Shown: positions 1 to 64,000 of the stretch, piece by piece
How the letters are laid out: each line of letters begins with the position of its first letter
Numbering within the stretch: position 1 is the stretch's first letter
Assembly: GCF_024171765.1 (NCBI RefSeq)
Contig: NZ_JAMTCI010000002.1
Location: forward strand, 372,001-436,000
Direction of reading: 5' to 3'
Length of the DNA: 64,000 nt
From: Williamsia deligens
Lineage (GTDB): Bacteria; Actinomycetota; Actinomycetes; Mycobacteriales; Mycobacteriaceae
Notes under the pieces: model-generated
The model's input: only the letters and a program-made list of their open reading frames with translations
Told to the model about the DNA's origin: nothing
Databases searched by the model: none
Made by a program: the position numbers and the translations under genes

Positions 1-46
1 CACGACGAAGACTGTCGCCGAGCGCCTCGCGTAACAACGCTGCCAT
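1..46 (-). CDS. clgR: ClgR-type XRE transcriptional regulator, 5' end only (partial)
   Basis: Only the first 15 codons lie in the window, reading MAALLREALGDSLRR; the gene runs off the left edge. The start ATG is at 44-46 on the minus strand, and a strong AGGAGG Shine-Dalgarno stands 5 nt upstream. This N-terminus resembles actinobacterial ClgR, a small helix-turn-helix activator of clp protease and stress genes. In M. tuberculosis clgR lies directly downstream of pgsA, the same arrangement as here. The identification rests on a short stretch plus synteny; the DNA-binding domain is outside the window. Confidence 0.7.
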   Translation of the reverse strand, partial: MAALLREALGDSLRR

Positions 47-117
47 GTTGCCCTCCTGGTCTCCCCCGGTGGAACGCATGATGACGACGATGCGTTCCCA
101 CCTGAGTGCGGACGACT

Positions 118-783
118 CTAGTCCGCGGGACCCTGCCCCGCCGCGCGCGTCCGATCGGCCTCACGCTGCCGGCCCTCGGCGCGGACCCGCACCGCCTGCC
201 AGATGTAGTCCAGGCCGGTGACGATGGTCATCACCACGGCCGCGGCCATCATGACGATCGCCGCCCAGTGCACCGGTCCGGGCAGGGGAAGGATGTAGAG
301 ACCGATGGCCAGCACCTGCAGCAGGGTCTTGAGCTTGCCACCCCGGCTGGCCGGGATGACGGCGTGTCGGATCACCCAGAACCGCAGACCCGTCACGCCG
401 AGCTCGCGGACGATGATGAGGACCGTGGCCCACCAGGCGAGGTCGCCCAGGAGGGACAGTCCGACCAGCGCGGCACCGATGAGCGCCTTGTCGGCGATCG
501 GGTCGGCCATCTTGCCGAAGTCGGTGATGAGCCCGCGACTACGTGCGATCTTGCCGTCGACCTGGTCGGTCACGGCGGCGACGGCGAACACCACCCAGGC
601 CGCCACCCGCCACAGCGGTTCGTGTCCGTCGCCGACGAACAGCGCCACGAGGAAGACGGGGACGAGCAGGATCCGGAAGATGGTCAGCGCGTTCGCAAGG
701 TTGACCACGGGGACATCGCTGACGGGGTCGGCGATGGGGTCGTCGGGGCGCGCATGCAGCGACTGGCGCAGGCGATCGGTCAC
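118..783 (-). CDS. pgsA: CDP-diacylglycerol--glycerol-3-phosphate 3-phosphatidyltransferase family protein
   Basis: This is an integral membrane CDP-alcohol phosphatidyltransferase that would transfer a phosphatidyl group from CDP-diacylglycerol, most likely to glycerol-3-phosphate. The family signature D-G-x2-A-R-x8-G-x3-D-x3-D is complete at residues 76-98 (D76, G77, A80, R81, G90, D94, D98), and the rest is hydrophobic helices. The frame opens at GTG 828. I chose GTG 783 (MTDRLRQ), which lies downstream of a GAGGGG sequence and gives 221 aa; the extra upstream residues are Arg-rich and look non-coding. It sits between clgR and argA as in M. tuberculosis (pgsA3). Substrate is inferred from family only. 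Confidence 0.9.
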   Translation of the reverse strand: MTDRLRQSLHARPDDPIADPVSDVPVVNLANALTIFRILLVPVFLVALFVGDGHEPLWRVAAWVVFAVAAVTDQVDGKIARSRGLITDFGKMADPIADKALIGAALVGLSLLGDLAWWATVLIIVRELGVTGLRFWVIRHAVIPASRGGKLKTLLQVLAIGLYILPLPGPVHWAAIVMMAAAVVMTIVTGLDYIWQAVRVRAEGRQREADRTRAAGQGPAD

Positions 784-917
784 CGGTACCACCCGCCCCT
801 CAGGACGGTCGCGGCACCGGGCGCGCACGGGCGCTCGCCGATCGTCCCGTGTCCCGCGTCACCCACGGTGACGAGCCTATCGGCCGGTCGTGCCCGGATA
901 CCGCGCAGGTCACCGAT

Positions 918-923
918 TACTGT
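918..923 (+). promoter_or_regulatory. -10 element of argA, leaderless type
   Basis: TACTGT lies exactly 7 nt before the ATG at 931 and there is no Shine-Dalgarno between, so transcription probably starts at or within a base or two of the start codon. Confidence 0.5.
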
Positions 924-930
924 GTCGCGC

Positions 931-1482
931 ATGGCAGACGACGACCCGCGGCCCGTCGTGTCGAGTCCGGTCGCATCGGCGCCCGACGGGGTCCTCATCC
1001 GGCGCGCGCGCACGTCGGATGTGGCTCGCATCAAAGAGATCATCGACATGTACGCCGGCCGCATCCTGCTCGAGAAGAACCTCGTCACGCTCTACGAGGC
1101 GGTCCAGGAGTTCTGGGTCGCCGAGCTCGACGGTGTCGTCGTCGGGTGTGGTGCCCTGCACGTCCTCTGGGCCGATCTGGGCGAGGTGCGCACGGTCGCG
1201 GTGGACCCGTCCTGTGTGGCACACGGCATCGGTCACCGGATCGTCGAACGGCTGATGGAGTGCGCGCGGGACCTGCAGCTGACGAGGGTGTTCGTGCTGA
1301 CCTTCGAGACCCGGTTCTTCGCACGCCACGGTTTCACCGAGATCGACGGCACGCCCGTCACCGCCGAGGTCTACGAGGAGATGTGCCGCTCCTACGACGC
1401 GGGCGTCGCGGAGTTCCTCGACCTGAGCTACGTCAAGCCCAACACCCTCGGCAACACGCGGATGCTCGCGACCCTGGCCTGA
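931..1482 (+). CDS. argA: Amino-acid N-acetyltransferase (GNAT, ArgA type)
   Basis: A 183-aa GNAT acetyltransferase, close in length to the stand-alone ArgA of mycobacteria, which acetylates L-glutamate or L-glutamine as the first step of arginine synthesis. The GNAT core is visible: V-R-T-V-A-V-D-P followed by an acetyl-CoA loop of the form G-I-G-H-R (about residues 89-103), and a late F-A-R-H-G-F motif typical of the fold. The start MADDDPRP is supported by a leaderless -10 just upstream; the frame stays open further upstream only as a shadow of pgsA. It is divergent from pgsA and convergent with the TerC gene. The exact substrate cannot be read from the sequence. Confidence 0.85.
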   Translation: MADDDPRPVVSSPVASAPDGVLIRRARTSDVARIKEIIDMYAGRILLEKNLVTLYEAVQEFWVAELDGVVVGCGALHVLWADLGEVRTVAVDPSCVAHGIGHRIVERLMECARDLQLTRVFVLTFETRFFARHGFTEIDGTPVTAEVYEEMCRSYDAGVAEFLDLSYVKPNTLGNTRMLATLA

Positions 1483-1500
1483 GGGGCCGGGGTCGCGAGC
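1464..1500. terminator. Bidirectional hairpin terminator between argA and the TerC gene
   Basis: A 16-bp stem (arms 1464-1479 and 1485-1500, one T-G wobble at 1475/1489) encloses a 5-nt loop that contains the argA stop codon. It lies between convergent genes and ends 11 bp before the TerC stop. There is no clear U-tract, as is common for actinobacterial terminators. Confidence 0.75.
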
Positions 1501-1510
1501 ACCGGTGTGA

Positions 1511-2551
1511 CTACTTCTCCGACGCCGCCGTGGACGGCTCGGTCACGGTCGGCGTCCCGCCTGGTCCACCGGTCTTGTCCGCGTCCCGCTTGGACTTGAC
1601 CAGGCTCGCGACGGTGGTGATCACCAGGACGCCGATGATGATGCTCAGCGACAGCCCGGTCGAGATCTCGGGGACCGCGATGTGCTCGCCGCCGTTGAGG
1701 AACGGCAGTGTGTTCTCGTGCAGTGCGTGCAGCACCAGCTTCACACCGATGAAGCCCAGGATGATCGACAGACCCCACGACAGGTAGACCAGCTTGTCGA
1801 GGAGACCGTCGAGCAGGAAGAACAGCTGACGCAGCCCCATGAGGGCGAACGCGTTCGCGGTGAACACGATGTAGGGCTCAGTGGTGAGGCCGTAGATCGC
1901 CGGGATCGAGTCGAGCGCGAACAGCACGTCGGTGAAGCCGATGACGATGAGGACCATCAGCATCGGGGTGGCCAGGCGCTTGCCGTTGATCTTGGTGAAC
2001 AGCTTGTCGCGGTTGTACTCATCGGTGGTGCGCAGGTACTTCTTGACGAACTTCATGATGGCGCTGTCGGCCTCGTCGTCCTCGTCCTCCGACGAGGTCG
2101 CCTCGCGGACGAGCTTGACGGCGGTGTAGATCAGGAACGCACCGAACAGGTAGAAGACCCAGCTGTAGGCGTTGATGGCCGCCGCGCCGACTGCGATGAA
2201 CGCACCGCGCATGACCAGGGCCATCACGATGCCGAGCAGCAGCACCTTCTGCTGGTACTCCCGCGGCACCGCGAACTTCGCCATGATGATGACGAAGACG
2301 AACAGGTTGTCCACCGAGAGGGCCTTCTCGGTGATGAAGCCGGCGTAGTACTCACCGCCGTAGGTGCCACCCCACTGCCACCAGACGTAGCCACCGAAGA
2401 TCAGCGCGATGGTGATGTAGACGGCCGACCACGCTCCGGACTCCTTGAGCGACGGGGCGTGTGGTGTTCGGACGTGGGCGAAGAAGTCGAAGACGAACAG
2501 TCCGGCGATCACCACGATGGTGACCAGCCAGACGGTCAGGGACACGTTCAC
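1511..2551 (-). CDS. TerC/Alx family membrane protein, probable manganese exporter
   Basis: A 346-aa polytopic membrane protein of the TerC family (E. coli Alx, B. subtilis YkoY/MeeF type). Members export Mn2+, protecting the cell from manganese excess or metallating exported enzymes. The two conserved acidic membrane motifs are present: EKALSVDNLFVFV and FALDSIPAIYGLT. A charged loop rich in D/E lies between the two halves, and the C-terminal tail is hydrophilic. The start is GTG 2551 (MNVSLTVW), because GGAGG lies 9 nt upstream; an in-frame ATG at 2575 has no Shine-Dalgarno. A Mn2+ riboswitch in the leader strongly supports a manganese role. The gene stands alone and is convergent with argA. 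Confidence 0.92.
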   Translation of the reverse strand: MNVSLTVWLVTIVVIAGLFVFDFFAHVRTPHAPSLKESGAWSAVYITIALIFGGYVWWQWGGTYGGEYYAGFITEKALSVDNLFVFVIIMAKFAVPREYQQKVLLLGIVMALVMRGAFIAVGAAAINAYSWVFYLFGAFLIYTAVKLVREATSSEDEDDEADSAIMKFVKKYLRTTDEYNRDKLFTKINGKRLATPMLMVLIVIGFTDVLFALDSIPAIYGLTTEPYIVFTANAFALMGLRQLFFLLDGLLDKLVYLSWGLSIILGFIGVKLVLHALHENTLPFLNGGEHIAVPEISTGLSLSIIIGVLVITTVASLVKSKRDADKTGGPGGTPTVTEPSTAASEK

Positions 2552-2584
2552 GACAGGATTCCTCCAGCTCTCCATGCAAGGGCG

Positions 2585-2713
2585 CCAGAGGTCTCTCCCA
2601 CCCGATCATCGATCGGGCCGACATCCCGGAACAGGGGCGGACATCGGTGATCTGCACCGATGGAACCCGTGAACGTATTGACGAGACTGCCGCGACAGGG
2701 ATACTCCCCTCGA
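2585..2713 (-). ncRNA. yybP-ykoY manganese riboswitch in the TerC leader
   Basis: Read on the minus strand, the leader contains the hallmark elements of the yybP-ykoY class in order. These are GGGGAGTA (2709-2702), CGTCAATACGT (2683-2673) and a closing GAGACC (2595-2590). P1 can form between CGAGG (2712-2708) and CCTCTG (2591-2586) with one bulged base. The 3' boundary is about 35 nt before the GTG start and close to the GGAGG, so control by terminator or Shine-Dalgarno occlusion is possible. Mn2+ sensing and association with TerC-family genes are established for this riboswitch class; the structure here was judged by eye. Confidence 0.88.
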
Positions 2714-2724
2714 AAGCAAAGACT

Positions 2725-2730
2725 ACTTTA
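2725..2730 (-). promoter_or_regulatory. -10 element driving the riboswitch-TerC transcript
   Basis: TAAAGT on the minus strand places the transcription start about 7-10 nt downstream, right at the 5' edge of the riboswitch. No convincing -35 was seen. Confidence 0.5.
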
Positions 2731-2791
2731 CCTTTGGTTTGGCATGCGTGCATCATCGCAGGTCAGAGGCATGGTCAACCGGGCGCGTCGG

Positions 2792-5665
2792 TCATTCGTC
2801 GTCGTCGGCACCTGCGACCCCACCGCGGATGGACGCCATCACCCCCGCGAGGTCCTCGGGCTTGACGAGCACCTCGCGCGCCTTGGACCCCTCGCTGGGG
2901 CCCACGACCCCGCGGGTCTCCATGAGGTCCATCAGGCGGCCGGCCTTGGCGAAGCCCACGCGCAGTTTGCGCTGCAGCATCGACGTCGACCCGAACTGGC
3001 TGGACACCACCAGCTCGATCGCCTGCAGCAGGTCGTCGAGATCGCCACCGATGTCGGCGTCGATGTCCTTGGCGTCCGACGCCTTCTGGGAGGTGACACC
3101 CTCGTCGTACTGCGGCTGCGCCTGCTCCTTGGCGAACTCGACGACGGCCGAGATCTCCTCGTCGGTGATGAACGCGCCCTGCATGCGGATCGGACGGTTC
3201 GCACCCATGGGGATGAACAACCCGTCGCCCATGCCGATGAGCTTCTCCGCACCCGGCTGGTCGAGGATGACGCGCGAGTCCGTCAACGACGACGTCGCGA
3301 AGGCGAGCCGCGACGGGACGTTGGTCTTGATCAGTCCGGTCACGACGTCGACCGAGGGTCGCTGCGTCGCGAGCACGAGGTGGATACCGGCCGCACGGGC
3401 CTTCTGCGTGATGCGGACGATCGCGTCCTCGACGTCCTTCGGCGCGGTCATCATCAGGTCGGCGAGCTCGTCGACGATCGCCAGGATGTACGGGTACGGG
3501 CGGTACACCCGCTGCGACCCGAGCGGTGTCGTGATCTCGCCGGACCGCACCTTGCTGTTGAAGTCGTCGATGTGGCGCACCCGCGACGCCTTCATGTCCT
3601 GGTAGCGCTGCTCCATCTCCTCGACCAACCACGCGAGCGCGGCCGCGGCCTTCTTCGGCTGCGTGATGATCGGGGTGATCAGGTGCGGGATGCCCTCGTA
3701 CGGCGTCAGTTCCACCATCTTCGGGTCGATGAGGATCATGCGGACGTCGTCCGGCGTGGCCCGTGTCAGCAGGGAGACCAGCATGGAGTTGACGAAGCTC
3801 GACTTGCCCGAACCGGTGGAGCCCGCGACGAGCAGGTGCGGCATCTTCGCGAGGTTGGCCGAGACGAAGTCGCCCTCGATGTCCTTGCCCAGGCCGATGA
3901 CGAGTGGATGGGTGTCGGTACGGGTGGCCGGCGCCTTGAGGACGTCGGCCAGGCGGACCATCTCGCGGTCGGAGTTGGGCACCTCGATGCCGACGGCCGA
4001 CTTGCCGGGGATGGGTGCGAGCAACCGGACGTTGTCGGTCGCGGCGGCGTAGGCGATGTTGCGGGCCAGTGCGGTGATCTTCTCGACCTTGACGCCGGGA
4101 CCGAGCTCGACCTCGTATCGGGTGACGGTGGGGCCCCGGGTGAACCCGGTGACCGCCGCATCGATCTTGAACTGCTCGAGCACCGCGGTGATGCGGTCGA
4201 TCATGTCGTCGTTCGACGCGCTCCGCGTCCGCGGTGGGTCACCGTCGACGAGCAGCGACGCGGGTGGGAGGCGGTAGTCCCCCTCGAGGGGACGATCGAC
4301 GAGCTCGTCGGTGTCGGTGTGTGTCGCGACCGGCGCCGGCGGTGGCGGGATCCGGGTCGGGGTCGGCGTGGCGGCCCTCGGGGTGGACGCCCGTCGGCGA
4401 CGCGGCAACACCTCGGTGAGCTTCTCGTCGACACCGGGTGCGGAGTCGTCGATGAGAGGTTCGGTCAGTGCCTCGCTCGCTGTCACCGGGCGGTGGCGGA
4501 CGGGCGGGGTGTCGATCGGGTCGGGCGGGTAGTTGTCGTAGGGGTCGCGGGGGTGGGCAGCGCTGTAGGGGTCGTCGAGATCAGCGACCTCCCCCGTGTC
4601 CCACTCGTCGTCGAGGAGATCGTGGTCGTCGTCCGCGGTCGCGTGGGCCCGCATCACGCCGAGGTAGTCCCCGACGCGGGTGACCGCCTCGCGCACCGTC
4701 ATCCGCAGGGCCAGAAGCACCCCGAACATCATGCACAGCAGCAGGATCGGCACCGACACCCACGCGGTCAGACCGGTCGTGAGGGGTCCGGCGGCGGCGA
4801 AGCCGAGGAAACCGCCCGCACGCAGGCGGCCGTCGAAGTCGATGGGTGCGCCGGCGAGGAGGTGCCACAGTCCGAGCACCGGCAGGCCGGTCAGCAGGGC
4901 CACCCCGATGCGACGTCCACGGTCGGCGGGGTTCGGTCCGCGACGCATGAGCGCGACGGCCGCGACGACCGCGAGGATCGGGACGACCACGGCGGCGGAC
5001 CCCACGACCGCCCGGACGAGGGTGTCGACGAACGCACCGACGGGGCCTGCGGCGTGGACCCACACCGACGCGCCGACGAGGATCGCCACCGCGAGCAGCC
5101 CCAGGGCGACACCGTCGCGACGATGACCGGGCACGGCCGGGGCGCCGCCCGGCCCGGCGACAACGTCGTCGGAACCCGCGAACGGGTCGGCGAATGCGCC
5201 GGTGTCGAGATCGTCGTCGCCGTCCCAGTCCTCGGCGTCACCGACAGCCCGTCGTCCCGCACCGGCCGAGGCCGGTTCGGCGCCGATCCGGGCGACCGCG
5301 CCGACACCGCGCGCCAATGCCATCCAGCCGGCCCCCACGCCTCGGCCCACTCCCCGACCGACCGCGCGCGCCGCGGCGCGCGTCTGCGGGGCCTGACGCT
5401 CCTCGACCATGGTCGCCGCGGGGGCGCGACGACCGGTCGACGTGGTCGGCGACTTCTTCGTCGACGCGGTGCGTGCGGACGCGCCGCCCCGGGTGCCGGC
5501 GGAGGCCCGCGATCGCGATGCGGTGGATCGGGATGCGGTCCCCCGGCCCGTCGTGCTCGCCGTGCCGGCCGACCGTCGCGTCGACGAGGTGCGCCGTCCG
5601 GAGGCGGCGGTCTTCGACTTCGAGGTGGACGCGGCGGACCCGCGGGCCGTCGACTTGGGGCTCAT
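2792..5665 (-). CDS. ftsK: DNA translocase FtsK/SpoIIIE
   Basis: A 957-aa septal DNA pump that moves chromosome ends through the closing division site. In order it has a basic Ser/Thr/Ala/Arg-rich cytoplasmic tail (residues 1 to about 100), several membrane helices up to about residue 300, a Pro-rich linker, and the RecA-like motor. The motor has Walker [10 protein letters not shown] at about residue 615 and a Walker B region [11 protein letters not shown] at about residue 730. A C-terminal winged-helix gamma domain follows. The frame stays open upstream, but ATG 5665 has a leaderless TATCCT 7 nt before it. Convergence with the large antisense open frame is only a high-GC shadow. The neighbourhood pgsA-argA-ftsK matches M. 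tuberculosis. Confidence 0.95.
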
Positions 5666-5672
5666 GACCGTC

Positions 5673-5678
5673 AGGATA
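5673..5678 (-). promoter_or_regulatory. -10 element of ftsK, leaderless type
   Basis: TATCCT lies 7 nt upstream of the chosen ATG with no Shine-Dalgarno in between. It fixes the start to MSPKSTAR rather than the upstream in-frame codons. Confidence 0.55.
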
Positions 5679-5756
5679 AACCGCAACAGCCACAGAAGCC
5701 CCGTGCACCTCACCGGTCACACGGGCGGTGTGTCTGTTTCGTGACGTGCCGGGTGA

Positions 5757-6377
5757 TCAGAGTCCGCGCGACGCCCCGCGCACCGACTCCACGGCGGAGT
5801 CGGATCCGGTGAACTCCACGCGGACGGCGTCCCTGCCGAAGGCGAACAACATCAGCTCTCCGATATCGCCGGTGATGGTCACGGCGGGGCCGGAACCCGT
5901 GGTCAGCACCTCGCCGCCTGCAGGGTCCACGAGGGTGAGACGGGCCGGGACGGAGCGCAGGAGCGGCTTACCCATGCGCTTGAGCGTGGACGTCAGGGCC
6001 GAGTGCAGGCCGGTCGGGAGGGTCCGGGGCTCCCACCCGGTCGACCCGCGCCGCACGTCCTCGTGATGCACGAAGAACTCCGCCGTGTTCGCCAGCCCCT
6101 CGACGAGGCGGAACGGCGACCACAACGGCGGCCCGGACGCGAAACGCCCGACGAGCCCGGCGTAGTCGCCGCGGGCGTACGAGTTCTGGACGCGCTCGGT
6201 GTACCCGGCGAGGAACGGGACGAGGATCCCCGGCGCCGCGTCCGGTCGGGACTCGCGGACGACGAGATGCGCGAGCAGGTCGCGGGTCTGCCAGCCCCCG
6301 CAGAGGGTGGGCGCGTCGGGCCCCGCCTCGCGGAACGTCTGGGCCAGGGCTGCGCGTTCATCGGAGACGACACTCAT
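5757..6377 (-). CDS. TIGR03085-type metal-binding protein (mycothiol-dependent maleylpyruvate isomerase/DinB-like fold)
   Basis: A 206-aa soluble protein with the actinobacterial TIGR03085 pattern. An N-terminal DinB-like helical bundle contains C-G-G-W-x-T-R-D-L-L-A-H-L (about residues 26-38), where the His would be a metal ligand. A later histidine pair falls in F-F-V-H-H-E-D-V-R-R, about residues 100-109. The C-terminal third resembles an SCP2-like or wyosine-like sensor domain common in this family. Substrate and reaction are unknown; relatives include mycothiol-dependent isomerases and transferases. The gene stands alone between RNase J and ftsK on the same strand, with its own leaderless promoter. 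Confidence 0.75.
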   Translation of the reverse strand: MSVVSDERAALAQTFREAGPDAPTLCGGWQTRDLLAHLVVRESRPDAAPGILVPFLAGYTERVQNSYARGDYAGLVGRFASGPPLWSPFRLVEGLANTAEFFVHHEDVRRGSTGWEPRTLPTGLHSALTSTLKRMGKPLLRSVPARLTLVDPAGGEVLTTGSGPAVTITGDIGELMLFAFGRDAVRVEFTGSDSAVESVRGASRGL

Positions 6378-6383
6378 GCGACG

Positions 6384-6389
6384 ACCCTA
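6384..6389 (-). promoter_or_regulatory. -10 element, leaderless type, for the TIGR03085 gene
   Basis: TAGGGT stands exactly 6 nt upstream of ATG 6377, with no room for a ribosome binding site. Confidence 0.6.
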
Positions 6390-6438
6390 TCGCCGAGCCG
6401 CGCGAGGAGGGGCCGCACGATCGGCGAACCTCCGCGTG

Positions 6439-10261
<3,823 letters not shown>

Positions 10262-10393
10262 CGTCACACTCCTCGTCCGCGGGGCGTCCGCGGTGTCGAT
10301 TGTCCGGGGTGGGGCGCGCGGCGGACCCACCGGCCCCACCGGGCGGTCGTGCGCGAGACTGGTCGGGCGACCACGTCGACACCGGAGGCCACG

Positions 10394-11188
10394 ATGATCA
10401 CCACCTCGATCCGTTCGGCGACGTCCGCGCTGCTGGCGGTGGTCGTCATCGCCGCACCGGTCGCGACGACCGCCGTCGCCGACGCGTCGCCGGCCGCGTC
10501 CGCCGCCGTGACGCAACGCTCGCTCGACCTCGTCGGCGCCCCGAACGCCCGCACGCTCGCCGGGTACACCGGCGCTGACGGGCGGGTCGTCGACGATCTC
10601 GTCGTCCGCAGCGACAACCTGTCGCGTCTCACGACCGACGACCTCACGCGGCTGAGGTCCCGTGACGTGCGGCTCATCGTCGACCTCCGGACCCCGGTCG
10701 AGCGCGCGCTGCAGCCGGATCGCCCGGTGCCGGGCGCGACGACGCGTGTCCGCGACGTGCTCGGGCGGGCACCGATCACGACACTGATCGACCTGCCCGC
10801 CGCGTACCGGGCCTTCGTCACCGACCCCGGCGCGCGCTCGGCCATCGGGGCGACCCTGCGCGACATCGCCGCCGAGACGACGCGTGGGCATCGAGTCCTG
10901 GTCCACTGCACCGCGGGCAAGGACCGCACGGGGTGGGTCGCGGCGGTCCTGCTGAGCATCCTCGGCGTGGACCGCGCGACCGTCGACGCGGACTACCTCG
11001 TCAGCAACGCCTCTCGGCACACGACGTCGCGGGACCCGGTGAACGGCGTCTCCCTCGACTGGCTCCGGTCGTCGTTCCGTCTCGTCGACACCCGGTACGG
11101 CGGGATGGACGGGTACGTGCGAGAGGGCCTCGGACTCGACGCGTCGGTGACGGGTTCACTGCGTTCAGCACTGCTCGCGCCGCGCTGA
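10394..11188 (+). CDS. Secreted tyrosine-protein phosphatase (MptpB/PtpB-like)
   Basis: A 264-aa phosphatase with the Cys-x5-Arg active-site loop [10 protein letters not shown] at residues 171-180 (nucleophile C172, R178). This is the expanded K-D-R-T-G form found in MptpB, the dual-specificity phosphatase/phosphoinositide phosphatase secreted by M. tuberculosis. Unlike MptpB as I know it, this protein has a classical N-terminal signal sequence (residues 1 to about 36, ending A-D-A-S-P-A-A-S-A). It should therefore be exported. The general-acid region falls in I-V-D-L-R-T-P-V-E. Start ATG 10394 has GGAGG 6 nt upstream. It is divergent from thyX. Substrate is unknown. Confidence 0.88.
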
Positions 11189-11194
11189 CCCGTC

Positions 11195-12436
11195 TCACCC
11201 CACTGCCGTGCGCAGCTCCCGGGCGAGATCGCCGCGATCGGCGACCACGACACCCTCGGCGCCGAGCCACTGCGCCATCGACTGCAGGTCGGCCGCCAGC
11301 GCGATGCTGATCCCGACGCGGTCGACACCGTCCTCGGCGTGTGAGGCCTGCACCCGCAGCACACGCTCGCCGCGATCGTGCTTGAGATCGACTCGGGCGC
11401 CGATGGTCTCGTCCCACAGGTACGGGAAGACGTAGTAGCCGAAACGCCGCTGCGGTTCGGGGACGTAGATCTCGATGCGGTAGTCCATGCCGAACAGCCG
11501 CGCGAGCCGGGGCCGGAAGAAGACAAGCGGGTCGAACGGCGCCAGCAGGGCCGTCGCCGTGACCGACCGCGGGGCGCGCGCTCCCGGGTGCAGGTACGCG
11601 GGCACGTCCCAGCCCCGAACACCCACCGGGGTCAGGTCACCGGCCTCGAGCAACCTGGCCAGAGAGTCACGGGCATCGCGCACCGGGAGTCGGAAGTAGT
11701 CGCGCAGATCCGTCTCGGTCGCGACACCGAGCGCCGCTGCCGCGCGGCGCATCAGGGCGTCGATCGCGTCGTCGCGGGGGATGTGCCGGGCGTGACGCTC
11801 CTCTCCCACCACGCGCTGGGCGAGGTCGTAGTGGCGGGCGAAGGTGCTGTCGCGGACGGCGGCGAGTTCCCCGGCGGCGAGCATCACCTCGCAGGTGTGT
11901 TTGACCTCGCTGCGGTCCCACCACGATCCGCGTCGCGGTCCTTCGCGCCGGCGCCCGAGCGCCTCCTCGAGCATCCCGCCGGTGGACGGACCCAGGTCGG
12001 CGATGGCGGCTCGGACCTCGGCGCGCAGTCGCGTCTGAGACGTGCTCTCCGATGTGGCACGGGTGTACCGCCCGAAGCGGTAATCGTCCATACGCCACCC
12101 GAACAACGGCCAGTCCTCGACGTCGATGAGCGCGGCCTCGTGCGCCCAGTACTCGGTGAGCAGGCGCGGGCGACGAGCGGTCGAGCGCCACGCGGCCTCG
12201 TCCAACAGGCCGACGTCGTAGCCGCCGAGTCGACTGAACACCGGCATGTAGTGGGCGCGGACGGCGACGTTGACCGAGTCGATCTGCAGGACACCGAGTC
12301 GGTCGACGACACGTTTCAGGTGGCGACGGGTGGCCTTCCCGGTGGGGGGCTTGTCGGCGAATCCCTGAGCGGCGAGGGCGATTCTGCGAGCGGTGGCCGG
12401 CGACAGCGTGCGCTGCGGAACCGCGGGACTGCTCAC
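11195..12436 (-). CDS. Winged-helix DNA-binding protein, YcaQ/AlkZ DNA glycosylase family
   Basis: A 413-aa HTH_42 protein. E. coli YcaQ of this family is a glycosylase that unhooks interstrand crosslinks and alkylated bases, while Streptomyces AlkZ protects against azinomycin. The catalytic Q-phi-D/Q-phi-Q loop reads Q51-I52-D53 (LQIDSVNV), matching the YcaQ-like QID form. Other family features are the W-A-H-E-A-A segment and a C-terminal R-P-R-L-A-R-L-F-G-M-D-Y-R-I-E-I-Y block. The GTG start overlaps the dfrA stop as GTGA, making it the third gene of thyA-dfrA-ycaQ. The pairing suggests co-expression with nucleotide synthesis; activity is inferred only from the motif. Confidence 0.82.
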   Translation of the reverse strand: MSSPAVPQRTLSPATARRIALAAQGFADKPPTGKATRRHLKRVVDRLGVLQIDSVNVAVRAHYMPVFSRLGGYDVGLLDEAAWRSTARRPRLLTEYWAHEAALIDVEDWPLFGWRMDDYRFGRYTRATSESTSQTRLRAEVRAAIADLGPSTGGMLEEALGRRREGPRRGSWWDRSEVKHTCEVMLAAGELAAVRDSTFARHYDLAQRVVGEERHARHIPRDDAIDALMRRAAAALGVATETDLRDYFRLPVRDARDSLARLLEAGDLTPVGVRGWDVPAYLHPGARAPRSVTATALLAPFDPLVFFRPRLARLFGMDYRIEIYVPEPQRRFGYYVFPYLWDETIGARVDLKHDRGERVLRVQASHAEDGVDRVGISIALAADLQSMAQWLGAEGVVVADRGDLARELRTAVG

Positions 12437-12930
12437 GCCCGTCGGACGAGGTCGCGGTAGCGGTAGCGGACCCCCGAGCTCGAGGTCTGCCACCCGTGGT
12501 CGGTCGTGTCCCACCGTTCCTCGTCGACGACGGGCGCGTACGCGTCCGGGTCCTCGACGGTCACGTCCACGTCGGTGATCCAGAGGGTGTCCGCGTACTC
12601 CATCGCGGCGGCGTAGATCTCGCCACCACCGGTGACCACGACGGTGTCGTCCTCCCCGCGGGCGAGATCCAGCGCCGACTGCACGTCGTGGACTGTCGTC
12701 GCACCGACGTCGGACCACGACTCGTCCCTGGTCACGACGATGTTGTGGCGGTTCGGCAACGGACGGAACCGGGGCGGGAGCGAGTCCCACGTGCGACGAC
12801 CCATGACGACGGGGTGCCCGGTGGTCAGCTCACGGAAACGGCGTTGGTCCTCGGGGACCCGCCACGGGATGGCGTTCCCGCTCCCGATGGCACCGGCACG
12901 ATCAGCGGCCCAGATGAGCGCGACGGTCAT
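12433..12930 (-). CDS. dfrA: Dihydrofolate reductase
   Basis: A 165-aa NADPH-dependent dihydrofolate reductase that regenerates tetrahydrofolate, chiefly from the dihydrofolate released by ThyA. Family landmarks are A-I-P-W-R-V-P-E-D (about residues 20-28, with the active-site acidic residue), [11 protein letters not shown], and G-G-G-E-I-Y. Its ATG overlaps the thyA stop as ATGA and its TGA overlaps the next gene's GTG, so all three genes are probably translated in series. Length and motifs are normal. Trimethoprim contact changes cannot be judged by eye. Confidence 0.96.
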
Positions 12931-13724
12931 ACCGCGACGGGCGCCTTGATGGCCGGGTGGTGCTGGTAGTCGACGACCTCGATGTCGGAGAAGGTGTAGT
13001 CGAACAACGACTCCCGAGGCGGGAGCCGCAGTGTCGGGTAGGGGTAGGGGTCGCGGGTGAGCTGTTCGCGGACCTGCTCGTGGTGGTTGTCGTAGATGTG
13101 GCAGTCGCCGCCGGTCCACACGAAGTCGCCGACGCCGAGGCCGGCCTGCGCGGCCATCATGTGCGTCAAGAGCGCGTAGGAGGCGATGTTGAACGGCACG
13201 CCGAGGAACAGGTCCGCCGAGCGCTGATAGAGCTGGCAGGACAGCTTGCCGTCGGCCACATAGAACTGGAAGAACGCATGGCACGGCGGTAGGGCCATCT
13301 GCGGGATCTCCCCCACGTTCCACGCGGAGACGATGTTGCGACGGGAGTCCGGGTCGCTGCGGAGGAGGTCGAGGGCTGCGGTGATCTGGTCGATGTGCTC
13401 GCCCGACGGGGTCGGCCAGCTCCGCCACTGCACGCCGTAGACGGGTCCGAGTTCGCCGGACGGGTCGGCCCATTCGTCCCAGATCGTCACGCCGTGGTCC
13501 TGCAGCCAGCGGACGTTCGAGTCGCCGCGGAGGAACCAGAGCAGTTCGTACACGATCGACTTGAGGTGCACCCGCTTGGTGGTGATCAGCGGAAACCCCT
13601 CGGCGAGGTCGTAGCGGAGTTGTCGCCCGAAGACGCTGCGGGTGCCGGTGCCCGTGCGATCGGACTTGGGCGTGCCGGTCGCCAACACGTCGCGCAGGAG
13701 GTCTTCATACGGGGTCGCGATCAT
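12927..13724 (-). CDS. thyA: Thymidylate synthase ThyA
   Basis: A 265-aa folate-dependent thymidylate synthase, essentially the length of the E. coli enzyme. The nucleophile C148 is in [11 protein letters not shown], the phosphate-binding Arg is in D-R-T-G-T-G-T-R-S, and the Q-L-Y-Q-R-S-A-D and D-x-H-I-Y-x-N-H motifs are intact. It is the first gene of thyA-dfrA-ycaQ. The ATG at 13724 is preceded by a leaderless TAGACT. Coexistence with thyX gives two independent dTMP routes, one of which does not depend on DHFR. Confidence 0.97.
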
Positions 13725-13731
13725 CGCGGAC

Positions 13732-13737
13732 AGTCTA
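13732..13737 (-). promoter_or_regulatory. -10 element of the thyA-dfrA unit, leaderless type
   Basis: TAGACT lies 7 nt upstream of the thyA ATG with no Shine-Dalgarno, supporting a leaderless start for thyA. Confidence 0.55.
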
Positions 13738-13750
13738 CGAGAGAGCCCCC

Positions 13751-13788
13751 GGTCGCGGCGGCAGCCACCGGGCTGCGCGCCGCGATCC
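13751..13788 (-). terminator. Imperfect hairpin after the DUF222/HNH gene
   Basis: Arms 13751-13766 and 13771-13788 can pair with a small internal mismatch around a 4-nt loop. It lies 76 nt beyond the HNH stop and just upstream of the thyA promoter, a position expected for a terminator insulating thyA. No U-tract. Confidence 0.4.
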
Positions 13789-13863
13789 ACTCTGTGGAGT
13801 TGTCAAAGGACTACTGCGGTCCTGCCGGCTGGGCAGGGGCGGGTGGTGCTGGTCTGTGGTCGG

Positions 13864-15162
13864 TCAGGCGGCGATGGGGTCGAGTCGCAGGGTGCGGCGG
13901 TTGTAGGCGGGTTGCAGTTCGCGTCGGGGGTCGACGGTGGCGGGTGGTCGGATCCAGGGATGCCGGTCGGGTCCCATCTCGATCTCCCAGCCGTGCTGGT
14001 GCACGGCGATGTGGCAGGTCCGGCACAGCAGGCACCCGTTGTCGCAGGTGGTCGGGCCACCGTTGGAGTGGAACACAATGTGGTGGACGTCGGTCCACGA
14101 ACCCGGGCTGCCGCACTTGATGCAGCGTTGGTCGCGGGCGATGACGGCTTTGCGGACGCGGCCGGTGAACAACCGCGTGGACGTGGTGATGTCGGCCGGC
14201 GCGTCGTCGATGTCCATGCCGATCCGGGTCACTGCGGCGTCGCAGGAGAGCAACGACACCGCGGTGTCGGTGACGGTGCCCAGCCACTGCAGACTCGGTG
14301 CCCGCCACGGGACGATCTCCCCGCCGGCTCCTGTGGCCGCGGTGGTGGGCACGGTCAGGATCACCTCCGTTCGCGCCGGCGCCACCAGGCCACCGTCCCC
14401 GAGGGCGCGGGAGGCGGATTCCAGGACCTGGGCGAACGCATCGGCCCTGCGCTGGGCCGCGGACCGCGGATCGGGAGTGCCGTCCGGCAGCGGTCGCGGT
14501 CGTGAGGCGGTGTCGATGCAGGAGATCAATCGTTCACCGGTCACCACGTCGAGATCGAACGTGCCCGCGAGTCGCCCGTCGTCACGTTGGCTCCAGGACA
14601 CCTCGTTGAGCGTGGTGTTCTCGGCGACCGGGATCGGCGACTCCTTGTCGTTGTCCTCCTCCTTCGGCTCGTGCTCGACGGCGATCGCCCGGGCCCGGTC
14701 GTCGATCTCCACCGGCGTCCGCCCCGCCAGGGCATGCCCGATCAACGAGGCTTCGGTCTCGACCGCCAACTCCGAGCCGAGCGGCGACCGCGTACGCACA
14801 GCGACCTGCTGCACCCCGCGTGCGACGGCGTCGGCGTACTCCGCCGACAACGACCCGTCCCGCAGATGCCGCGCCAGGGCCGGCAGGTGCTCGATCGCCC
14901 GCCCCAACCGAATCGCCCGCGACGCGACCGCTGGAACGCATCCGTTGCGCCGCAGCAGCTCTCGCACCGACATCCCGAGCCGCTTCGCCGTTCCCTGGCA
15001 TTCGATCTCCCCGGTCAGCCGGGCCAACAGTCCATCCGCGGCATTGCGCGCCGCGACCGCAGCACGCAGCCCCGCCACCAACGCCTCGTCGTCCACAGGC
15101 ATCTCGCACTCGCGAATGGCATCAGCGAGGCGATCCGCCACCTCCACCACCGTCTCGAACAT
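13864..15162 (-). CDS. DUF222 and HNH endonuclease domain protein (13E12-repeat family)
   Basis: A 432-aa protein of a family that is multicopy in many actinobacteria (the 13E12 family of mycobacteria). Residues 1 to about 300 are the helical DUF222 domain. The C-terminal part has an HNH nuclease fold with zinc-type cysteines: C-I-K-C, then D-V-H-H-I-V with the HNH histidine pair, then C-L-L-C-R-T-C-H and H-Q-H-G-W. Start ATG 15162 is supported by TAGTGT 7 nt upstream. Biological role is unknown; some relatives are linked to mobile DNA, but no inverted repeats or integrase lie beside this copy. It is divergent from the broken winged-helix gene. Confidence 0.85.
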   Translation of the reverse strand: MFETVVEVADRLADAIRECEMPVDDEALVAGLRAAVAARNAADGLLARLTGEIECQGTAKRLGMSVRELLRRNGCVPAVASRAIRLGRAIEHLPALARHLRDGSLSAEYADAVARGVQQVAVRTRSPLGSELAVETEASLIGHALAGRTPVEIDDRARAIAVEHEPKEEDNDKESPIPVAENTTLNEVSWSQRDDGRLAGTFDLDVVTGERLISCIDTASRPRPLPDGTPDPRSAAQRRADAFAQVLESASRALGDGGLVAPARTEVILTVPTTAATGAGGEIVPWRAPSLQWLGTVTDTAVSLLSCDAAVTRIGMDIDDAPADITTSTRLFTGRVRKAVIARDQRCIKCGSPGSWTDVHHIVFHSNGGPTTCDNGCLLCRTCHIAVHQHGWEIEMGPDRHPWIRPPATVDPRRELQPAYNRRTLRLDPIAA

Positions 15163-15169
15163 GTGTACG

Positions 15170-15175
15170 ACACTA
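15170..15175 (-). promoter_or_regulatory. -10 element of the DUF222/HNH gene, leaderless type
   Basis: TAGTGT lies 7 nt upstream of ATG 15162; no Shine-Dalgarno is visible. Confidence 0.5.
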
Positions 15176-15303
15176 GCGGCGGCCACCGACACCTTCCGGC
15201 CGCAACGAGGCCCCAACCCAGAACCTGTTGACAGCCGGCCATCTGGGGATATCGGTGGGTTGCGGACCGCACGATGCCAGAGCGGTTTTGGACAATCGTG
15301 CAC

Positions 15304-15731
15304 ATGACCGATACGCGGAACGATCGAGACGTGCCGGTGCTACGCGCGGCCGTAGAGCCTTTCGGTGCCAATGGCCGACATGCGCAGACCAGCGAGCTCG
15401 CTGAAAAGTGCGGATTCGATGTGGGCACCGTGAAGCGCACAGTCCGCGCTCTTGGCGATAAACCGTTTTTCGAAGTGGTCGAGGACTACGACGGCGACGT
15501 CTCGATCACCGGCCCCCAACGGGTCACGAACTACGGGTCGCAGGACAGTGGCCCTCCCCGGAGTCCCAGCTGGGGCAGATCATCAACGCGCTCGAGATCG
15601 CCGCCGACGACGACGCTCACCCAGAGGAGGAGCGCAGCCGCTTTCGTCAGGCCGCGGCCGTACTGGGTGGAGCAGCGTCGCAGATCGCCATCGGCGCACT
15701 CGGTGGCGCCGGCGGGAACATGCTGTCGTAG
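15304..15731 (+). pseudogene. Winged-helix-like small protein interrupted by a 1-nt frameshift
   Basis: The reading frame from ATG 15304 encodes a helix-turn-helix-like start: selection of a short E-L-A-E-K-C-G-F-D-V-G-T-V-K-R-T-V-R-A-L recognition segment near residues 32-51. It then degenerates after a run of five C at 15513-15517. One base back, the frame continues as T-G-H-E-L-R-V-A-G-Q-W-P-S-P-E followed by an amphipathic helix and stops at 15731. Adding one C to the run restores a continuous protein of about 142 aa of a type common in actinobacteria (H-x-L-R-x-x-G-x-W-P-S). It may be a true pseudogene, a sequencing error, a phase-variable tract or a -1 slippage site. Function is unknown beyond probable DNA binding. 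Confidence 0.65.
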
Positions 15732-15737
15732 CCGAAA

Positions 15738-16190
15738 TCAGTCCATCAGCTGCGCGGCGACGGTGGCACCGAGTTCCCAGCAGGCCTCGAGGTCGGTCTT
15801 GCTCGGCGCACCCGAGACGACGACTGTCGCCGCCGCGCGCGCCCACCCGAGACCCGTCGTGATCGAGTCGACTGCTCGTTCCGCACCCTCGGTGCCCTCG
15901 TTGCCGTGGAGGTACAGCCCGAACGGGCGGCCCTTCGTCGCATCCAACAGCTGGTAGTAGGACACGTCGAACGCGTGCTTCAGCGCGCCCGAGATGTAGC
16001 CAAGGTTCGCCGGCGTCCCGAGCACATATCCGTCGGCTTCAAGCCACTCGACCGGGGACACGACGAGCGCGGGGCGGCGGACCACCTCCACGCCCTCGAT
16101 CTCGGGATCGGACGCACCCGCGACGACGGACTCCAGCATCTCCTGGCAGTGCGGCGACGGCGTGTGGTGCACGATCAGCAGCCGGCTCAC
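15738..16190 (-). CDS. Flavodoxin-like NAD(P)H reductase family protein
   Basis: A 150-aa flavodoxin-fold protein. The FMN phosphate loop is H-H-T-P-S-P-H-C at residues 7-14, and the second flavin loop is G-T-P-A-N-L-G-Y-I-S-G, followed by a third G-N-E-G-T-E-G. It resembles Rv2771c, which is next to the Rv2772c and dapB homologues in M. tuberculosis, the same order as here. The start is GTG 16190, overlapping the stop of the upstream membrane protein gene as GTGA. Electron partner and substrate are unknown. Confidence 0.8.
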   Translation of the reverse strand: MSRLLIVHHTPSPHCQEMLESVVAGASDPEIEGVEVVRRPALVVSPVEWLEADGYVLGTPANLGYISGALKHAFDVSYYQLLDATKGRPFGLYLHGNEGTEGAERAVDSITTGLGWARAAATVVVSGAPSKTDLEACWELGATVAAQLMD

Positions 16191-16678
16191 GCCGATTCCT
16201 GCCGCTCCGTCTTCTCCTGCGCCACGGCACGTTTCATCATCTGACGGGCACGGGTGCGATCGCCGGCGTAGTCGTAGGCGCGCGCGATCCGATACGTGTT
16301 CCGCCAGTTCTCGGGATCGGCTTCCCACTCCGTGCGGACCTGCGCGAACAGCTCGTCCGCGGCGTCCCGCTCGATACGACCCGACGGACGGCGGGGCAGG
16401 TCGGAGACGTCGATCTCCCGCCCCTCGTCGCGCGCACGCCGCGCGAGGCGCTGGTGGGTGATGCCCGCCCGAACCGTCGCGACAGCCATCCACACCCCGA
16501 GCAGCGGCAGGATGAGCACACCGACGCCGAGCCCCACCCCGACCACCCCGCCGTCGCGGATGAGCTGCACCCCACGGAACCCGAGCAGCCCGATGTAGAA
16601 GCCGAGCAGCACCAGGATCACGACGATCGTCACGACGATCGGACGGGCGTCGCGGGTGTAGAAGTCGCGGCGGGCCAT
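16187..16678 (-). CDS. Conserved membrane protein upstream of the flavodoxin gene (Rv2772c-like)
   Basis: A 163-aa protein with two membrane helices near the N-terminus (about residues 13-35 and 43-70). A soluble C-terminal half follows that ends in a helical region with W-E-A-D-P-E-N-W-R-N-T-Y-R-I-A-R-A, which looks like a single TPR-like helix pair. It starts 5 bp after the dapB stop and overlaps the flavodoxin gene by 4 bp, so dapB and these two genes form one transcription unit. No function can be assigned; conservation of the trio across Mycobacteriales is known from gene order. Confidence 0.75.
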   Translation of the reverse strand: MARRDFYTRDARPIVVTIVVILVLLGFYIGLLGFRGVQLIRDGGVVGVGLGVGVLILPLLGVWMAVATVRAGITHQRLARRARDEGREIDVSDLPRRPSGRIERDAADELFAQVRTEWEADPENWRNTYRIARAYDYAGDRTRARQMMKRAVAQEKTERQESA

Positions 16679-16683
16679 CGTGG

Positions 16684-17484
<801 letters not shown>

Positions 17485-19062
17485 TCAGGCCCCTCGGATC
17501 AGGTCGGCGCACTTCTCGGCCATCGTCATGACCGTGATGTTCGGGTTGACCGTGGGCAGCTTGGGCATCGCCGACGCGTCGACGACCCGGAGGCGCTGCG
17601 TCCCCCGGACGCGGAGCTGCGGGTCGAGCACAGCCATCCGGTCCCCGTCGACGCCCATCCGGGCCGTCGCGGCCGGGTGGTACACGGTGTTGTGCGTCTT
17701 GTGCATGTAGTCGACGAGGTCGTCGTCGGTGACGGCGTCGGGCCCGGGCGCCAGTTCCCGCGCGATCCACCCCTTCAGGGCCTCCTGCTCGGCGATCTCC
17801 CGCGCCAGGCGGATGCCGGCGGTCATTACGCGCTCGTCGTGGTGGTCGGGGTCGGTGAAGTACCGCGGGTCGACGCGGGCGCGGTCCCGGAAATCGCGGC
17901 TGCGCAGCTTCACCGTGCCGCGGGACCGCCCCTGGGTGACGTTGGGCGTCAGGCAGAACCCGTTGTCGGTGGTGGGGTATCCCCACCGCAGGGTGTTCAT
18001 GTCGAACGGGACGCTGCCGTAGTGCATCATCACGTCGGGCAGCGGCAGGTCGGGTTCTGTCGTCGCGAACACCCCGATCTCCCACCACTGACTCGAGCTG
18101 GTCACCATCGGCTTCGACGCCTCCCAGAAGACGAGGCCCTCGACGTGGTCGTCGAGGTTCTCCCCCACCCCCGGCGAGTCGACGCGGACGTCGATACCGA
18201 ACTCCCGCAACTGATCCGCAGGGCCGATGCCGGAGAGCATGAGCAGCTTGGGGGTGTCGATCGCACCGGCGGTGACGATGACCTCGCGGCGCGCTCCGAC
18301 GACGTCGAACCCGGTGAGGTCGGGACGCTGGTAGCGCGCACCCGTGGCGGTCGTGCCGTCGAAGGTGATCTGCTGCACCCAGCAACCGGTGCGGATCTCG
18401 AGGTTGGGTCGTCGTCCCATGATCGGGTGCAGGTACGCATGCGAGGTCGACATGCGCTTGCCGTCCTCACCGGCGTTGATCTGGAACCAACCGGCACCGT
18501 TGCGGACGGTCTCACCCCGGTTGAACCCCACCGTCGGCAGGCCCACCGCCGCGGCTGCGTCGAGAAGTGCTGCACCACAGGGGTCGAGCGGAGGGATGTC
18601 GCGCAGACGCACCGGCCCGTCGTGGCCGTGGTCGCCGGGCGCATCGTTGTTCTCCACACGCCGGACCAGCGGATGGACGTCCGCGGAGCCCCACCCGGTG
18701 AGACCCATCTGCTCCCACTCGTCGAGGTACTCCGCGGGCGGCCAGAAAGCGATGCACGAGTTGTGCGACGAACACCCACCGAGCACCTTCGCCCGGGCGT
18801 GCCGCATGAAGCTGTTGCCCCGCTCCTGCGGTTCGATCGGGTAGTCCCAGTCGTACCCGGAGTCCAGCAGGTGCATCCAGTCGCTGAGGATGAGCACCGC
18901 CGGGTCGTCGACGTCGCTCGGTCCGGCCTCGACGAGACAGACCGTCACCGACGGGTCCTCGGAGAGTCGGGCGGCGAGAACACATCCGGCGGTTCCCCCG
19001 CCGAGGATGACGTAGTCGAACTCCCCTGCGGTGACGGTGGTGTCGGTCAACGGATCGGCCAT
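17485..19062 (-). CDS. codA: Choline oxidase (GMC flavoprotein)
   Basis: A 525-aa GMC oxidoreductase that oxidises choline to betaine aldehyde (and on to betaine) with O2, producing H2O2. It looks like choline oxidase rather than the membrane choline dehydrogenase BetA. The FAD-linking His is H100 in K-V-L-G-G-C-S-S-H-N-S. The active-site residues known from the Arthrobacter enzyme (E312, H351, V464, H466, N510) have counterparts E309, H347, V460, H462 and N506 with matching surroundings (H-V-E-G, M-M-H-Y-G-S-V, N-T-V-Y-H-P, V-N-P-N-I-T). The start ATG 19062 has GGGAG upstream. It is the last gene of the choline operon, 4 bp after the permease stop. The symbol codA is shared with cytosine deaminase. 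Confidence 0.93.
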   Translation of the reverse strand: MADPLTDTTVTAGEFDYVILGGGTAGCVLAARLSEDPSVTVCLVEAGPSDVDDPAVLILSDWMHLLDSGYDWDYPIEPQERGNSFMRHARAKVLGGCSSHNSCIAFWPPAEYLDEWEQMGLTGWGSADVHPLVRRVENNDAPGDHGHDGPVRLRDIPPLDPCGAALLDAAAAVGLPTVGFNRGETVRNGAGWFQINAGEDGKRMSTSHAYLHPIMGRRPNLEIRTGCWVQQITFDGTTATGARYQRPDLTGFDVVGARREVIVTAGAIDTPKLLMLSGIGPADQLREFGIDVRVDSPGVGENLDDHVEGLVFWEASKPMVTSSSQWWEIGVFATTEPDLPLPDVMMHYGSVPFDMNTLRWGYPTTDNGFCLTPNVTQGRSRGTVKLRSRDFRDRARVDPRYFTDPDHHDERVMTAGIRLAREIAEQEALKGWIARELAPGPDAVTDDDLVDYMHKTHNTVYHPAATARMGVDGDRMAVLDPQLRVRGTQRLRVVDASAMPKLPTVNPNITVMTMAEKCADLIRGA

Positions 19063-19066
19063 GTGC

Positions 19067-20617
19067 TCAGACTCCCTCGGGTCCGGGGAACGGTTCGGCG
19101 GCGACGGCATCGGACTTCGTCTCCGATGCGTGGGATCGAAGCGTGCCCATCCCGCGGCTGCCGACGGTGAAGTACCAGAGGAGACCGACGCCCCCGATGA
19201 CGCCGATGTAGATGAACGCGGCCCACGTGTTGTACCAGGGTGCGCCGTAGACGGCCGTTCGCGGCCAGGCGAGGTTGATCGCCATCCCGATGCCCCACAG
19301 CACGGCGACGATGTTCACGGGCAGGCCCCAGCGGCCCATCGTGAAGTACCCGCCCGCCTTCAGGTCGGGCGGTGGCCACTGACCGCGGAAACGCTTGAGC
19401 AGCAACGGACCCGTCACCATCAGGTAGGCGATGTAGATCATTATGATGGCCACCGACGTCAGCAGCAGGAAGATGGTCGGCTGGTTGATGTTGATGACAA
19501 GGATCAGGATCGACAGGACCCCGATGAGGACCGACGGGATGACCGGCGCCTGGGTCCGCGGGTGCACCTTCGCCAGCGACTCGCCGAACGGCAGCGCGTT
19601 GTCGCGGGCCATGGCGAAGGTGAGCCGGATGGCGGCGGTGTGCACGGCGAGCGTGCACACGAACACCGCGACCACGATGCATATCAGGAAGATCTTGCCG
19701 ACGGGCCCGTACATGACGTCGAGGACGATCTGTTGCAGTCCACCCTGCGCGCCGAGCGCCGGGTCGGACAGGTTCGGCGCGGCGAGGATGGCGAACACGA
19801 GGATCGCTCCACCGATCACGAACGACGCCAGGATGGCCCGCAGGATCGCTGACGGCGCGGTCTTGCGCGGGTTGACCGTCTCCTCGCCGAGCGACGACGC
19901 GGTGTCGAAGCCGTACATCACGTACCCCGACGCCAGTGAGGCGATGAGGAACGCACCGAGGTAACCGCCGCTCTCCCCCGCGCCGTACCCGTTGGTGGAG
20001 AAGAACACCGCGGGGGTGCGCTCGATGTTGAACGCGAGGATGACCGCGATCAGCACGGCGGCGATGAGTTCGATGAACACCCCCGTGCTGTTGATGATCG
20101 ACATCAACCGGACACCGAAGGCGTTGATGGCGGTGGTCGCGAGCACAAGGATCGACCCCAGCAGAACGGCGTTCGACGGCGACACCACGGAGAGGTCGTC
20201 GGATCCGATGAGGCGGAACCCGCTCCAGATCTTGGGCAGGGTGGAGTCGATCGCCAGCACCACCGCCGACATCGTCACGATCGAGGCGGTGAGCATCATC
20301 CAGCCCGAGAACCACCCGACGACCTTGTTTCCGAGGATCTTCGCCCAGTTGTAGACCGATCCGGCGATCGGGTACTTCGCGGCGAGCTCCATGAAACACA
20401 GTGCGACGGCGAGCTGTCCGACGAAGACGATCGGCCAGCTCCACAGGTACGCCGCCCCGGCGGTGCCGAATCCGAAGTAGAAGAGCTGGAAGGTGCCGGT
20501 GAGGATGGAGATGTAGCTGACACCCGCGGCGAAGCTGGCGAACTTGCCGATGCTGCGGTCGAGGCTCTCCTTGTATCCGAAGTGCTCCATCCCGGTGTCG
20601 GGCGGTGACTGTGTCAT
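19067..20617 (-). CDS. APC-superfamily permease, probable choline or betaine uptake
   Basis: A 516-aa transporter with about 12 membrane helices of the amino acid/GABA permease branch of the APC superfamily. The N-terminus F-G-Y-K-E-S-L-D-R-S-I-G-K-F-A-S-F leads into helix 1, and a G-F-D-T-A-S-S-L-G-E-E-T segment marks the conserved substrate region in the central helices. ATG 20617 overlaps the betaine aldehyde dehydrogenase stop (ATGA) and the stop is 4 bp from choline oxidase. This position inside the operon suggests import of choline, betaine or a methylated amine. Substrate is inference from context; the family also carries GABA and amino acids. Confidence 0.85.
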   Translation of the reverse strand: MTQSPPDTGMEHFGYKESLDRSIGKFASFAAGVSYISILTGTFQLFYFGFGTAGAAYLWSWPIVFVGQLAVALCFMELAAKYPIAGSVYNWAKILGNKVVGWFSGWMMLTASIVTMSAVVLAIDSTLPKIWSGFRLIGSDDLSVVSPSNAVLLGSILVLATTAINAFGVRLMSIINSTGVFIELIAAVLIAVILAFNIERTPAVFFSTNGYGAGESGGYLGAFLIASLASGYVMYGFDTASSLGEETVNPRKTAPSAILRAILASFVIGGAILVFAILAAPNLSDPALGAQGGLQQIVLDVMYGPVGKIFLICIVVAVFVCTLAVHTAAIRLTFAMARDNALPFGESLAKVHPRTQAPVIPSVLIGVLSILILVININQPTIFLLLTSVAIIMIYIAYLMVTGPLLLKRFRGQWPPPDLKAGGYFTMGRWGLPVNIVAVLWGIGMAINLAWPRTAVYGAPWYNTWAAFIYIGVIGGVGLLWYFTVGSRGMGTLRSHASETKSDAVAAEPFPGPEGV

Positions 20618-22155
20618 GACTCGAACCATCCTGCCGTCGGTGCCGCGGTGTTGTTCCAGATGTGTTTGGTCTCCTGGTATTCCGCCAGTCCGGACGGGCC
20701 GAGTTCACGGCCGTTGCCCGATCGGCCGTAGCCACCCCACTCCGCGGCCGGTGTGTAGTAGCCGAAGTCGTTGATCCACACGGTCCCGTGGCGCATCCCG
20801 CGTGCGATGCGTTCGGCCCGTGCGGGATCGGCGGTGCGCACGCCGCCCGCCAACCCGTAGTGGGTGTCGTTGGCGAGCTCGAGCGCCTGCGCCTCGGTGG
20901 TGAACCGTTCCACGGTCAGGATCGGACCGAAGGTCTCGTCCTGGACGATGCGCATCGTGCGGTCGCAGTGGTCGAACACCGTGGGGGCGTAGAAATAGCC
21001 GTCCGCGAGGCGGGGGTCGTCGCGCTCGGGGTCGTCGAGCCGGCGACCACCCGTCACGAGCGAGGCGCCCTCGGCCAGTCCGGACGCGACATGGTCGACG
21101 ATCTTCTCGAGCTGTTGCTGCGAGACGAGCGGTCCCGTCCTGCTCGCGGGATCGGTTCCCGGGCCGACGACGATCGACTCCGCACGAGCAGCCACCGCGG
21201 CGACCAGACGGTCGGCGACGGACTCCTCGACGATCAACCGGGTGCCGGCGGAGCAGACCTGTCCGGAGTGCAGGAACACCCCGGTGACCACCTGGTCGAC
21301 CGTTGCCGCGAACTGCTCCTCGGTGCCGCAGGCGTCGGCGAAGACGACGTGCGGGTTCTTGCCGCCGAGTTCGACGAGCACGCGCGTCACGTGTTTCGCC
21401 GCGGTCGCCGCGATGACCTGGCCGGTCGCGAGACCACCGGTGAACGAGATGAGGTCGACGTCGGGGTCGTCGTTGAGTGCGTCGGACAGATCACGTCCCG
21501 CCCCGAGGACGAGGTTGGCGACGCCGGACGGGACGCCGGCCTCGACGAGCAGCCGTACGAAGGCGATGGTCGTGAGCGGGGTGACCTCGCTGGGCTTGAG
21601 CACCATGGTCGCCCCGGCGGCCAACGCCGGCGCCACCTTCCAGGAGATCTGCAGGAGCGGGTAGTTCCAGGGCGCGATCATCACGCAGACACCGACGGGT
21701 TCGCGGACCACCCTGCTGACGACGGCCGGGTCACCCACGTCGACGACGCGATCGGCGACTGTGGTGACGAGGTCGGCGTAGTAGCGGAACACCGCGGTGA
21801 CGTCGTCGACGTCGATGCGGCTCTCCTCGAGGGTCTTGCCGGTGTCGCGGGTCTCGGTCTCGGCGAGGGACTCACGATCGCGCTGCAGAAGTTCCGCGAC
21901 CCGCCGTAGGAGGTCCGATCTCTCGGCGACGGTCGTGGACCGCCACGGTGAGTCGTCGAATGCTCGGCGCGCGGCGACGATTGCGGCGCGGACGTCGGCG
22001 GGATCGGCCTCGGCGACCTCGGTGATGACGCTCCCGTCGGCCGGGTCGATCACCGCGCGCGTCCGACCCGACGACGCCCCCCGCCACTGTCCGTCGATGT
22101 ACAGATCGTCCACGTTCTCGATCTTTGCGCCTACGAGCACATGTCGCTCACCCAT
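20614..22155 (-). CDS. betB: Betaine aldehyde dehydrogenase
   Basis: A 513-aa aldehyde dehydrogenase that would oxidise betaine aldehyde to glycine betaine with NAD(P)+. The catalytic set is complete: N164 in A-P-W-N-Y-P, E262 in E-L-G-G-K-N-P, and nucleophile C301 in S-G-Q-V-C-S-A-G. The F-G-P and W-G-G-Y-G-R-S-G-N-G-R-E-L-G C-terminal blocks are typical of BADH-like enzymes. ATG 22155 overlaps the end of the Rieske gene by 25 bp; an internal GTG at 22140 is an alternative start and neither has a clear Shine-Dalgarno. It links choline oxidase to the demethylation steps. Its aldehyde specificity is inferred from context. Confidence 0.93.
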   Translation of the reverse strand: MGERHVLVGAKIENVDDLYIDGQWRGASSGRTRAVIDPADGSVITEVAEADPADVRAAIVAARRAFDDSPWRSTTVAERSDLLRRVAELLQRDRESLAETETRDTGKTLEESRIDVDDVTAVFRYYADLVTTVADRVVDVGDPAVVSRVVREPVGVCVMIAPWNYPLLQISWKVAPALAAGATMVLKPSEVTPLTTIAFVRLLVEAGVPSGVANLVLGAGRDLSDALNDDPDVDLISFTGGLATGQVIAATAAKHVTRVLVELGGKNPHVVFADACGTEEQFAATVDQVVTGVFLHSGQVCSAGTRLIVEESVADRLVAAVAARAESIVVGPGTDPASRTGPLVSQQQLEKIVDHVASGLAEGASLVTGGRRLDDPERDDPRLADGYFYAPTVFDHCDRTMRIVQDETFGPILTVERFTTEAQALELANDTHYGLAGGVRTADPARAERIARGMRHGTVWINDFGYYTPAAEWGGYGRSGNGRELGPSGLAEYQETKHIWNNTAAPTAGWFES

Positions 22156-23270
22156 TGGTGAAATTGCGCTATGTGGTGCTCGGCGGGCACCAACACCCCA
22201 CCGGCGGCGTAGGCCCGTGAGGACATGCCCGGCTGCGTCCGTTCACAGGCGTCGAAGTCCTGGACGTTCACGCGATGGAACAGGTCGACCCCGGCGGACA
22301 CGTCCGTCCCGTCGGCGACCACATCCGGTGCGTAGAGCCAGTCGCAGACCACAGTGGTGCGATCCACAGCACGAGGGAACATGCGGTGCACGATCACGTG
22401 GTCGGGCACGAGGTTGACGAAGACGGTGGGGTTCACCGTGATCGCGTAGTAGCGACGGTCGACCTCGGATCCGAGCCCGGGCAGCGCGGCCGCCCCCGCC
22501 GACCCGTCCACGGTGAACCCGTCGACCTCGGTGGCGAACTCGGCGCCGTGGCCCACGTAGTACTGCGCGGCGAGCCCGTCGGCGAACTCCGGGAGGACGG
22601 CGGTGAGTTCGGGGTGGATGGTCGCGCAGTGGTAGCACTCCATGAAGTTCTCGACGATGAGCTTCCAGTTGGCGGCCACCTCGTAGGTCTCGCGGTGTGC
22701 GAGCGCCAGATCGTCGACACCCCACCGGTCGATCATCGTCGCGTCACCCAGCCGATCGGTGACGGCCCCGATCACGGTGTCCTCGAACGACGGCGGGTCA
22801 TCGGCGAGGCAGACCCACAGATATCCCAGCCATTCGCGGGAGGTCACCGGCACCAGGCCATGGCGGGTGCGGTCGATGTCACCGAGGCTGGTCATGTTGG
22901 GCGCCGCGACGAGCGCGCCGTCGAGTCCGTAGGTCCAGGCGTGGTAAGGGCACTGCAGGTTTCGCCGCACTGCACCCGTCTCGTCGGTGCAGATCAGGGC
23001 CCCACGGTGGCGGCAGGCGTTGAGGAAGGCACGCAGTGACCCGTCACGCCCCCGGACGGCGAGGATGCTCTCGCCGCCGACCTCGACGGTGGCGAACCGG
23101 CCGGTCGAGGGCACGTCGGCGACGCGGACCGCACACATCCACCGCCGACCGAAGATGCGGTCGGTCTCGCGGGCGAAGACCGCCGGGTCGGTGTAGGCGG
23201 ACCCGGGCAGGGTCGGCAGCAGCAGGTCGTCGGTGGTGTCGGGCGTGGCGGTGGTGATGTCGGCGGTCAC
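22131..23270 (-). CDS. gbcA: Rieske-type glycine betaine demethylase, oxygenase subunit (GbcA-like)
   Basis: A 379-aa Rieske non-heme iron oxygenase alpha subunit expected to N-demethylate glycine betaine to dimethylglycine plus formaldehyde. The Rieske [2Fe-2S] ligands are C86-x-H88 and C107-x2-H110. The mononuclear iron site is formed by H214 and H219 (N-F-M-E-C-Y-H-C-A-T-I-H-P) with D338 in the V-Q-D-F-D-A-C-E-R segment. The Asp bridging motif E-N-F-M-E is intact. It starts with GTG immediately after the sarcosine oxidase stop. No GbcB-type fused reductase is nearby; instead a Rieske ferredoxin and a flavoprotein reductase are encoded across iclR. The substrate assignment comes from the surrounding pathway. 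Confidence 0.9.
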   Translation of the reverse strand: MTADITTATPDTTDDLLLPTLPGSAYTDPAVFARETDRIFGRRWMCAVRVADVPSTGRFATVEVGGESILAVRGRDGSLRAFLNACRHRGALICTDETGAVRRNLQCPYHAWTYGLDGALVAAPNMTSLGDIDRTRHGLVPVTSREWLGYLWVCLADDPPSFEDTVIGAVTDRLGDATMIDRWGVDDLALAHRETYEVAANWKLIVENFMECYHCATIHPELTAVLPEFADGLAAQYYVGHGAEFATEVDGFTVDGSAGAAALPGLGSEVDRRYYAITVNPTVFVNLVPDHVIVHRMFPRAVDRTTVVCDWLYAPDVVADGTDVSAGVDLFHRVNVQDFDACERTQPGMSSRAYAAGGVLVPAEHHIAQFHQWVSDMCS

Positions 23271-24446
23271 TCAGGTCCCCATTCCTGCGGTCTGTGCGGC
23301 GAGCGCGGGCCGGCGCGGGTCGAAGATGCCGATCGGATGCCGGGTGGTCCCCTCGAGCACGAGGTCGGCGAGGATCTCGCCGACCACCGGGACGAACTTG
23401 AACCCGTGGCCGGAGAACCCGCACGCGACGGCGACACGCTCGTGTCGTGGGTGGCGCGCGATGACGAAGTCGTGGTCGGGCGTCGTCGAGTACATGCAGG
23501 TGGCGGCGTGCAGCATCGCCGAGGCCGCGTCGTCGGACGATCCGACACCGGGGATCAGCCGTCGGACACGGTCGAGCATGGCCTGGGCCTCGTCGCCGTG
23601 GACGACGCGGTCGATCGTGTCCGGCGAGCAGTCGACGCCCTTGCGGAAGAACGCCGTCTTGACCCCGCCGTCGGGCCCGTCGATCGCCGGGAAGCCGTAG
23701 ATCTGCTCGCCGACGTCCGTCTCGTGGATGTAGATCGGCGAGTCGTCCATCCGCGGTGCCGTCGGGGCGAGGTCGAACCAGTACATGACCTGGCGCTCGA
23801 TGCGGATGCCCGTCTTGAGGTCGGCCAGCAGCTCGGGCGCCCAGGCGCCCGGGCAGACGACGAGCCGGTCGGCGTGGACCACCCCCTGGTCGGTGGTGAC
23901 CCGGACGGAGTCGCCGGTGTCGGCCCAGTCGAGCACCTCGATCCCGAATCGCAGGTCGGCGCCGGCGCGTTCGGCGAGTTCGAGATGGGCACGCACCGTC
24001 TCCTCCGGGCGCGCGAACCCGGCCAGGTGCTCGTACACCCCGATCTGGTCGCTCGCGGGCGCGAATCCCGGGAACCGGCGGGGGATCTCGTCGGCTCCGA
24101 GCACGTCGTGGCGCAGGTCGTACTCCCGTGCGGCGCGCAGTGATCCGTCCACGGTCACCGACGTCTCGGGCCCCGCGTAGAGCCCACCGGTGATGCGGTG
24201 CACCTCCCGCCCGGTGTCGGCGCCGAGCGCATCCCACAGCTCGTAGGCACGCAGCAGGAGCGGCACGTACGCGGGGTCCTCGAAGTAGGCCTGCCGGATG
24301 ATGCGCGAACCACCGTGCGACGACCCGCGGTCGTGGGCGGGGTGGAACCGCTCGAGTCCGACGACCGTCGCCCCACGCGACGCGAGGTGGTATGCCGCAG
24401 CCGATCCCATCCCCCCGAGGCCGATGACCACCACGGTCTCGTTCAT
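23271..24446 (-). CDS. Monomeric sarcosine oxidase / N-methyl amino acid oxidase
   Basis: A 391-aa DAO-fold flavoprotein that should convert sarcosine to glycine, formaldehyde and H2O2. The N-terminal dinucleotide site is [10 protein letters not shown] (residues 6-15). C317 in [13 protein letters not shown] matches the cysteine that binds FAD covalently in monomeric sarcosine oxidase (Cys315), and the [11 protein letters not shown] segment is the usual flavin contact. ATG overlaps the dimethylglycine oxidase stop (ATGA) and the next gene begins directly after its TGA. N-methyltryptophan oxidase is the main alternative; the pathway context favours sarcosine. Confidence 0.9.
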
Positions 24447-26926
24447 GGCGCGATCCCCTTCACTCGTCGGTTCTCCGGATCGACGGACACCGGTGGTGCG
24501 ATCTGCAGGGCCTGCGGGGTGCCGAACCAGTCGACGTCGACGGCATCTCCGGGCCGCAGTTCGTCGGGCCCCCACGCGTAGGCGATCGTGCGGCCCAGCG
24601 TCGGGGACCACGTCGCCGACGTGACGTATCCGACGTCGGATCCGTCGTGCCGCATCGGTTCACCGCCGAGCATCACCGTGGCGGGGTCGTCGGCGACGAT
24701 CGTGTGCAGTCGCCGCCGCACCGGCCGCTCCCGGACCGCGCTACGGCCGACGAAGTCGTGTTCCTTGCCGACGGCGAACGCCAGGCCCGCCTCGTGGGGT
24801 GAGTCGGTCCGCGACATGTCGGTCCCCCACGACCGGTACCCCTTCTCGATCCGCAGGCAGTCCATCGCGCCGCGCCCGGCCCAGACCGCCCCGACATACT
24901 CGGCGCGCTCGGAGAGGGCGTCGGCGAGGCGGACGGCGTCACAGCGACGAGTCGAGATCTCCCAGCCGAACTCGCCGACGTAGGACACCCGGGACACGAC
25001 CGCGGGCACTCCTGCGATCGTCGTCTCGGCACACCGGTAGTAGCGCAGTCCCTCCGGCGACAGGTCGAGATCGGTGAGCGGCCCGACGATCTCGCCGGCG
25101 CGCGGCCCCCACACCCCGACACACGTGGTGTCGTCGGTGATCTCGCTGATCGCCACGTCCGCGCCGTCGGCGCGTGCCCGGCAGATCGCCGCGCCGAGAC
25201 GGGTGACGTCGAGGGGACCGTTCACTCCGACGAGGAGCCGGTCGTCCCCCAGGCGTGCGACGGTGACATCGCTGAGGATCCCGCCCGACTCGTCGAGCAT
25301 GAGCGCGTAGACGACCGCGCCGACCGGGCGGTCGAGATCGCGGGTCACCAGGGGTCCCAGGACCGCGACGGCGTCTGTGCCGGTGACCTCGACCCGGGTG
25401 AGCGAGCTCATGTCGTACATCGCGCCGACGGCGCGGGTCGCGACCGCCTCGGACAGGACGATCGGCGACCACTCGCGGGTGAACCACTCCGGGAACGCCG
25501 GCGTGTCGACCGTGAACCGTTCCCGCAGTGCGGCGTTGGACCCGAACCACAGGGGCCGCTCGAGTCCGTGGGACACGCCGAGGTGGGCGCCGCGGCGCAG
25601 ATGATCGGCGTGCAGCGCGGAGGTCCGCAGATCACGGGCGTCGCGGGGTTGCGCACGCGGGTGGACGATGTCGTAGACCTCCACGAACGCGCGCGACGAC
25701 CGCGCCACGACCGCCTCCGCCGACAACTCCGCGTCCGCGAACCGGCTGACGTCACACCCGGAGACGTCGACGCCGGGCGTCCCGTGGACCATCCAGTCGG
25801 CGACAGCCGACGCAGCACCCGCCGACTGTGTGACCCAGATGGCCTCGGCGACCCAGAACCCGGCCAGGTAGGGGTGGGGACCGAGCATGGGACCACCGTC
25901 CGGGGTGAAGGAGAAGATCCCCGTGAAGCCGTCGCCGATCTCGGCGTCCCGCAGCGCGGGCAGCACCCGCTGCGACTCCCGCCAGGGGTCGTCGAACGAC
26001 CGTGGGTCGAAGGGCAGCATCGACGGCATCGGCTGTCCGGCGGTGTCGTCGTAGAGGGTCGCCATGTCGACGACGACGGGATCGTGCCCGTACCACCCGA
26101 TCCCGATCCGATCGCCGTGCTGCCGGTAGTACAGGTCGGCGTCCTGGTGGCGCAGGATCGGCGCGGTGGCGGCCGCGTGCCCCGACCGGCGGTCGGCGAT
26201 GGCCCGCGCCCCCGGCACCGGGGTCGTGGTGACGTAGTCGTGGCCCATCGGGACCAACGGGACAGTCAGCCCCACCATCCCGCCGAGCTGAGCACCCCAG
26301 AAGCCACCACAGGACACGACGATGTCGGCGTCGAGGACGCCGGCGTCGGTCCGTACACCCACCACATGGTCGCCCGAGGTGAGCACGCCGAGGACGCAGG
26401 TGTCGCCGAGGAAGCGCGCCCCACCGGCCTCCGCGCGCCGACGCTGCACCGCGATACAGGTCAGTGCGTCGGCGAGACCGTCGTCGGGGGTGTGCAGACC
26501 GCCCAGCACGACGTCGCGGTCGAGGAGCGGGTGCAGACGAGCGCACTCGTCGGCGTCGACGACGCGGGCCCGCCTCCCCCAGGCCGCCGCCCAGCCGGCC
26601 TTGCGATGCAGTTCGTCGAGACGTGCAGGCGTGGTCGCGATCTCGAGGCCGCCGACCGCGTTGAAGCACAGGTCTGCCTCGCTGGTCAGACCGCGGAACT
26701 TCTCCACCGTCGCCGCGGCGAGATCGGAGAGCGTGCGCGAGACGTTGGTCGCGAACACCAGCCCGGGTGCGTGACTGCTGGATCCGCCCGCGGCGGGGAG
26801 CGGTCCGCGGTCGATGACCGTGACGTCACCCCAGCCACGCAGGACGAGTTCGTCGGCGAGCGAGGTACCGACGATCCCGGCGCCGATCACCACGACCCGC
26901 GGTCCGTGCCGCGCATCGACCCTCAT
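24443..26926 (-). CDS. Dimethylglycine oxidase (FAD plus folate domains)
   Basis: An 827-aa bifunctional enzyme matching Arthrobacter dimethylglycine oxidase (about 830 aa). The N-terminal half oxidises dimethylglycine to sarcosine: the FAD loop is V-I-G-A-G-I-V-G (about residues 13-20) and H52 in [10 protein letters not shown] aligns with the FAD-linking His. The C-terminal half (from about residue 450) is a GcvT-like folate-binding domain that captures the one-carbon unit as 5,10-methylene-tetrahydrofolate, ending with an aminomethyltransferase beta-barrel. It is the first gene of the six-gene choline unit, preceded by two IclR-like operator sites. The one-carbon product could feed ThyX, ThyA and serine synthesis. 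Confidence 0.92.
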
Positions 26927-26947
26927 GCGTCACCCCTGCCCGTGGTG

Positions 26948-26983
26948 GTTGCTCACTGCGCAACCGGTTGCTCAACACGCAAC
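26948..26983 (-). promoter_or_regulatory. Tandem 17-bp operator pair upstream of the choline operon
   Basis: On the minus strand the two sites read GTTGCGTGTTGAGCAAC and GTTGCGCAGTGAGCAAC, each of the form GTTGC-N7-GCAAC, separated by 2 bp. The proximal site ends 21 bp before the dimethylglycine oxidase ATG. The same arrangement lies in front of the ferredoxin gene (27868-27903). The probable ligand is the IclR-family protein encoded between them; binding is inference. Confidence 0.75.
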
Positions 26984-27025
26984 AGGATGGGGCCCGTCGG
27001 CCCGGCCGTCAATCCGACGCGCGGA

Positions 27026-27796
27026 TCAGGCGGTGTATCCCAGACGCCCGCTCACGGCATCGGCCGCGCTGATCGCCGCCGCGGACAACGCGGGGATCCG
27101 ATCCGCCCCCATGCGGAAGGTGGGTCCCGAGATGCTCAGCGCCGCCACGACATCACCGGTGTGGTCGCGCACCGGCGCCGCGACCGCGGTGAGCCCGTCC
27201 TCGAGCTCGTCCCGCGCGGCCGCCCACCCCTGACCGCGCACCGTCGCCAACTCCTCACGCAGCGCCGGTTCCGTGACGATGGTCGCGGGCGTGAAGCGTT
27301 CGAGCGCGCCGAGGTACGGGGCGAGACGGGCCTCGGCGAGTCCCGCGAGGAGCACCTTGCCGCTCGAGGTGGCGTGCGCAGGGCAGCTCTGGCCGACGAA
27401 CGTGCGTAGCGCGATACCCGCGCCACCGTTCGCCTCGGTGACGTTGACCGCCCGATCGGCGTCGAGGACCGCGAGGTTGACGGTCTCCCCCACCTCGTAG
27501 GCGAGCGGTTCGCAGATGTCGCGACTCTCGCGGCCGAGGTCGCGACGCGACATGGTCGCGCCGGCCAACCGCACCACGGTGAACCCGAGGCGGTACTTGC
27601 CCCGGTCGCTGATCTGCTCGACGAAACCGCGCGACTCGAGCACCGACACGAGGCGCGACACGGTCGATTTGTGGACGCCGAGGGCATCGGCGATGTCCGA
27701 GACACCCCCCTCACCGTCACGGCCCAGGATCTCGAGCACCTCGAGGGCCCGGTCGACCGACTGGACCGATGCGGCCGGTACGTCGCGTTTCGTCAT
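27026..27796 (-). CDS. IclR-family transcriptional regulator of the choline/betaine locus
   Basis: A 256-aa IclR-type regulator. The N-terminal winged helix-turn-helix (about residues 10-75) contains G-V-H-K-S-T-V-S-R-L-V-S-V-L as the recognition helix region. The C-terminal IclR effector domain contains the family segment S-S-G-K-V-L-L-A-G-L. It lies between the catabolic operon (same strand, 99 bp downstream) and the divergent ferredoxin/reductase pair. Both of those promoters carry identical-type GTTGC-N7-GCAAC pairs, so it most likely controls both arms. The ligand might be a pathway intermediate such as betaine or dimethylglycine. ACTGTA on the plus strand (TACAGT, 27806-27811) is a possible -10, 9 nt before ATG. 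Confidence 0.88.
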   Translation of the reverse strand: MTKRDVPAASVQSVDRALEVLEILGRDGEGGVSDIADALGVHKSTVSRLVSVLESRGFVEQISDRGKYRLGFTVVRLAGATMSRRDLGRESRDICEPLAYEVGETVNLAVLDADRAVNVTEANGGAGIALRTFVGQSCPAHATSSGKVLLAGLAEARLAPYLGALERFTPATIVTEPALREELATVRGQGWAAARDELEDGLTAVAAPVRDHTGDVVAALSISGPTFRMGADRIPALSAAAISAADAVSGRLGYTA

Positions 27797-27867
27797 GTTC
27801 CCGTCACTGTAGTTCGCGAGCCGCGCCGAGCCGCGCACTTGACGCGATGCCTCGCCGCTGCGACAGT

Positions 27868-27903
27868 GTTGCGCAATACGCGCAGCGTTGCGTGCAACGC
27901 AAC
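27868..27903 (+). promoter_or_regulatory. Tandem 17-bp operator pair upstream of the ferredoxin genes
   Basis: Sites at 27868-27884 (GTTGCGCAATACGCGCA, right arm degenerate) and 27887-27903 (GTTGCGTGCAACGCAAC) are separated by 2 bp, with the same spacing and orientation towards the gene as the pair before the choline operon. The proximal site ends 16 bp before the ferredoxin ATG, where a bound protein would block transcription or initiation. Confidence 0.7.
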
Positions 27904-27919
27904 AAGACAGGAGCTCCCC

Positions 27920-28312
27920 ATGACGCTGAGCGACATCACGACATCGCGCGGACCCCACAGTGCCCCTCACGGGGACTGCGCCGGGTATCTGCCCGTCGCG
28001 GCTGCCGACGCACTGGCCATCGACACACCTCTGCGCGTCGAGCTGACGGGACGGCCGCCGATCACCGTCGTGGCCACCGCGGACGGCATCTTCGCCGTCG
28101 ACGACACGTGCTCCCACCAGGACACGTCCCTGTCGGCGGGGTGGGTGGAGGACTGCGCGATCGAGTGCCCGCTGCACGAGGCGTGCTTCGACCTGCGTAC
28201 CGGCGCGGCGATGGGGCCACCCGCCACCCGGCCCATCGCCACCCATCCGGTGCGGGTCGTCGACGGCATCGTCGAGGTGTGGATGGACGACGCCGAGACC
28301 GACGCGGCGTGA
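27920..28312 (+). CDS. Rieske [2Fe-2S] ferredoxin
   Basis: A 130-aa soluble Rieske ferredoxin of the bacterial oxygenase-associated type. The cluster ligands are C64-x-H66 and C83-x2-H86, in C-S-H-Q-D and C-P-L-H-E-A-C-F. No membrane segment is present, and the first 20 residues are a variable extension. AGGAG stands 6 nt before ATG 27920. The stop overlaps the reductase GTG as GTGA. Next to a Rieske oxygenase that lacks its own reductase, it most likely shuttles electrons from the adjacent flavoprotein to GbcA. The partner assignment is inference from regulation and proximity. Confidence 0.92.
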   Translation: MTLSDITTSRGPHSAPHGDCAGYLPVAAADALAIDTPLRVELTGRPPITVVATADGIFAVDDTCSHQDTSLSAGWVEDCAIECPLHEACFDLRTGAAMGPPATRPIATHPVRVVDGIVEVWMDDAETDAA

Positions 28313-29502
28313 TCGGGATCGTCGGGGCGTCGCTGGCCGGGCTCACCGTCGCGCGCACCCTCCGGTCACTCGGCGTCGACGAGCCCGTCGTGTTCGTGGG
28401 GGCCGAACCGTGGCATCCCTACGACCGCCCGCCTCTGTCGAAGGAACTGCTGAGCTCCACGTACGAGGCGGCTCCGACGGCTCCGGACCCCGGGTGGGCG
28501 ACCCTGCTCGCCGACGGCGAGCACGACGCGTTCGACTGGCGCCTGGGCGTGTCCGCCACCGGGCTGTCACGCACCGGCGACGACGTGTCGATCCACACCG
28601 ACCACGGACACGTCCCCGCACGGGCGGTGGTGCTGACCACCGGCGCGCGGGCGATGCGACTGCCCGGGGATGACCTCGTCGGCGTCCACGCGGTCCGCAC
28701 CATCGACGACGCGCGACGGCTCGCCGCGGAACTGACGTCCGCTGAGGACGTCGTCGTCGTCGGCGCCGGGTTCATCGGGGCCGAGATCGCCTCGACCGTC
28801 ACCGGTCAGGGCAGACACGTCACCGTCGTCGAGCGCGCACCCGACCCCGGCGCCAGGGTGCTCGGACGCCGCCTCGCGTCCTGGGCTGTCGACCTGCAAC
28901 GACGCGCTGGGGTCGACGTGCGCACCGGCACAGGGATCGCCGGGTTCGAGTCCGAGGGCGGCGTGGTGCGGGGGGTGCGGTTGGCCGACGGGACGTCACT
29001 GCGCGCCGACGTCGTGGTCGTGGGTGTGGGCGCTGTGCCGAACACGTCCTGGGCGGCGGGATCGGCGGTGGCCGTCGACGACGGGTTCCTGACCGATCAG
29101 CGTGGTGCGACATCGATGCCCGGGGTGTGGGCCGCCGGTGACTGCGCGCGGGTCGTCGACGCCGCCTCCGGCGTCTCGACGCGCCACCAGCACTGGTCGG
29201 CGGCGATCGAATCCGCCCGCACCGTCGCCCACGGCATCGCCGGACTGGCCCCACCATCCCCGCGCGCGCCGTATGTGTGGAGCGAGCAGCACGGTCACCG
29301 CGTCCAGATCTGCGGGACCATTCCGCCCGACGCCGAGCCGACGGTGCTGGAGGGCTCGCTCGACGACGATGCCTTTCTCGCCGTGGTGGGCGATCCCGAC
29401 GCGCCCGACGCCGTGGTCGGTGTGGACTCACCCCGCAGCTTCACCCGTCTGCGCAAGTCGATGGACAGGCGGATGTCCGCCGTCGCCGCCGTCCACGCCT
29501 GA
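28309..29502 (+). CDS. NAD(P)H:ferredoxin reductase, FAD-dependent (oxygenase type)
   Basis: A 397-aa two-dinucleotide-fold flavoprotein like the BphA4/putidaredoxin reductase family. The FAD-binding N-terminus is G-I-V-G-A-S-L-A-G (about residues 3-11), Y-D-R-P-P-L-S-K is the characteristic motif after it, the NAD(P)H site is V-V-V-G-A-G-F-I-G-A-E (mid-protein), and W-A-A-G-D-C-A closes the second FAD contact. The C-terminal reductase domain follows. The start GTG 28309 overlaps the ferredoxin TGA. Together the pair forms the electron-transfer arm of a probable three-component Rieske system for betaine demethylation. Use of NADH or NADPH is not resolved. Confidence 0.9.
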   Translation: MIGIVGASLAGLTVARTLRSLGVDEPVVFVGAEPWHPYDRPPLSKELLSSTYEAAPTAPDPGWATLLADGEHDAFDWRLGVSATGLSRTGDDVSIHTDHGHVPARAVVLTTGARAMRLPGDDLVGVHAVRTIDDARRLAAELTSAEDVVVVGAGFIGAEIASTVTGQGRHVTVVERAPDPGARVLGRRLASWAVDLQRRAGVDVRTGTGIAGFESEGGVVRGVRLADGTSLRADVVVVGVGAVPNTSWAAGSAVAVDDGFLTDQRGATSMPGVWAAGDCARVVDAASGVSTRHQHWSAAIESARTVAHGIAGLAPPSPRAPYVWSEQHGHRVQICGTIPPDAEPTVLEGSLDDDAFLAVVGDPDAPDAVVGVDSPRSFTRLRKSMDRRMSAVAAVHA

Positions 29503-29537
29503 ACCGGACGGGCCCGGACCCGGGAGAGGTGTACGGC

Positions 29538-30029
29538 TCAGAACACGGGAGCCGCTGCACGAACGTGCTCGAACACCAGCGACGTCGTCGTGCCGGCGAC
29601 CTCCGGCCGGGAGTTGAGTGTCTCGACGAACTCCCGGAGCGCCTGGGTGTCCGGTACGGCCACGTGCAGCAGGTAGTCGTCGGTACCGGCGAGGAAGAAC
29701 ACGTCGATGATCTCCTCGCGGTGGCGGATCTGGCCGACGAAGTGCCGGATCTGACCGCGGGCATCGGACTGCAGGCTGACGGCCACCATCGCGCGGAGCG
29801 TCTGCCCGACCGCGGCGGGGTCGATGTCGGCGAAGAACCCGCGGATGACGCCGATCTCGACCAGTCGGCGCACGCGCCCATGGCACGTGGACGGGGCGAT
29901 CCCCACGCGATCCGCGAGCTCCCGGTTGGCCATGCGGCCGTCTGCCCGCAGCAACCGGACCAGTGCCCGGTCGACGTCGTCGAGCTCGACGAGCTCCGAG
30001 GGCCGAAGATCCTTCGGCATGGTGGTCAT
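29538..30029 (-). CDS. aldR: Lrp/AsnC-family regulator AldR
   Basis: A 163-aa Lrp/AsnC regulator. The N-terminal HTH (about residues 15-60) contains A-N-R-E-L-A-D-R-V-G-I-A-P-S-T-C-H-G-R-V, and the C-terminal RAM domain has the G-x-D-D-Y-L-L-H-V-A-V motif for ligand sensing. It is divergent from ald across 152 bp, exactly as AldR/Ald in mycobacteria, where AldR controls alanine dehydrogenase in response to amino acids. Start ATG 30029 has TAGAAT 8 nt upstream (leaderless); a second ATG at 30020 is possible. Its stop lies 35 bp from the reductase stop. Confidence 0.9.
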   Translation of the reverse strand: MTTMPKDLRPSELVELDDVDRALVRLLRADGRMANRELADRVGIAPSTCHGRVRRLVEIGVIRGFFADIDPAAVGQTLRAMVAVSLQSDARGQIRHFVGQIRHREEIIDVFFLAGTDDYLLHVAVPDTQALREFVETLNSRPEVAGTTTSLVFEHVRAAAPVF

Positions 30030-30037
30030 GGGAGCCG

Positions 30038-30043
30038 ATTCTA
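30038..30043 (-). promoter_or_regulatory. -10 element of aldR, leaderless type
   Basis: TAGAAT lies 8 nt upstream of the aldR ATG. In the same intergenic region, TTCACGA occurs twice as a direct repeat (30115-30121 and 30126-30132, 11 bp apart) and could be part of a regulator site for ald. Confidence 0.4.
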
Positions 30044-30181
30044 TCGGACGAACTTCGCATGAGCGGTCGTCTACAGAATTGTGTTCAGCGATGTTGCCCC
30101 TGTGCCGAACACCCTTCACGATTTCTTCACGAGCAAAGCCGCATCAGACGCGGCCCGAGGATCGACTGGAGGAGGCGGATC

Positions 30182-31288
30182 ATGCGCGTGGGCATCCCTC
30201 GTGAGGTGAAGAACAACGAATACCGGGTGGCGATCACCCCCGCAGGCGTCACGGAGCTGACCCGCCGCGGCCACGACGTGGTCGTCGAGTCCGGGGCCGG
30301 CGAGGGCTCGGCCTTCCACGACACCGACTTCAAACAGGCCGGGGCACAGGTCATCTCGGGTCCCGACGCGGTGTGGGACCAGTCCGACCTGGTCCTGAAG
30401 GTCAAGGAGCCCATCGCCGAGGAGTACGGCCGGATGCGGTCCGGCCAGACCCTGTTCACCTATCTGCACCTCGCCGCGAGCCGTCCGTGCACGGACGCTC
30501 TGCTGGCCTCGGGGATCACCTCCATCGCCTACGAGACCGTCACCGCCCCGGATGGTTCGCTCCCGCTGCTGGCGCCGATGAGCGAGGTCGCCGGGCGGCT
30601 CGCGCCCCAGGTCGGCGCCTACCACCTCATGCGGTCCGCGGGTGGGCGTGGCGTCCTGATGGGCGGCGTGCCCGGCACCGAGCCCGCCGATGTCGTCGTC
30701 ATCGGTGGCGGTGTCAGCGGCGTCAACGCCGCGACCATCGCCCTGGGCATGGGCGCCCGGGTGACCGTCTTCGATCTCGACATCACCAAGTTGCGCGCCA
30801 TCGATGCCCGGTTCGGCGGGCGCGTCCACACGCGCTACAGCACCGCACTCGCGCTCGAGGAGGCCGTCGTCACAGCGGATCTCGTCATCGGCGCCGTGCT
30901 GGTCCCGGGCGCGAAGGCGCCCGTGGTCGTCTCCAACGCGCTGGTGGCGCGGATGAAGCCGGGGTCGGTCCTCGTCGACATCGCCATCGACCAGGGCGGC
31001 TGCTTCGAGGACTCGCGTCCCACCACGCACGACGATCCGGTGTTCACCGTGCACGATTCCGTCTTCTACTGCGTGGCGAACATGCCCGGGTCGGTGGCCC
31101 GCACCTCCACGATGGCGCTCACCGGCGCGACGCTGCCCCACGTCGTCGCGCTCGCCGAGAAGGGGTGGGAGGCCGCGTGCCGTGCCGACCGGGGACTGGC
31201 GGCCGGACTCAGCACCCACGCCGGCGCCCTGCTCGCCCCGTCGGTCGCCGACGCACTCGGACTGCCGGTGTCCCCCTCCCCGATCTGA
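30182..31288 (+). CDS. ald: Alanine dehydrogenase
   Basis: A 368-aa NAD-dependent L-alanine dehydrogenase interconverting alanine and pyruvate with ammonia, used for alanine catabolism and NADH balance under low oxygen. Landmarks are the pyruvate-binding K-V-K-E-P segment (K73, K75), catalytic H96 in Y-L-H-L-A-A-S, the Rossmann loop [12 protein letters not shown], and D-I-A-I-D-Q-G-G. The Shine-Dalgarno GGAGGAGG precedes ATG 30182 at good spacing. It is divergent from aldR. Length is normal. Confidence 0.97.
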
Positions 31289-31305
31289 CCTCCGCTGCAA
31301 GTGAT

Positions 31306-33156
31306 TCAGTCCTCCGGGACCAGCGGCGTGTAGTGACTGACGGTCGCCATGCGCCGCTGGACCGAGGAGATCTCGCGGACGGCCTGCCCGACGAGCCCGC
31401 GGTCGAGCGGTGAGAGTCGTCGCATCGTGATCACGTCCCCGACGCGCTCCGCGCGGTCGAGTTGTGCCACCTGGTAGGACAACCGCACCTTCTGCAACAC
31501 GTCGAACACCTCGACGAGCGTGGACGCGTTGTCCTCGGTCAGCATCGGGGTCCCGGCCGCCGCGCGGAGGCGCGATCGTGTGTCGAGTTCGGTCGACTCG
31601 ACCGACAGCGCCGCCCACCGGGCGATGTTGATCAGCGGCGTCAGGGCATGGGTCTTGATGTCGAAGGTGCCGCCGCGACCGACGAGAACATCGCGGGCGG
31701 AACGGATCCGGGCCCGGTGCGACAACGATTCCGCCAACAGCAGACGCAGCGTCGACGGGTGTGATCGCAGGTCGGAGAACACCTGGGTCACCTCCGACAG
31801 CCCACGGTCGCCCCAGATGGGACGCTCGTCGAGCATGAGTGAGGTCATGATCATGCCCTTGTTCTCCAGCGGCGCGCGCAACCACTCCCCGGCCGCCGCC
31901 CGCCACTGCGCGTGGGTCCTCGCGAACAGCGCCGACGAGGCGATCGCACCGTTCGGGTCGATCTCGAGTCCGCAGTCGCGCAGGATGTCGTCGACCCGGG
32001 CGAACACCGCTCGGTAGGCGGCGTTCTCGGCCGGATCGGTCAGGCTGTCGTCGAACGCGACGGCGCTGTCCACGTCTGAGCTCAGCACGGCCTCGCGGCG
32101 CGCGTTGGACCCGAGGGAGAGCCACGTCAACCGGTCCCCGTCGAGCTCAGGGGCGTCGTCGAGGGCGAGTTCGAGTGCTCGTCGCACCATCGCGTCGTGT
32201 ACGAGCGAGAGCACTGTGGTGATCTCGTGCGAGGGCTGCCCGCGTCGGACGAGTTCGCCGAGCACCCACGGCATCCGCCGCGCGTGTTCGGCGAGTTCGG
32301 GCACCGAGGCGGCGCGTCGGATCTGGGCGCGGAGTCCGACGGTCGCGCCGCCGGGAGCGGAGACGAAGTCGCCGGGACCGACGACCCCGAGCAGCCGCCC
32401 GGCGGAGTCCACGACAGGCAGTCCGGTGAGGTCGTGTTCGAGGATGAGAAGGAGGCCCTCCGTCGCGGGCGTCCCGCTGAGGACCGTGCGAGCCCGCTGC
32501 GTCATGATCTGCGCGACCGGGGTGCTCGGCGGCAGGCCCTGGGCCACCAGTCGGGCCCGGATGTCGACGTCGGTGAGGATGCCCAGCGCACCGTCGGGCC
32601 CGGGGACCACCAGGTGGTCCCGTCCGCGGTCGGTCATGACGCGTGCCGCCTCGGCGACGGTCATCCCCGGTGTCCCGACCGCCGGGGTGGTCCGGATCAA
32701 CTCGTCGACGGTGCCGCGCGTCGGGGCGGTCACAACCCGCCGCGGGAACTGCAGCTGTCCGGCGAGGAACTGTGCGCCGGCCATCGTGGAGAACACCGCC
32801 TGCACCGATTCGCTGGGCAGCGCGAGGACCGTGGCGTTCGTCAGCGCCACGGCGCGCGGACCGGAGGCGGCCCGCGTCAGCAGCGACAGGTAGCCGAACA
32901 CGCCACCGACGCCGAGGATCTCGTCGGGGTCGGTCTCGGGCATCCCGTGCGGCGCGTCGACGGGTCGGTTCCAGAGCCCGACCTCGCCGGACACCACCAC
33001 CGTCAGCTCGACCACGTGTTGCGCGAACCCGTCGACGATCACCTCGCCCGCGACGTGGTGTCGCTCCCGGACCGCAGCGGCGAGACGCTCGCGCTGGCGC
33101 GTGTCGAGTGCGTCGAACGGCGGGTGTCGCCCGAGGAAGCCCGCGACGTCGGTCAT
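31306..33156 (-). CDS. CBS-domain and cNMP-binding putative nucleotidyltransferase (DUF294 family)
   Basis: A 616-aa signal-transduction protein. In order it has an N-terminal cyclic-nucleotide-binding fold (about 1-110), two CBS domains (about 150-265, e.g. the V-P-G-P-D-G-A-L-G-I-L-T-D-V-D-I-R motif), a DUF294 nucleotidyltransferase domain with L-G-S-N-A-R-R-E-A-V-L-S-S-D-V-D, and a helical DUF294_C domain. The G-S and D-x-D motifs resemble PII-uridylyltransferase or GlnE-type enzymes. Substrate is unknown. It is convergent with ald (17-bp gap) and divergent from the AAT permease; the start MTDVAGFL at 33156 was chosen over an upstream ATG that lacks a Shine-Dalgarno. Confidence 0.82.
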   Translation of the reverse strand: MTDVAGFLGRHPPFDALDTRQRERLAAAVRERHHVAGEVIVDGFAQHVVELTVVVSGEVGLWNRPVDAPHGMPETDPDEILGVGGVFGYLSLLTRAASGPRAVALTNATVLALPSESVQAVFSTMAGAQFLAGQLQFPRRVVTAPTRGTVDELIRTTPAVGTPGMTVAEAARVMTDRGRDHLVVPGPDGALGILTDVDIRARLVAQGLPPSTPVAQIMTQRARTVLSGTPATEGLLLILEHDLTGLPVVDSAGRLLGVVGPGDFVSAPGGATVGLRAQIRRAASVPELAEHARRMPWVLGELVRRGQPSHEITTVLSLVHDAMVRRALELALDDAPELDGDRLTWLSLGSNARREAVLSSDVDSAVAFDDSLTDPAENAAYRAVFARVDDILRDCGLEIDPNGAIASSALFARTHAQWRAAAGEWLRAPLENKGMIMTSLMLDERPIWGDRGLSEVTQVFSDLRSHPSTLRLLLAESLSHRARIRSARDVLVGRGGTFDIKTHALTPLINIARWAALSVESTELDTRSRLRAAAGTPMLTEDNASTLVEVFDVLQKVRLSYQVAQLDRAERVGDVITMRRLSPLDRGLVGQAVREISSVQRRMATVSHYTPLVPED

Positions 33157-33292
33157 CGCAGAATCGTGACACATGCCGGGTGTGCTCGCGTGCAGGTCGC
33201 GTGTCCGAATCGTACGGTTTGTCCGCCGGGGCAACATCGTTCGCGCGCCCCGGAAACACCGATGACACATCGTGTGCGCATACTCACACCCC

Positions 33293-34798
33293 ATGACTTC
33301 CGACACCGCTTCGGCCACGGCACATCTCGACGCCGAGAAGGTCGGTTACAAACAGTCGCTCGGACGCCGTCAGGTCCAGATGATCGCGATCGGCGGTGCG
33401 ATCGGTACCGGACTGTTCCTCGGGTCCGCGTCGAGACTGAACAGCAACGGACCCGCCCTCCTGGTGAGCTACGCCGTCGCCGGTCTCGTCGCCTACTTCC
33501 TGATGCGCGCCCTCGGCGAACTCGTGCTGCACCGCTCCACCAGCGGTGCCTTCGTGTCGTACATGCGTGAGTTCTTCGGCGAGAAGGCCGCCTACGTCAC
33601 GGGCTGGATGTACTGGCTCAACTGGGCGCTCACCGGTGTGGCCGAGCTGTCCGCCGTCGGCGTGTACGTCCACAACAAGTTCACGTCCATGCCGAACTGG
33701 GCGTCGGCGCTCATCGCCCTCGTCGTCGTGCTGGCCGTCAACCTCCTCAGCGCGAAGGCGTTCGGCGAGTTCGAGTTCTGGGCGTCGATCCTCAAGGTCG
33801 GCGCGATCGTGCTCTTCCTGATCGTCGGACTCGTCGTGGTGCTCGGTGCCGTCCACGTCGGTGACCACCAGGCCGGGTTCTCGAACCTGTGGGACAACCC
33901 GGGCGGCTTCTGGCCCACGGGCGGCGCCTACAACTGGTACGGCCCGATCCTCGTGATGTCCGGTGTCGTCTTCGCCTACGCGGCCATCGAGATGGTCGGT
34001 GTCGCCGCCGGCGAGATGGAGGACGCGGACACCGAGGTCCCGCGCGCGGTCAACGCCGTCATCTTCCGCATCGCCGTCTTCTACATCGGGTCGATCCTGC
34101 TGCTCTGCGCGATGCTCCCCACGACCTCGTACACCTCGGGCACAAGCCCGTTCGTGACGGTGTTCCAGAAGCTCGGATTCGGGTGGATGGGCGATGTCAT
34201 CCAGGTGGTCCTCATCGTGGCCGCCATGTCGAGCCTGAACTCGGGGCTGTATTCGACCGGCCGGGTGCTGCGCAGCCTCGGGATGAGCAAGCAGGCCCCG
34301 GGCTTCACCACGAAGATGAGCGACGGCGGTGTCCCCTGGGCCGGTATCGCCATGACCACCATCGTCTACGTCCTCGGCGTGGTGCTCAACGTCCTCGTCC
34401 CCGGCCGCGCCTTCGACATCGCCCTGGAGGCTGCGTCGCTCGGCATCGTGTTCACCTGGGGGACGATCTTCGCCTGCCAGCTCAAACTCCGGTCGCTGGT
34501 CAACAAGGGCATCATCCCGCGGGGCAAGTTCCAGGCGCCGCTGTACCCGTGGGCCAGCATCGCCGGACTGATCTTCCTCGCCGCCGTCATCATCGGACTC
34601 GCCATCTCGGGCTACCTCGACCACGAGGGCGGACAGGTCGACTTCTGGGTCGTCGTCGTCGGCATCCCGGCGCTCGCCGCGGCCCTGACCGCCGGCTGGT
34701 ACTTCATCCGGGGCAACGTCGCCGAGCACACGGGCGGTCGTATCGGTTCCGCGTGGGCCGAGGCAGAGGCGGAGCACAAGACCCGCACCGCCGGCTGA
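33293..34798 (+). CDS. Amino acid permease, AAT family (AnsP/GabP/CycA type)
   Basis: A 501-aa transporter of the amino acid transporter (AAT) branch with 12 predicted helices. The family hallmark is at the N-terminus of helix 1: M-I-A-I-G-G-A-I-G-T-G-L-F-L-G. The S-x-x-A-F-V-S-Y loop and the conserved A-Y-A-A-I-E-M-V-G-V-A-A-G-E segment follow. It most resembles L-asparagine or D-serine/glycine/alanine permeases; the exact substrate cannot be assigned. ATG 33293 has no Shine-Dalgarno but CATACT lies 8 nt upstream, so the transcript may be leaderless. It is separated by 39 bp from the AAC(3) gene downstream on the same strand. Confidence 0.87.
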   Translation: MTSDTASATAHLDAEKVGYKQSLGRRQVQMIAIGGAIGTGLFLGSASRLNSNGPALLVSYAVAGLVAYFLMRALGELVLHRSTSGAFVSYMREFFGEKAAYVTGWMYWLNWALTGVAELSAVGVYVHNKFTSMPNWASALIALVVVLAVNLLSAKAFGEFEFWASILKVGAIVLFLIVGLVVVLGAVHVGDHQAGFSNLWDNPGGFWPTGGAYNWYGPILVMSGVVFAYAAIEMVGVAAGEMEDADTEVPRAVNAVIFRIAVFYIGSILLLCAMLPTTSYTSGTSPFVTVFQKLGFGWMGDVIQVVLIVAAMSSLNSGLYSTGRVLRSLGMSKQAPGFTTKMSDGGVPWAGIAMTTIVYVLGVVLNVLVPGRAFDIALEAASLGIVFTWGTIFACQLKLRSLVNKGIIPRGKFQAPLYPWASIAGLIFLAAVIIGLAISGYLDHEGGQVDFWVVVVGIPALAAALTAGWYFIRGNVAEHTGGRIGSAWAEAEAEHKTRTAG

Positions 34799-34825
34799 CG
34801 GATTCTCGCCTGTCGTTAGGGGTGC

Positions 34826-34831
34826 TAACTT
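34826..34831 (+). promoter_or_regulatory. -10 element of the AAC(3)-family gene, leaderless type
   Basis: TAACTT stands exactly 6 nt before the GTG at 34838, predicting transcription start on the start codon itself. Confidence 0.6.
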
Positions 34832-34837
34832 GAGCTC

Positions 34838-35626
34838 GTGGGGGCCACGACCGAGACGCTGAGCGAGGACCTGACGCGGATCGGGGTCACCGGCGGCGAC
34901 ACCGTCCTCCTCCACTCCTCGCTGTCGAGCATCGGACGTGTCGACGGCGGCGCCCAGGCTGTTGTGGCCGCGTTTCGACGGGTCCTCGGTGACGAAGGAA
35001 CACTGGTGACGCCGGCGTTCAGCGCCACCGTCACCGACCCGTGCAGGTCGGCGGAGCTCGGAGCCGTCGACCCATCGGTCACCGCCGCGCGAGATGCGGT
35101 ACCTCTGTTCTCCGCGTCCTCGACACCGACCGAGACCGGCGCGATCCCGACCGCGGTGCTCGCCGACGACGATCGCCGTCGGAGCACCCACCCGCAGGCC
35201 TCCGTCGCCGCGATCGGACGTCACGCGGGGTTCATCTGCGGCGCACAGCCGTTGTCCTTCGCTCTCGGGCGGGACTCGCCCTTCTCGCGCCTCATCGATC
35301 TGGACGCCACCATCGTTCTCGTCGGGGTCGGACACAACCGCAGCTCGATGCTCCATCACGTCGAGTCGCTCCTCGGCCCAGGTGTTCGCCGGCACTGGGT
35401 GCGCCGCTTTCCTCACCTCGTGGACGGGGAACGGGTGTGGGTCGAGGCGATGGATGTCGGTGCCGACAACAGCACCCACTTCCCCGCTGTCGGTGCCGCT
35501 TTCGCGTCTGCGTCGACGTCGCATCGGCGTGGTCGCATCGGCGATGCGACCACGGAAGTCTTCTCCAGCCGCGACTATGTCGACTTCGCGAGAACGGAGC
35601 TCGGTCGGCGATTGAGCAGGGTCTGA
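34838..35626 (+). CDS. Aminoglycoside N(3')-acetyltransferase family protein (AAC(3)/YokD)
   Basis: A 262-aa AAC(3)-family protein, similar in length to the antibiotic resistance enzymes and to the general actinobacterial branch. Family features: V-L-L-H-S-S-L-S-S-I-G near the N-terminus, T-L-V-T-P-A-F, H-P-Q-A-S-V-A-A-I-G, and G-H-N-R-S-S-M-L-H-H-V-E-S with the conserved His/Glu of the acetyl-CoA/aminoglycoside site. The GTG start is set by the leaderless -10. Whether it acetylates aminoglycosides or another amine cannot be judged from sequence alone; many chromosomal members have no resistance role. It is convergent with pepR (6-bp gap). Confidence 0.82.
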   Translation: MGATTETLSEDLTRIGVTGGDTVLLHSSLSSIGRVDGGAQAVVAAFRRVLGDEGTLVTPAFSATVTDPCRSAELGAVDPSVTAARDAVPLFSASSTPTETGAIPTAVLADDDRRRSTHPQASVAAIGRHAGFICGAQPLSFALGRDSPFSRLIDLDATIVLVGVGHNRSSMLHHVESLLGPGVRRHWVRRFPHLVDGERVWVEAMDVGADNSTHFPAVGAAFASASTSHRRGRIGDATTEVFSSRDYVDFARTELGRRLSRV

Positions 35627-35632
35627 CGGGTT

Positions 35633-36952
35633 TCAGCCCGTGAGCGCGCGGATCGACGGGGGCAGGTCGCGGGTGCGCCGGTATGGACCGACCACCGCGA
35701 CCGACGGTCGGGCCGAGAGGACCTCGCGGGCGATCCGGGACACGTGGGCGGGGCGGACCCCGTCGATGCGTCGCAGCGACGTCGTCACCGGACGCGAACG
35801 GCCCTGGTCGATCTCGCCGACGCCCGCGCGATGCATCCGCGACCCGGTGTCCTCGAGCCCCAGGAGCATCGATCCGCGCAGGGATCCCTTGGCCCGGTCG
35901 ATCTCCTCACGGTCGATGCCGTTCTCGGCGACGTCGGCGAGGATGTCGGTGACGACCGCCGCGACCTCCCCGACACGCTCGGGGTTGCAGCCCGCGTACA
36001 CCGAGAAGGTGCCCACGTCGGTGAAGGTGTCGAGCGAGGAGTACACGGAGTAGGCGAGCCCCCGCTCCTCCCGGATCTGTTGAAAGAGACGGGAACTGAG
36101 GCCACCGCCCACGGCGGCGTTCAGCACCGACAGCGCGGGCAGAGCGGGATCGTCGACACCACCGGTCGGCATGCCGATCATCAGGTGCGCCTGCTCGCTG
36201 TCGCGGTCGAGCACCTGGGCTGATCCGGACGCCCGGGCCGGGCGCGAACGGCGCCGCGGTGGGGCGACGACCGTCCCGGGGTGCAGGTGCGGCCCGAACG
36301 ATCGGCGGACATGGGCGAGAACCTCTGCGTGCGTGATGTTCCCGGCCACCGCCACGACCATGCGTTCCGGGGTGTACCGGCGACGGTGGAACCCACGGAT
36401 GCGGCTCGCCGAGAGCGACCCGACCACCTCGGCGGAGCCGATCACGGGCCGCCCGATCGGCTGGTCGCCGAACACCGCGGTCATGAACGCGTCGGCGAGG
36501 AGGTCTTCGTGATCGTCCTCGCGCATCGCCATCTCCTCGAGGACCACCTCGCGCTCGACCTCGACGTCGGCCGCCGCGCACTCACCGCGGATGACGACGT
36601 CGGCGAGGGTGTCCACGGCCAGCGCCGCGTGCTCGTCGAGGACGTGCGCGTAGAAGCAGGTGTGTTCCTTGCCGGTGAAGGCGTTGAGTTCTCCCCCGAC
36701 GGCGTCGAGGTCCCGCGCTATCGACGCGGCGGTCCTCGTGGGGGTCTTCTTGAACAGCAGGTGTTCGAGGAAGTGCGCGGCTCCGGCGAGACCCGGTGTC
36801 TCGTCCCGCGATCCGACGCCGACCCAGACCCCGACCGAGACCGACCGGACGCCGGGTACCCGCTCCGTGACGACCCGCAGCCCACCGGGGAGGACGCTGC
36901 GCGAGACAGCGCCGCCGGTGGGCTGCGGGGTACGTGTGCCGGTCAGTGTCAG
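35633..36952 (-). CDS. pepR: M16 family zinc peptidase PepR with apparent CTG start
   Basis: A 439-aa insulinase-type peptidase. The inverted zinc motif H60-F-L-E63-H64 sits in [15 protein letters not shown], followed by the N-A-F-T segment and the distal E-R-E-V-V-L-E-E, then two M16 beta-domains. No ATG, GTG or TTG occurs in frame from inside pnp down to GTG 36616, which would remove the catalytic motif. The likely start is CTG 36952-36950: it overlaps the pnp TGA as CTGA, the counterpart of the ATGA/GTGA overlaps used throughout the window, and gives the family length (438 aa in M. tuberculosis). The pnp-pepR order is conserved. Confidence 0.85.
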
Positions 36953-39237
36953 CCGGCGTCCGCGGGCGCGTCCGCGCCCTCTACGGGGGTGTCGGCGACG
37001 GGGACGAGGCTGATCTTGCCGCGGTCGTCGATGTCGGCGATCTCCACGCGGAGCTTGCTGCCGACGTTCACAACGTCCTCGACCTTGTTCACGCGCTTGC
37101 CCTGGCCCAGCTTCGAGATGTGGACGAGGCCGTCACGACCCGGCAGCAGCGACACGAAGGCGCCGAAAGCCGTTGTCTTGACGACGGTTCCGAGGAACCG
37201 CTCCCCCACCTTGGGCAGCTGCGGGTTGGCGATCGCGTTGATGCGATCGATGGCCGCCTGCGCCTTGAGACCATCCGTCGCGCCGACGAACACGGTGCCG
37301 TCGTCCTCGATGGAGATGTTGGCGCCGGTCTCCTCGGTGATCGCGTTGATGTTCTTGCCCTTGGGCCCGATCAGCTCGCCGATCTTGTCGACCGGGACCT
37401 TCACGGTGGTGACGCGAGGAGCGAACGGGCTCATCTCGTCGGGCTCGTCGATCGCCTCGGCCATCACCTCGAGGATGGTGGTCCGTGCGTCCTTGGCCTG
37501 GCTGAGCGCGCCGGCCAACACGGCCGACGGGATGCCGTCGAGCTTGGTGTCGAGCTGCAGGGCCGTCACGAAGTCCTTCGTGCCGGCGACCTTGAAGTCC
37601 ATGTCACCGAACGCGTCCTCGGCACCGAGGATGTCGGTGAGGGCGACGTAGCGCGTCTCCGATTTTCCGTTGCCCAAGTCCACCTCGTCGGAGACGAGAC
37701 CCATGGCGATACCCGCGACCGGGGCCTTCAGGGGCACACCGGCGTTGAGCAGCGACATGGTCGACGCACAGACCGAACCCATCGAGGTCGAGCCGTTCGA
37801 GGACAGCGCCTCGGAGACCTGGCGGATGGCGTACGGGAACTCGTCGACGCTGGGCAGCACCGGCATGAGCGCACGCTCGGCGAGCGCCCCGTGGCCGATC
37901 TCGCGACGCTTCGGCGACCCGACGCGACCGGTCTCACCGGTCGAGTACGGCGGGAAGTTGTAGTGGTGCATGTAGCGCTTGGAGGTCTCGGGCCCGAGCG
38001 AGTCGATCTGCTGGGCCATCTTGACCATGTCGAGGGTGGTGACGCCCATGATCTGGGTCTCGCCACGCTCGAACAGTGCGCTGCCGTGCGCGCGCGGGAT
38101 CAAAGCGACCTCGGCCGAGAGCGACCGGATGTCGGTGATGCCACGGCCGTCGATGCGGAAGTGGTCGGTGAGGATGCGCTGACGCACGAGCTTCTTGGTC
38201 AGCGAGCGGTAGGCCGCGCCGATCTCCTTCTCGCGCCCGGCGAACTGCTCGCCGAGTGAGGCGAGGATGTCGCCCTTGAGCTCGTCGGTCTTGTCGTCGC
38301 GCTCGGTCTTGCCCGCGATGGTCAGGATCTCCGAGAGGCGGTCCTTGCCGGCCGACTCGACGGCGTCGTAGACGTCGGACTGGTACGCGGGGAACAGCGG
38401 GAACTCGCCGGTGGCCTTGGCGGCCTGCGCGGCGAGCTGCTTCTGCGCCTCGCACAGCGAGCGGATGAACGGCTTCGCGGCCTCGAGGCCCTCGGCGACG
38501 ATGGCCTCGGTGGGGGCCTGTGCCCCGCCCTCGATGAGCTCGATGACGTTGTCGGTCGCCTCGGCCTCGACCATCATGATCGCGACGTCGGCGGTGTCAC
38601 CCTCGCCGACGATGCGACCGGCGACGACCATGTCGAAGACGGCGCCCTCGAGCTGCTCGACGGTCGGGAACGCGACCCACTGGCCGGCCCGGTTGGTCTC
38701 GGTCGGGATGAGCGCGACGCGCACGCCGCCGACGGGGCCGGAGAACGGCAGACCAGCGAGCTGGGTGGACGCCGACGCGGCGTTGATCGCGACGACGTCG
38801 TAGAGGTCGTTCGGGTTCAGCGACAGGACGGTGATGACGACCTGGATCTCGTTGCGCAGGCCGTCGACGAAGGACGGGCGCAGCGGCCGGTCGATGAGGC
38901 GGCAGGTGAGGATCGCGTCGGTCGAGGGGCGGCCCTCGCGGCGGAAGAACGACCCGGGGATGCGCCCGGCGGCATACATCCGCTCCTCGACGTCGATCGT
39001 CAGGGGGAAGAAGTCGAAGTTGTCCTTGGGGTGCTTCCCGGCACTGGTGGCCGAGAGCAGCATGTTCTCGTCGTCGAGGTAGGCGACGACGGCGCCGGCG
39101 GCCTGCTGCGCGAGGCGGCCCGTCTCGAAGCGGATCGTGCGGGTGCCGAAGGCGCCGTTGTCGATGACGGCGGTCGCCTCGGTGATCTCGTCGTCGTACT
39201 CGAGTTCGTCGGCCGGGGCGGTGGTGACATCTGTCAT
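36949..39237 (-). CDS. pnp: Polyribonucleotide nucleotidyltransferase (PNPase, GpsI)
   Basis: A 762-aa phosphorolytic 3'-5' exoribonuclease of the RNA degradosome. It consists of two RNase PH domains linked by a helical domain (residues about 20-590) and a KH domain with [15 protein letters not shown] (about 605-620). A C-terminal S1 domain carries [10 protein letters not shown] and D-G-L-V-H-I-S-K-L. The catalytic-core segment [12 protein letters not shown] is typical. ATG 39237 is weakly supported: GAGAGG lies about 13 nt upstream inside a small GAGAG-GAT-CTCTC inverted repeat. The gene follows rpsO after a long leader and overlaps pepR by 4 bp. Confidence 0.97.
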
Positions 39238-39550
39238 GGGTGGGAGAGATCCTCTCGATCGAGCGGCGCCCGCGCAGACGGCGGGCGCGCGTCGGTGACG
39301 TCGGTGCCGTGACGGCGACCGGCGTGGGTCCGATGGGTGCGAGGAGACGGCGGTGCGGGAACCCCGGCAGTGCCGGACGGCGTCGGGACGACGCGTCCTG
39401 CGGCCGCGTGGTGCCGGAGCACGCAGACGGCGGCGGGGTGTTTCACGTGGCGACGGCCGTCGATCGAAGCGGTCGGAACAGGAGTTCCGGCAGCCACTAC
39501 CGAAGACCGATCGCCCGAGCGTGTACCGCGAGGCGACCCCTCACGAGATC

Positions 39551-39581
39551 GGGTCCCCGGCGAGACTACCACCGGGGACCC
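39551..39581. repeat. Perfect inverted repeat in the rpsO-pnp leader
   Basis: Arms GGGTCCCCGG (39551-39560) and CCGGGGACCC (39572-39581) form a 10-bp stem with an 11-nt loop. It lies about 310 nt upstream of pnp and may be an RNA processing site or a second terminator. Confidence 0.7.
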
Positions 39582-39600
39582 GAGAGTCCGTGCAAGACGC

Positions 39601-39621
39601 CCCGCCTCAGGTGGAGGCGGG
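39601..39621 (-). terminator. rpsO terminator hairpin
   Basis: Arms CCCGCCTC (39601-39608) and GAGGCGGG (39614-39621) form an 8-bp perfect stem with a 5-nt loop, 7 nt after the rpsO stop. No U-tract follows, so it may act as an attenuator or a 3' stabiliser rather than a full stop. Confidence 0.65.
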
Positions 39622-39628
39622 TGTCGTG

Positions 39629-39898
39629 TCAGCGACGCAGACCGAGGCGCTCGATCAGCGCGCGGTAGCGCTGGACGTCGACGGCCGCGATGTACTTGAG
39701 CAGACGACGGCGACGACCGACGAGGAGCAGGAGCCCGCGACGGCTGTGGTGGTCGTGCTTGTGCTGCTTGAGATGCTCGGTCAGGTCGCTGATGCGCTTG
39801 GTGAGCATCGCGATCTGCGCCTCGGGCGAACCCGTGTCGGTCTCGTGGAGGCCGTACTCGGACAGGATCGACTTCTTCTGCTCGGTCGTGAGAGCCAT
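39629..39898 (-). CDS. rpsO: 30S ribosomal protein S15
   Basis: An 89-aa S15, the exact usual length, binding 16S rRNA helices 20-22 as an early 30S assembly protein. The canonical [12 protein letters not shown]-x-R-I segment and the basic H[11 protein letters not shown] core are present, with [11 protein letters not shown] following. AGAGGAA lies 6 nt before ATG 39898. It precedes pnp as in most bacteria. The gene probably has its own promoter (40004-39999). Confidence 0.98.
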
Positions 39899-39906
39899 GT
39901 GTTCCT

Positions 39907-39927
39907 CTACATCGGTACCGCGTTCAT
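39907..39927 (-). CDS. Possible 6-codon leader ORF upstream of rpsO
   Basis: On the minus strand AGGGG is followed 5 nt later by ATG and six codons (MNAVPM) ending in TAG, which lies 8 nt before the rpsO ATG and partly overlaps the rpsO Shine-Dalgarno region. It is too short to judge by composition. The favourable spacing of its ribosome binding site is the only positive evidence. Confidence 0.25.
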
Positions 39928-39998
39928 GAGATCCCCTCGCCCACCAGGGCGGTCCGGGGGTGGTGCGCCACCGCGGACTGCAGCAACACCGACTGGCC

Positions 39999-40004
39999 AG
40001 GGTA
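39999..40004 (-). promoter_or_regulatory. Possible -10 element of rpsO
   Basis: TACCCT on the minus strand, about 100 nt upstream of the rpsO ATG. No convincing -35. Confidence 0.3.
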
Positions 40005-40041
40005 CCCACGGGTCGGGACGGTCCCCAAATCGCGGAGCCGC

Positions 40042-41301
40042 TCACCGCCCACGCAGCGCCGGCACGGACCACCGGCGACAGATCACCGCCGCGATCGCCG
40101 CCCAGGCCGCGAGCGACCACCAGGGCACCGCCGCGCCGATGCCCTCCGCCGGCAGGTGGTCGACGAGTGCCCCGACCGCGGCGGAGCACGGCAGGACCAG
40201 GATCCCGCCCACCGAGGCGCACAGTCCGTAGTGCGTGCCCAGGTGGCGGCCCCGGGCCAGCGCCGGGATCACGGCGCGCAGCGCCGGACCCACGATCATC
40301 TGTCCGCCGACCGCGGAGAACACGAAGACGGCCAGGACGACGACGGCGGGTGGACCCGTCAGTCCGGACACCGGGACCAGCGCCGCGACCAGGGGGCCGA
40401 CAGCGACGACACCGAGACCGGCGGCGAGGACATGGCCCGGCGCCCGGTCCACGACCTGCGCGGACACCCGCAGCTGCGCCACGACGACGGTGATCGCCGC
40501 GATCGCGAACAGGACACCCATCGGGGTCTGCGAACCCCAGGCGCCCTCGACGGCGTCGGGGAGCAGGAAGTACAGCTGGTTGTAGATCACCACCTGCACG
40601 CTGACGACCAGCGCGAACGCGACGAACGTCCGGTCACGCAGGATCCGTCGCACCTCCCCCGAGGTGCGGTCGATCCCTGACTGTCGCCCTCCCGTGGGGA
40701 ACATCCGCAGGTGGACCACCGACATCACGACGAACACCGCGGCCGACGTGACGCACACGACCCGGAAGTCCACCGTGAGCAGCGCCGCCCCGATCACCGG
40801 GCCTGCCGCCGCACCCACCTGGCCGCCGAGGTTCATGAGGGCGAACCCCTCCAGCCGGGCGGCGTGTGCGGTCCCGGCGCTCGCACCGTCGGTGGTGGCA
40901 TGCGCGAGTTCCGCGTCGACCGCGGGCGAGAACAGAGCCCCCGCGAACCCGGTGAGACACACGCTCACGACGATCGCGGGGAGTGAACCCGCCCACCCGA
41001 GGGCGATGAATCCCGCTGCCCGGCAGAGACATCCGGTGACCACGACCGGGCGCGCGCCGAACCGGTCGGCGACAGCGCCCCCGACCACGAACAGTCCCTG
41101 CTGCATGAGCGTCCGCAGACCCAGCACCGCCCCGACGACAGCGGCGCCCTGCCCCACCCCGTCGGTGAGATGCACCGCCAGATACGGCAGGACCATGAAG
41201 AAGCCGGTGTTGAAGACCAGCTGCGTGAGGACGAGCAGGCGCACGGTGGACGACGAGCGCACGACGCCGCGCACGACGGCCGCCGGTGTGGGGGCGGTCA
41301 T
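40042..41301 (-). CDS. MFS transporter in the siderophore-uptake operon
   Basis: A 419-aa 12-helix major facilitator of the DHA1 drug/siderophore efflux type. Helix 2-3 carries the family G-x-x-x-D-R-F-G-A-R motif (V-A-D-R-F-G-A-R-P), and the protein has a central hydrophilic loop. ATG 41301 overlaps the ABC ATPase stop as ATGA, so it is the last gene of the binding protein-permease-ATPase-MFS operon. Such MFS members next to siderophore importers may export the siderophore or recycle it after iron release; that role is inference. It lies 143 bp upstream of rpsO on the same strand. Confidence 0.82.
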
Positions 41302-42077
41302 CTCCCCGTCGACAGGCGCGTCCGCCCGTACCGGACCGTCACCGTGCCGTCGGCCTCGACGACGACGTCCGCGGTCACCTCGTAGACGTCCGCGATGAGG
41401 TCGGACGTCAACACCTCCGCCGGGCGCCCGGCTGCGACGACGCGACCCGCCCTGAGCACCACGATGTGGTCGCAGAACATCGCGGCGAGGTTCAGGTCGT
41501 GCAGGGCGACCACTGCCGTCACCGGTAGCCGTGCCACCAGGTCCAGCAGGTCCAGCTGGTGGCGGATGTCGAGATGGTTCGTCGGCTCGTCCAGCAGGAG
41601 GTGGGTGGGTTCCTGCGCGAGCGCCCGCGCGATCTGCACCCTCTGACGCTCACCGCCCGACAGCTGGTGCCAGAGCCGGTCCGCCTTGTCGACGAGGCCG
41701 GCGTGGGTCAACGCTCGGTCCACGGCGGCGCGGTCGGACGCGTGGTCGGGACCGAGAGGTCCTCGGTGCGGGAGGCGACCGAGCGCGACGACGTCGCGCA
41801 CGCGGATGGCCACGTCGGTGCCCGACTCCTGGGCGACGACGGCCAGTGACCGGGCGATCTCTCGCCGCCGGACCCCGCGCAGGTCGGTGTCACCGAGGCG
41901 GACGGCGCCGGCGCTGGGGCGGTCGAAGCCGGCCAGCAGTCGCAGCAGCGACGACTTCCCGGAACCGTTGGGCCCCAGCAGCCCGACCGTCTCCCCTGTC
42001 TCGGGTTCGACGGAGACACCGTCGAGGACCATCGCCCCACCGCGGTCCCACGAGACGTCGAGCGCGCGCAGGGTCAT
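41298..42077 (-). CDS. Iron-siderophore ABC transporter ATP-binding protein (FecE/FepC type)
   Basis: A 259-aa ABC ATPase of the iron chelate family, with Walker A G-P-N-G-S-G-K-S (residues 35-42), signature L-S-G-G-E-R-Q-R-V at 139, Walker B L-L-L-D-E-P-T-N-H-L-D at 160, and H-loop A-L-H-D-L-N-L-A. The T-N-H-L-D-I extension after Walker B is characteristic of the siderophore/B12 importers. ATG 42077 overlaps the permease stop (ATGA). It energises uptake through the FecCD-type permease encoded just upstream. Confidence 0.95.
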   Translation of the reverse strand: MTLRALDVSWDRGGAMVLDGVSVEPETGETVGLLGPNGSGKSSLLRLLAGFDRPSAGAVRLGDTDLRGVRRREIARSLAVVAQESGTDVAIRVRDVVALGRLPHRGPLGPDHASDRAAVDRALTHAGLVDKADRLWHQLSGGERQRVQIARALAQEPTHLLLDEPTNHLDIRHQLDLLDLVARLPVTAVVALHDLNLAAMFCDHIVVLRAGRVVAAGRPAEVLTSDLIADVYEVTADVVVEADGTVTVRYGRTRLSTGR

Positions 42078-43150
42078 GGCCGCGCACCCCGCCGGGACAT
42101 CAGCGCGACGAAGGCCGGCACGCCGATGAGCGCGGTCGCCACACCCACGGGCAGCGGGGTGGGTGAGAACGCGACCCGCGACACCGTGTCGACCCAGACC
42201 ATGAACACCGCACCGACGACCGAGCAGACCGGGATCAGACGTGCGTGGCCGGGGCCGACCAGGAATCTCGCGGCGTGCGGGAGGACCAGCCCGACGAAGC
42301 CGATCGCACCGGTGACGCTGACGAGCGCAGCGGTGACGAGGGCGGTCACCACCAGCAGCGCCGACCGGACCGCGGTCACGGGCACGCCGAGGGAGGAGGC
42401 GACGTCGTCGCCGAAGGCGAAGGCGTCGAGCACATGCGCCAGTGCCCAACACACGGCGACGCCGAGGACTGCCGCGGCGGCGGCCACCTGCACATCCCCC
42501 CACCGCACACCGTCGAGCGAACCGAGGAGCCAGAACATCACGCCGCGGGTCTCGTCGGCGTCGGCGAAGGCGAAGATGACCAGCGAGGTCAGGGCCGAGA
42601 ACAGTTGCGTCACAGCGATCCCCGCGAGTACCAGACGGTCGGTGGTGCCTCCGGACACCCGGGCCAGGAACACGACCAACGCGAATGCGACCAGCGCGCC
42701 GATGAACGCACCGCCCGACAGTCCCACCGCACCGGCGCCGAGCCCGAGGATCCCCAGCACCACCGCCCCGGTGGACGCTCCCGATGAGATGCCGAGCAGG
42801 AACGGGTCCGCGAGCGGGTTGCGCAGGAGCGACTGCAACACGACACCGCAGATCGCGAGACCCGCGCCCGCCGCCGCCGCCACGAGGGACCGCGGCAGAC
42901 GGTCCTGCCAGACGATGGCGTCCTCGGACCGCCGCACGGGGATGTCGGTGACGCCGAGGTGGTTCCCGACGATGTCCCGCACGTTGACCAGCGAGATGTC
43001 CGCCGCTCCGAGGGTGATTGCCACCATCACCGACAGCACACACGCGACGAGACCGACGACGACCAGGACACCGGTGATGACCATGGGCGTCGCCGACCGC
43101 ACGCTGCTGCTCCGTGCCACGAGAGCGGGATCCACCACGGGTGCGTTCAC
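42074..43150 (-). CDS. FecCD-family iron-siderophore ABC permease
   Basis: A 358-aa inner-membrane permease with about nine or ten helices. FecCD landmarks are [18 protein letters not shown] near the start of the membrane domain, R-N-P-L-A-D-P-F-L-L-G-I-S-S-G-A, and G-F-V-G-L-V-L-P-H-A-A-R. It would act as a homodimer because only one permease gene is present. The GTG start overlaps the binding protein stop as GTGA. The operon resembles FecBCDE or BtuCDF sets; iron chelate is favoured by the upstream IdeR-like box. Confidence 0.95.
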   Translation of the reverse strand: MNAPVVDPALVARSSSVRSATPMVITGVLVVVGLVACVLSVMVAITLGAADISLVNVRDIVGNHLGVTDIPVRRSEDAIVWQDRLPRSLVAAAAGAGLAICGVVLQSLLRNPLADPFLLGISSGASTGAVVLGILGLGAGAVGLSGGAFIGALVAFALVVFLARVSGGTTDRLVLAGIAVTQLFSALTSLVIFAFADADETRGVMFWLLGSLDGVRWGDVQVAAAAAVLGVAVCWALAHVLDAFAFGDDVASSLGVPVTAVRSALLVVTALVTAALVSVTGAIGFVGLVLPHAARFLVGPGHARLIPVCSVVGAVFMVWVDTVSRVAFSPTPLPVGVATALIGVPAFVALMSRRGARP

Positions 43151-44193
43151 CTCTGGGGCAGGCGGGCCAGACCCGCGGCCAGCTTCTCGATGCCGTCGAC
43201 GAGTTGGATCGAGGCGTTCATCTCGGCGCCGTGCAGCGCGACATACCGCTGCTCCCGCACCGCGGGCATCGTCCGGGTGACGGGGTCGGTGGCGAGGAAC
43301 CGCTTCTTGTCGTCGAGACGGTCGCCGGGGAACCGATCCCGGGTCAGGTCACCGAGAACTATGACCGTGGGATCGCGGTCCACGACGCTCTCCCAGGTGG
43401 TGGCCGGCCAGTCGTCTCGGACGTCGGCGAACACGTTGCGCGCCGTCACCGACTGCGCGAGCAGATTGCCCGAGCCGAGTCCGGCGGCGAAGTACGGCGT
43501 GCGGGTGTCGGCGAACCAGAACCCGATCGACGCACCGGACGACGCAACGCTCGAACGCGCCTTCTCGACGCGTGCCCGCAGGCTCGCGACGAGAGCCTCA
43601 CCGCGGGCGCGGACGTCGAACAGGGTTGCCAGTTCGGTGATCTCGCGGAACACGGAGTCGATGGTCTGCGGGGTCGTGCGCTTGGCGCCGCCGTTGACGC
43701 TGCGGCCGTTGTCGCAGTCGGCCGGGGACAGGTAGGTGGGGACACCGCTGGTCGCGAACCGCTCCCGCGACGCCACGCCCCCCTTCTCCCGCAGGTGGCG
43801 ACCGAAGGATGCCGTCACCAACGTCGGCTCGGTGGCCATCACGGCCTCGAAGCTCGGTGCATTGTCGGCCAGTCGCGGTACACGGGCGTTCTCGTCGGCG
43901 AGATCGGCCTTGACGGGATCCGTCCAGGACGCGGTCCCGACGATGCGGTCGGCCAGACCGAGCGAGAGCAGGATCTCCGTCGACCCCTGGTCCAGGGACA
44001 CGACCCGCGTCGGCGCCTCGTGGACGGTGAGCCGTTCGCCGCAGTTGTCGAGCGACTGCGGGAACGTTCCCGAGGGCTCCCCCCGGCCGGCAGGCCGATC
44101 GTCGAGCGACTCCGATGCCCCGCAGGCGGCGACGGACGCCGCACACACCGTGACCAGGGCGAGGCTCATCGCTCGCCCGAGAAGTTGACGCAT
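43147..44193 (-). CDS. Siderophore-binding lipoprotein (ABC substrate-binding protein, FepB-like)
   Basis: A 348-aa lipoprotein. The signal peptide ends in the lipobox V-A-A-C (C24), and the mature protein shows the two-lobe class III periplasmic-binding fold with the long connecting helix; R-V-V-S-L-D-Q-G-S-T-E-I-L-L-S-L-G-L starts the first lobe. A GGAGG lies 8 nt before ATG 44193. It is the first gene of the four-gene uptake operon. A DtxR/IdeR-like palindrome is 41 bp upstream, so expression is likely repressed by iron. The chelate (siderophore, heme or cobalamin) is not resolved. Confidence 0.92.
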   Translation of the reverse strand: MRQLLGRAMSLALVTVCAASVAACGASESLDDRPAGRGEPSGTFPQSLDNCGERLTVHEAPTRVVSLDQGSTEILLSLGLADRIVGTASWTDPVKADLADENARVPRLADNAPSFEAVMATEPTLVTASFGRHLREKGGVASRERFATSGVPTYLSPADCDNGRSVNGGAKRTTPQTIDSVFREITELATLFDVRARGEALVASLRARVEKARSSVASSGASIGFWFADTRTPYFAAGLGSGNLLAQSVTARNVFADVRDDWPATTWESVVDRDPTVIVLGDLTRDRFPGDRLDDKKRFLATDPVTRTMPAVREQRYVALHGAEMNASIQLVDGIEKLAAGLARLPQR

Positions 44194-44233
44194 CCGGCAT
44201 TCCTCCACCGCCGACGGACCGACTGACCGTCGG

Positions 44234-44252
44234 TTTGGATAGCCAAACCTTA
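44234..44252 (-). promoter_or_regulatory. IdeR/DtxR-type iron box
   Basis: The minus strand reads TAAGGTTTGGCTATCCAAA, matching 15 of 19 positions of the IdeR consensus TTAGGTTAGGCTAACCTAA and containing the perfect inverted repeat GGTTTGG-N4-CCAAACC with the next base. It lies 41 bp before the binding-protein start. Iron repression is therefore likely; the consensus is quoted from memory. Confidence 0.78.
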
Positions 44253-44299
44253 TCGGTCGTGTCCGAATCGCCGTGAATCGGCAGGTACGAGCGGGGTGC

Positions 44300-45286
44300 T
44301 CAGGGGGCGAGCGCCTCGCGGGCCACCTCGACGTCGCGATCCATCTGGTCGATGAGCTCCTGCATGGAGTCGAACTTCTCCATGCCCCGGATGCGGGCGA
44401 CGAAGTCGACGGCGACGTGCTGTCCGTACAGGTCGGCGTGGGTGTCGAGGACGAAGGCCTCCACGGTCCGTGTCCGACCGGAGAACGTCGGGTTCGACCC
44501 GACGGACACCGCCGCCTGGTAGCTCTCGCCGGGGACCACCTGCCCCACGACCGGGCCCGGGCCGAGCACCGTGAACCACGCCGCGTAGACCCCGTCGGAC
44601 GGGATGGCCGAGTACATCGGCGGTGCGACGTTCGCTGTCGGATAACCCATCTCGCGCCCGCGGCCGTCGCCACGGACCACGACACCCTCGACACGGTGCG
44701 GGCGGCCCAGCGCCTCCGCCGCGGCCTCGACGTCGCCGGCGGCGACGCAGGACCGGATGTAGGTCGACGAGAAGGTGACCGCCGGACGCTGCGACCCCGA
44801 GTCGCCGGTCCCGTCCCCGAGCAGCGACACCGCCTGTACCTCGAAGCCGAACGTGCGGCCGAGATCGGCGAGGACCTCCACCGTGCCTGCCGCCTTCTTC
44901 CCGAAGGTGAAGTTCGCGCCGACCACGACATCGGCCGCGTGCAGGCCCTCGACGAGCACCTCGTGGGCGAAGTCCTTGGGTGACTGCGCAGCCAGCACCG
45001 GCGTGAAGGGCATCACGCAGAAGACGTCGATGCCGAGTTCCTCGGCCAGTTCCGCGCGCCGCGTGAGGGTGGACAGCTGCGGGGGATGCGTCCCGGGCCG
45101 GACCACCTCGGCCGGATGCGGGTCGAAGGTCATCAGCACGGCCGGGACGCCGCGCTTCTTCGCGGCCGCCGTCGCCGTCGCGATCAGTTGGGCATGACCT
45201 CGGTGCACCCCGTCGAAGACGCCGATGGTGACGACGCAACGGCCCCATCCCGCAGGGATGTCCTCCAACCCTCGCCATCGCAGCAC
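44300..45286 (-). CDS. ribF: Bifunctional riboflavin kinase/FAD synthetase
   Basis: A 328-aa RibF that phosphorylates riboflavin to FMN and adenylates FMN to FAD. The N-terminal FMN adenylyltransferase domain shows the nucleotidyltransferase motif G-V-F-D-G-V-H-R-G-H (about residues 22-31) and S-S-T-Y-I-R; the C-terminal riboflavin kinase domain begins near residue 190 with G-Y-P-T-A-N-V and ends with F-D-S-M-Q-E-L-I. The GTG start (MLRWRGLEDIP) matches RibF N-termini and has TACGCT 6 nt upstream. It lies between the iron operon and mntR. The product FAD serves the many flavoproteins of the window. Confidence 0.96.
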   Translation of the reverse strand: MLRWRGLEDIPAGWGRCVVTIGVFDGVHRGHAQLIATATAAAKKRGVPAVLMTFDPHPAEVVRPGTHPPQLSTLTRRAELAEELGIDVFCVMPFTPVLAAQSPKDFAHEVLVEGLHAADVVVGANFTFGKKAAGTVEVLADLGRTFGFEVQAVSLLGDGTGDSGSQRPAVTFSSTYIRSCVAAGDVEAAAEALGRPHRVEGVVVRGDGRGREMGYPTANVAPPMYSAIPSDGVYAAWFTVLGPGPVVGQVVPGESYQAAVSVGSNPTFSGRTRTVEAFVLDTHADLYGQHVAVDFVARIRGMEKFDSMQELIDQMDRDVEVAREALAP

Positions 45287-45292
45287 GCCCCC

Positions 45293-45298
45293 AGCGTA
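45293..45298 (-). promoter_or_regulatory. -10 element of ribF, leaderless type
   Basis: TACGCT lies exactly 6 nt upstream of GTG 45286. Confidence 0.55.
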
Positions 45299-45375
45299 CG
45301 GGCAGGGCCGCGGGCGAGGAACACCTCCCGTACGCCGACGTCCCGTGCGTCACACGCGCACCGATCCGGGTGCAA

Positions 45376-45381
45376 TAGGCT
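45376..45381 (+). promoter_or_regulatory. -10 element of mntR, leaderless type
   Basis: TAGGCT lies exactly 6 nt upstream of GTG 45388, leaving no leader for a ribosome binding site. Confidence 0.6.
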
Positions 45382-45387
45382 CGCGGG

Positions 45388-46122
45388 GTGTCTCCCAGCG
45401 ACGGCCGCCCCGGCACCGACGGCACGGCGGACCCCGCCGTGGTCCCCGTGGCGGACCTGTCGACGGTCGCGCAGGACTACCTGAAGGTGATCTGGAGTGC
45501 GCAGGAGTGGTCGGAGGCCAAGGTCACGACCAAGCTCCTCGCGGAGAAGCTGACCGTCTCCCCGTCGACGGTGTCGGAAGCGGTGCGCAAACTCGCCGAC
45601 CAGGGCCTCGTCTCGCACGCCCGCTACGGCGCGGTCACCCTCACCGAACGGGGCCGCTCCGCCGCAATCCTCATGGTGCGGCGTCACCGGCTGATCGAGA
45701 CGTTCCTGGTCCGCGAACTCGGCTACGGCTGGGACGAGGTGCACGACGAGGCGGAGATCCTCGAACACGCCATGTCGGAGAAACTCGTCGACCGTCTCGA
45801 CGCCAAGCTGGGCCACCCCACCCGGGATCCGCACGGCGACCCGATCCCCGACCGGACCGGTGATCTGCCCACGTCGCAGGCACGTCAACTCGCCGACTTC
45901 GGCCCGGGCTCCGGCGGTCTCGTCGCGCGCATCGCCGACACCGACCCGGCCATGCTGCGGTACTTCGACTCGATCGGCATCGCGCTGGACCGACGGATCG
46001 ACGTCGTCGAGCAGCGCCCGTTCGCGGGCACCGTCTCGGTGTGCGTGGACAACGGCGACCCCATCGATCTCGGCGACCCCGCCACCCGCGCGATCTGGGT
46101 CGACCCCGTCCGCGAGCCCTAG
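45388..46122 (+). CDS. mntR: DtxR/MntR-family metalloregulator (SirR-like)
   Basis: A 244-aa metal-dependent repressor of the DtxR family, orthologous in position to Rv2788 (sirR, later shown to be MntR). The DNA-binding domain contains A-E-K-L-T-V-S-P-S-T-V-S-E-A-V-R-K-L (about residues 52-69), the dimerisation helix E-I-L-E-H-A-M-S has the metal-ligand pattern, and residues about 150-244 form an FeoA/SH3-like C-terminal domain. Mn2+ specificity is likely from orthology. Its TAG stop overlaps the truB stop on the other strand (46119-46122). It could control the TerC exporter or Mn import elsewhere, but no matching site was located here. Confidence 0.85.
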   Translation: MSPSDGRPGTDGTADPAVVPVADLSTVAQDYLKVIWSAQEWSEAKVTTKLLAEKLTVSPSTVSEAVRKLADQGLVSHARYGAVTLTERGRSAAILMVRRHRLIETFLVRELGYGWDEVHDEAEILEHAMSEKLVDRLDAKLGHPTRDPHGDPIPDRTGDLPTSQARQLADFGPGSGGLVARIADTDPAMLRYFDSIGIALDRRIDVVEQRPFAGTVSVCVDNGDPIDLGDPATRAIWVDPVREP

Positions 46123-47039
46123 CGGAGCGTGGCGGGCCGGACCACCATCACCGACGCCGCACGCCGCCCCTTCTCCTGCAGGAGTGCGATCACCCGCCCG
46201 TCGGCGGTGACCGCGGCGTACACACCCGTCATGCCGACGGGTTCGAGCCAGCGGCCCTGACTGATCGACTCCGCCTGGTCGTCGTCGATGACGCGGTGGG
46301 GGAACGCGACGGCGATCGCCTGATCGATGGGCAACGACATCCGCGGATCGGTCTCGAGTTCGTCGAGCGGGGTGGCGGTGTCGATCGTGAACGGCCCGAC
46401 GGCGGTGCGGCGGAGCACCGTGAGGTGCCCGCCGACCCCGAGAGCGGCACCGAGATCGCGTGCCAGCGAACGGATGTAGGTCCCCGACGAGCAGTCGACC
46501 TCCACGTCCGCGTCGAGCCACCCGTCGGTGAAGCGGTGGCCGACGATCGCGAACCGGGAGACGGTGACCCGCCGCGACGCGAGGGTGACCTCCACCCCGT
46601 CGCGCACCAGGGCGTGCGCACGGCGGCCGTCGACCTTGATGGCGCTGACGCTCGCCGGGACCTGGTCGATCTCCCCCTCGAACCGGGCCGCGGCGGCGCG
46701 GACCCCGTCGATGTCGAGGTGATCGACGTCGACCCGGTCCCCGACCGTCCCGTCGGCGTCGTCGGTGTCACTGCCCGCGCCGAGCCGGATGGTCGCCGTG
46801 TACGACTTCGTCGTCAGCGACAGCAGCCCGAGCAGTTTCGTCGCGCGTTCGATGCCGATGACCAGGACACCGGTGGCCATCGGGTCCAGGGTCCCGGCGT
46901 GGCCGACCTTGCGGGTGGAGAACGCCTTCCGGCAGCGGGCGACCACGTCGTGGCTCGTCATCCCGCCCGGCTTGTCCACCAGGACGAGTCCGGCGGCGGT
47001 CACCGCTCCGGCGTCGGAGCGCCTGTCGTCGGCCGTCAC
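46119..47039 (-). CDS. truB: tRNA pseudouridine(55) synthase TruB
   Basis: A 306-aa TruB that makes pseudouridine 55 in the tRNA T-loop. The catalytic Asp is D52 in the signature H-A-G-T-L-D-P-M-A-T-G. The N-terminal K-P-x-G-M-T-S-H-D and later S-Y-x-A-x-I-R-L-G segments are also typical, and a short PUA-like C-terminal region is present. The GTG start overlaps the pptT stop (GTGA), making truB the last gene of pptH-pptT-truB. Its stop overlaps the mntR stop tail to tail in a shared CTAG. Confidence 0.96.
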   Translation of the reverse strand: MTADDRRSDAGAVTAAGLVLVDKPGGMTSHDVVARCRKAFSTRKVGHAGTLDPMATGVLVIGIERATKLLGLLSLTTKSYTATIRLGAGSDTDDADGTVGDRVDVDHLDIDGVRAAAARFEGEIDQVPASVSAIKVDGRRAHALVRDGVEVTLASRRVTVSRFAIVGHRFTDGWLDADVEVDCSSGTYIRSLARDLGAALGVGGHLTVLRRTAVGPFTIDTATPLDELETDPRMSLPIDQAIAVAFPHRVIDDDQAESISQGRWLEPVGMTGVYAAVTADGRVIALLQEKGRRAASVMVVRPATLR

Positions 47040-47689
47040 AGCGTGATCGAGGTGACGATGAGGCCGTTCTCGACGCGCCACGCGCCCTCGAACTCGGTGA
47101 GCGGCGTGCCGCCGTCGGTGACGGACCCGTCGACGAGGAGCCGGGAGCGGAACGACCCCGAGTAATCGTCGGCGCGCTCGAACTCGATGTGCGCGTCCTC
47201 GAACCCGAGCCACCGGCCGGTCAGCGGGAACCACGTCTTGTAGGTGGCCTCCTTGGCGCAGAACAGCAGTCGGTCCCAGTGCAGGCCGGGATCGCGACGC
47301 GCGAGGACCTCGCGTTCCTCGGGGAGGCTGACGTGGTCGAGCACACCGTCGGGCAGCGGTCCGTGGGGCTCCGCGTCGATCCCGACCGACCGGATCCGCA
47401 GTTTGTGGCCGACGACGGCGGCGCGATAACCGTCGCAGTGCGTGAGGCTCCCGACGACACCGCGCGGCCACAGCGGTTCGCCCTTCTCCCCGCGCAGGAT
47501 CGCCACCGGTTCCTCCCCGAGATGCGACAGCGCACGACGCGCCAGGGTCCGCACGGTCGCGAACTCGCGCCGTCGCTTGTCGACGGCGCGGGCCACGATC
47601 GACTCCTCACCGGGGAGCAGCCCCGCGTCCTGCGGGTCGTCGAAGGCCTCGGCGCACACCGCACCCGAGGCGACCACCTTCTCGATCAC
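47036..47689 (-). CDS. pptT: 4'-phosphopantetheinyl transferase PptT
   Basis: A 217-aa Sfp-type phosphopantetheinyl transferase that activates acyl and peptidyl carrier proteins (mycobactin-like siderophores, polyketides, FAS). Motifs: L-T-H-C (family P1/ATP region), V-G-I-D-A-E-P-H with the Mg2+-binding D-x-E, and W-D-R-L-L-F-C-A-K-E-A-T-Y-K-T-W. These closely match M. tuberculosis PptT. GTG 47689 overlaps the pptH stop (GTGA). Translation coupling with its functional opponent pptH is thus retained. Confidence 0.95.
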   Translation of the reverse strand: MIEKVVASGAVCAEAFDDPQDAGLLPGEESIVARAVDKRRREFATVRTLARRALSHLGEEPVAILRGEKGEPLWPRGVVGSLTHCDGYRAAVVGHKLRIRSVGIDAEPHGPLPDGVLDHVSLPEEREVLARRDPGLHWDRLLFCAKEATYKTWFPLTGRWLGFEDAHIEFERADDYSGSFRSRLLVDGSVTDGGTPLTEFEGAWRVENGLIVTSITL

Positions 47690-48669
47690 GATGCGCCCCC
47701 GTCGCGCTGCGCACGCTTCTCCGCACGGAGCTCCCGCTGTCGGGCCACCCGCTCGGTGAACTCCTTCGCGCGTTCGCGGTAGTCCGGGGGCAGCTCGAAC
47801 CGGGCGCCGTGCTCGGGCAGATCCTCCGGGCGGGTGCCGTCGTCGGGGGTGATGCGCCGCAACAGCGGGTCCGGCAGTCCGCGTCGCTTCCACTCGCGGG
47901 GGTATCCGACCGACACCTCCTCGAAGCGGATGTCGTCGTACCAGGTGGTGCGCGGGATGTGGAGGTGGCCGTACACGCAGCAGGCCGCGTTGTAGCGGGT
48001 GTGCCAGTCCTCGGTGAGCTCACTGCCGCACCACAGCGCGAACTCCGGGTACATCAACGCGTCCGTCGGCTCGCGCCGCAACGGCCAGTGGTTGATCAGG
48101 ATGGTCCGCTCGGACGGGTCGAGGGCGTCGAGGCGGGTCCGGGTGGCCTCGATGCGGGCGCGCCCCCAGGCGTCGCGGGTGCCGTACGGCTCGGGTGAGA
48201 GCAGGAACTCGTCGGTCGCCACGACGTTGTTCTCGCGGGCGACGGCCAGCGCCGACAGCGCCGTGTGGGTGCCCGGTGGACGGAAGGTGTAGTCGTACAA
48301 CAGGAACATCGGGACCACCCGCACCGGGGGCGTCCCGTCGCCGGGATCGAAGAGCGGGTAGATGTCCTCGGGGGTGACGACCCCCAGGTCGCGGCACGCC
48401 TGGACGAGGTAGTCGTAGCGGGCGACGCCGTGGATCTGCAGCGGGTCCTTCGCTGTGGTGTACAGCTCGTGGTTGCCGGGCACCCACACCACGGTCGCGA
48501 ACCGCGTGCGCAGTCGACGCAACGTCTCGGCGATGTCGTCGGTGCGTTCGGCGACGTCACCGGCGACGATCAGCCAGTCGTCGGGAGAGTCGGGTGTGAT
48601 CCGGTCCACGATCTCGTCGTTGCCGCGATGGCTGACGTGCAGATCGCTGATCGCCCACAGGGTTGCCAT
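47686..48669 (-). CDS. pptH: Metallophosphoesterase, phosphopantetheine hydrolase PptH
   Basis: A 327-aa calcineurin-type phosphoesterase with the five classical metal motifs: D-L-H-V-S-H (residue 9 onwards), G-D-V-A-E-R, G-N-H-E-L-Y, N-H-W-P and Y-G-H-L-H. In M. tuberculosis the adjacent gene product PptH (Rv2795c) removes 4'-phosphopantetheine from carrier proteins and so opposes PptT; that is established there and inferred here from position and motifs. ATG 48669 has TAGAGT 7 nt upstream. It is the first gene of pptH-pptT-truB. In M. tuberculosis a large region (Rv2796c-Rv2835c, including the CRISPR-Cas locus) separates pptH from dinF; here the gap is 23 bp. Confidence 0.88.
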   Translation of the reverse strand: MATLWAISDLHVSHRGNDEIVDRITPDSPDDWLIVAGDVAERTDDIAETLRRLRTRFATVVWVPGNHELYTTAKDPLQIHGVARYDYLVQACRDLGVVTPEDIYPLFDPGDGTPPVRVVPMFLLYDYTFRPPGTHTALSALAVARENNVVATDEFLLSPEPYGTRDAWGRARIEATRTRLDALDPSERTILINHWPLRREPTDALMYPEFALWCGSELTEDWHTRYNAACCVYGHLHIPRTTWYDDIRFEEVSVGYPREWKRRGLPDPLLRRITPDDGTRPEDLPEHGARFELPPDYRERAKEFTERVARQRELRAEKRAQRDGGAS

Positions 48670-48676
48670 CCGATCG

Positions 48677-48682
48677 ACTCTA
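48677..48682 (-). promoter_or_regulatory. -10 element of pptH-pptT-truB, leaderless type
   Basis: TAGAGT lies 7 nt upstream of the pptH ATG, with no Shine-Dalgarno. Confidence 0.55.
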
Positions 48683-48692
48683 TCGATGCTGT

Positions 48693-50027
48693 TCAGCCCA
48701 GCTCGATCCGCGTCCACCGTCCCGAGGCGAGTCGCGCGGTCACGGCGACGAGCCGCAACGCCATGAACGCCGCCAGCCCCGTCCAGATGCCGGCCAACCC
48801 CCAGTCGAAGGCCAGCGACGCCCAGATCAGCGGCAGGAACCCGACGAGCGCACTCGCGACGGTGGTGGTCCGCAGGTACGCCGCGTCACCGGAACCCAGG
48901 AGCACCCCGTCGAGCGCGAAGACGACCCCCGCGACCGGCAACATCCCGACGAGGAACCACCAGGGGGTGGCCGACGCGTCGAGCACCTCGGGGTCGGTGG
49001 TGAAGATCCCGGCGATCGGCGTGCGCGCCGCGGCCAGCACCAGCAGTGCCACGGCGGCCACGGCCACCGACACCAGGGTCACGCGTCGGGCGACGATGCG
49101 CGCAGCGACAGCGGTCCCGGCACCCAGCGCCGCCCCGACGAGCGACTGCGCGGCGATGGCCAGGGCGTCGAGCAGCAACGACAGGAAGTTCCACAGCTGC
49201 AGCACCACCTGGTGGGCCGCCAGTGCGGCGACGCCGAACCGGGCGGCGACCGCCGCGGCGGAGAGGAAGCAGACCTGGAACGACAGGCTCCGCACGACGA
49301 GGTCGCGGGCGAGGACGAGCTGCGCCCGCACCACCGCGAACACCGGCCACGGCGAGATCGCACCGCCCGACTCCCGCGTCTCCCTCAGGAGTCGGACCGC
49401 GAACAGCGCCCCCGCCACCGACTGTCCGACGACGTTGGCCACCGCGCTGCCGTGCAGACCCAGATCGGGTGCACCGAGCAGCCCGTGGACGAGCAGTGGG
49501 CAGAGCACGGCGCTCAGCCCCAGTCCGAGGGCGACGTACACGACAGGCCGTCGGGTGTCGCGGACGCCGCGCATCCATCCGTTGCCGGCCATGGTCAGCA
49601 GGATGAGCGGGACACCACAGACGGCGATCCGCAGCCATCCGGCGGCCTCGCCCGCGACGGCCCCGTCGGCGGCGATGAGACCGACGATCGGTCCCGCGAG
49701 TGACGCGACGACCGCGACGATGGCCAGACCGACCCCGATCGCGAGCCAGGACGCCGACACCCCCTCCCCGACCGCCGCGGAACGATCGCCACGACCGAAC
49801 CATCGCGCCGACCGCGCGGTGGTCCCGTAGGACAGGAAGGTCAGCTGGGTGCTGACGACGCCGAGGACGACGGTGCCGACCCCGAGCGCGGCAAGGGGTT
49901 CCGTGCCGAGCCTGCCGACGACCGCGAGGTCCTCCATGAGATACAGCGGTTCGGCGATCAACACCACCAACGCCGACGCGGCGAGATGGCCGATCGCGGG
50001 GAAGGAGGTGGTGGACCCGTCGCTCAC
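48693..50027 (-). CDS. dinF: MATE-family efflux transporter (DinF type)
   Basis: A 444-aa Na+/H+-coupled multidrug and toxin extrusion transporter with 12 helices in two homologous halves. Helix 1 reads A-E-P-L-Y-L-M-E-D-L-A-V-V-G-R-L-G, with the acidic residue expected for cation coupling, and the half repeat recurs as G-R-G-D-R. The GTG start overlaps the nrnA stop as GTGA. The order dinF-nrnA-rbfA-infB matches Rv2836c-Rv2839c. Substrates are unknown. Confidence 0.9.
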   Translation of the reverse strand: MSDGSTTSFPAIGHLAASALVVLIAEPLYLMEDLAVVGRLGTEPLAALGVGTVVLGVVSTQLTFLSYGTTARSARWFGRGDRSAAVGEGVSASWLAIGVGLAIVAVVASLAGPIVGLIAADGAVAGEAAGWLRIAVCGVPLILLTMAGNGWMRGVRDTRRPVVYVALGLGLSAVLCPLLVHGLLGAPDLGLHGSAVANVVGQSVAGALFAVRLLRETRESGGAISPWPVFAVVRAQLVLARDLVVRSLSFQVCFLSAAAVAARFGVAALAAHQVVLQLWNFLSLLLDALAIAAQSLVGAALGAGTAVAARIVARRVTLVSVAVAAVALLVLAAARTPIAGIFTTDPEVLDASATPWWFLVGMLPVAGVVFALDGVLLGSGDAAYLRTTTVASALVGFLPLIWASLAFDWGLAGIWTGLAAFMALRLVAVTARLASGRWTRIELG

Positions 50028-51025
50028 GCCGTGGTGAACGAGGCCACGACCTCGTCGACGGAACCCGTGAACCCGAAGCCGGCGGCATGCGGATGTCCAC
50101 CGCCGCCGTGCGCACGGGCGACCGGGACCAGATCCGTCACCGACCGGGACCGCATCGACACGGTCCACCGCCCGGGGGCGGACTCCTTGAAGACCACCGC
50201 GACATCGGCGTCGCCGATCGTGCGGACGAGGTCGATGACGCTCTCCGCCTCGTCCCACCCGATCGCGTCGCGCCAGGTGTGGTCGACGCAGGCGTAGACC
50301 AGGCCGTTGCCGCCGAACGCCTCCGGGACGAGGACCGCCGATCGGAGTGCGTCGGCGACCATGGCGAGCCACCCGAAGCGGTGGGTGTCGAGCAGGGTGC
50401 GCGTCCACCCGGGGCCGTCGACACCGGCATCGAGCAGTCGGGCGGCGATCGCATGCGACCCGGGACGCGCCCACCGGAACGACCCGGTGTCGGTCACGAG
50501 TCCGGCGTACAGACAGGTCGCGACATCCACGTCGACGTCGGCGCCGTACCCGTCGAGCACCTGCAGGACGATCTCGGCGGTGCAGTCGGCGTCGGGGTCG
50601 ATGAGGTCGACGTCGCCGAACCCGACGTTGGAGGCGTGGTGGTCGATGACGACGCGGGTGGTGCCCGAGTCGAACACGTCGCGCAGGTCGTCGAGGCGTT
50701 CCGCGCTCGCGCAGTCGAGCGCGACGACGGTCCGGTTCCCCACGATCTCCGGGGCCGGGACGATCAGCTTCGCCCCGGGCAGTCGACCCAGCGCGTCGGG
50801 CAGGGGCATCGGACCCGGGACACCGACCTCCACGTCGACGCCGGATCGGTCGAGCGCCAGCGCGAGGGCCAGTGCAGATCCGACCGTGTCCGCGTCGGGG
50901 CGTACGTGGGTGAGCAGGGTGACGGCGGGCGCCTCACGGAGCACCTCGACGACGCGATCACACGATCCGATGTCCGGCACCCCCACCTCCGATCCCGTCG
51001 TCCCCCCGCGGTCCGGGCCCGTCAC
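50024..51025 (-). CDS. nrnA: DHH/DHHA1 nanoRNase / pAp phosphatase NrnA
   Basis: A 333-aa DHH-family phosphoesterase degrading nanoRNA, 3'-phosphoadenosine-5'-phosphate and cyclic-dinucleotide products (CnpB/Rv2837c role in mycobacteria). Metal motifs: [10 protein letters not shown] in place of the usual H-x-D-x-D loop (first ligand region), [12 protein letters not shown] (the DHH), and the DHHA1 [11 protein letters not shown] near the C-terminus. The first histidine ligand region shows H-V-R-P-D-A-D. GTG overlaps the rbfA stop (GTGA). Position in the rbfA-nrnA pair is conserved. Confidence 0.93.
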
Positions 51026-51531
51026 GGCGCGGACGATCGTGGCCCATCGTAGCCGTGCGCACCATCCGATCCGGCGTCATCGTCGTCGTGATCGGAACTG
51101 TCCGCGTCGCTGCGGTACGGGTCCGGATCGCCCGCGGGCACCGCCTCGGCGGCCCGACGGGCGACCATCTCGTCCTGGGCGCGCGCACGCGCGACGAGTT
51201 CCTCCATCTCGCGGGCGGTGTCGGGGACGGTGTCGAGGACGAACCGCAGTGTCGGGGTGAACCGCACCCCGGTGCCGGCACCGACCTTGGAGCGCAGCAC
51301 CCCGGTGGCGCGGGCGAGCCCGGCCGCGGCCGCGTCGAGGTCGGGTTCGGCGTCGATCGACTCCCCCATGACCGTGTAGTAGACGGTCGCCTCGTGCAGG
51401 TCGGCGGTGACGGTGGTGTCGGTGACGGTGACGTACGCCAGACGGGGATCCTTGATCTCCCCGCTGATCGCAGACGCCACGATCGACGAGATGCGCTTGG
51501 CGAGTCGCTGTGCGCGGGCCGGATCGGCCAT
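51022..51531 (-). CDS. rbfA: 30S ribosome-binding factor RbfA
   Basis: A 169-aa cold-shock/maturation factor that binds the 30S subunit near the 16S 5' domain. The KH-like fold is recognisable from [14 protein letters not shown], the [11 protein letters not shown] segment and [12 protein letters not shown]. The last ~40 residues form an acidic Asp/Ser-rich tail beyond the core. GGAGCACC precedes the ATG. The gene overlaps nrnA by 4 bp and is separated from infB by a strong hairpin, so it may be uncoupled from infB levels. Confidence 0.95.
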
Positions 51532-51565
51532 GGTGGTGCTCCTTCCTCGCTCCCTGCCCGGGGAG

Positions 51566-51609
51566 CCCGACGCCCGGGCACCTGATGGATCGGGTGCCCG
51601 GGCGTCGGG
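51566..51609. terminator. Perfect 17-bp hairpin between infB and rbfA
   Basis: Arms 51566-51582 and 51593-51609 are exact inverted copies with a 10-nt loop (stem CCCGACGCCCGGGCACC). It lies 34 nt past the infB stop on the minus strand and before the rbfA Shine-Dalgarno. No U-tract is present. It should act as a terminator, partial attenuator or mRNA stabiliser within the infB-rbfA operon. Confidence 0.75.
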
Positions 51610-51643
51610 GGTGTGAACCTCTGTCGTGTTGCGGACCGCGACT

Positions 51644-54499
51644 CTAGGTGCGGGCCTTCTCCTGCAGCTCGTAGGTCTCGATGACGTCGTCGACCTTGAT
51701 GTCGTTGTACGTCAGGGTGAGACCGCATTCGTAGCCTTCGCGGACCTCGGTGGCGTCGTCCTTCTCACGCTTGAGCGAGGAGACGGTGAGGTTCTCGGCG
51801 ACCACGACGTTGTCGCGCAGCAGGCGGGCCTTGGCGTTGCGCCGCATGATGCCCGACTGCACGAGGCAACCGGCGATGTTGCCGACCTTGGAGGAGCGGA
51901 AGATCGCGCGGATCTCCGCCCGCCCGAGCTCGACCTCTTCGTAGATCGGCTTGAGCATGCCCTTGAGAGCGTTCTCGATCTCCTCGATCGCCTGGTAGAT
52001 CACCGTGTAGTACCGGATGTCGACGCCCTCGCGGTTGGCCAGCTCGGTGGCCTTGCCCTCCGCGCGCACGTTGAACCCGACGATGATCGCGTCCGAGGCC
52101 GTCGCCAGGTTGACGTTGGTCTCGGTGACGCCACCGACACCGCGGTCGATGACGCGCAGCTGCACCTCGTCGCCGATGTCGATGTTGAGCAGCGCCTCCT
52201 CGAGGGCCTCCACCGTTCCGGAGTTGTCGCCCTTGAGGATCAGGTTGAGCTGCGACGTCTCCTTCAGCGCGGCGTCGAGGTCGTCGAGGCTGATGCGCTT
52301 GCGGCTGCGTGCGGCCATCGCGTTGCGCTTGCGCGCGTTGCGACGGTCGGCGATCTGACGGGCGATGCGGTCCTCGTCGACGACGAGGAGGTTGTCGCCG
52401 GCGCCGGGCACCGAGGTGAACCCGATCACCTGGACCGGACGCGACGGCGTCGCCTCGGCGACGTCGTCACCGTGCTCGTCGACCATGCGCCGGACTCGAC
52501 CGTAGGCGTCACCGGCGACGATCGAGTCACCGACCTTGAGCGTGCCGCGCTGGACGAGGACGGTGGCCACAGGGCCGCGACCGCGGTCGAGGTGGGCCTC
52601 GATGGCGACACCCTGGGCGTCCATGTCCGGGTTGGCCCGCAGGTCGAGCGACGCGTCCGCGGTCAGCAGGACGGCCTCGAGCAGGGCGTCGATGTTGGTG
52701 CCCTCCCGCGCGGAGATGTCGACGAACATGCTCTCGCCGCCGTACTCCTCGGGGATCAATCCGTACTCGGTGAGCTGACCGCGGATCTTGGCCGGGTCGG
52801 CGCCTTCCTTGTCGATCTTGTTGACCGCCACGACGATCGGCACGTCGGCCGCCTGCGCGTGGTTGAGCGCCTCCACCGTCTGCGGCATGACGCCGTCGTC
52901 GGCGGCGACCACGAGGATCGCGATGTCGGTCGCCTTCGCACCACGGGCACGCATGGCGGTGAACGCCTCGTGACCCGGGGTGTCGATGAAGGTGATGAGA
53001 CGGTGCTCGCCGTTGAGGTCGGTGTCGACCTGGTAGGCACCGATGTGCTGGGTGATGCCACCGGCCTCGGCCTCGCGGACGTTGGCCTTGCGGATCGTGT
53101 CCAGCAGTCGGGTCTTGCCGTGGTCGACGTGACCCATGACGGTGACCACGGGCGGACGCTGCTCGAGGTCCTCCTCGCCACCTTCGTCCTCGCCGTAGGT
53201 GAGGTCGAAGCTGTCGAGCAGCTCGCGGTCCTCGTCCTCCGGGCTGACGACCTGGACGACGTAGTTCATCTCGCCGCCGAGCAGCTCCAGCGTCTCGTCG
53301 TTGACCGACTCGGTCGCCGTGACCATCTCACCGAGGTTGAACAACGCCTGCACCAGAGCTGCCGGGTTGGCGTCGATCTTGTCGGCGAAGTCGACCAGCG
53401 AGGCACCGCGGGCGAGACGGATCGTCTCGCCGTTGCCGCGGGGCAGACGGACGCCGCCGACGGCCGGGGCCTGCATCGATTCGTATTCGGCGCGCTTCGC
53501 CCGCTTCGACTTGCGGCCGCGACGCGGCGCTCCACCGGGACGACCGAAGGCACCTGCGGCACCGCCGCCGCGACCTCGACCGCCACCACCGGGACGACCC
53601 CGGAAACCGCCGGGGGGACCACCGGTCGGGGCACCCGTGGGTGCACCGCCACCGCGGTAGCCACCACCGCCGCCGCCGGCACCCGGACGACCGGGGCCGC
53701 CGGGACGGCCGCGGCCGGGAGCACCGGCAGGGCCGGGACGTGCTGCGCGTGCCGGCATGGCGCCGGGGTTCGGGCGCGGGGGCATGCTGCCGGGGCTCGG
53801 ACGGGGTCCGCCCTGGCCGGGCGCCGGGCGCGGACCGCCGGGGCCGGCTGCGGGCCGCGCACCCGGACGGGGTGCGCCGCCACCGGGCTGCTGGCCCGGA
53901 GCCGGGCGAGCAGCGGGACGCGGTGCGGGCGTCGACGAGAAGGGGTTGTTCCCGACACGCGGTGCACGCGGGCCGGGCTTGGGGCCCGGACGTGCGGGCC
54001 GCGGACCCGGGGCCTGCGGGGCGGCGGTGCCGCCGGCGGCCGGCGGGTCGGCCGGGGCCTGCGGAGCCGCGGGCGGGGCGGGCTGCGCCGGGGCCGGGGT
54101 CGCCGCGGCGGCCGGTGCAGGCTGCGCGGGAGCGGCCGGAGCCGCGGGCGCCGCCGGAGCGGGTGCCGGCGGGGCAGCGGGCCTCGGAGCACCCGGCTTG
54201 GGACCACTGGACTGGGGTGCCGCGGCCGGGGGTGCGGACTGGGGTGCCGCCGACCGGGGGCCGGGTGTGGCACCGGGCTTGGGAGCGGACGACGCCGCAC
54301 CGTTGCCGGTGGACGAACCGCCGGACTTGCCTCCGCCGGCGGACGGGAACGACTCCCGGAGGCGTCGGGCGACGGGGGCTTCCACCGTCGACGACGCGGA
54401 CTTCACGAACTCGCCCTGCTCGCTCAAGCGAGCCAGGACTTCCTTGCTGGTGACACCGAGTTCTTTGGCCAACTCGTGCACGCGGGCCTTGCCTGCCAC
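51644..54499 (-). CDS. infB: Translation initiation factor IF-2
   Basis: A 951-aa IF-2 that delivers fMet-tRNA to the 30S subunit. The N-terminus starts with the IF2N motif [15 protein letters not shown]; a Pro/Ala/Gly/Arg-rich disordered segment occupies about residues 60-340. The G domain begins near residue 455: [10 protein letters not shown] (G1), D-T-P-G-H-E-A-F (G3), N-K-I-D (G4), followed by the C1/C2 domains. GTG 54499 is chosen because AGGAG lies just upstream; two in-frame codons precede it. The long linker is typical of actinobacterial IF-2 but is GC-compositionally extreme. Confidence 0.97.
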
Positions 54500-54579
54500 T
54501 GCTCTCCTCACTGGTGAGGCCGAGCGGGCTGCCCGCTACGGCCTCGGATTACGTCCGAAACGTGCTCATCGTGGGAACT

Positions 54580-54987
54580 TCACGGTGTGCTCATGTCTTC
54601 TGCTACCTGTCCTGTCGTGGGCCGGTCTGCCCTCGACTCTCCCCGACCGCCGTCGGCGGCCGGTCGTCCCTCTCGGTCTGCGAGCACCGCGTCGATCTCG
54701 TCTCCGAGGACCGACTCGTCCACTCGCGCATCGGGTGCCCGCAGTGCGGGGATGAAGGCCCGGCGTCGCACCGCCGATCGCAGACACTCACGATCGGGAT
54801 GCAGCCAGGCGCCTCGGCCCCCGAGATCCGACGCACGGTCGAGTGTCACCGTCGTCGTGACGGCCTCGGTGATCGGATCCGCGGACACCACCGCGGCGAA
54901 CCGAATCAGATCGGCCACCGCGGCGCGCCGGCGACACCCGACACACGTTCGCACGGGGCCGGTGGTCGTCAGCGCTCTGTCAACCAT
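54580..54987 (-). CDS. ylxR: YlxR family RNA-binding protein (DUF448)
   Basis: A 135-aa member of the YlxR family found between nusA and infB in most Gram-positive bacteria. The signature R-T-C-V-G-C-R-R-R-A is at residues 12-21, with D-L-I-R-F after it and G-R-G-A-W-L-H-P-D-R-E-C-L near the middle (putative RNA-binding pocket). The C-terminal ~35 residues are an additional acidic Asp/Arg-rich tail. ATG 54987 is preceded by TAGACT 5 nt upstream; the start could be slightly different. It sits 80 bp from the infB start. Function is not firmly known. Confidence 0.9.
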   Translation of the reverse strand: MVDRALTTTGPVRTCVGCRRRAAVADLIRFAAVVSADPITEAVTTTVTLDRASDLGGRGAWLHPDRECLRSAVRRRAFIPALRAPDARVDESVLGDEIDAVLADREGRPAADGGRGESRADRPTTGQVAEDMSTP

Positions 54988-55051
54988 CGAGCAGTCTACC
55001 GCCCGTCGCAAATCCGAGGTGACCGCATGACGACGTCCCCATGGCGTGTCG

Positions 55052-56116
55052 TCAGCCGTCGGAGGTCGTCACACCCGGGGCTGTGCGCCCTGCGACGTCG
55101 CCTGCACCCCTCGCGGCCTGCGCCTCGCGTTCCTCGGCGTCGGACCGGATGTCGATGCGCCACCCGGTCAGCCGCGCCGCCAGCCGGGCGTTCTGCCCCT
55201 CCTTCCCGATCGCCAGCGACAGCTGGTAATCGGGGACGACGACGCGGGCGGCCTTGGTCGCGAGGTCCACGACCGTCACCGACACCACCTTCGACGGCGA
55301 CAGGGCGTTGCCGACGAAGACCGCGGGATCGGTGCTGTAGTCGATGATGTCGATCTTCTCGCCGGCGAGCTCGCTCATCACGTTGCGCACGCGCTGGCCC
55401 ATCGGGCCGATGCACGCACCCTTGGCGTTGAGACCCGCGACGCCGGTGTGCACGGCGATCTTCGACCGGTGGCCGGCCTCACGGGCCACCGCGACGATCT
55501 CGACCGAGCCGTCGCCGATCTCGGGGACCTCGAGAGAGAAGAGCCTGCGCACCAGGTTGGGGTGGGTGCGGCTCAGGGTGATCTGCGGTCCGCGGGTGCC
55601 GCGGGTCACGCCGACGACGTAGCACTTGATGCGGTCGCCGTGCTTGTAGGTCTCACCGGGCACCTGCTCCGCGGGCGGGAGGATGCCCTCCGCGCCGGTC
55701 GCCTCGCTGCCGATGCGCACCACGATGAGTCCGCGGGCGTTGGCCCGCGCGTCCTGCTGCACGACGCCGCCGACGATCTCGCCCTCGTGCGTGACGTACT
55801 CGCCGAAGCTCTTCTCGTTCTCCGCGTCACGCAGTCGCTGCAGGATGACCTGGCGGGCCGTGGTGGCGGCGATGCGACCGAATCCCTCCGGGGTGTCGTC
55901 CCACTCGCTGATGACGGTGCCGTCCTCGTCGAGGGTCTGCGCCATCACCCGGACCTCGCCGGTCTTGCGGTTCACGTCGACGCGGGCGTGCGGGGCGAAC
56001 CCATCGGTGTGCCGGTACGCGGTCAACAGGGCCGTCTCGATGGCCGTGATGACGGTGCCGGCGGGGATCCCCTTGTCGGCCTCGATCATGCGCAGAGCGC
56101 CGATGTCGATGTTCAT
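55052..56116 (-). CDS. nusA: Transcription termination/antitermination protein NusA
   Basis: A 354-aa NusA that binds RNA polymerase and nascent RNA. Domain order: N-terminal RNAP-binding domain (1 to about 105), an S1 domain (about 110-180, with [16 protein letters not shown]), then KH1 and KH2 with [14 protein letters not shown] and [12 protein letters not shown]. As usual for actinobacteria there are no C-terminal acidic repeats. ATG overlaps the rimP stop (ATGA). It is the second gene of rimP-nusA-ylxR-infB. Confidence 0.97.
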
Positions 56117-56745
56117 CGTCCACCTTCCCGGCGCGTGTCGGCGCCATCGAGTCCACAGAGTGCGAGTTCGGTCGGTCCGGGCGGCGAGAAGTCGACCCCG
56201 ACGACCGCCGAGGCGACATCGGCCAGCGACACCTCGCGGACCTCGAAGCTCCCGCGACGCGCCGGGAGCACGATCTCCACGCCCTCGCCGTCGGCGACGA
56301 GACGTCCGATCCGGCCGGCGAGGCGCTCGCCCCGCGTCGCCGGTGCTGCTCCCTGGGACGGTCGGATCTCCACCGAGACCCGGCGGCCCTGAGCGCGTCG
56401 CCAGTGCCGCGGCGCCGTCAGCGGGCGGTCGACACCCGGCGAGGTGACCTCGAGGGTGTACTGCCGGTCCCCGAGCGGATCGGGGTCGGCGGCGTCGAGC
56501 GCTTCGGACAGCAGGCGGCTCAGCGCCGCGAGATCGTCGAGTTCGGCGCCGTCGTCGGCGTCCACCACGATGCGCACCACGGTGGAGTTCCCCGACCCGG
56601 ACAGCTCGACCGCCTCGAGATCGATCCCGCGTCCGGCGACCACGGGGGTCACGACCGCCGCGACGAGACCGTCGGTGCCGTCCACACGGGTTCCGGGATC
56701 GTCATCGCTCTGCCGGTCGCTCTCCGACCGATCGTCGCCCGACAT
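56113..56745 (-). CDS. rimP: Ribosome maturation factor RimP
   Basis: A 210-aa RimP required for 30S maturation. The conserved V[14 protein letters not shown] and [12 protein letters not shown] motifs are present. A variable acidic N-terminal extension (about 25 residues, D/S/R-rich) precedes the core. GAGGAGG gives a strong ribosome binding site 8 nt before ATG 56745. It is first in the nusA operon, 207 bp from the divergent lipoprotein gene. Confidence 0.95.
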
Positions 56746-56952
56746 ACCCGGTGCCTCCTCGTGTGCAGTTGTGTCCCGCCGGCTGCGTCGCCACCGGTGT
56801 CCCGGCTCGGCGCGCTGACGGAGTTTACCCCGCTTCGCGACGCTCCCCCGTCACCCTCGGCGCCCGACGGGGTGACTCGCACACGGCATCTCGGCCCGGT
56901 GCCGACGCACCTGGCACGATGGTCGCTCGTGGCCCTGCTCGAGTCGTCCGAC

Positions 56953-57492
56953 GTGACCCATCTCTCCCCTCCCGGTCGACCGGGGAGGGGGTCTGCACCG
57001 AGTCGTCGCGCCGTGCTCGGCGGCGTCCTCGCCGCGGGCGTGGCCGGGACGCTGCTCGCCGGGTGCTCCACGTCCTCCGGCCCCGATGCCGCCACCCGTG
57101 CAGCGCAGCAACTGGTGCCGTTGGCGCGCGCCGCGGCGGACGACGCGGTCGCGGCTCGCGACCTCGCCGCGCGGACCCCTGATCGTGCCGCCGCCCTGCG
57201 CGTCGTCGCCGACGAGCGGACGGTGCACGCGCAGGCCCTGACCGACGAGATCGCCCGCCTGTCGGGTGATCTCGCCGCCGAGGTGTCCGCCTCCCCCACC
57301 CCCTCCGGGACCGCGCCGTCCGGCACGACCGCGCAACCGGTCGCATCATCGGTCGATCAGCTGCGGTCGCGACTGGCCGGCGCCCGTACCGACACGACGA
57401 CGGCCGCGGTGTCCGCAGACGGGTACCGCGCAGGACTCCTGGGGTCGATCGCCGCATCGCTGGCCGCGCTCGTGGAGGTGCAGCTCGGATGA
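56953..57492 (+). CDS. Putative Tat-exported lipoprotein, Ala-rich (Rv2843-like position)
   Basis: A small protein (179 aa from GTG 56953) with a twin-arginine-like signal: S-R-R-A-V-L-G-G with R18-R19, a hydrophobic stretch, and a lipobox L-L-A-G-C (C38). The mature part is Ala-rich helices with Ser/Thr/Pro-rich spacer near the end of the first helix set. The frame is open upstream (alternative GTGs at 56929 and 56871); the chosen start gives a normal n-region. Its TGA overlaps the next gene's ATG as ATGA. Function unknown; next to a ferritin-like protein, it may be a surface partner. Same order as Rv2843-Rv2844. Confidence 0.65.
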   Translation: MTHLSPPGRPGRGSAPSRRAVLGGVLAAGVAGTLLAGCSTSSGPDAATRAAQQLVPLARAAADDAVAARDLAARTPDRAAALRVVADERTVHAQALTDEIARLSGDLAAEVSASPTPSGTAPSGTTAQPVASSVDQLRSRLAGARTDTTTAAVSADGYRAGLLGSIAASLAALVEVQLG

Positions 57493-57923
57493 GTGCCACC
57501 ACCGACGCCCTCGCCGGTACCGTCCGGGCCGAGGACGCAGCCGTCTTCGTCTACGGGATCGCCGCGGCCTACGCCGCCATCCCCCGCCGCGACACGGTCG
57601 CGGAGTACACCGCCGACCACCGGTCGCGGCGCGACGAATGGGCCCGCCTGCTGACGGCGGCAGGCGCTACGCCCCCGGAGGCCGCCGTCGGCTACGTGAT
57701 CCCGGTCCCGGTCACGGATCCCACGTCGGCGATCCGCGCCGTGCTCACCGCCGAGGAGGACTGCACACGCGCCTACCGGGTGCTGCTCGAGAAGGCCGAT
57801 TCCGAGGCCGTCCGCCGTGCGGGCGTCGACGCGCTGTCGGGCGCAGCGGTCCGCGCAGCCCGGTGGCGACTGGTCCTGCAGATCTCCCCGTCGACGACTG
57901 CACTGCCCGGCACCGCCGTCTGA
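57489..57923 (+). CDS. Ferritin-like DUF4439 domain protein
   Basis: A 144-aa all-helical protein resembling the DUF4439 ferritin-like family, with spaced Glu/His residues in helices such as V-A-E-Y-T-A-D-H-R-S-R-R-D-E-W. Metal binding is plausible from the E-x-x-H spacing but not proven. The ATG overlaps the upstream lipoprotein stop, and the pair is co-linear with Rv2843-Rv2844. It is convergent with proS. Role unknown. Confidence 0.75.
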   Translation: MSATTDALAGTVRAEDAAVFVYGIAAAYAAIPRRDTVAEYTADHRSRRDEWARLLTAAGATPPEAAVGYVIPVPVTDPTSAIRAVLTAEEDCTRAYRVLLEKADSEAVRRAGVDALSGAAVRAARWRLVLQISPSTTALPGTAV

Positions 57924-57955
57924 TCGACGCCCTCAGCGCCGGGTGGTCGGCGCGG

Positions 57956-59695
57956 TCAGCGCCGCGCGTCGAGTGTCGCCACGAGGTCGTCGACGGCGAC
58001 CTCCGCGACGTCGCCGGTGGCCCGGTGACGGACCTCGACCAGTCCGGTGGCGTATCCACGGCCGACGACCACGATTGCCGGCATCCCGAGGAGCTCCGCG
58101 TCCTTGAACTTCACCCCGGGTGACGCCTTGCGGTCGTCGAGGAGGACCGTCCGGCCGCTGCGTTCGAGGGCGGCGGCGACGCGACCCGCCCCCTCCACCA
58201 GCGTGGCGTCCTTGATGTTGGCGATGACGACGTGGACGTCGAACGGGGCGATGGCGTCGGGCCAGCTCAGACCCTTCTCGTCGTGCGTCTGCTCGGCGAC
58301 GACCGCCACCATGCGCGAGACGCCGACGCCATAGGACCCCTGGATCAGCCGGACGGGGGCACCGTTCTCGCCGAGCACGTCGACCTCGAAGGCGTCGGTG
58401 TACTTCTGCCCGAGCGCGAAGATGTGCCCGATCTCGATCCCGCGGGCGCTGACGAGCGTGCCCATGCCGTCCGGTGAGGCGTCCCCGTCCCGGACCTCGG
58501 CCGCCTCGACGGTGCCGTCGGGGGTGAAGTCGCGGCCGGCGACGAGGTCGATGACGTGTTTGCCCCGCTCGTCTGCGCCGGTGATCCAGGCGGTGCCGTC
58601 GACGACGCGCGGGTCGACGAGGAAGCGGACGCCGTTGGCCTGCAGTCCACGCGGTCCGATGTAGCCCTTGACGAGGAACGGGTTGGCGGCGAAATCGGCC
58701 TCGTCGAGGAGGTCCACCGTGCTCGGCTCGAACGACGCCTCGAGCCGCTTCATGTCGACCTCACGGTCACCGGGGACGCCGATGCCCACGATCTGGGGCG
58801 CCTCACCGGGGTGGGTGACCTTGACCATGACGTTCTTCAACGTGTCCGCCGCGGTGACGGTGCGGTCGAGGGTGCGGTTCGCCCAGTCGACGAGGGTCGC
58901 GATGGTCGGGGTGTTCTCGGTGTCGTGGACGACGGCCTCGGGCAGTCCGTCGATCGGCCGCGCGGGCGGAGCCGGGGTGACGACCGCCTCGACGTTTGCC
59001 GCGTATCCCGAGTCCGGGCACCGCACGAACGTGTCCTCACCGACCTCGCTCTCGGCCAGGAACTCCTCCGAGGCGGACCCGCCCATCGCACCCGAGGTGG
59101 CCGCGACGATCACGTAGCGGACGCCGAGGCGGGCGAAGATGCGCTGGTAGGCCTCACGGTGGGCGGCATAGGACGCCTTGGCACCGGCGTCGTCGAGGTC
59201 GAAGCTGTAGGAGTCCTTCATCACGAACTCGCGACCGCGCAGGATGCCGGCGCGGGGCCGTTCCTCGTCGCGGTACTTCGTCTGGATCTGGTAGAGCGTG
59301 ACGGGCAGGTCCTTGTACGACGAGTACTCGCTCTTCACCAGCTGCGCGAAGAACTCCTCGTGCGTCGGGCCGAGACCCATCTGCACGCCCTTGCGGTCGG
59401 TGAGCCGGAACATGTTGGGCCCGTAGTCCGTCCAGCGACCGGTCGCCTCGTAGGGCTCCTTGGGCAGCAGCGCGGGCAGCAGGATCTCCTGGCCGCCGAT
59501 GGCGTCCATCTCCTCGCGCACGATCTGTTCGACCCTGCGCAGGACCCGGAGCCCCAGCGGCAGCCAGGTGTAGACGCCCGGCGCGACGCGGCGGACGTAG
59601 CCCGCGCGCACGAGGAGCTTGTGGCTGGGGACCTCGGCGTCGGCCGGGTCGTCGCGGAGGGTGCGCAGGAACAGGCTCGACATGCGGGTGATCAC
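57956..59695 (-). CDS. proS: Prolyl-tRNA synthetase
   Basis: A 579-aa class II prolyl-tRNA synthetase of the bacterial type with an editing (INS) domain between motifs 2 and 3. Motif 1 region: [10 protein letters not shown]; motif 2: F-R-x-E-x-R-P-R-A-G (R-D-E-E-R-P-R-A-G); motif 3: G-I-G-V-S-R (as G-V-G-V-S-R-M). The INS domain (about 220-400) should hydrolyse Ala-tRNA(Pro). The start [10 protein letters not shown] matches M. tuberculosis ProRS; GTG 59695 is used, with TAGGCT 8 nt upstream. It is divergent from yaaA. Confidence 0.96.
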
Positions 59696-59703
59696 GACTG
59701 GTC

Positions 59704-59709
59704 AGCCTA
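59704..59709 (-). promoter_or_regulatory. -10 element of proS, near-leaderless
   Basis: TAGGCT lies 8 nt upstream of GTG 59695. Confidence 0.45.
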
Positions 59710-59776
59710 GTGGGCGCGACGGCGAGGGACGGCTCCGCCATGGCCGGGGCCGCCCGGCTGTCGCGGGCGGGGTTGT

Positions 59777-59782
59777 TAGCGT
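59777..59782 (+). promoter_or_regulatory. -10 element of yaaA, near-leaderless
   Basis: TAGCGT lies 8 nt upstream of GTG 59791, supporting that start over the longer upstream frame. Confidence 0.45.
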
Positions 59783-59790
59783 GTGCGCTC

Positions 59791-60534
59791 GTGCTCATCG
59801 TGCTGCCGCCCTCGGAGACCAAGGCCGACGGGGGCTCGGGTGCGCCCCTGGACCTCGACGCGCTGTCGCTGCCGGAGCTCACCGACGTGCGTCGTCGGAT
59901 CGCCGGGACCGTCGTCGACCTCGCGGCCGACACCGACGCCAGCTTCGCGGCGCTCGGCATCGGGGTGTCGCAGCAGCATGAGATCGCGCGCAACGCCGCA
60001 CTCTTCTCGTCACCGACGCGGCCGGCGATCGAGCGCTACACCGGCGTGCTCTACGACGCCCTCGACCACGCGGGGCTGACCCGGGCGGGCAAGCGCAAGG
60101 CCGCCGAACGCCTCGCGGTCGGGTCGGCGCTGTTCGGTGTGGTCCGCGCGACGGACCCGATCCCCGCCTACCGGCTGTCGTCGGGATCGAAGCTGCCGGG
60201 GATGGGCACCCTGGCGTCGGTGTGGAAGCCCGTGCTGACACCGGCGCTGGCCGCGCTCGACGAGGACGTGGTCGTCGATCTCCGATCGGGCGGCTATCGG
60301 GCCCTCGGGCCGATCCGCGACGCCGTGGAGGTCACCGTCCTCCACGAGGCACAGGACGGGTCACGGTCGGTGGTGAGTCACTTCAACAAGCACCACAAGG
60401 GGCTGGTGGCCCGCAGCATGGTCACCACCCGGCGCGCGGTGCGCGACGTCGAGGCCGTCGCCGCGGTCATCGCCGACGGCGGTCAGCAGGTGGAGGTCAC
60501 CTCGGACACCGAGATCACCGTCGTGACGACGTAG
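59791..60534 (+). CDS. yaaA: Peroxide stress protein YaaA
   Basis: A 247-aa YaaA-family protein. In E. coli YaaA reduces intracellular free iron and limits Fenton damage during H2O2 stress. The N-terminal motif L-I-V-L-P-P-S-E-T-K (residues 2-11) is diagnostic, followed by helical region and the C-terminal F-N-K-H-H-K-G motif. GTG 59791 puts L-I-V-L-P-P-S-E-T-K directly at the N-terminus, the usual position; the ORF upstream is Ala-rich noise. It is divergent from proS and convergent with efpA. Presence of several H2O2-producing oxidases in the window is a possible functional link but not a proven one. Confidence 0.9.
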   Translation: MLIVLPPSETKADGGSGAPLDLDALSLPELTDVRRRIAGTVVDLAADTDASFAALGIGVSQQHEIARNAALFSSPTRPAIERYTGVLYDALDHAGLTRAGKRKAAERLAVGSALFGVVRATDPIPAYRLSSGSKLPGMGTLASVWKPVLTPALAALDEDVVVDLRSGGYRALGPIRDAVEVTVLHEAQDGSRSVVSHFNKHHKGLVARSMVTTRRAVRDVEAVAAVIADGGQQVEVTSDTEITVVTT

Positions 60535-60546
60535 ACGTCGCAGGGC

Positions 60547-62058
60547 TCAGCGGTCGGCGGCGACCGTCTCCGGATCGCCTTCGTTGGCGGCCTTCTGCGC
60601 GAGCTGCCCCTCGGCGACCTCCTGCGGCGTGAACCGCATGAAGAAGACGACCACGCCGGTCACCACGGCGATGCCCGCCGCGCACAGGAACGCCAGGCCG
60701 TAGCCGCCGGCGAGTGCGTCGAGCTGCGGTGCCGTCATGTCCTCGACGGGTCCTGTGGTCCCTCCGAGCGACAACGTCCGCGACGTGACGAAGGCACCGA
60801 CGATCACCAGCCCGATGCCGCCGCCGAGGTTCTGTGCGACCTGCACCATCGCCGTGATGGGCCCGACCTCGTTCGGGCCGACACCGGCGACGGCACCGAG
60901 CGTCAGCGGCACCGAGGCGGCACCCACGCCGAACCCGATGACGACGACGGGGATGAAGATGGCCGGGAAGTACGAGGGTGAGGTGGTCGCGATGTGCGCG
61001 GCCCACAGACACCCGGCGATGATCGACACGCCGCCGACCATGACCAGCCAGCGACACTGCACCCACATGGCCGCCTTGGAGGCCACGAGCGCGGCGATGC
61101 CGAGCCCCCACGCGAAGGGCACCACGGCCATGCCGCTCTGCAGCGGGCTGTAGCGGATGATGCCCTGCAGGAACAGCGCGATGTAGACCGCCATGCACAT
61201 GAGGATCGCCCCGGACAACAGGATGCTCACCAGCGCGGCGACCCGGCTCAGGCTGCTGAAGAGGCTGAACGGGACGATCGGGTGCTCGGCGCGACGCTCG
61301 ACCACGACGAAGGTCACCCAGGCGACGGCGGCGAGGATGGCGGGCACCCACACGATCGGCCGCGCCCACCCGCCGGGGCCCTCGTTCACCGCGAACACCA
61401 GGAGCGAGGCACCGAGCGTGGCCGACACCGCCCCGGGGATGTCGAGCTGCAGGCGTTCGCCCTGGGACTCGCCGAGGACCGCGATGGCACCGATGACGAT
61501 GAGCACGCCGATCGGCACGTTGATGAGGAACACCAACCGCCATGAGATCTCGGTGAGCGCGCCGCCGGCGATGAGCCCCGCAACGGACCCGACCGCACTC
61601 ATGGCGGCCCACACGGCGAAGGCGCGACTGCGGGGCTGACCCGGCGCGTAGGTGGTGGTGACCAGCGCCATCGCGGTGGGGGCGGCGACCGCCGCCGCCG
61701 CACCCTGCAGGGCTCGGCCGATGACGAGGCTGGGTTCGTCCCACGCGAGTCCACAGAGCAGCGAGGTCAGCGTGAAGGCGGCGACACCGCCGATGAACAT
61801 GCGCTTGCGACCGAAGGTGTCGCCGAGCCGACCGCCGAGGAGCATCAACCCGCCGAAGGCGATGACATAGGCGGTGATGATCCAGTTGGCGCCGGACTCG
61901 GTGAGGTCGAGCGCGTCACGGATGCGGGGCAGCGCGAGGGCGGCGACCGTGCCGTCGAGCACCACGAGCAGCTGCATGCCGCCGAGCACCACGATCGGCC
62001 ACCCGAACACGCGTGTGGCGCCGTCGGCGGCCGCTGACGTGGGGGAAAGGGTGGACAC
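60547..62058 (-). CDS. efpA: EfpA-like MFS efflux transporter (14-helix DHA2 family)
   Basis: A 503-aa major facilitator of the DHA2 14-helix drug-efflux branch; EfpA (Rv2846c) of mycobacteria is the orthologue by position and motif. Motif A is G-G-R-L-G-D-T-F-G-R-K-R in the loop after helix 2, and V-V-L-D-G-T-V-A-A-L-A-L-P-R is motif D1 in helix 1. GTG 62058 was chosen (MSTLSPTSA) with TAGCGT 8 nt upstream; upstream in-frame codons lack features. It lies 74 bp beyond the cysG stop. Substrates (drugs, lipids or fatty acyl compounds) are unknown here. Confidence 0.93.
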   Translation of the reverse strand: MSTLSPTSAAADGATRVFGWPIVVLGGMQLLVVLDGTVAALALPRIRDALDLTESGANWIITAYVIAFGGLMLLGGRLGDTFGRKRMFIGGVAAFTLTSLLCGLAWDEPSLVIGRALQGAAAAVAAPTAMALVTTTYAPGQPRSRAFAVWAAMSAVGSVAGLIAGGALTEISWRLVFLINVPIGVLIVIGAIAVLGESQGERLQLDIPGAVSATLGASLLVFAVNEGPGGWARPIVWVPAILAAVAWVTFVVVERRAEHPIVPFSLFSSLSRVAALVSILLSGAILMCMAVYIALFLQGIIRYSPLQSGMAVVPFAWGLGIAALVASKAAMWVQCRWLVMVGGVSIIAGCLWAAHIATTSPSYFPAIFIPVVVIGFGVGAASVPLTLGAVAGVGPNEVGPITAMVQVAQNLGGGIGLVIVGAFVTSRTLSLGGTTGPVEDMTAPQLDALAGGYGLAFLCAAGIAVVTGVVVFFMRFTPQEVAEGQLAQKAANEGDPETVAADR

Positions 62059-62066
62059 GACACCCG

Positions 62067-62072
62067 ACGCTA
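62067..62072 (-). promoter_or_regulatory. -10 element of efpA, near-leaderless
   Basis: TAGCGT lies 8 nt upstream of the chosen GTG 62058. Confidence 0.45.
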
Positions 62073-62132
62073 CCGGGCGGTCGCCGACGGGGGTAATCCC
62101 CCGCGCATGCGTGAGCGGTCTCACGCGGCGTC

Positions 62133-63392
62133 TCACGACGGGACGCGACCCAACGATCCGGTGAGCGCGTCGAACGCGGCCACCTCGCCGATGACCACGA
62201 TGGCCGGCGGCCGGACGCCCGCGGCCCGCGCGTCGTCGCCGACCGATCGCAGGTCGCTCGTGATGCGCCGCTGGCCCGGCATCGAGCCGTTCTCGATGAC
62301 CGCGACCGGGGTCGACGCGTCCCGACCGCCCGCCATCAGCGCCTCGGCGAAGACCTCGAGGCGTTCCACGGCCATCATCAGCACGATCGTGCCGCGCAGA
62401 CGCCCCAGTGCGGACCAGTCGACGAGTGAGTCGGGGTGGTCGGGCGGGATGTGGCCGGACACGATGACCACCTCGTGGGTGACCCCGCGGTGGGTCACGG
62501 GGATGCCCGCGGCGGCGGGTGCCGCGATGGGGCTCGACACCCCGGGGACCACGGTGACCGGGACGCCGGCCTGCACACAGGCGACGACCTCCTCGAAACC
62601 GCGGCCGTACACGTAGGGGTCGCCGCCCTTGAGCCGGACGACGAACTTGCCCGCCTGCGCGTGCTCGACGAGGGCGGCGTTGATCGCCTCCTGCTTCATC
62701 GCGCGGCCGTAGGGGACCTTCGCGGCGTCGATCACCTGCACCCAGGGTGCGAGCTCGGCCAGCAGCGCCGGCGGAGCGAGTCGGTCGGCGACGACGACGT
62801 CGGCCGCGGCGAGCAGTCGACGCCCGCGCACGGTGATGAGGTCCGCGTCCCCCGGTCCGCCGCCGACCAGTGCGACACCGGCGGGATGCGTCCCGCGACT
62901 CGGCGTCCCCAGCGAGCCGTCGAGGAGGGCGTCGGCGATCTCGGCGCGGATGCGGGCGGAGCGTCGGTGGTCGCCGGAGGCGAGGACCCCGACGGTCAGC
63001 TGATCGTGGTGGACGGTGGCCGGTGTCGCGGCCGAGCCGTGGTCGGCGTCGTCGGCGCGGACACAGAAGATGTGGCGCTCCTCGGCCTCGGCGACCACCG
63101 CGGCGTTCACCTCGGGGTCGTCGGTGCAGGCCAGGGCATACCAGGCGCCCTCGAGGTCGCCGTGCCGGTAGGGCCGGGTGCTGACGGTGATGCCGGGGAA
63201 CGACTCGACCGTCGGCGTGGTCTCGACCGCCACGACGTGGATGTCGGCGCCCGCCGCGGCGAGTGTGCCCAGTCGGCGGGACACGACCGACCCGCCGCCG
63301 ACGAGGACGACCTTGCGTCCCCGCAGGTCCAGCCCGACGAGGTAGTGGGAGTCACCGGTGGGCGCGCCACCCGACTGCCCGGGCGTGGTCAT
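62133..63392 (-). CDS. cysG: Siroheme synthase CysG (dehydrogenase/ferrochelatase plus SUMT domains)
   Basis: A 419-aa fusion. The N-terminal part (about 15-165) is the precorrin-2 dehydrogenase/sirohydrochlorin ferrochelatase fold with V-V-L-V-G-G-G-S-V-V-S-R-R. From about residue 175 the uroporphyrinogen-III C-methyltransferase domain runs with V-A-L-V-G-G-G-P-G-D-A-D-L-I-T-V and F-V-V-R-L-K-G-G-D-P-Y-V-Y-G-R-G. It supplies siroheme and precorrin-2 for cobalamin. Start ATG 63392 overlaps the cobB stop (ATGA). The cobB-cysG-efpA order matches Rv2848c-Rv2846c. Confidence 0.95.
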   Translation of the reverse strand: MTTPGQSGGAPTGDSHYLVGLDLRGRKVVLVGGGSVVSRRLGTLAAAGADIHVVAVETTPTVESFPGITVSTRPYRHGDLEGAWYALACTDDPEVNAAVVAEAEERHIFCVRADDADHGSAATPATVHHDQLTVGVLASGDHRRSARIRAEIADALLDGSLGTPSRGTHPAGVALVGGGPGDADLITVRGRRLLAAADVVVADRLAPPALLAELAPWVQVIDAAKVPYGRAMKQEAINAALVEHAQAGKFVVRLKGGDPYVYGRGFEEVVACVQAGVPVTVVPGVSSPIAAPAAAGIPVTHRGVTHEVVIVSGHIPPDHPDSLVDWSALGRLRGTIVLMMAVERLEVFAEALMAGGRDASTPVAVIENGSMPGQRRITSDLRSVGDDARAAGVRPPAIVVIGEVAAFDALTGSLGRVPS

Positions 63393-64000
63393 GTCCGGGC
63401 TCCGGCCCGGGACCCGCGTGCGACGACCGCCGCGCGGTCGACGAAGCGGGCGATCGCACCCGGGGTGGCGGCGGGATGCGTGTGCAGGTACGACGCGTGC
63501 ACCGATCCGGACACGACACCGTCGGACGGGGTGGCGTCGCCCCGGCGCCACCGCCATGCGGGGTCGACGTCACCGATCGGTGTCACCGTGCTGCGGTGGA
63601 ACTCGTGTCCGGTGACGCGGTCCCCGGCGGCGTAGAGGACCGACTCCGTCGTGGCCACGGCGTCGCGGTAGCCGAGGGTCAGGGTGGGACCGAAATGCCC
63701 GCTGACGCCGACGACGTCGGCCATGCGGTGCCCGTCGAGATCGCGTGCGAGGTACAGCAGACCGGCGCACTCGGCGGCCACGGGCCGCCCGGCCCGGGCG
63801 TGCGCGCGGACAGCGTCGAGCAGGGACCCGTTCGCGGCGAGTTCGTGGACGTGTTCCTCGGGGAACCCGCCGCCGACGACGAGGGCGTCGGTGCCGGCGG
63901 GGAGTTCGGTGTCGTTGAGGGGGTCGACGGTGTGCACCTGCGCGCCGGCGGCGGCGAGCATCTCGGTGTGCTCGGCGTAGCCGAAGGTGAACGCCGCGCC
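63389..64000 (-). CDS. cobB: Cobyrinate a,c-diamide synthase, C-terminal part (partial)
   Basis: The 203 C-terminal residues of a CobB/CbiA amidotransferase lie in the window; the N-terminal ATPase domain is beyond the right edge. The glutamine amidotransferase nucleophile is the Cys in V-A-A-E-C-A-G-L-L-Y-L, and the partner G-G-G-F-P-E and H-E-F-H-R motifs are present. The enzyme amidates the a and c side chains of (hydrogeno)cobyrinate. It overlaps cysG by 4 bp. Confidence 0.93.
   Translation of the reverse strand, partial: GAAFTFGYAEHTEMLAAAGAQVHTVDPLNDTELPAGTDALVVGGGFPEEHVHELAANGSLLDAVRAHARAGRPVAAECAGLLYLARDLDGHRMADVVGVSGHFGPTLTLGYRDAVATTESVLYAAGDRVTGHEFHRSTVTPIGDVDPAWRWRRGDATPSDGVVSGSVHASYLHTHPAATPGAIARFVDRAAVVARGSRAGART

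Follow-up and report, generated by a model that had tools for sequence, protein, structure and literature searches.

One account of aerobic betaine catabolism (PMC12478193) assigns the step from glycine betaine to dimethylglycine to GbcAB or to methyltransferases (BHMT, MtgBCD). The GbcAB/BmoAB systems of Pseudomonas and Chromohalobacter use a Rieske oxygenase of group V on the way from betaine to glycine and pair GbcA with one reductase, GbcB. Stachydrine demethylase of Sinorhizobium meliloti (Stc2/Stc4) is likewise a group V system for quaternary-amine N-demethylation, Stc4 combining FAD_binding_6, NAD_binding_1 and Fer2 in one fused protein and Stc3 resembling flavin reductases, and the group Va enzymes CntAB/YeaWX and OxyBAC act on carnitine or benzalkonium, YeaX being an FNR-Fer2 fusion. 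Type IV ring-hydroxylating oxygenases are mostly alpha/beta aromatic dioxygenases. Their members, biphenyl and toluene dioxygenases among them, combine a GR-type FAD reductase with a [2Fe-2S] ferredoxin (PMC2358900), and three-component Rieske dealkylation is known chemistry for the xenobiotic substrates of dicamba O-demethylase and chloroacetanilide N-dealkylase (titles cited by PMC10952381). A paper on Paenarthrobacter lists adjacent bmoA and bmoB, so that actinobacteria also have the two-component type and the notion that they lack GbcAB altogether is untrue; Arthrobacter Rue61a is reported to grow on betaine, with a pathway predicted to be incomplete (PMC3534580). We describe here a locus of Williamsia deligens whose predicted betaine demethylase would join a type IV electron chain to a Rieske oxygenase of the quaternary-amine group V, a variant on known kinds.

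A choline-to-glycine cluster in Williamsia

The window, a stretch of 64,000 nucleotides, holds a choline-to-glycine cluster made of six minus-strand genes, an IclR gene and a divergent FD/FDR pair; from 26926 down to 17485 the minus-strand order is DMGO, SOX, OXY, BADH, permease and choline oxidase. The features are as follows.

17485..19110, minus strand: choline oxidase (GMC oxidoreductase); 704 bits to choline oxidase 2jbv, residues 28-541/541; Pfam GMC N and C domains
19067..20629, minus strand: amino-acid-permease-family transporter; AA_permease_2 135.9 bits; TIGR03428 525 bits, below its cut-off of 740
20614..22155, minus strand: betaine aldehyde dehydrogenase-like ALDH (BADH); best NCBIfam model TIGR01804, 542.8 bits, below its cut-off of 668.6
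22131..23270, minus strand: OXY, Rieske oxygenase of group V and proposed terminal oxygenase of a glycine betaine demethylase; Rieske and Ring_hydroxyl_A domains
23271..24446, minus strand: SOX, monomeric sarcosine oxidase-like flavoprotein; 7exs 310 bits, 1el5 240 bits
24443..26926, minus strand: dimethylglycine oxidase (DMGO) with folate-binding domain; 1pj5 798 bits over 8-824; GCV_T and DAO domains
26949..26963, minus strand: operator-like site 1, 5' of DMGO; TTGCGCAGTGAGCAA; one of three exact genome sites
26968..26982, minus strand: operator-like site 2, 5' of DMGO; TTGCGTGTTGAGCAA; one of three exact genome sites
27026..27796, minus strand: IclR-family regulator; IclR_C and HTH_IclR domains; recurs in many related loci
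27888..27902, plus strand: operator-like site 3, a palindrome with its end 17 bp 5' of the FD ATG; TTGCGTGCAACGCAA; one of three exact genome sites
27920..28312, plus strand: FD, separately encoded Rieske [2Fe-2S] ferredoxin, proposed to shuttle electrons; Pfam Rieske 57.4 bits
28309..29502, plus strand: FDR, GR-type FAD/NAD ferredoxin reductase; Pyr_redox_2 and Reductase_C domains (scanned as frame 27769-29502)

All eight genes that an earlier note on this DNA had assigned to the choline-to-glycine locus are present at these coordinates; the IclR gene (27026-27796), which sits between the minus-strand arm and FD/FDR, was absent from its list. The listed cluster frames abut or overlap by 4-44 bp, and FDR starts at GTG 28309, overlapping the FD stop. 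By sequence match the identities of choline oxidase, aligned full-length to a characterised enzyme, and of DMGO are firm, and choline or betaine is a plausible permease substrate; the NCBIfam model that SOX passes is N-methyl-L-tryptophan oxidase (450 bits against a cut-off of 257). Together the cluster genes cover every choline-to-glycine step, OXY being the only cluster candidate for the conversion of betaine to dimethylglycine.

The explanation that we consider best as a whole, and probable, is a three-component betaine demethylase within a complete choline-to-glycine catabolic unit, itself probably IclR-regulated. OXY, as a group V quaternary-amine Rieske oxygenase, would convert betaine to dimethylglycine with one methyl leaving as formaldehyde. 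Electrons would pass from NADH to FDR (FAD, GR-type), to FD (Rieske 2Fe-2S) and to the Rieske cluster of OXY, then through the bridging Glu211 to the mononuclear iron of the neighbouring subunit, a geometry that we infer from CntA, and IclR would govern both arms via TTGCG-N5-MGCAA sites. Such an FDR-to-FD-to-OXY chain would make the system three-component and, by the classification of Kweon, type IV, in contrast to GbcAB, CntAB and Stc2/Stc4, where the oxygenase works with an FNR-ferredoxin fusion. The genes and their families, the clade-wide linkage of FD/FDR to OXY, the correlated trees, the shared sites and the lack of a linked or canonical GbcB are read directly from sequence.

The oxygenase and its substrate

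OXY carries the Rieske ligands C86, H88, C107 and H110, a 2-His-1-Asp mononuclear iron site (H214, H219, D338) and the bridging glutamate E211. The Rieske ligands and residues E211, C212, H214, C215, H219 and D338 are unchanged across 19 sequences, and the bridging E plus C, H and C recur in 102/102 sequences of the OXY clade, C212 and C215 forming a Cys-x-x-Cys by the iron. OXY thereby has the predicted makeup of a group V Rieske oxygenase, the Cys-x-x-Cys being a feature of some members, and the GbcA/Stc2-like references have the bridging Glu and Cys-x-x-Cys in common with it. Its best PDB sequence is 3vca, identical in sequence to 3vcp, an entry listed as Stc2 in a review (PMC12445004); CntA (6y8j) is also within the top five, at 150 bits and only distantly related, and dicamba oxygenase is a weak match at 24.4 bits. 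A structure predicted from a 15-row alignment had a mean pLDDT of 59.5 and was judged too poor for structural claims.

The label GbcA-like, which the earlier note had given to the oxygenase, fails. The GbcA model NF058607 is the best NCBIfam model for OXY, at 213.3 bits against a cut-off of 670, and two other members of its clade reach 238 and 218 bits; since six of six proteobacterial GbcA/Stc2-like references also miss 670 (389-528 bits, with 495 for the Sinorhizobium protein taken as Stc2, which adjoins annotated stc4 and stc3), the cut-off alone is not decisive. In the tree, OXY falls in a clade separate from GbcA. At the CntA-Tyr203 position, two residues before the bridging Glu, Phe is found in 102/102 OXY-clade sequences (two are duplicates), whereas Asn, described as the group Vb signature (PMC7948474), is found in 6/6 GbcA/Stc2-like references, Stc2 included. 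In its treatment of this position the same source associates an aromatic residue with enzymes for carnitine, choline and benzalkonium rather than with GbcA, and gives Phe for OxyBAC, a likeness between OXY and the group Va enzymes.

Gene context points to glycine betaine as the substrate. A less likely reading, to which we nevertheless allow some weight, is that the same three-component enzyme acts on another quaternary amine (choline, a carnitine-like compound or a plant betaine) and that betaine is demethylated otherwise, for example by a homocysteine methyltransferase. The OxyBAC-like Phe is consistent with this, as are a second PF02574 gene of the same genome, from the homocysteine methyltransferase family (106.6 bits, 380-aa frame), which could provide an alternative betaine route, and 20/80 OXY loci in which choline genes are present with no DMGO in the stretch examined. 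However, a choline monooxygenase would be superfluous beside the choline oxidase of the same operon, and DMGO is linked to OXY in 54/80 loci, 30 of which have no choline genes in the stretch examined. One locus outside the 80 (L205) likewise has OXY and DMGO and no choline genes, its further genes being, by eye, those for serine hydroxymethyltransferase and formyltetrahydrofolate deformylase, and a co-directional locus (L231), followed further downstream, shows DMGO about 12 kb on.

Proposed electron-transfer partners across actinobacterial loci

The best PDB sequences for FD (130 aa) are the ferredoxins 5bok and CarAc 1vck, and its C64, H66, C83 and H86 are unchanged across 16 sequences; FDR matches TodA (3ef6, 176.7 bits) and ferredoxin reductase 1d7y (154.6 bits), and its domain scan gave no Fer2 domain beside Pyr_redox_2 and Reductase_C. 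By sequence FD thus fits the separate [2Fe-2S] ferredoxin, and FDR the GR-type FAD reductase without Fe-S domain, of type IV (Kweon 2008), in keeping with their matches to the ferredoxin and reductase chains of type IV systems. OXY is unlike the type IV oxygenases in its group V quaternary-amine character and, by the families found, every cluster gene is assigned to something other than a beta subunit. Neither the FD nor the FDR profile matched in the 17 kb Sinorhizobium stc locus.

Linkage was surveyed within about 10 kb of OXY at 80 named actinobacterial loci. Both partners were found at 60, FD only at 4, FDR only at 3 and neither at 13, giving FD and/or FDR in 67/80, and the three genes lie on one strand in 29/75 triad loci, as a contiguous block in 25 of those 29. 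Tree distances correlate at 0.82 for OXY-FD and 0.83 for OXY-FDR. Streptomyces has two arrangements, with 17 and 15 loci, which the OXY, FD and FDR trees all keep apart (0/999 permutations); against the proposed pairing, outside Streptomyces 5/11 co-directional loci have an FD closer to the divergent Streptomyces type. Among 61 genomes, a close FD is present in 18/19 with OXY and 0/42 without. The earlier proposal of an oxygenase with a separate ferredoxin and reductase is borne out by these patterns, so far as sequence can tell: the three-component arrangement is well supported, and the proposed electron transfer from FDR through FD to OXY is suggested by linkage, by the correlated trees, by co-occurrence and by the shared sites. 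The Williamsia genome has eight Rieske-domain genes, among which the other oxygenases look KshA-type and no evident alternative client for FD was seen (identities by eye). We also considered FD/FDR as partners of some aromatic dioxygenase unconnected with the locus, and rejected this since, by eye, none of the eight genes encodes one.

It is also conceivable, though improbable, that OXY is a betaine demethylase fed mainly by a general FNR-type reductase, with FD/FDR auxiliary or serving another enzyme. A one-contig, 99% complete genome (G014) with the OXY operon gave no match to FD at E<=1e-15 and none to FDR at E<=1e-70, no FD was found in the genomes of Mycolicibacterium P9-64 (G451) and of a MAG (G463), and in six further OXY genomes the FD matches were all weak, at 67-95 bits; OXY operons without a close FD imply that another electron donor must work in those genomes. 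Five FNR-type matches to the GbcB model occur in the Williamsia genome itself, and a review (PMC12445004) remarks on moderate promiscuity among reductases. Yet a GbcB-class (FNR) reductase lies within about 10 kb of OXY at 0/80 actinobacterial loci, by a profile built from those five FNR genes that rang at 7/7 positive controls, an FNR reductase adjoining 7/7 proteobacterial group V oxygenases. The best of the five scores 174 bits against a cut-off of 500, is on another contig, where its neighbours look TetR-like and radical-SAM-like by eye and are not choline genes, whereas FD and FDR are found together with OXY, vary in step with it and have operator-like sites in common with it. A survey of oxygenase neighbourhoods, which the earlier note had proposed, thus gave the GbcB class at 0/80 and both FD and FDR at 60/80 actinobacterial loci, and the homologue elsewhere in the genome that would have told against its proposal was sought as well, with no canonical GbcB found (174 against 500 bits). 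At E<=1e-80 the GbcB model matched 0/100 genomes of the phylum; this silence was set aside because no control genome gave a match either. That OXY is an ordinary GbcA whose GbcB was missed is very improbable: GbcA is its best NCBIfam model, but 213/670 bits, the separate clade and the absent Asn signature speak against it, as does the best GbcB match of 174 bits, where two proteobacterial reductases beside GbcA/Stc2-like oxygenases reach 410 and 324.

Operator-like sites and the wider lineage

Shared operator-like sites, TTGCGNNNNNMGCAA, lie at 26949-26963 and 26968-26982 on the DMGO side and at 27888-27902 on the FD side. The pattern TTGCG-N5-MGCAA was derived by eye from the sites in the window. 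In the 4.41 Mb genome it is matched exactly at just three places, all upstream of DMGO or FD, a count that is descriptive because of the origin of the pattern; cross-genus enrichment is the test, and TTGCG-N5-CGCAA with <=1 mismatch is found at the FD 5' end in 45/99 loci, so that a near-identical palindrome recurs at FD in other genera. Counted in the window alone, matches with 1 mismatch are no more frequent than chance would give (6 against 3.4 expected; 19/100 shuffles). Across the genome a reversed control pattern matches 5 times and the real one 4 times, but the real matches, three sites, all lie at the locus. A 12-bp palindrome, GCAACNNGTTGC, gave 33 matches at <=2 mismatches against 26.5 expected, with 9/100 shuffles reaching 33; it did not exceed chance and was replaced by the longer TTGCG-N5-MGCAA. 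The same operators on both arms, as the earlier note had claimed, thus appear as operator-like sites shared by the DMGO and FD sides; the separate promoter that it had given to the electron-transfer arm was not found, with 0 sigma-70-like sites in 26900-28000. The locus is probably under IclR control, and these sites would be those that IclR recognises.

Taken jointly, the betaine-demethylase reading extends to an account that we hold in even balance. In actinobacteria a lineage of betaine demethylases, OXY among them, would have arisen independently of GbcA; within group V it would fall with the aromatic-residue (Va-like) enzymes and so bind the ammonium group in a different mode; a BphA3A4-type ferredoxin/GR-reductase pair would have replaced the FNR reductase at the base of the clade; and the result would be a widespread, unnamed aerobic betaine route in Streptomyces, Nocardia, Amycolatopsis, Williamsia and others. 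If true, a second, non-GbcA Rieske lineage with another electron chain would help to fill the actinobacterial betaine-pathway gap, and would offer a natural case of a Rieske oxygenase group swapping its whole electron-transfer chain with its chemistry (probably) kept, a transition postulated for aromatic dioxygenases by Kweon et al. (PMC2358900). Automatic annotation is likely to mislabel the system: FD passes the cut-off of a cinnamate-dioxygenase model, and relatives are annotated as aromatic ring-hydroxylating dioxygenases.

The gene cluster and its parts

All eight genes that the earlier note had assigned to a choline-to-glycine pathway are present in the window where it had placed them, arranged together with an IclR regulator as follows.

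17485-19110, minus: choline oxidase, last in the direction of transcription; 704 bits to 2jbv
19067-20629, minus: permease
20614-22155, minus: betaine aldehyde dehydrogenase (BADH)
22131-23270, minus: Rieske oxygenase (OXY)
23271-24446, minus: sarcosine-oxidase-like flavoprotein (SOX); matches 7exs and 1el5
24443-26926, minus: dimethylglycine oxidase (DMGO), first in the direction of transcription; 798 bits to 1pj5
27026-27796: IclR regulator, between the minus-strand operon and the divergent FD-FDR pair
27920-28312, divergent from the operon: stand-alone Rieske ferredoxin (FD)
28309-29502, divergent from the operon: GR-type FAD reductase like TodA (FDR)

Judged from these matches, choline oxidase and DMGO are firm predictions, and SOX is well placed as to family, although among NCBIfam models it passes that for N-methyl-L-tryptophan oxidase. 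The type IV label for an FDR-FD-oxygenase chain follows the accessible part of PMC2358900. FD scores 116.1 bits against an equivalog cut-off of 113 for the NCBIfam 3-phenylpropionate/cinnamic acid dioxygenase ferredoxin, and is therefore probably misnamed by automatic annotation. Directly downstream of choline oxidase lies a DapB-family reductase (DapB_N and DapB_C; 16684-17454), and FDR is adjoined by a minus-strand Lrp/AsnC-type regulator (29538-30029; among the 18 loci L036-L053, 7 keep it beside FDR). Divergent from this regulator is what by eye looks like a gene for alanine dehydrogenase, with its start near 30183 (region 29538-30200).

The genome holds eight Rieske-domain genes including OXY and FD; since the other six appear by eye to be two KshA-like oxygenases, a Rieske domain adjoining NirB, QcrA and two fusions, FD has no other evident client. 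A homologue of GbcB, the single reductase partner of GbcA, elsewhere in the genome and able alone to support GbcA had been named as counter-evidence to a three-component system; a search of the genome with the GbcB model returned five matches, the best at 174 bits against a cut-off of 500, where reductases adjoining two proteobacterial references score 410 and 324 bits. The best of the five adjoins, by eye, a TetR-like and a radical-SAM-like gene. Near 2.59 Mb of contig C1 (L204:4749-8760), this FNR-type (GbcB-class) gene is accompanied by another GR-type reductase, which scores 326 bits on the FDR profile; by eye the surroundings look like a mycofactocin cluster.

Ferredoxin and reductase genes beside the oxygenase

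Of the 18 relatives' loci with OXY at ≥60% identity, 16 have FD and 14 have FDR no more than about 10 kb away. One locus without FD (L041) is cut off within OXY by the end of its contig, and a strong FD (185.6 bits) is present on a different contig of that genome (G005); the other (L050, in G014) is a real exception. A survey of oxygenase neighbourhoods for FNR-type reductases versus FD/FDR pairs, as the earlier note had proposed, favoured the pair: at 80 named loci, the nearest of at least 570 confirmed matches (21 genera, all ≥64% identical, half of them, 40, Streptomyces), both genes lie within about 10 kb in 60 loci, FD only in 4, FDR only in 3 and neither in 13 (4 of these on shortened stretches), with at least one complete locus in 15 of the 21 genera, while profile searches found an FNR-type reductase within that distance in 0 of the 80. 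The same FNR profile recovered a reductase adjoining 7 of 7 oxygenases at proteobacterial group V loci. At 25 loci from relatives further removed (L054-L061, L214-L230), several of which lie on short contigs, there is no FD and no FDR above 23 bits; 3 have an FNR gene and 22 have none. The FD/FDR partnership thus belongs to the clade formed by OXY and its close relatives.

With duplicates dropped, all three genes occur in 75 of 99 clade loci, FD and FDR sharing a strand in 75/75; in 29 of these they lie on the OXY strand, 25 times as a contiguous FD-FDR-OXY block. Mycobacterium sp. AT1 (L205, genome G453) carries its second OXY copy in such a block, together with DMGO and, by eye, serine-hydroxymethyltransferase-, deformylase- and serine-dehydratase-like genes, with no choline genes in the stretch. 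Tree distances correlate at 0.82 (OXY-FD) and 0.83 (OXY-FDR; 0/999 permutations), values that shared genome ancestry inflates, and we therefore compared the two arrangements within Streptomyces. There, 17 divergent and 15 co-directional loci separate in all three trees (0/999 label permutations), as joint transmission of the three genes would predict. Of 11 co-directional loci compared outside Streptomyces, 6 fall closer in all three trees to the Streptomyces loci with the co-directional arrangement, and in 5 (L068, L073, L076, L092, L139) FD falls closer to the divergent type.

Across 61 genomes (60 relatives and our own), FD exceeds 178 bits in 18 of the 19 with OXY at ≥60% identity and in none of the remaining 42 (best 126 bits; three with distant OXY homologues), the presences being partly circular because the profile was built from 16 of those 18, the absences not. 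By genus, FD occurs in 10/11 with OXY versus 0/40 without (Fisher p 9e-10). Within Williamsia, to which G002 also belongs, W. serinedens OXY is 85% identical to ours and G003 lacks both OXY and FD.

Thirteen genomes have neither FD nor FDR at the locus. In five of them a strong FD (164-178 bits) is encoded elsewhere: beside FDR at a distance of about 12 kb in Planosporangium, together with a second OXY copy in a Mycobacterium, and near IclR, choline-type genes or DMGO in the remaining three. Six have weak FD matches (67-95 bits), and in the Mycolicibacterium P9-64 genome and one MAG no FD was found. Two choline-to-glycine operons, L050 (G014) and L084 (Mycolicibacterium sp. P9-64), include OXY and belong to genomes in which no FD was found at E≤1e-15 (in G014 also no FDR at E≤1e-70); they are natural exceptions to the three-component rule. 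Genomes with OXY and without a close FD either need another donor or can replace the partner. Actinobacteria include a two-component type as well, according to the accessible text of PMC11945447, where Paenarthrobacter bmoA and bmoB carry consecutive gene numbers. A Priestia megaterium plasmid (L171, Bacillota) carries DMGO-SOX-OXY (44% identical oxygenase)-BCCT and glycine-cleavage genes; profile searches there found neither FD nor FNR, and nothing above 36 bits for FDR; a 330-aa Pyr_redox_2 flavoprotein lies nearby.

Identity and proposed substrate of the oxygenase

The best PDB sequences for OXY are 3vca/3vcp (Stc2, per the part of PMC12445004 consulted), 4qup (titled demethylase), 3n0q and CntA 6y8j. 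OXY carries the Rieske ligands, H214/H219/D338, bridging Glu211 and a Cys212-x-x-Cys215 pair, features that the available sections of PMC10952381 and PMC7948474 attribute to quaternary-amine oxygenases of group V. The GbcA label that the earlier note had attached to it did not hold: OXY scores 213 bits on the curated GbcA model (cut-off 670) and two further clade members 238 and 218, and the protein taken as Stc2 and a Paracoccus relative score 495 and 528. All six proteobacterial GbcA/Stc2-like references fall below the cut-off (389-528 bits), which is therefore not decisive by itself. A FastTree phylogeny of 136 sequences, with E. coli YeaW as root, recovers the 102 clade sequences, two of them duplicates, as a monophyletic set (local support 0.71, branch 0.48); they group at 1.0 with the Priestia plasmid protein and two actinobacterial paralogues, away from the GbcA/Stc2-like references. 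Two positions ahead of the bridging Glu, 102/102 clade sequences (the two duplicates included) have Phe, and 6/6 GbcA/Stc2-like references have Asn (group Vb); PMC7948474, in its accessible part, uses this position to separate group Va (aromatic: carnitine, choline, benzalkonium) from Vb (Asn: GbcA, BmoA, Stc2). By model score, tree and residue OXY is not GbcA, the tree containing GbcA/Stc2-like references and no certified GbcA.

By analogy with group Va, the Phe signature argues against betaine as substrate. For the step from betaine to dimethylglycine, the cluster offers no gene but OXY. Within the stretches examined of the nearest 80 of at least 570 loci, DMGO accompanies OXY at 54, of which 30 have no choline genes, choline genes occur without DMGO in 20, and 6 have neither; at one co-directional locus followed further (L231), DMGO lies about 12 kb on. 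On balance, the DMGO linkage, its 30 cases without choline genes and L231 make it quite likely that OXY catalyzes the betaine rather than the choline step. The open-literature listings searched, and the text accessible behind them, yielded no three-component betaine demethylase; an earlier mention may lie outside that scope, for instance in Shao 2018 (on GbcAB) or in Meskys 2001 (on betaine catabolism and Arthrobacter genes). Arthrobacter growth on betaine is positive and its predicted pathway incomplete in the portion consulted of PMC3534580.

Operator-like sites

Within the 4.41 Mb genome, the sequence TTGCGNNNNNMGCAA has three occurrences, which all fall inside 1 kb: two lie upstream of DMGO, and the third ends 17 bp ahead of the FD start codon. 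Of the proposed separate promoter under shared operators, operator-like sites were found on both arms, and no promoter was recognised between the arms. In the region from -300 to +250 around the FD 5' end, TTGCG-N5-CGCAA with at most one mismatch is present in 45/99 clade loci (control patterns 3, 5 and 1), and without mismatch in 17/99 (controls 0, 0 and 0). The neighbouring IclR regulator, beside the sites, is the obvious candidate and may bind those of the TTGCGNNNNNMGCAA type. The TTGCG-N5-CGCAA motif recurs also at DMGO, choline-oxidase-like and IclR genes.
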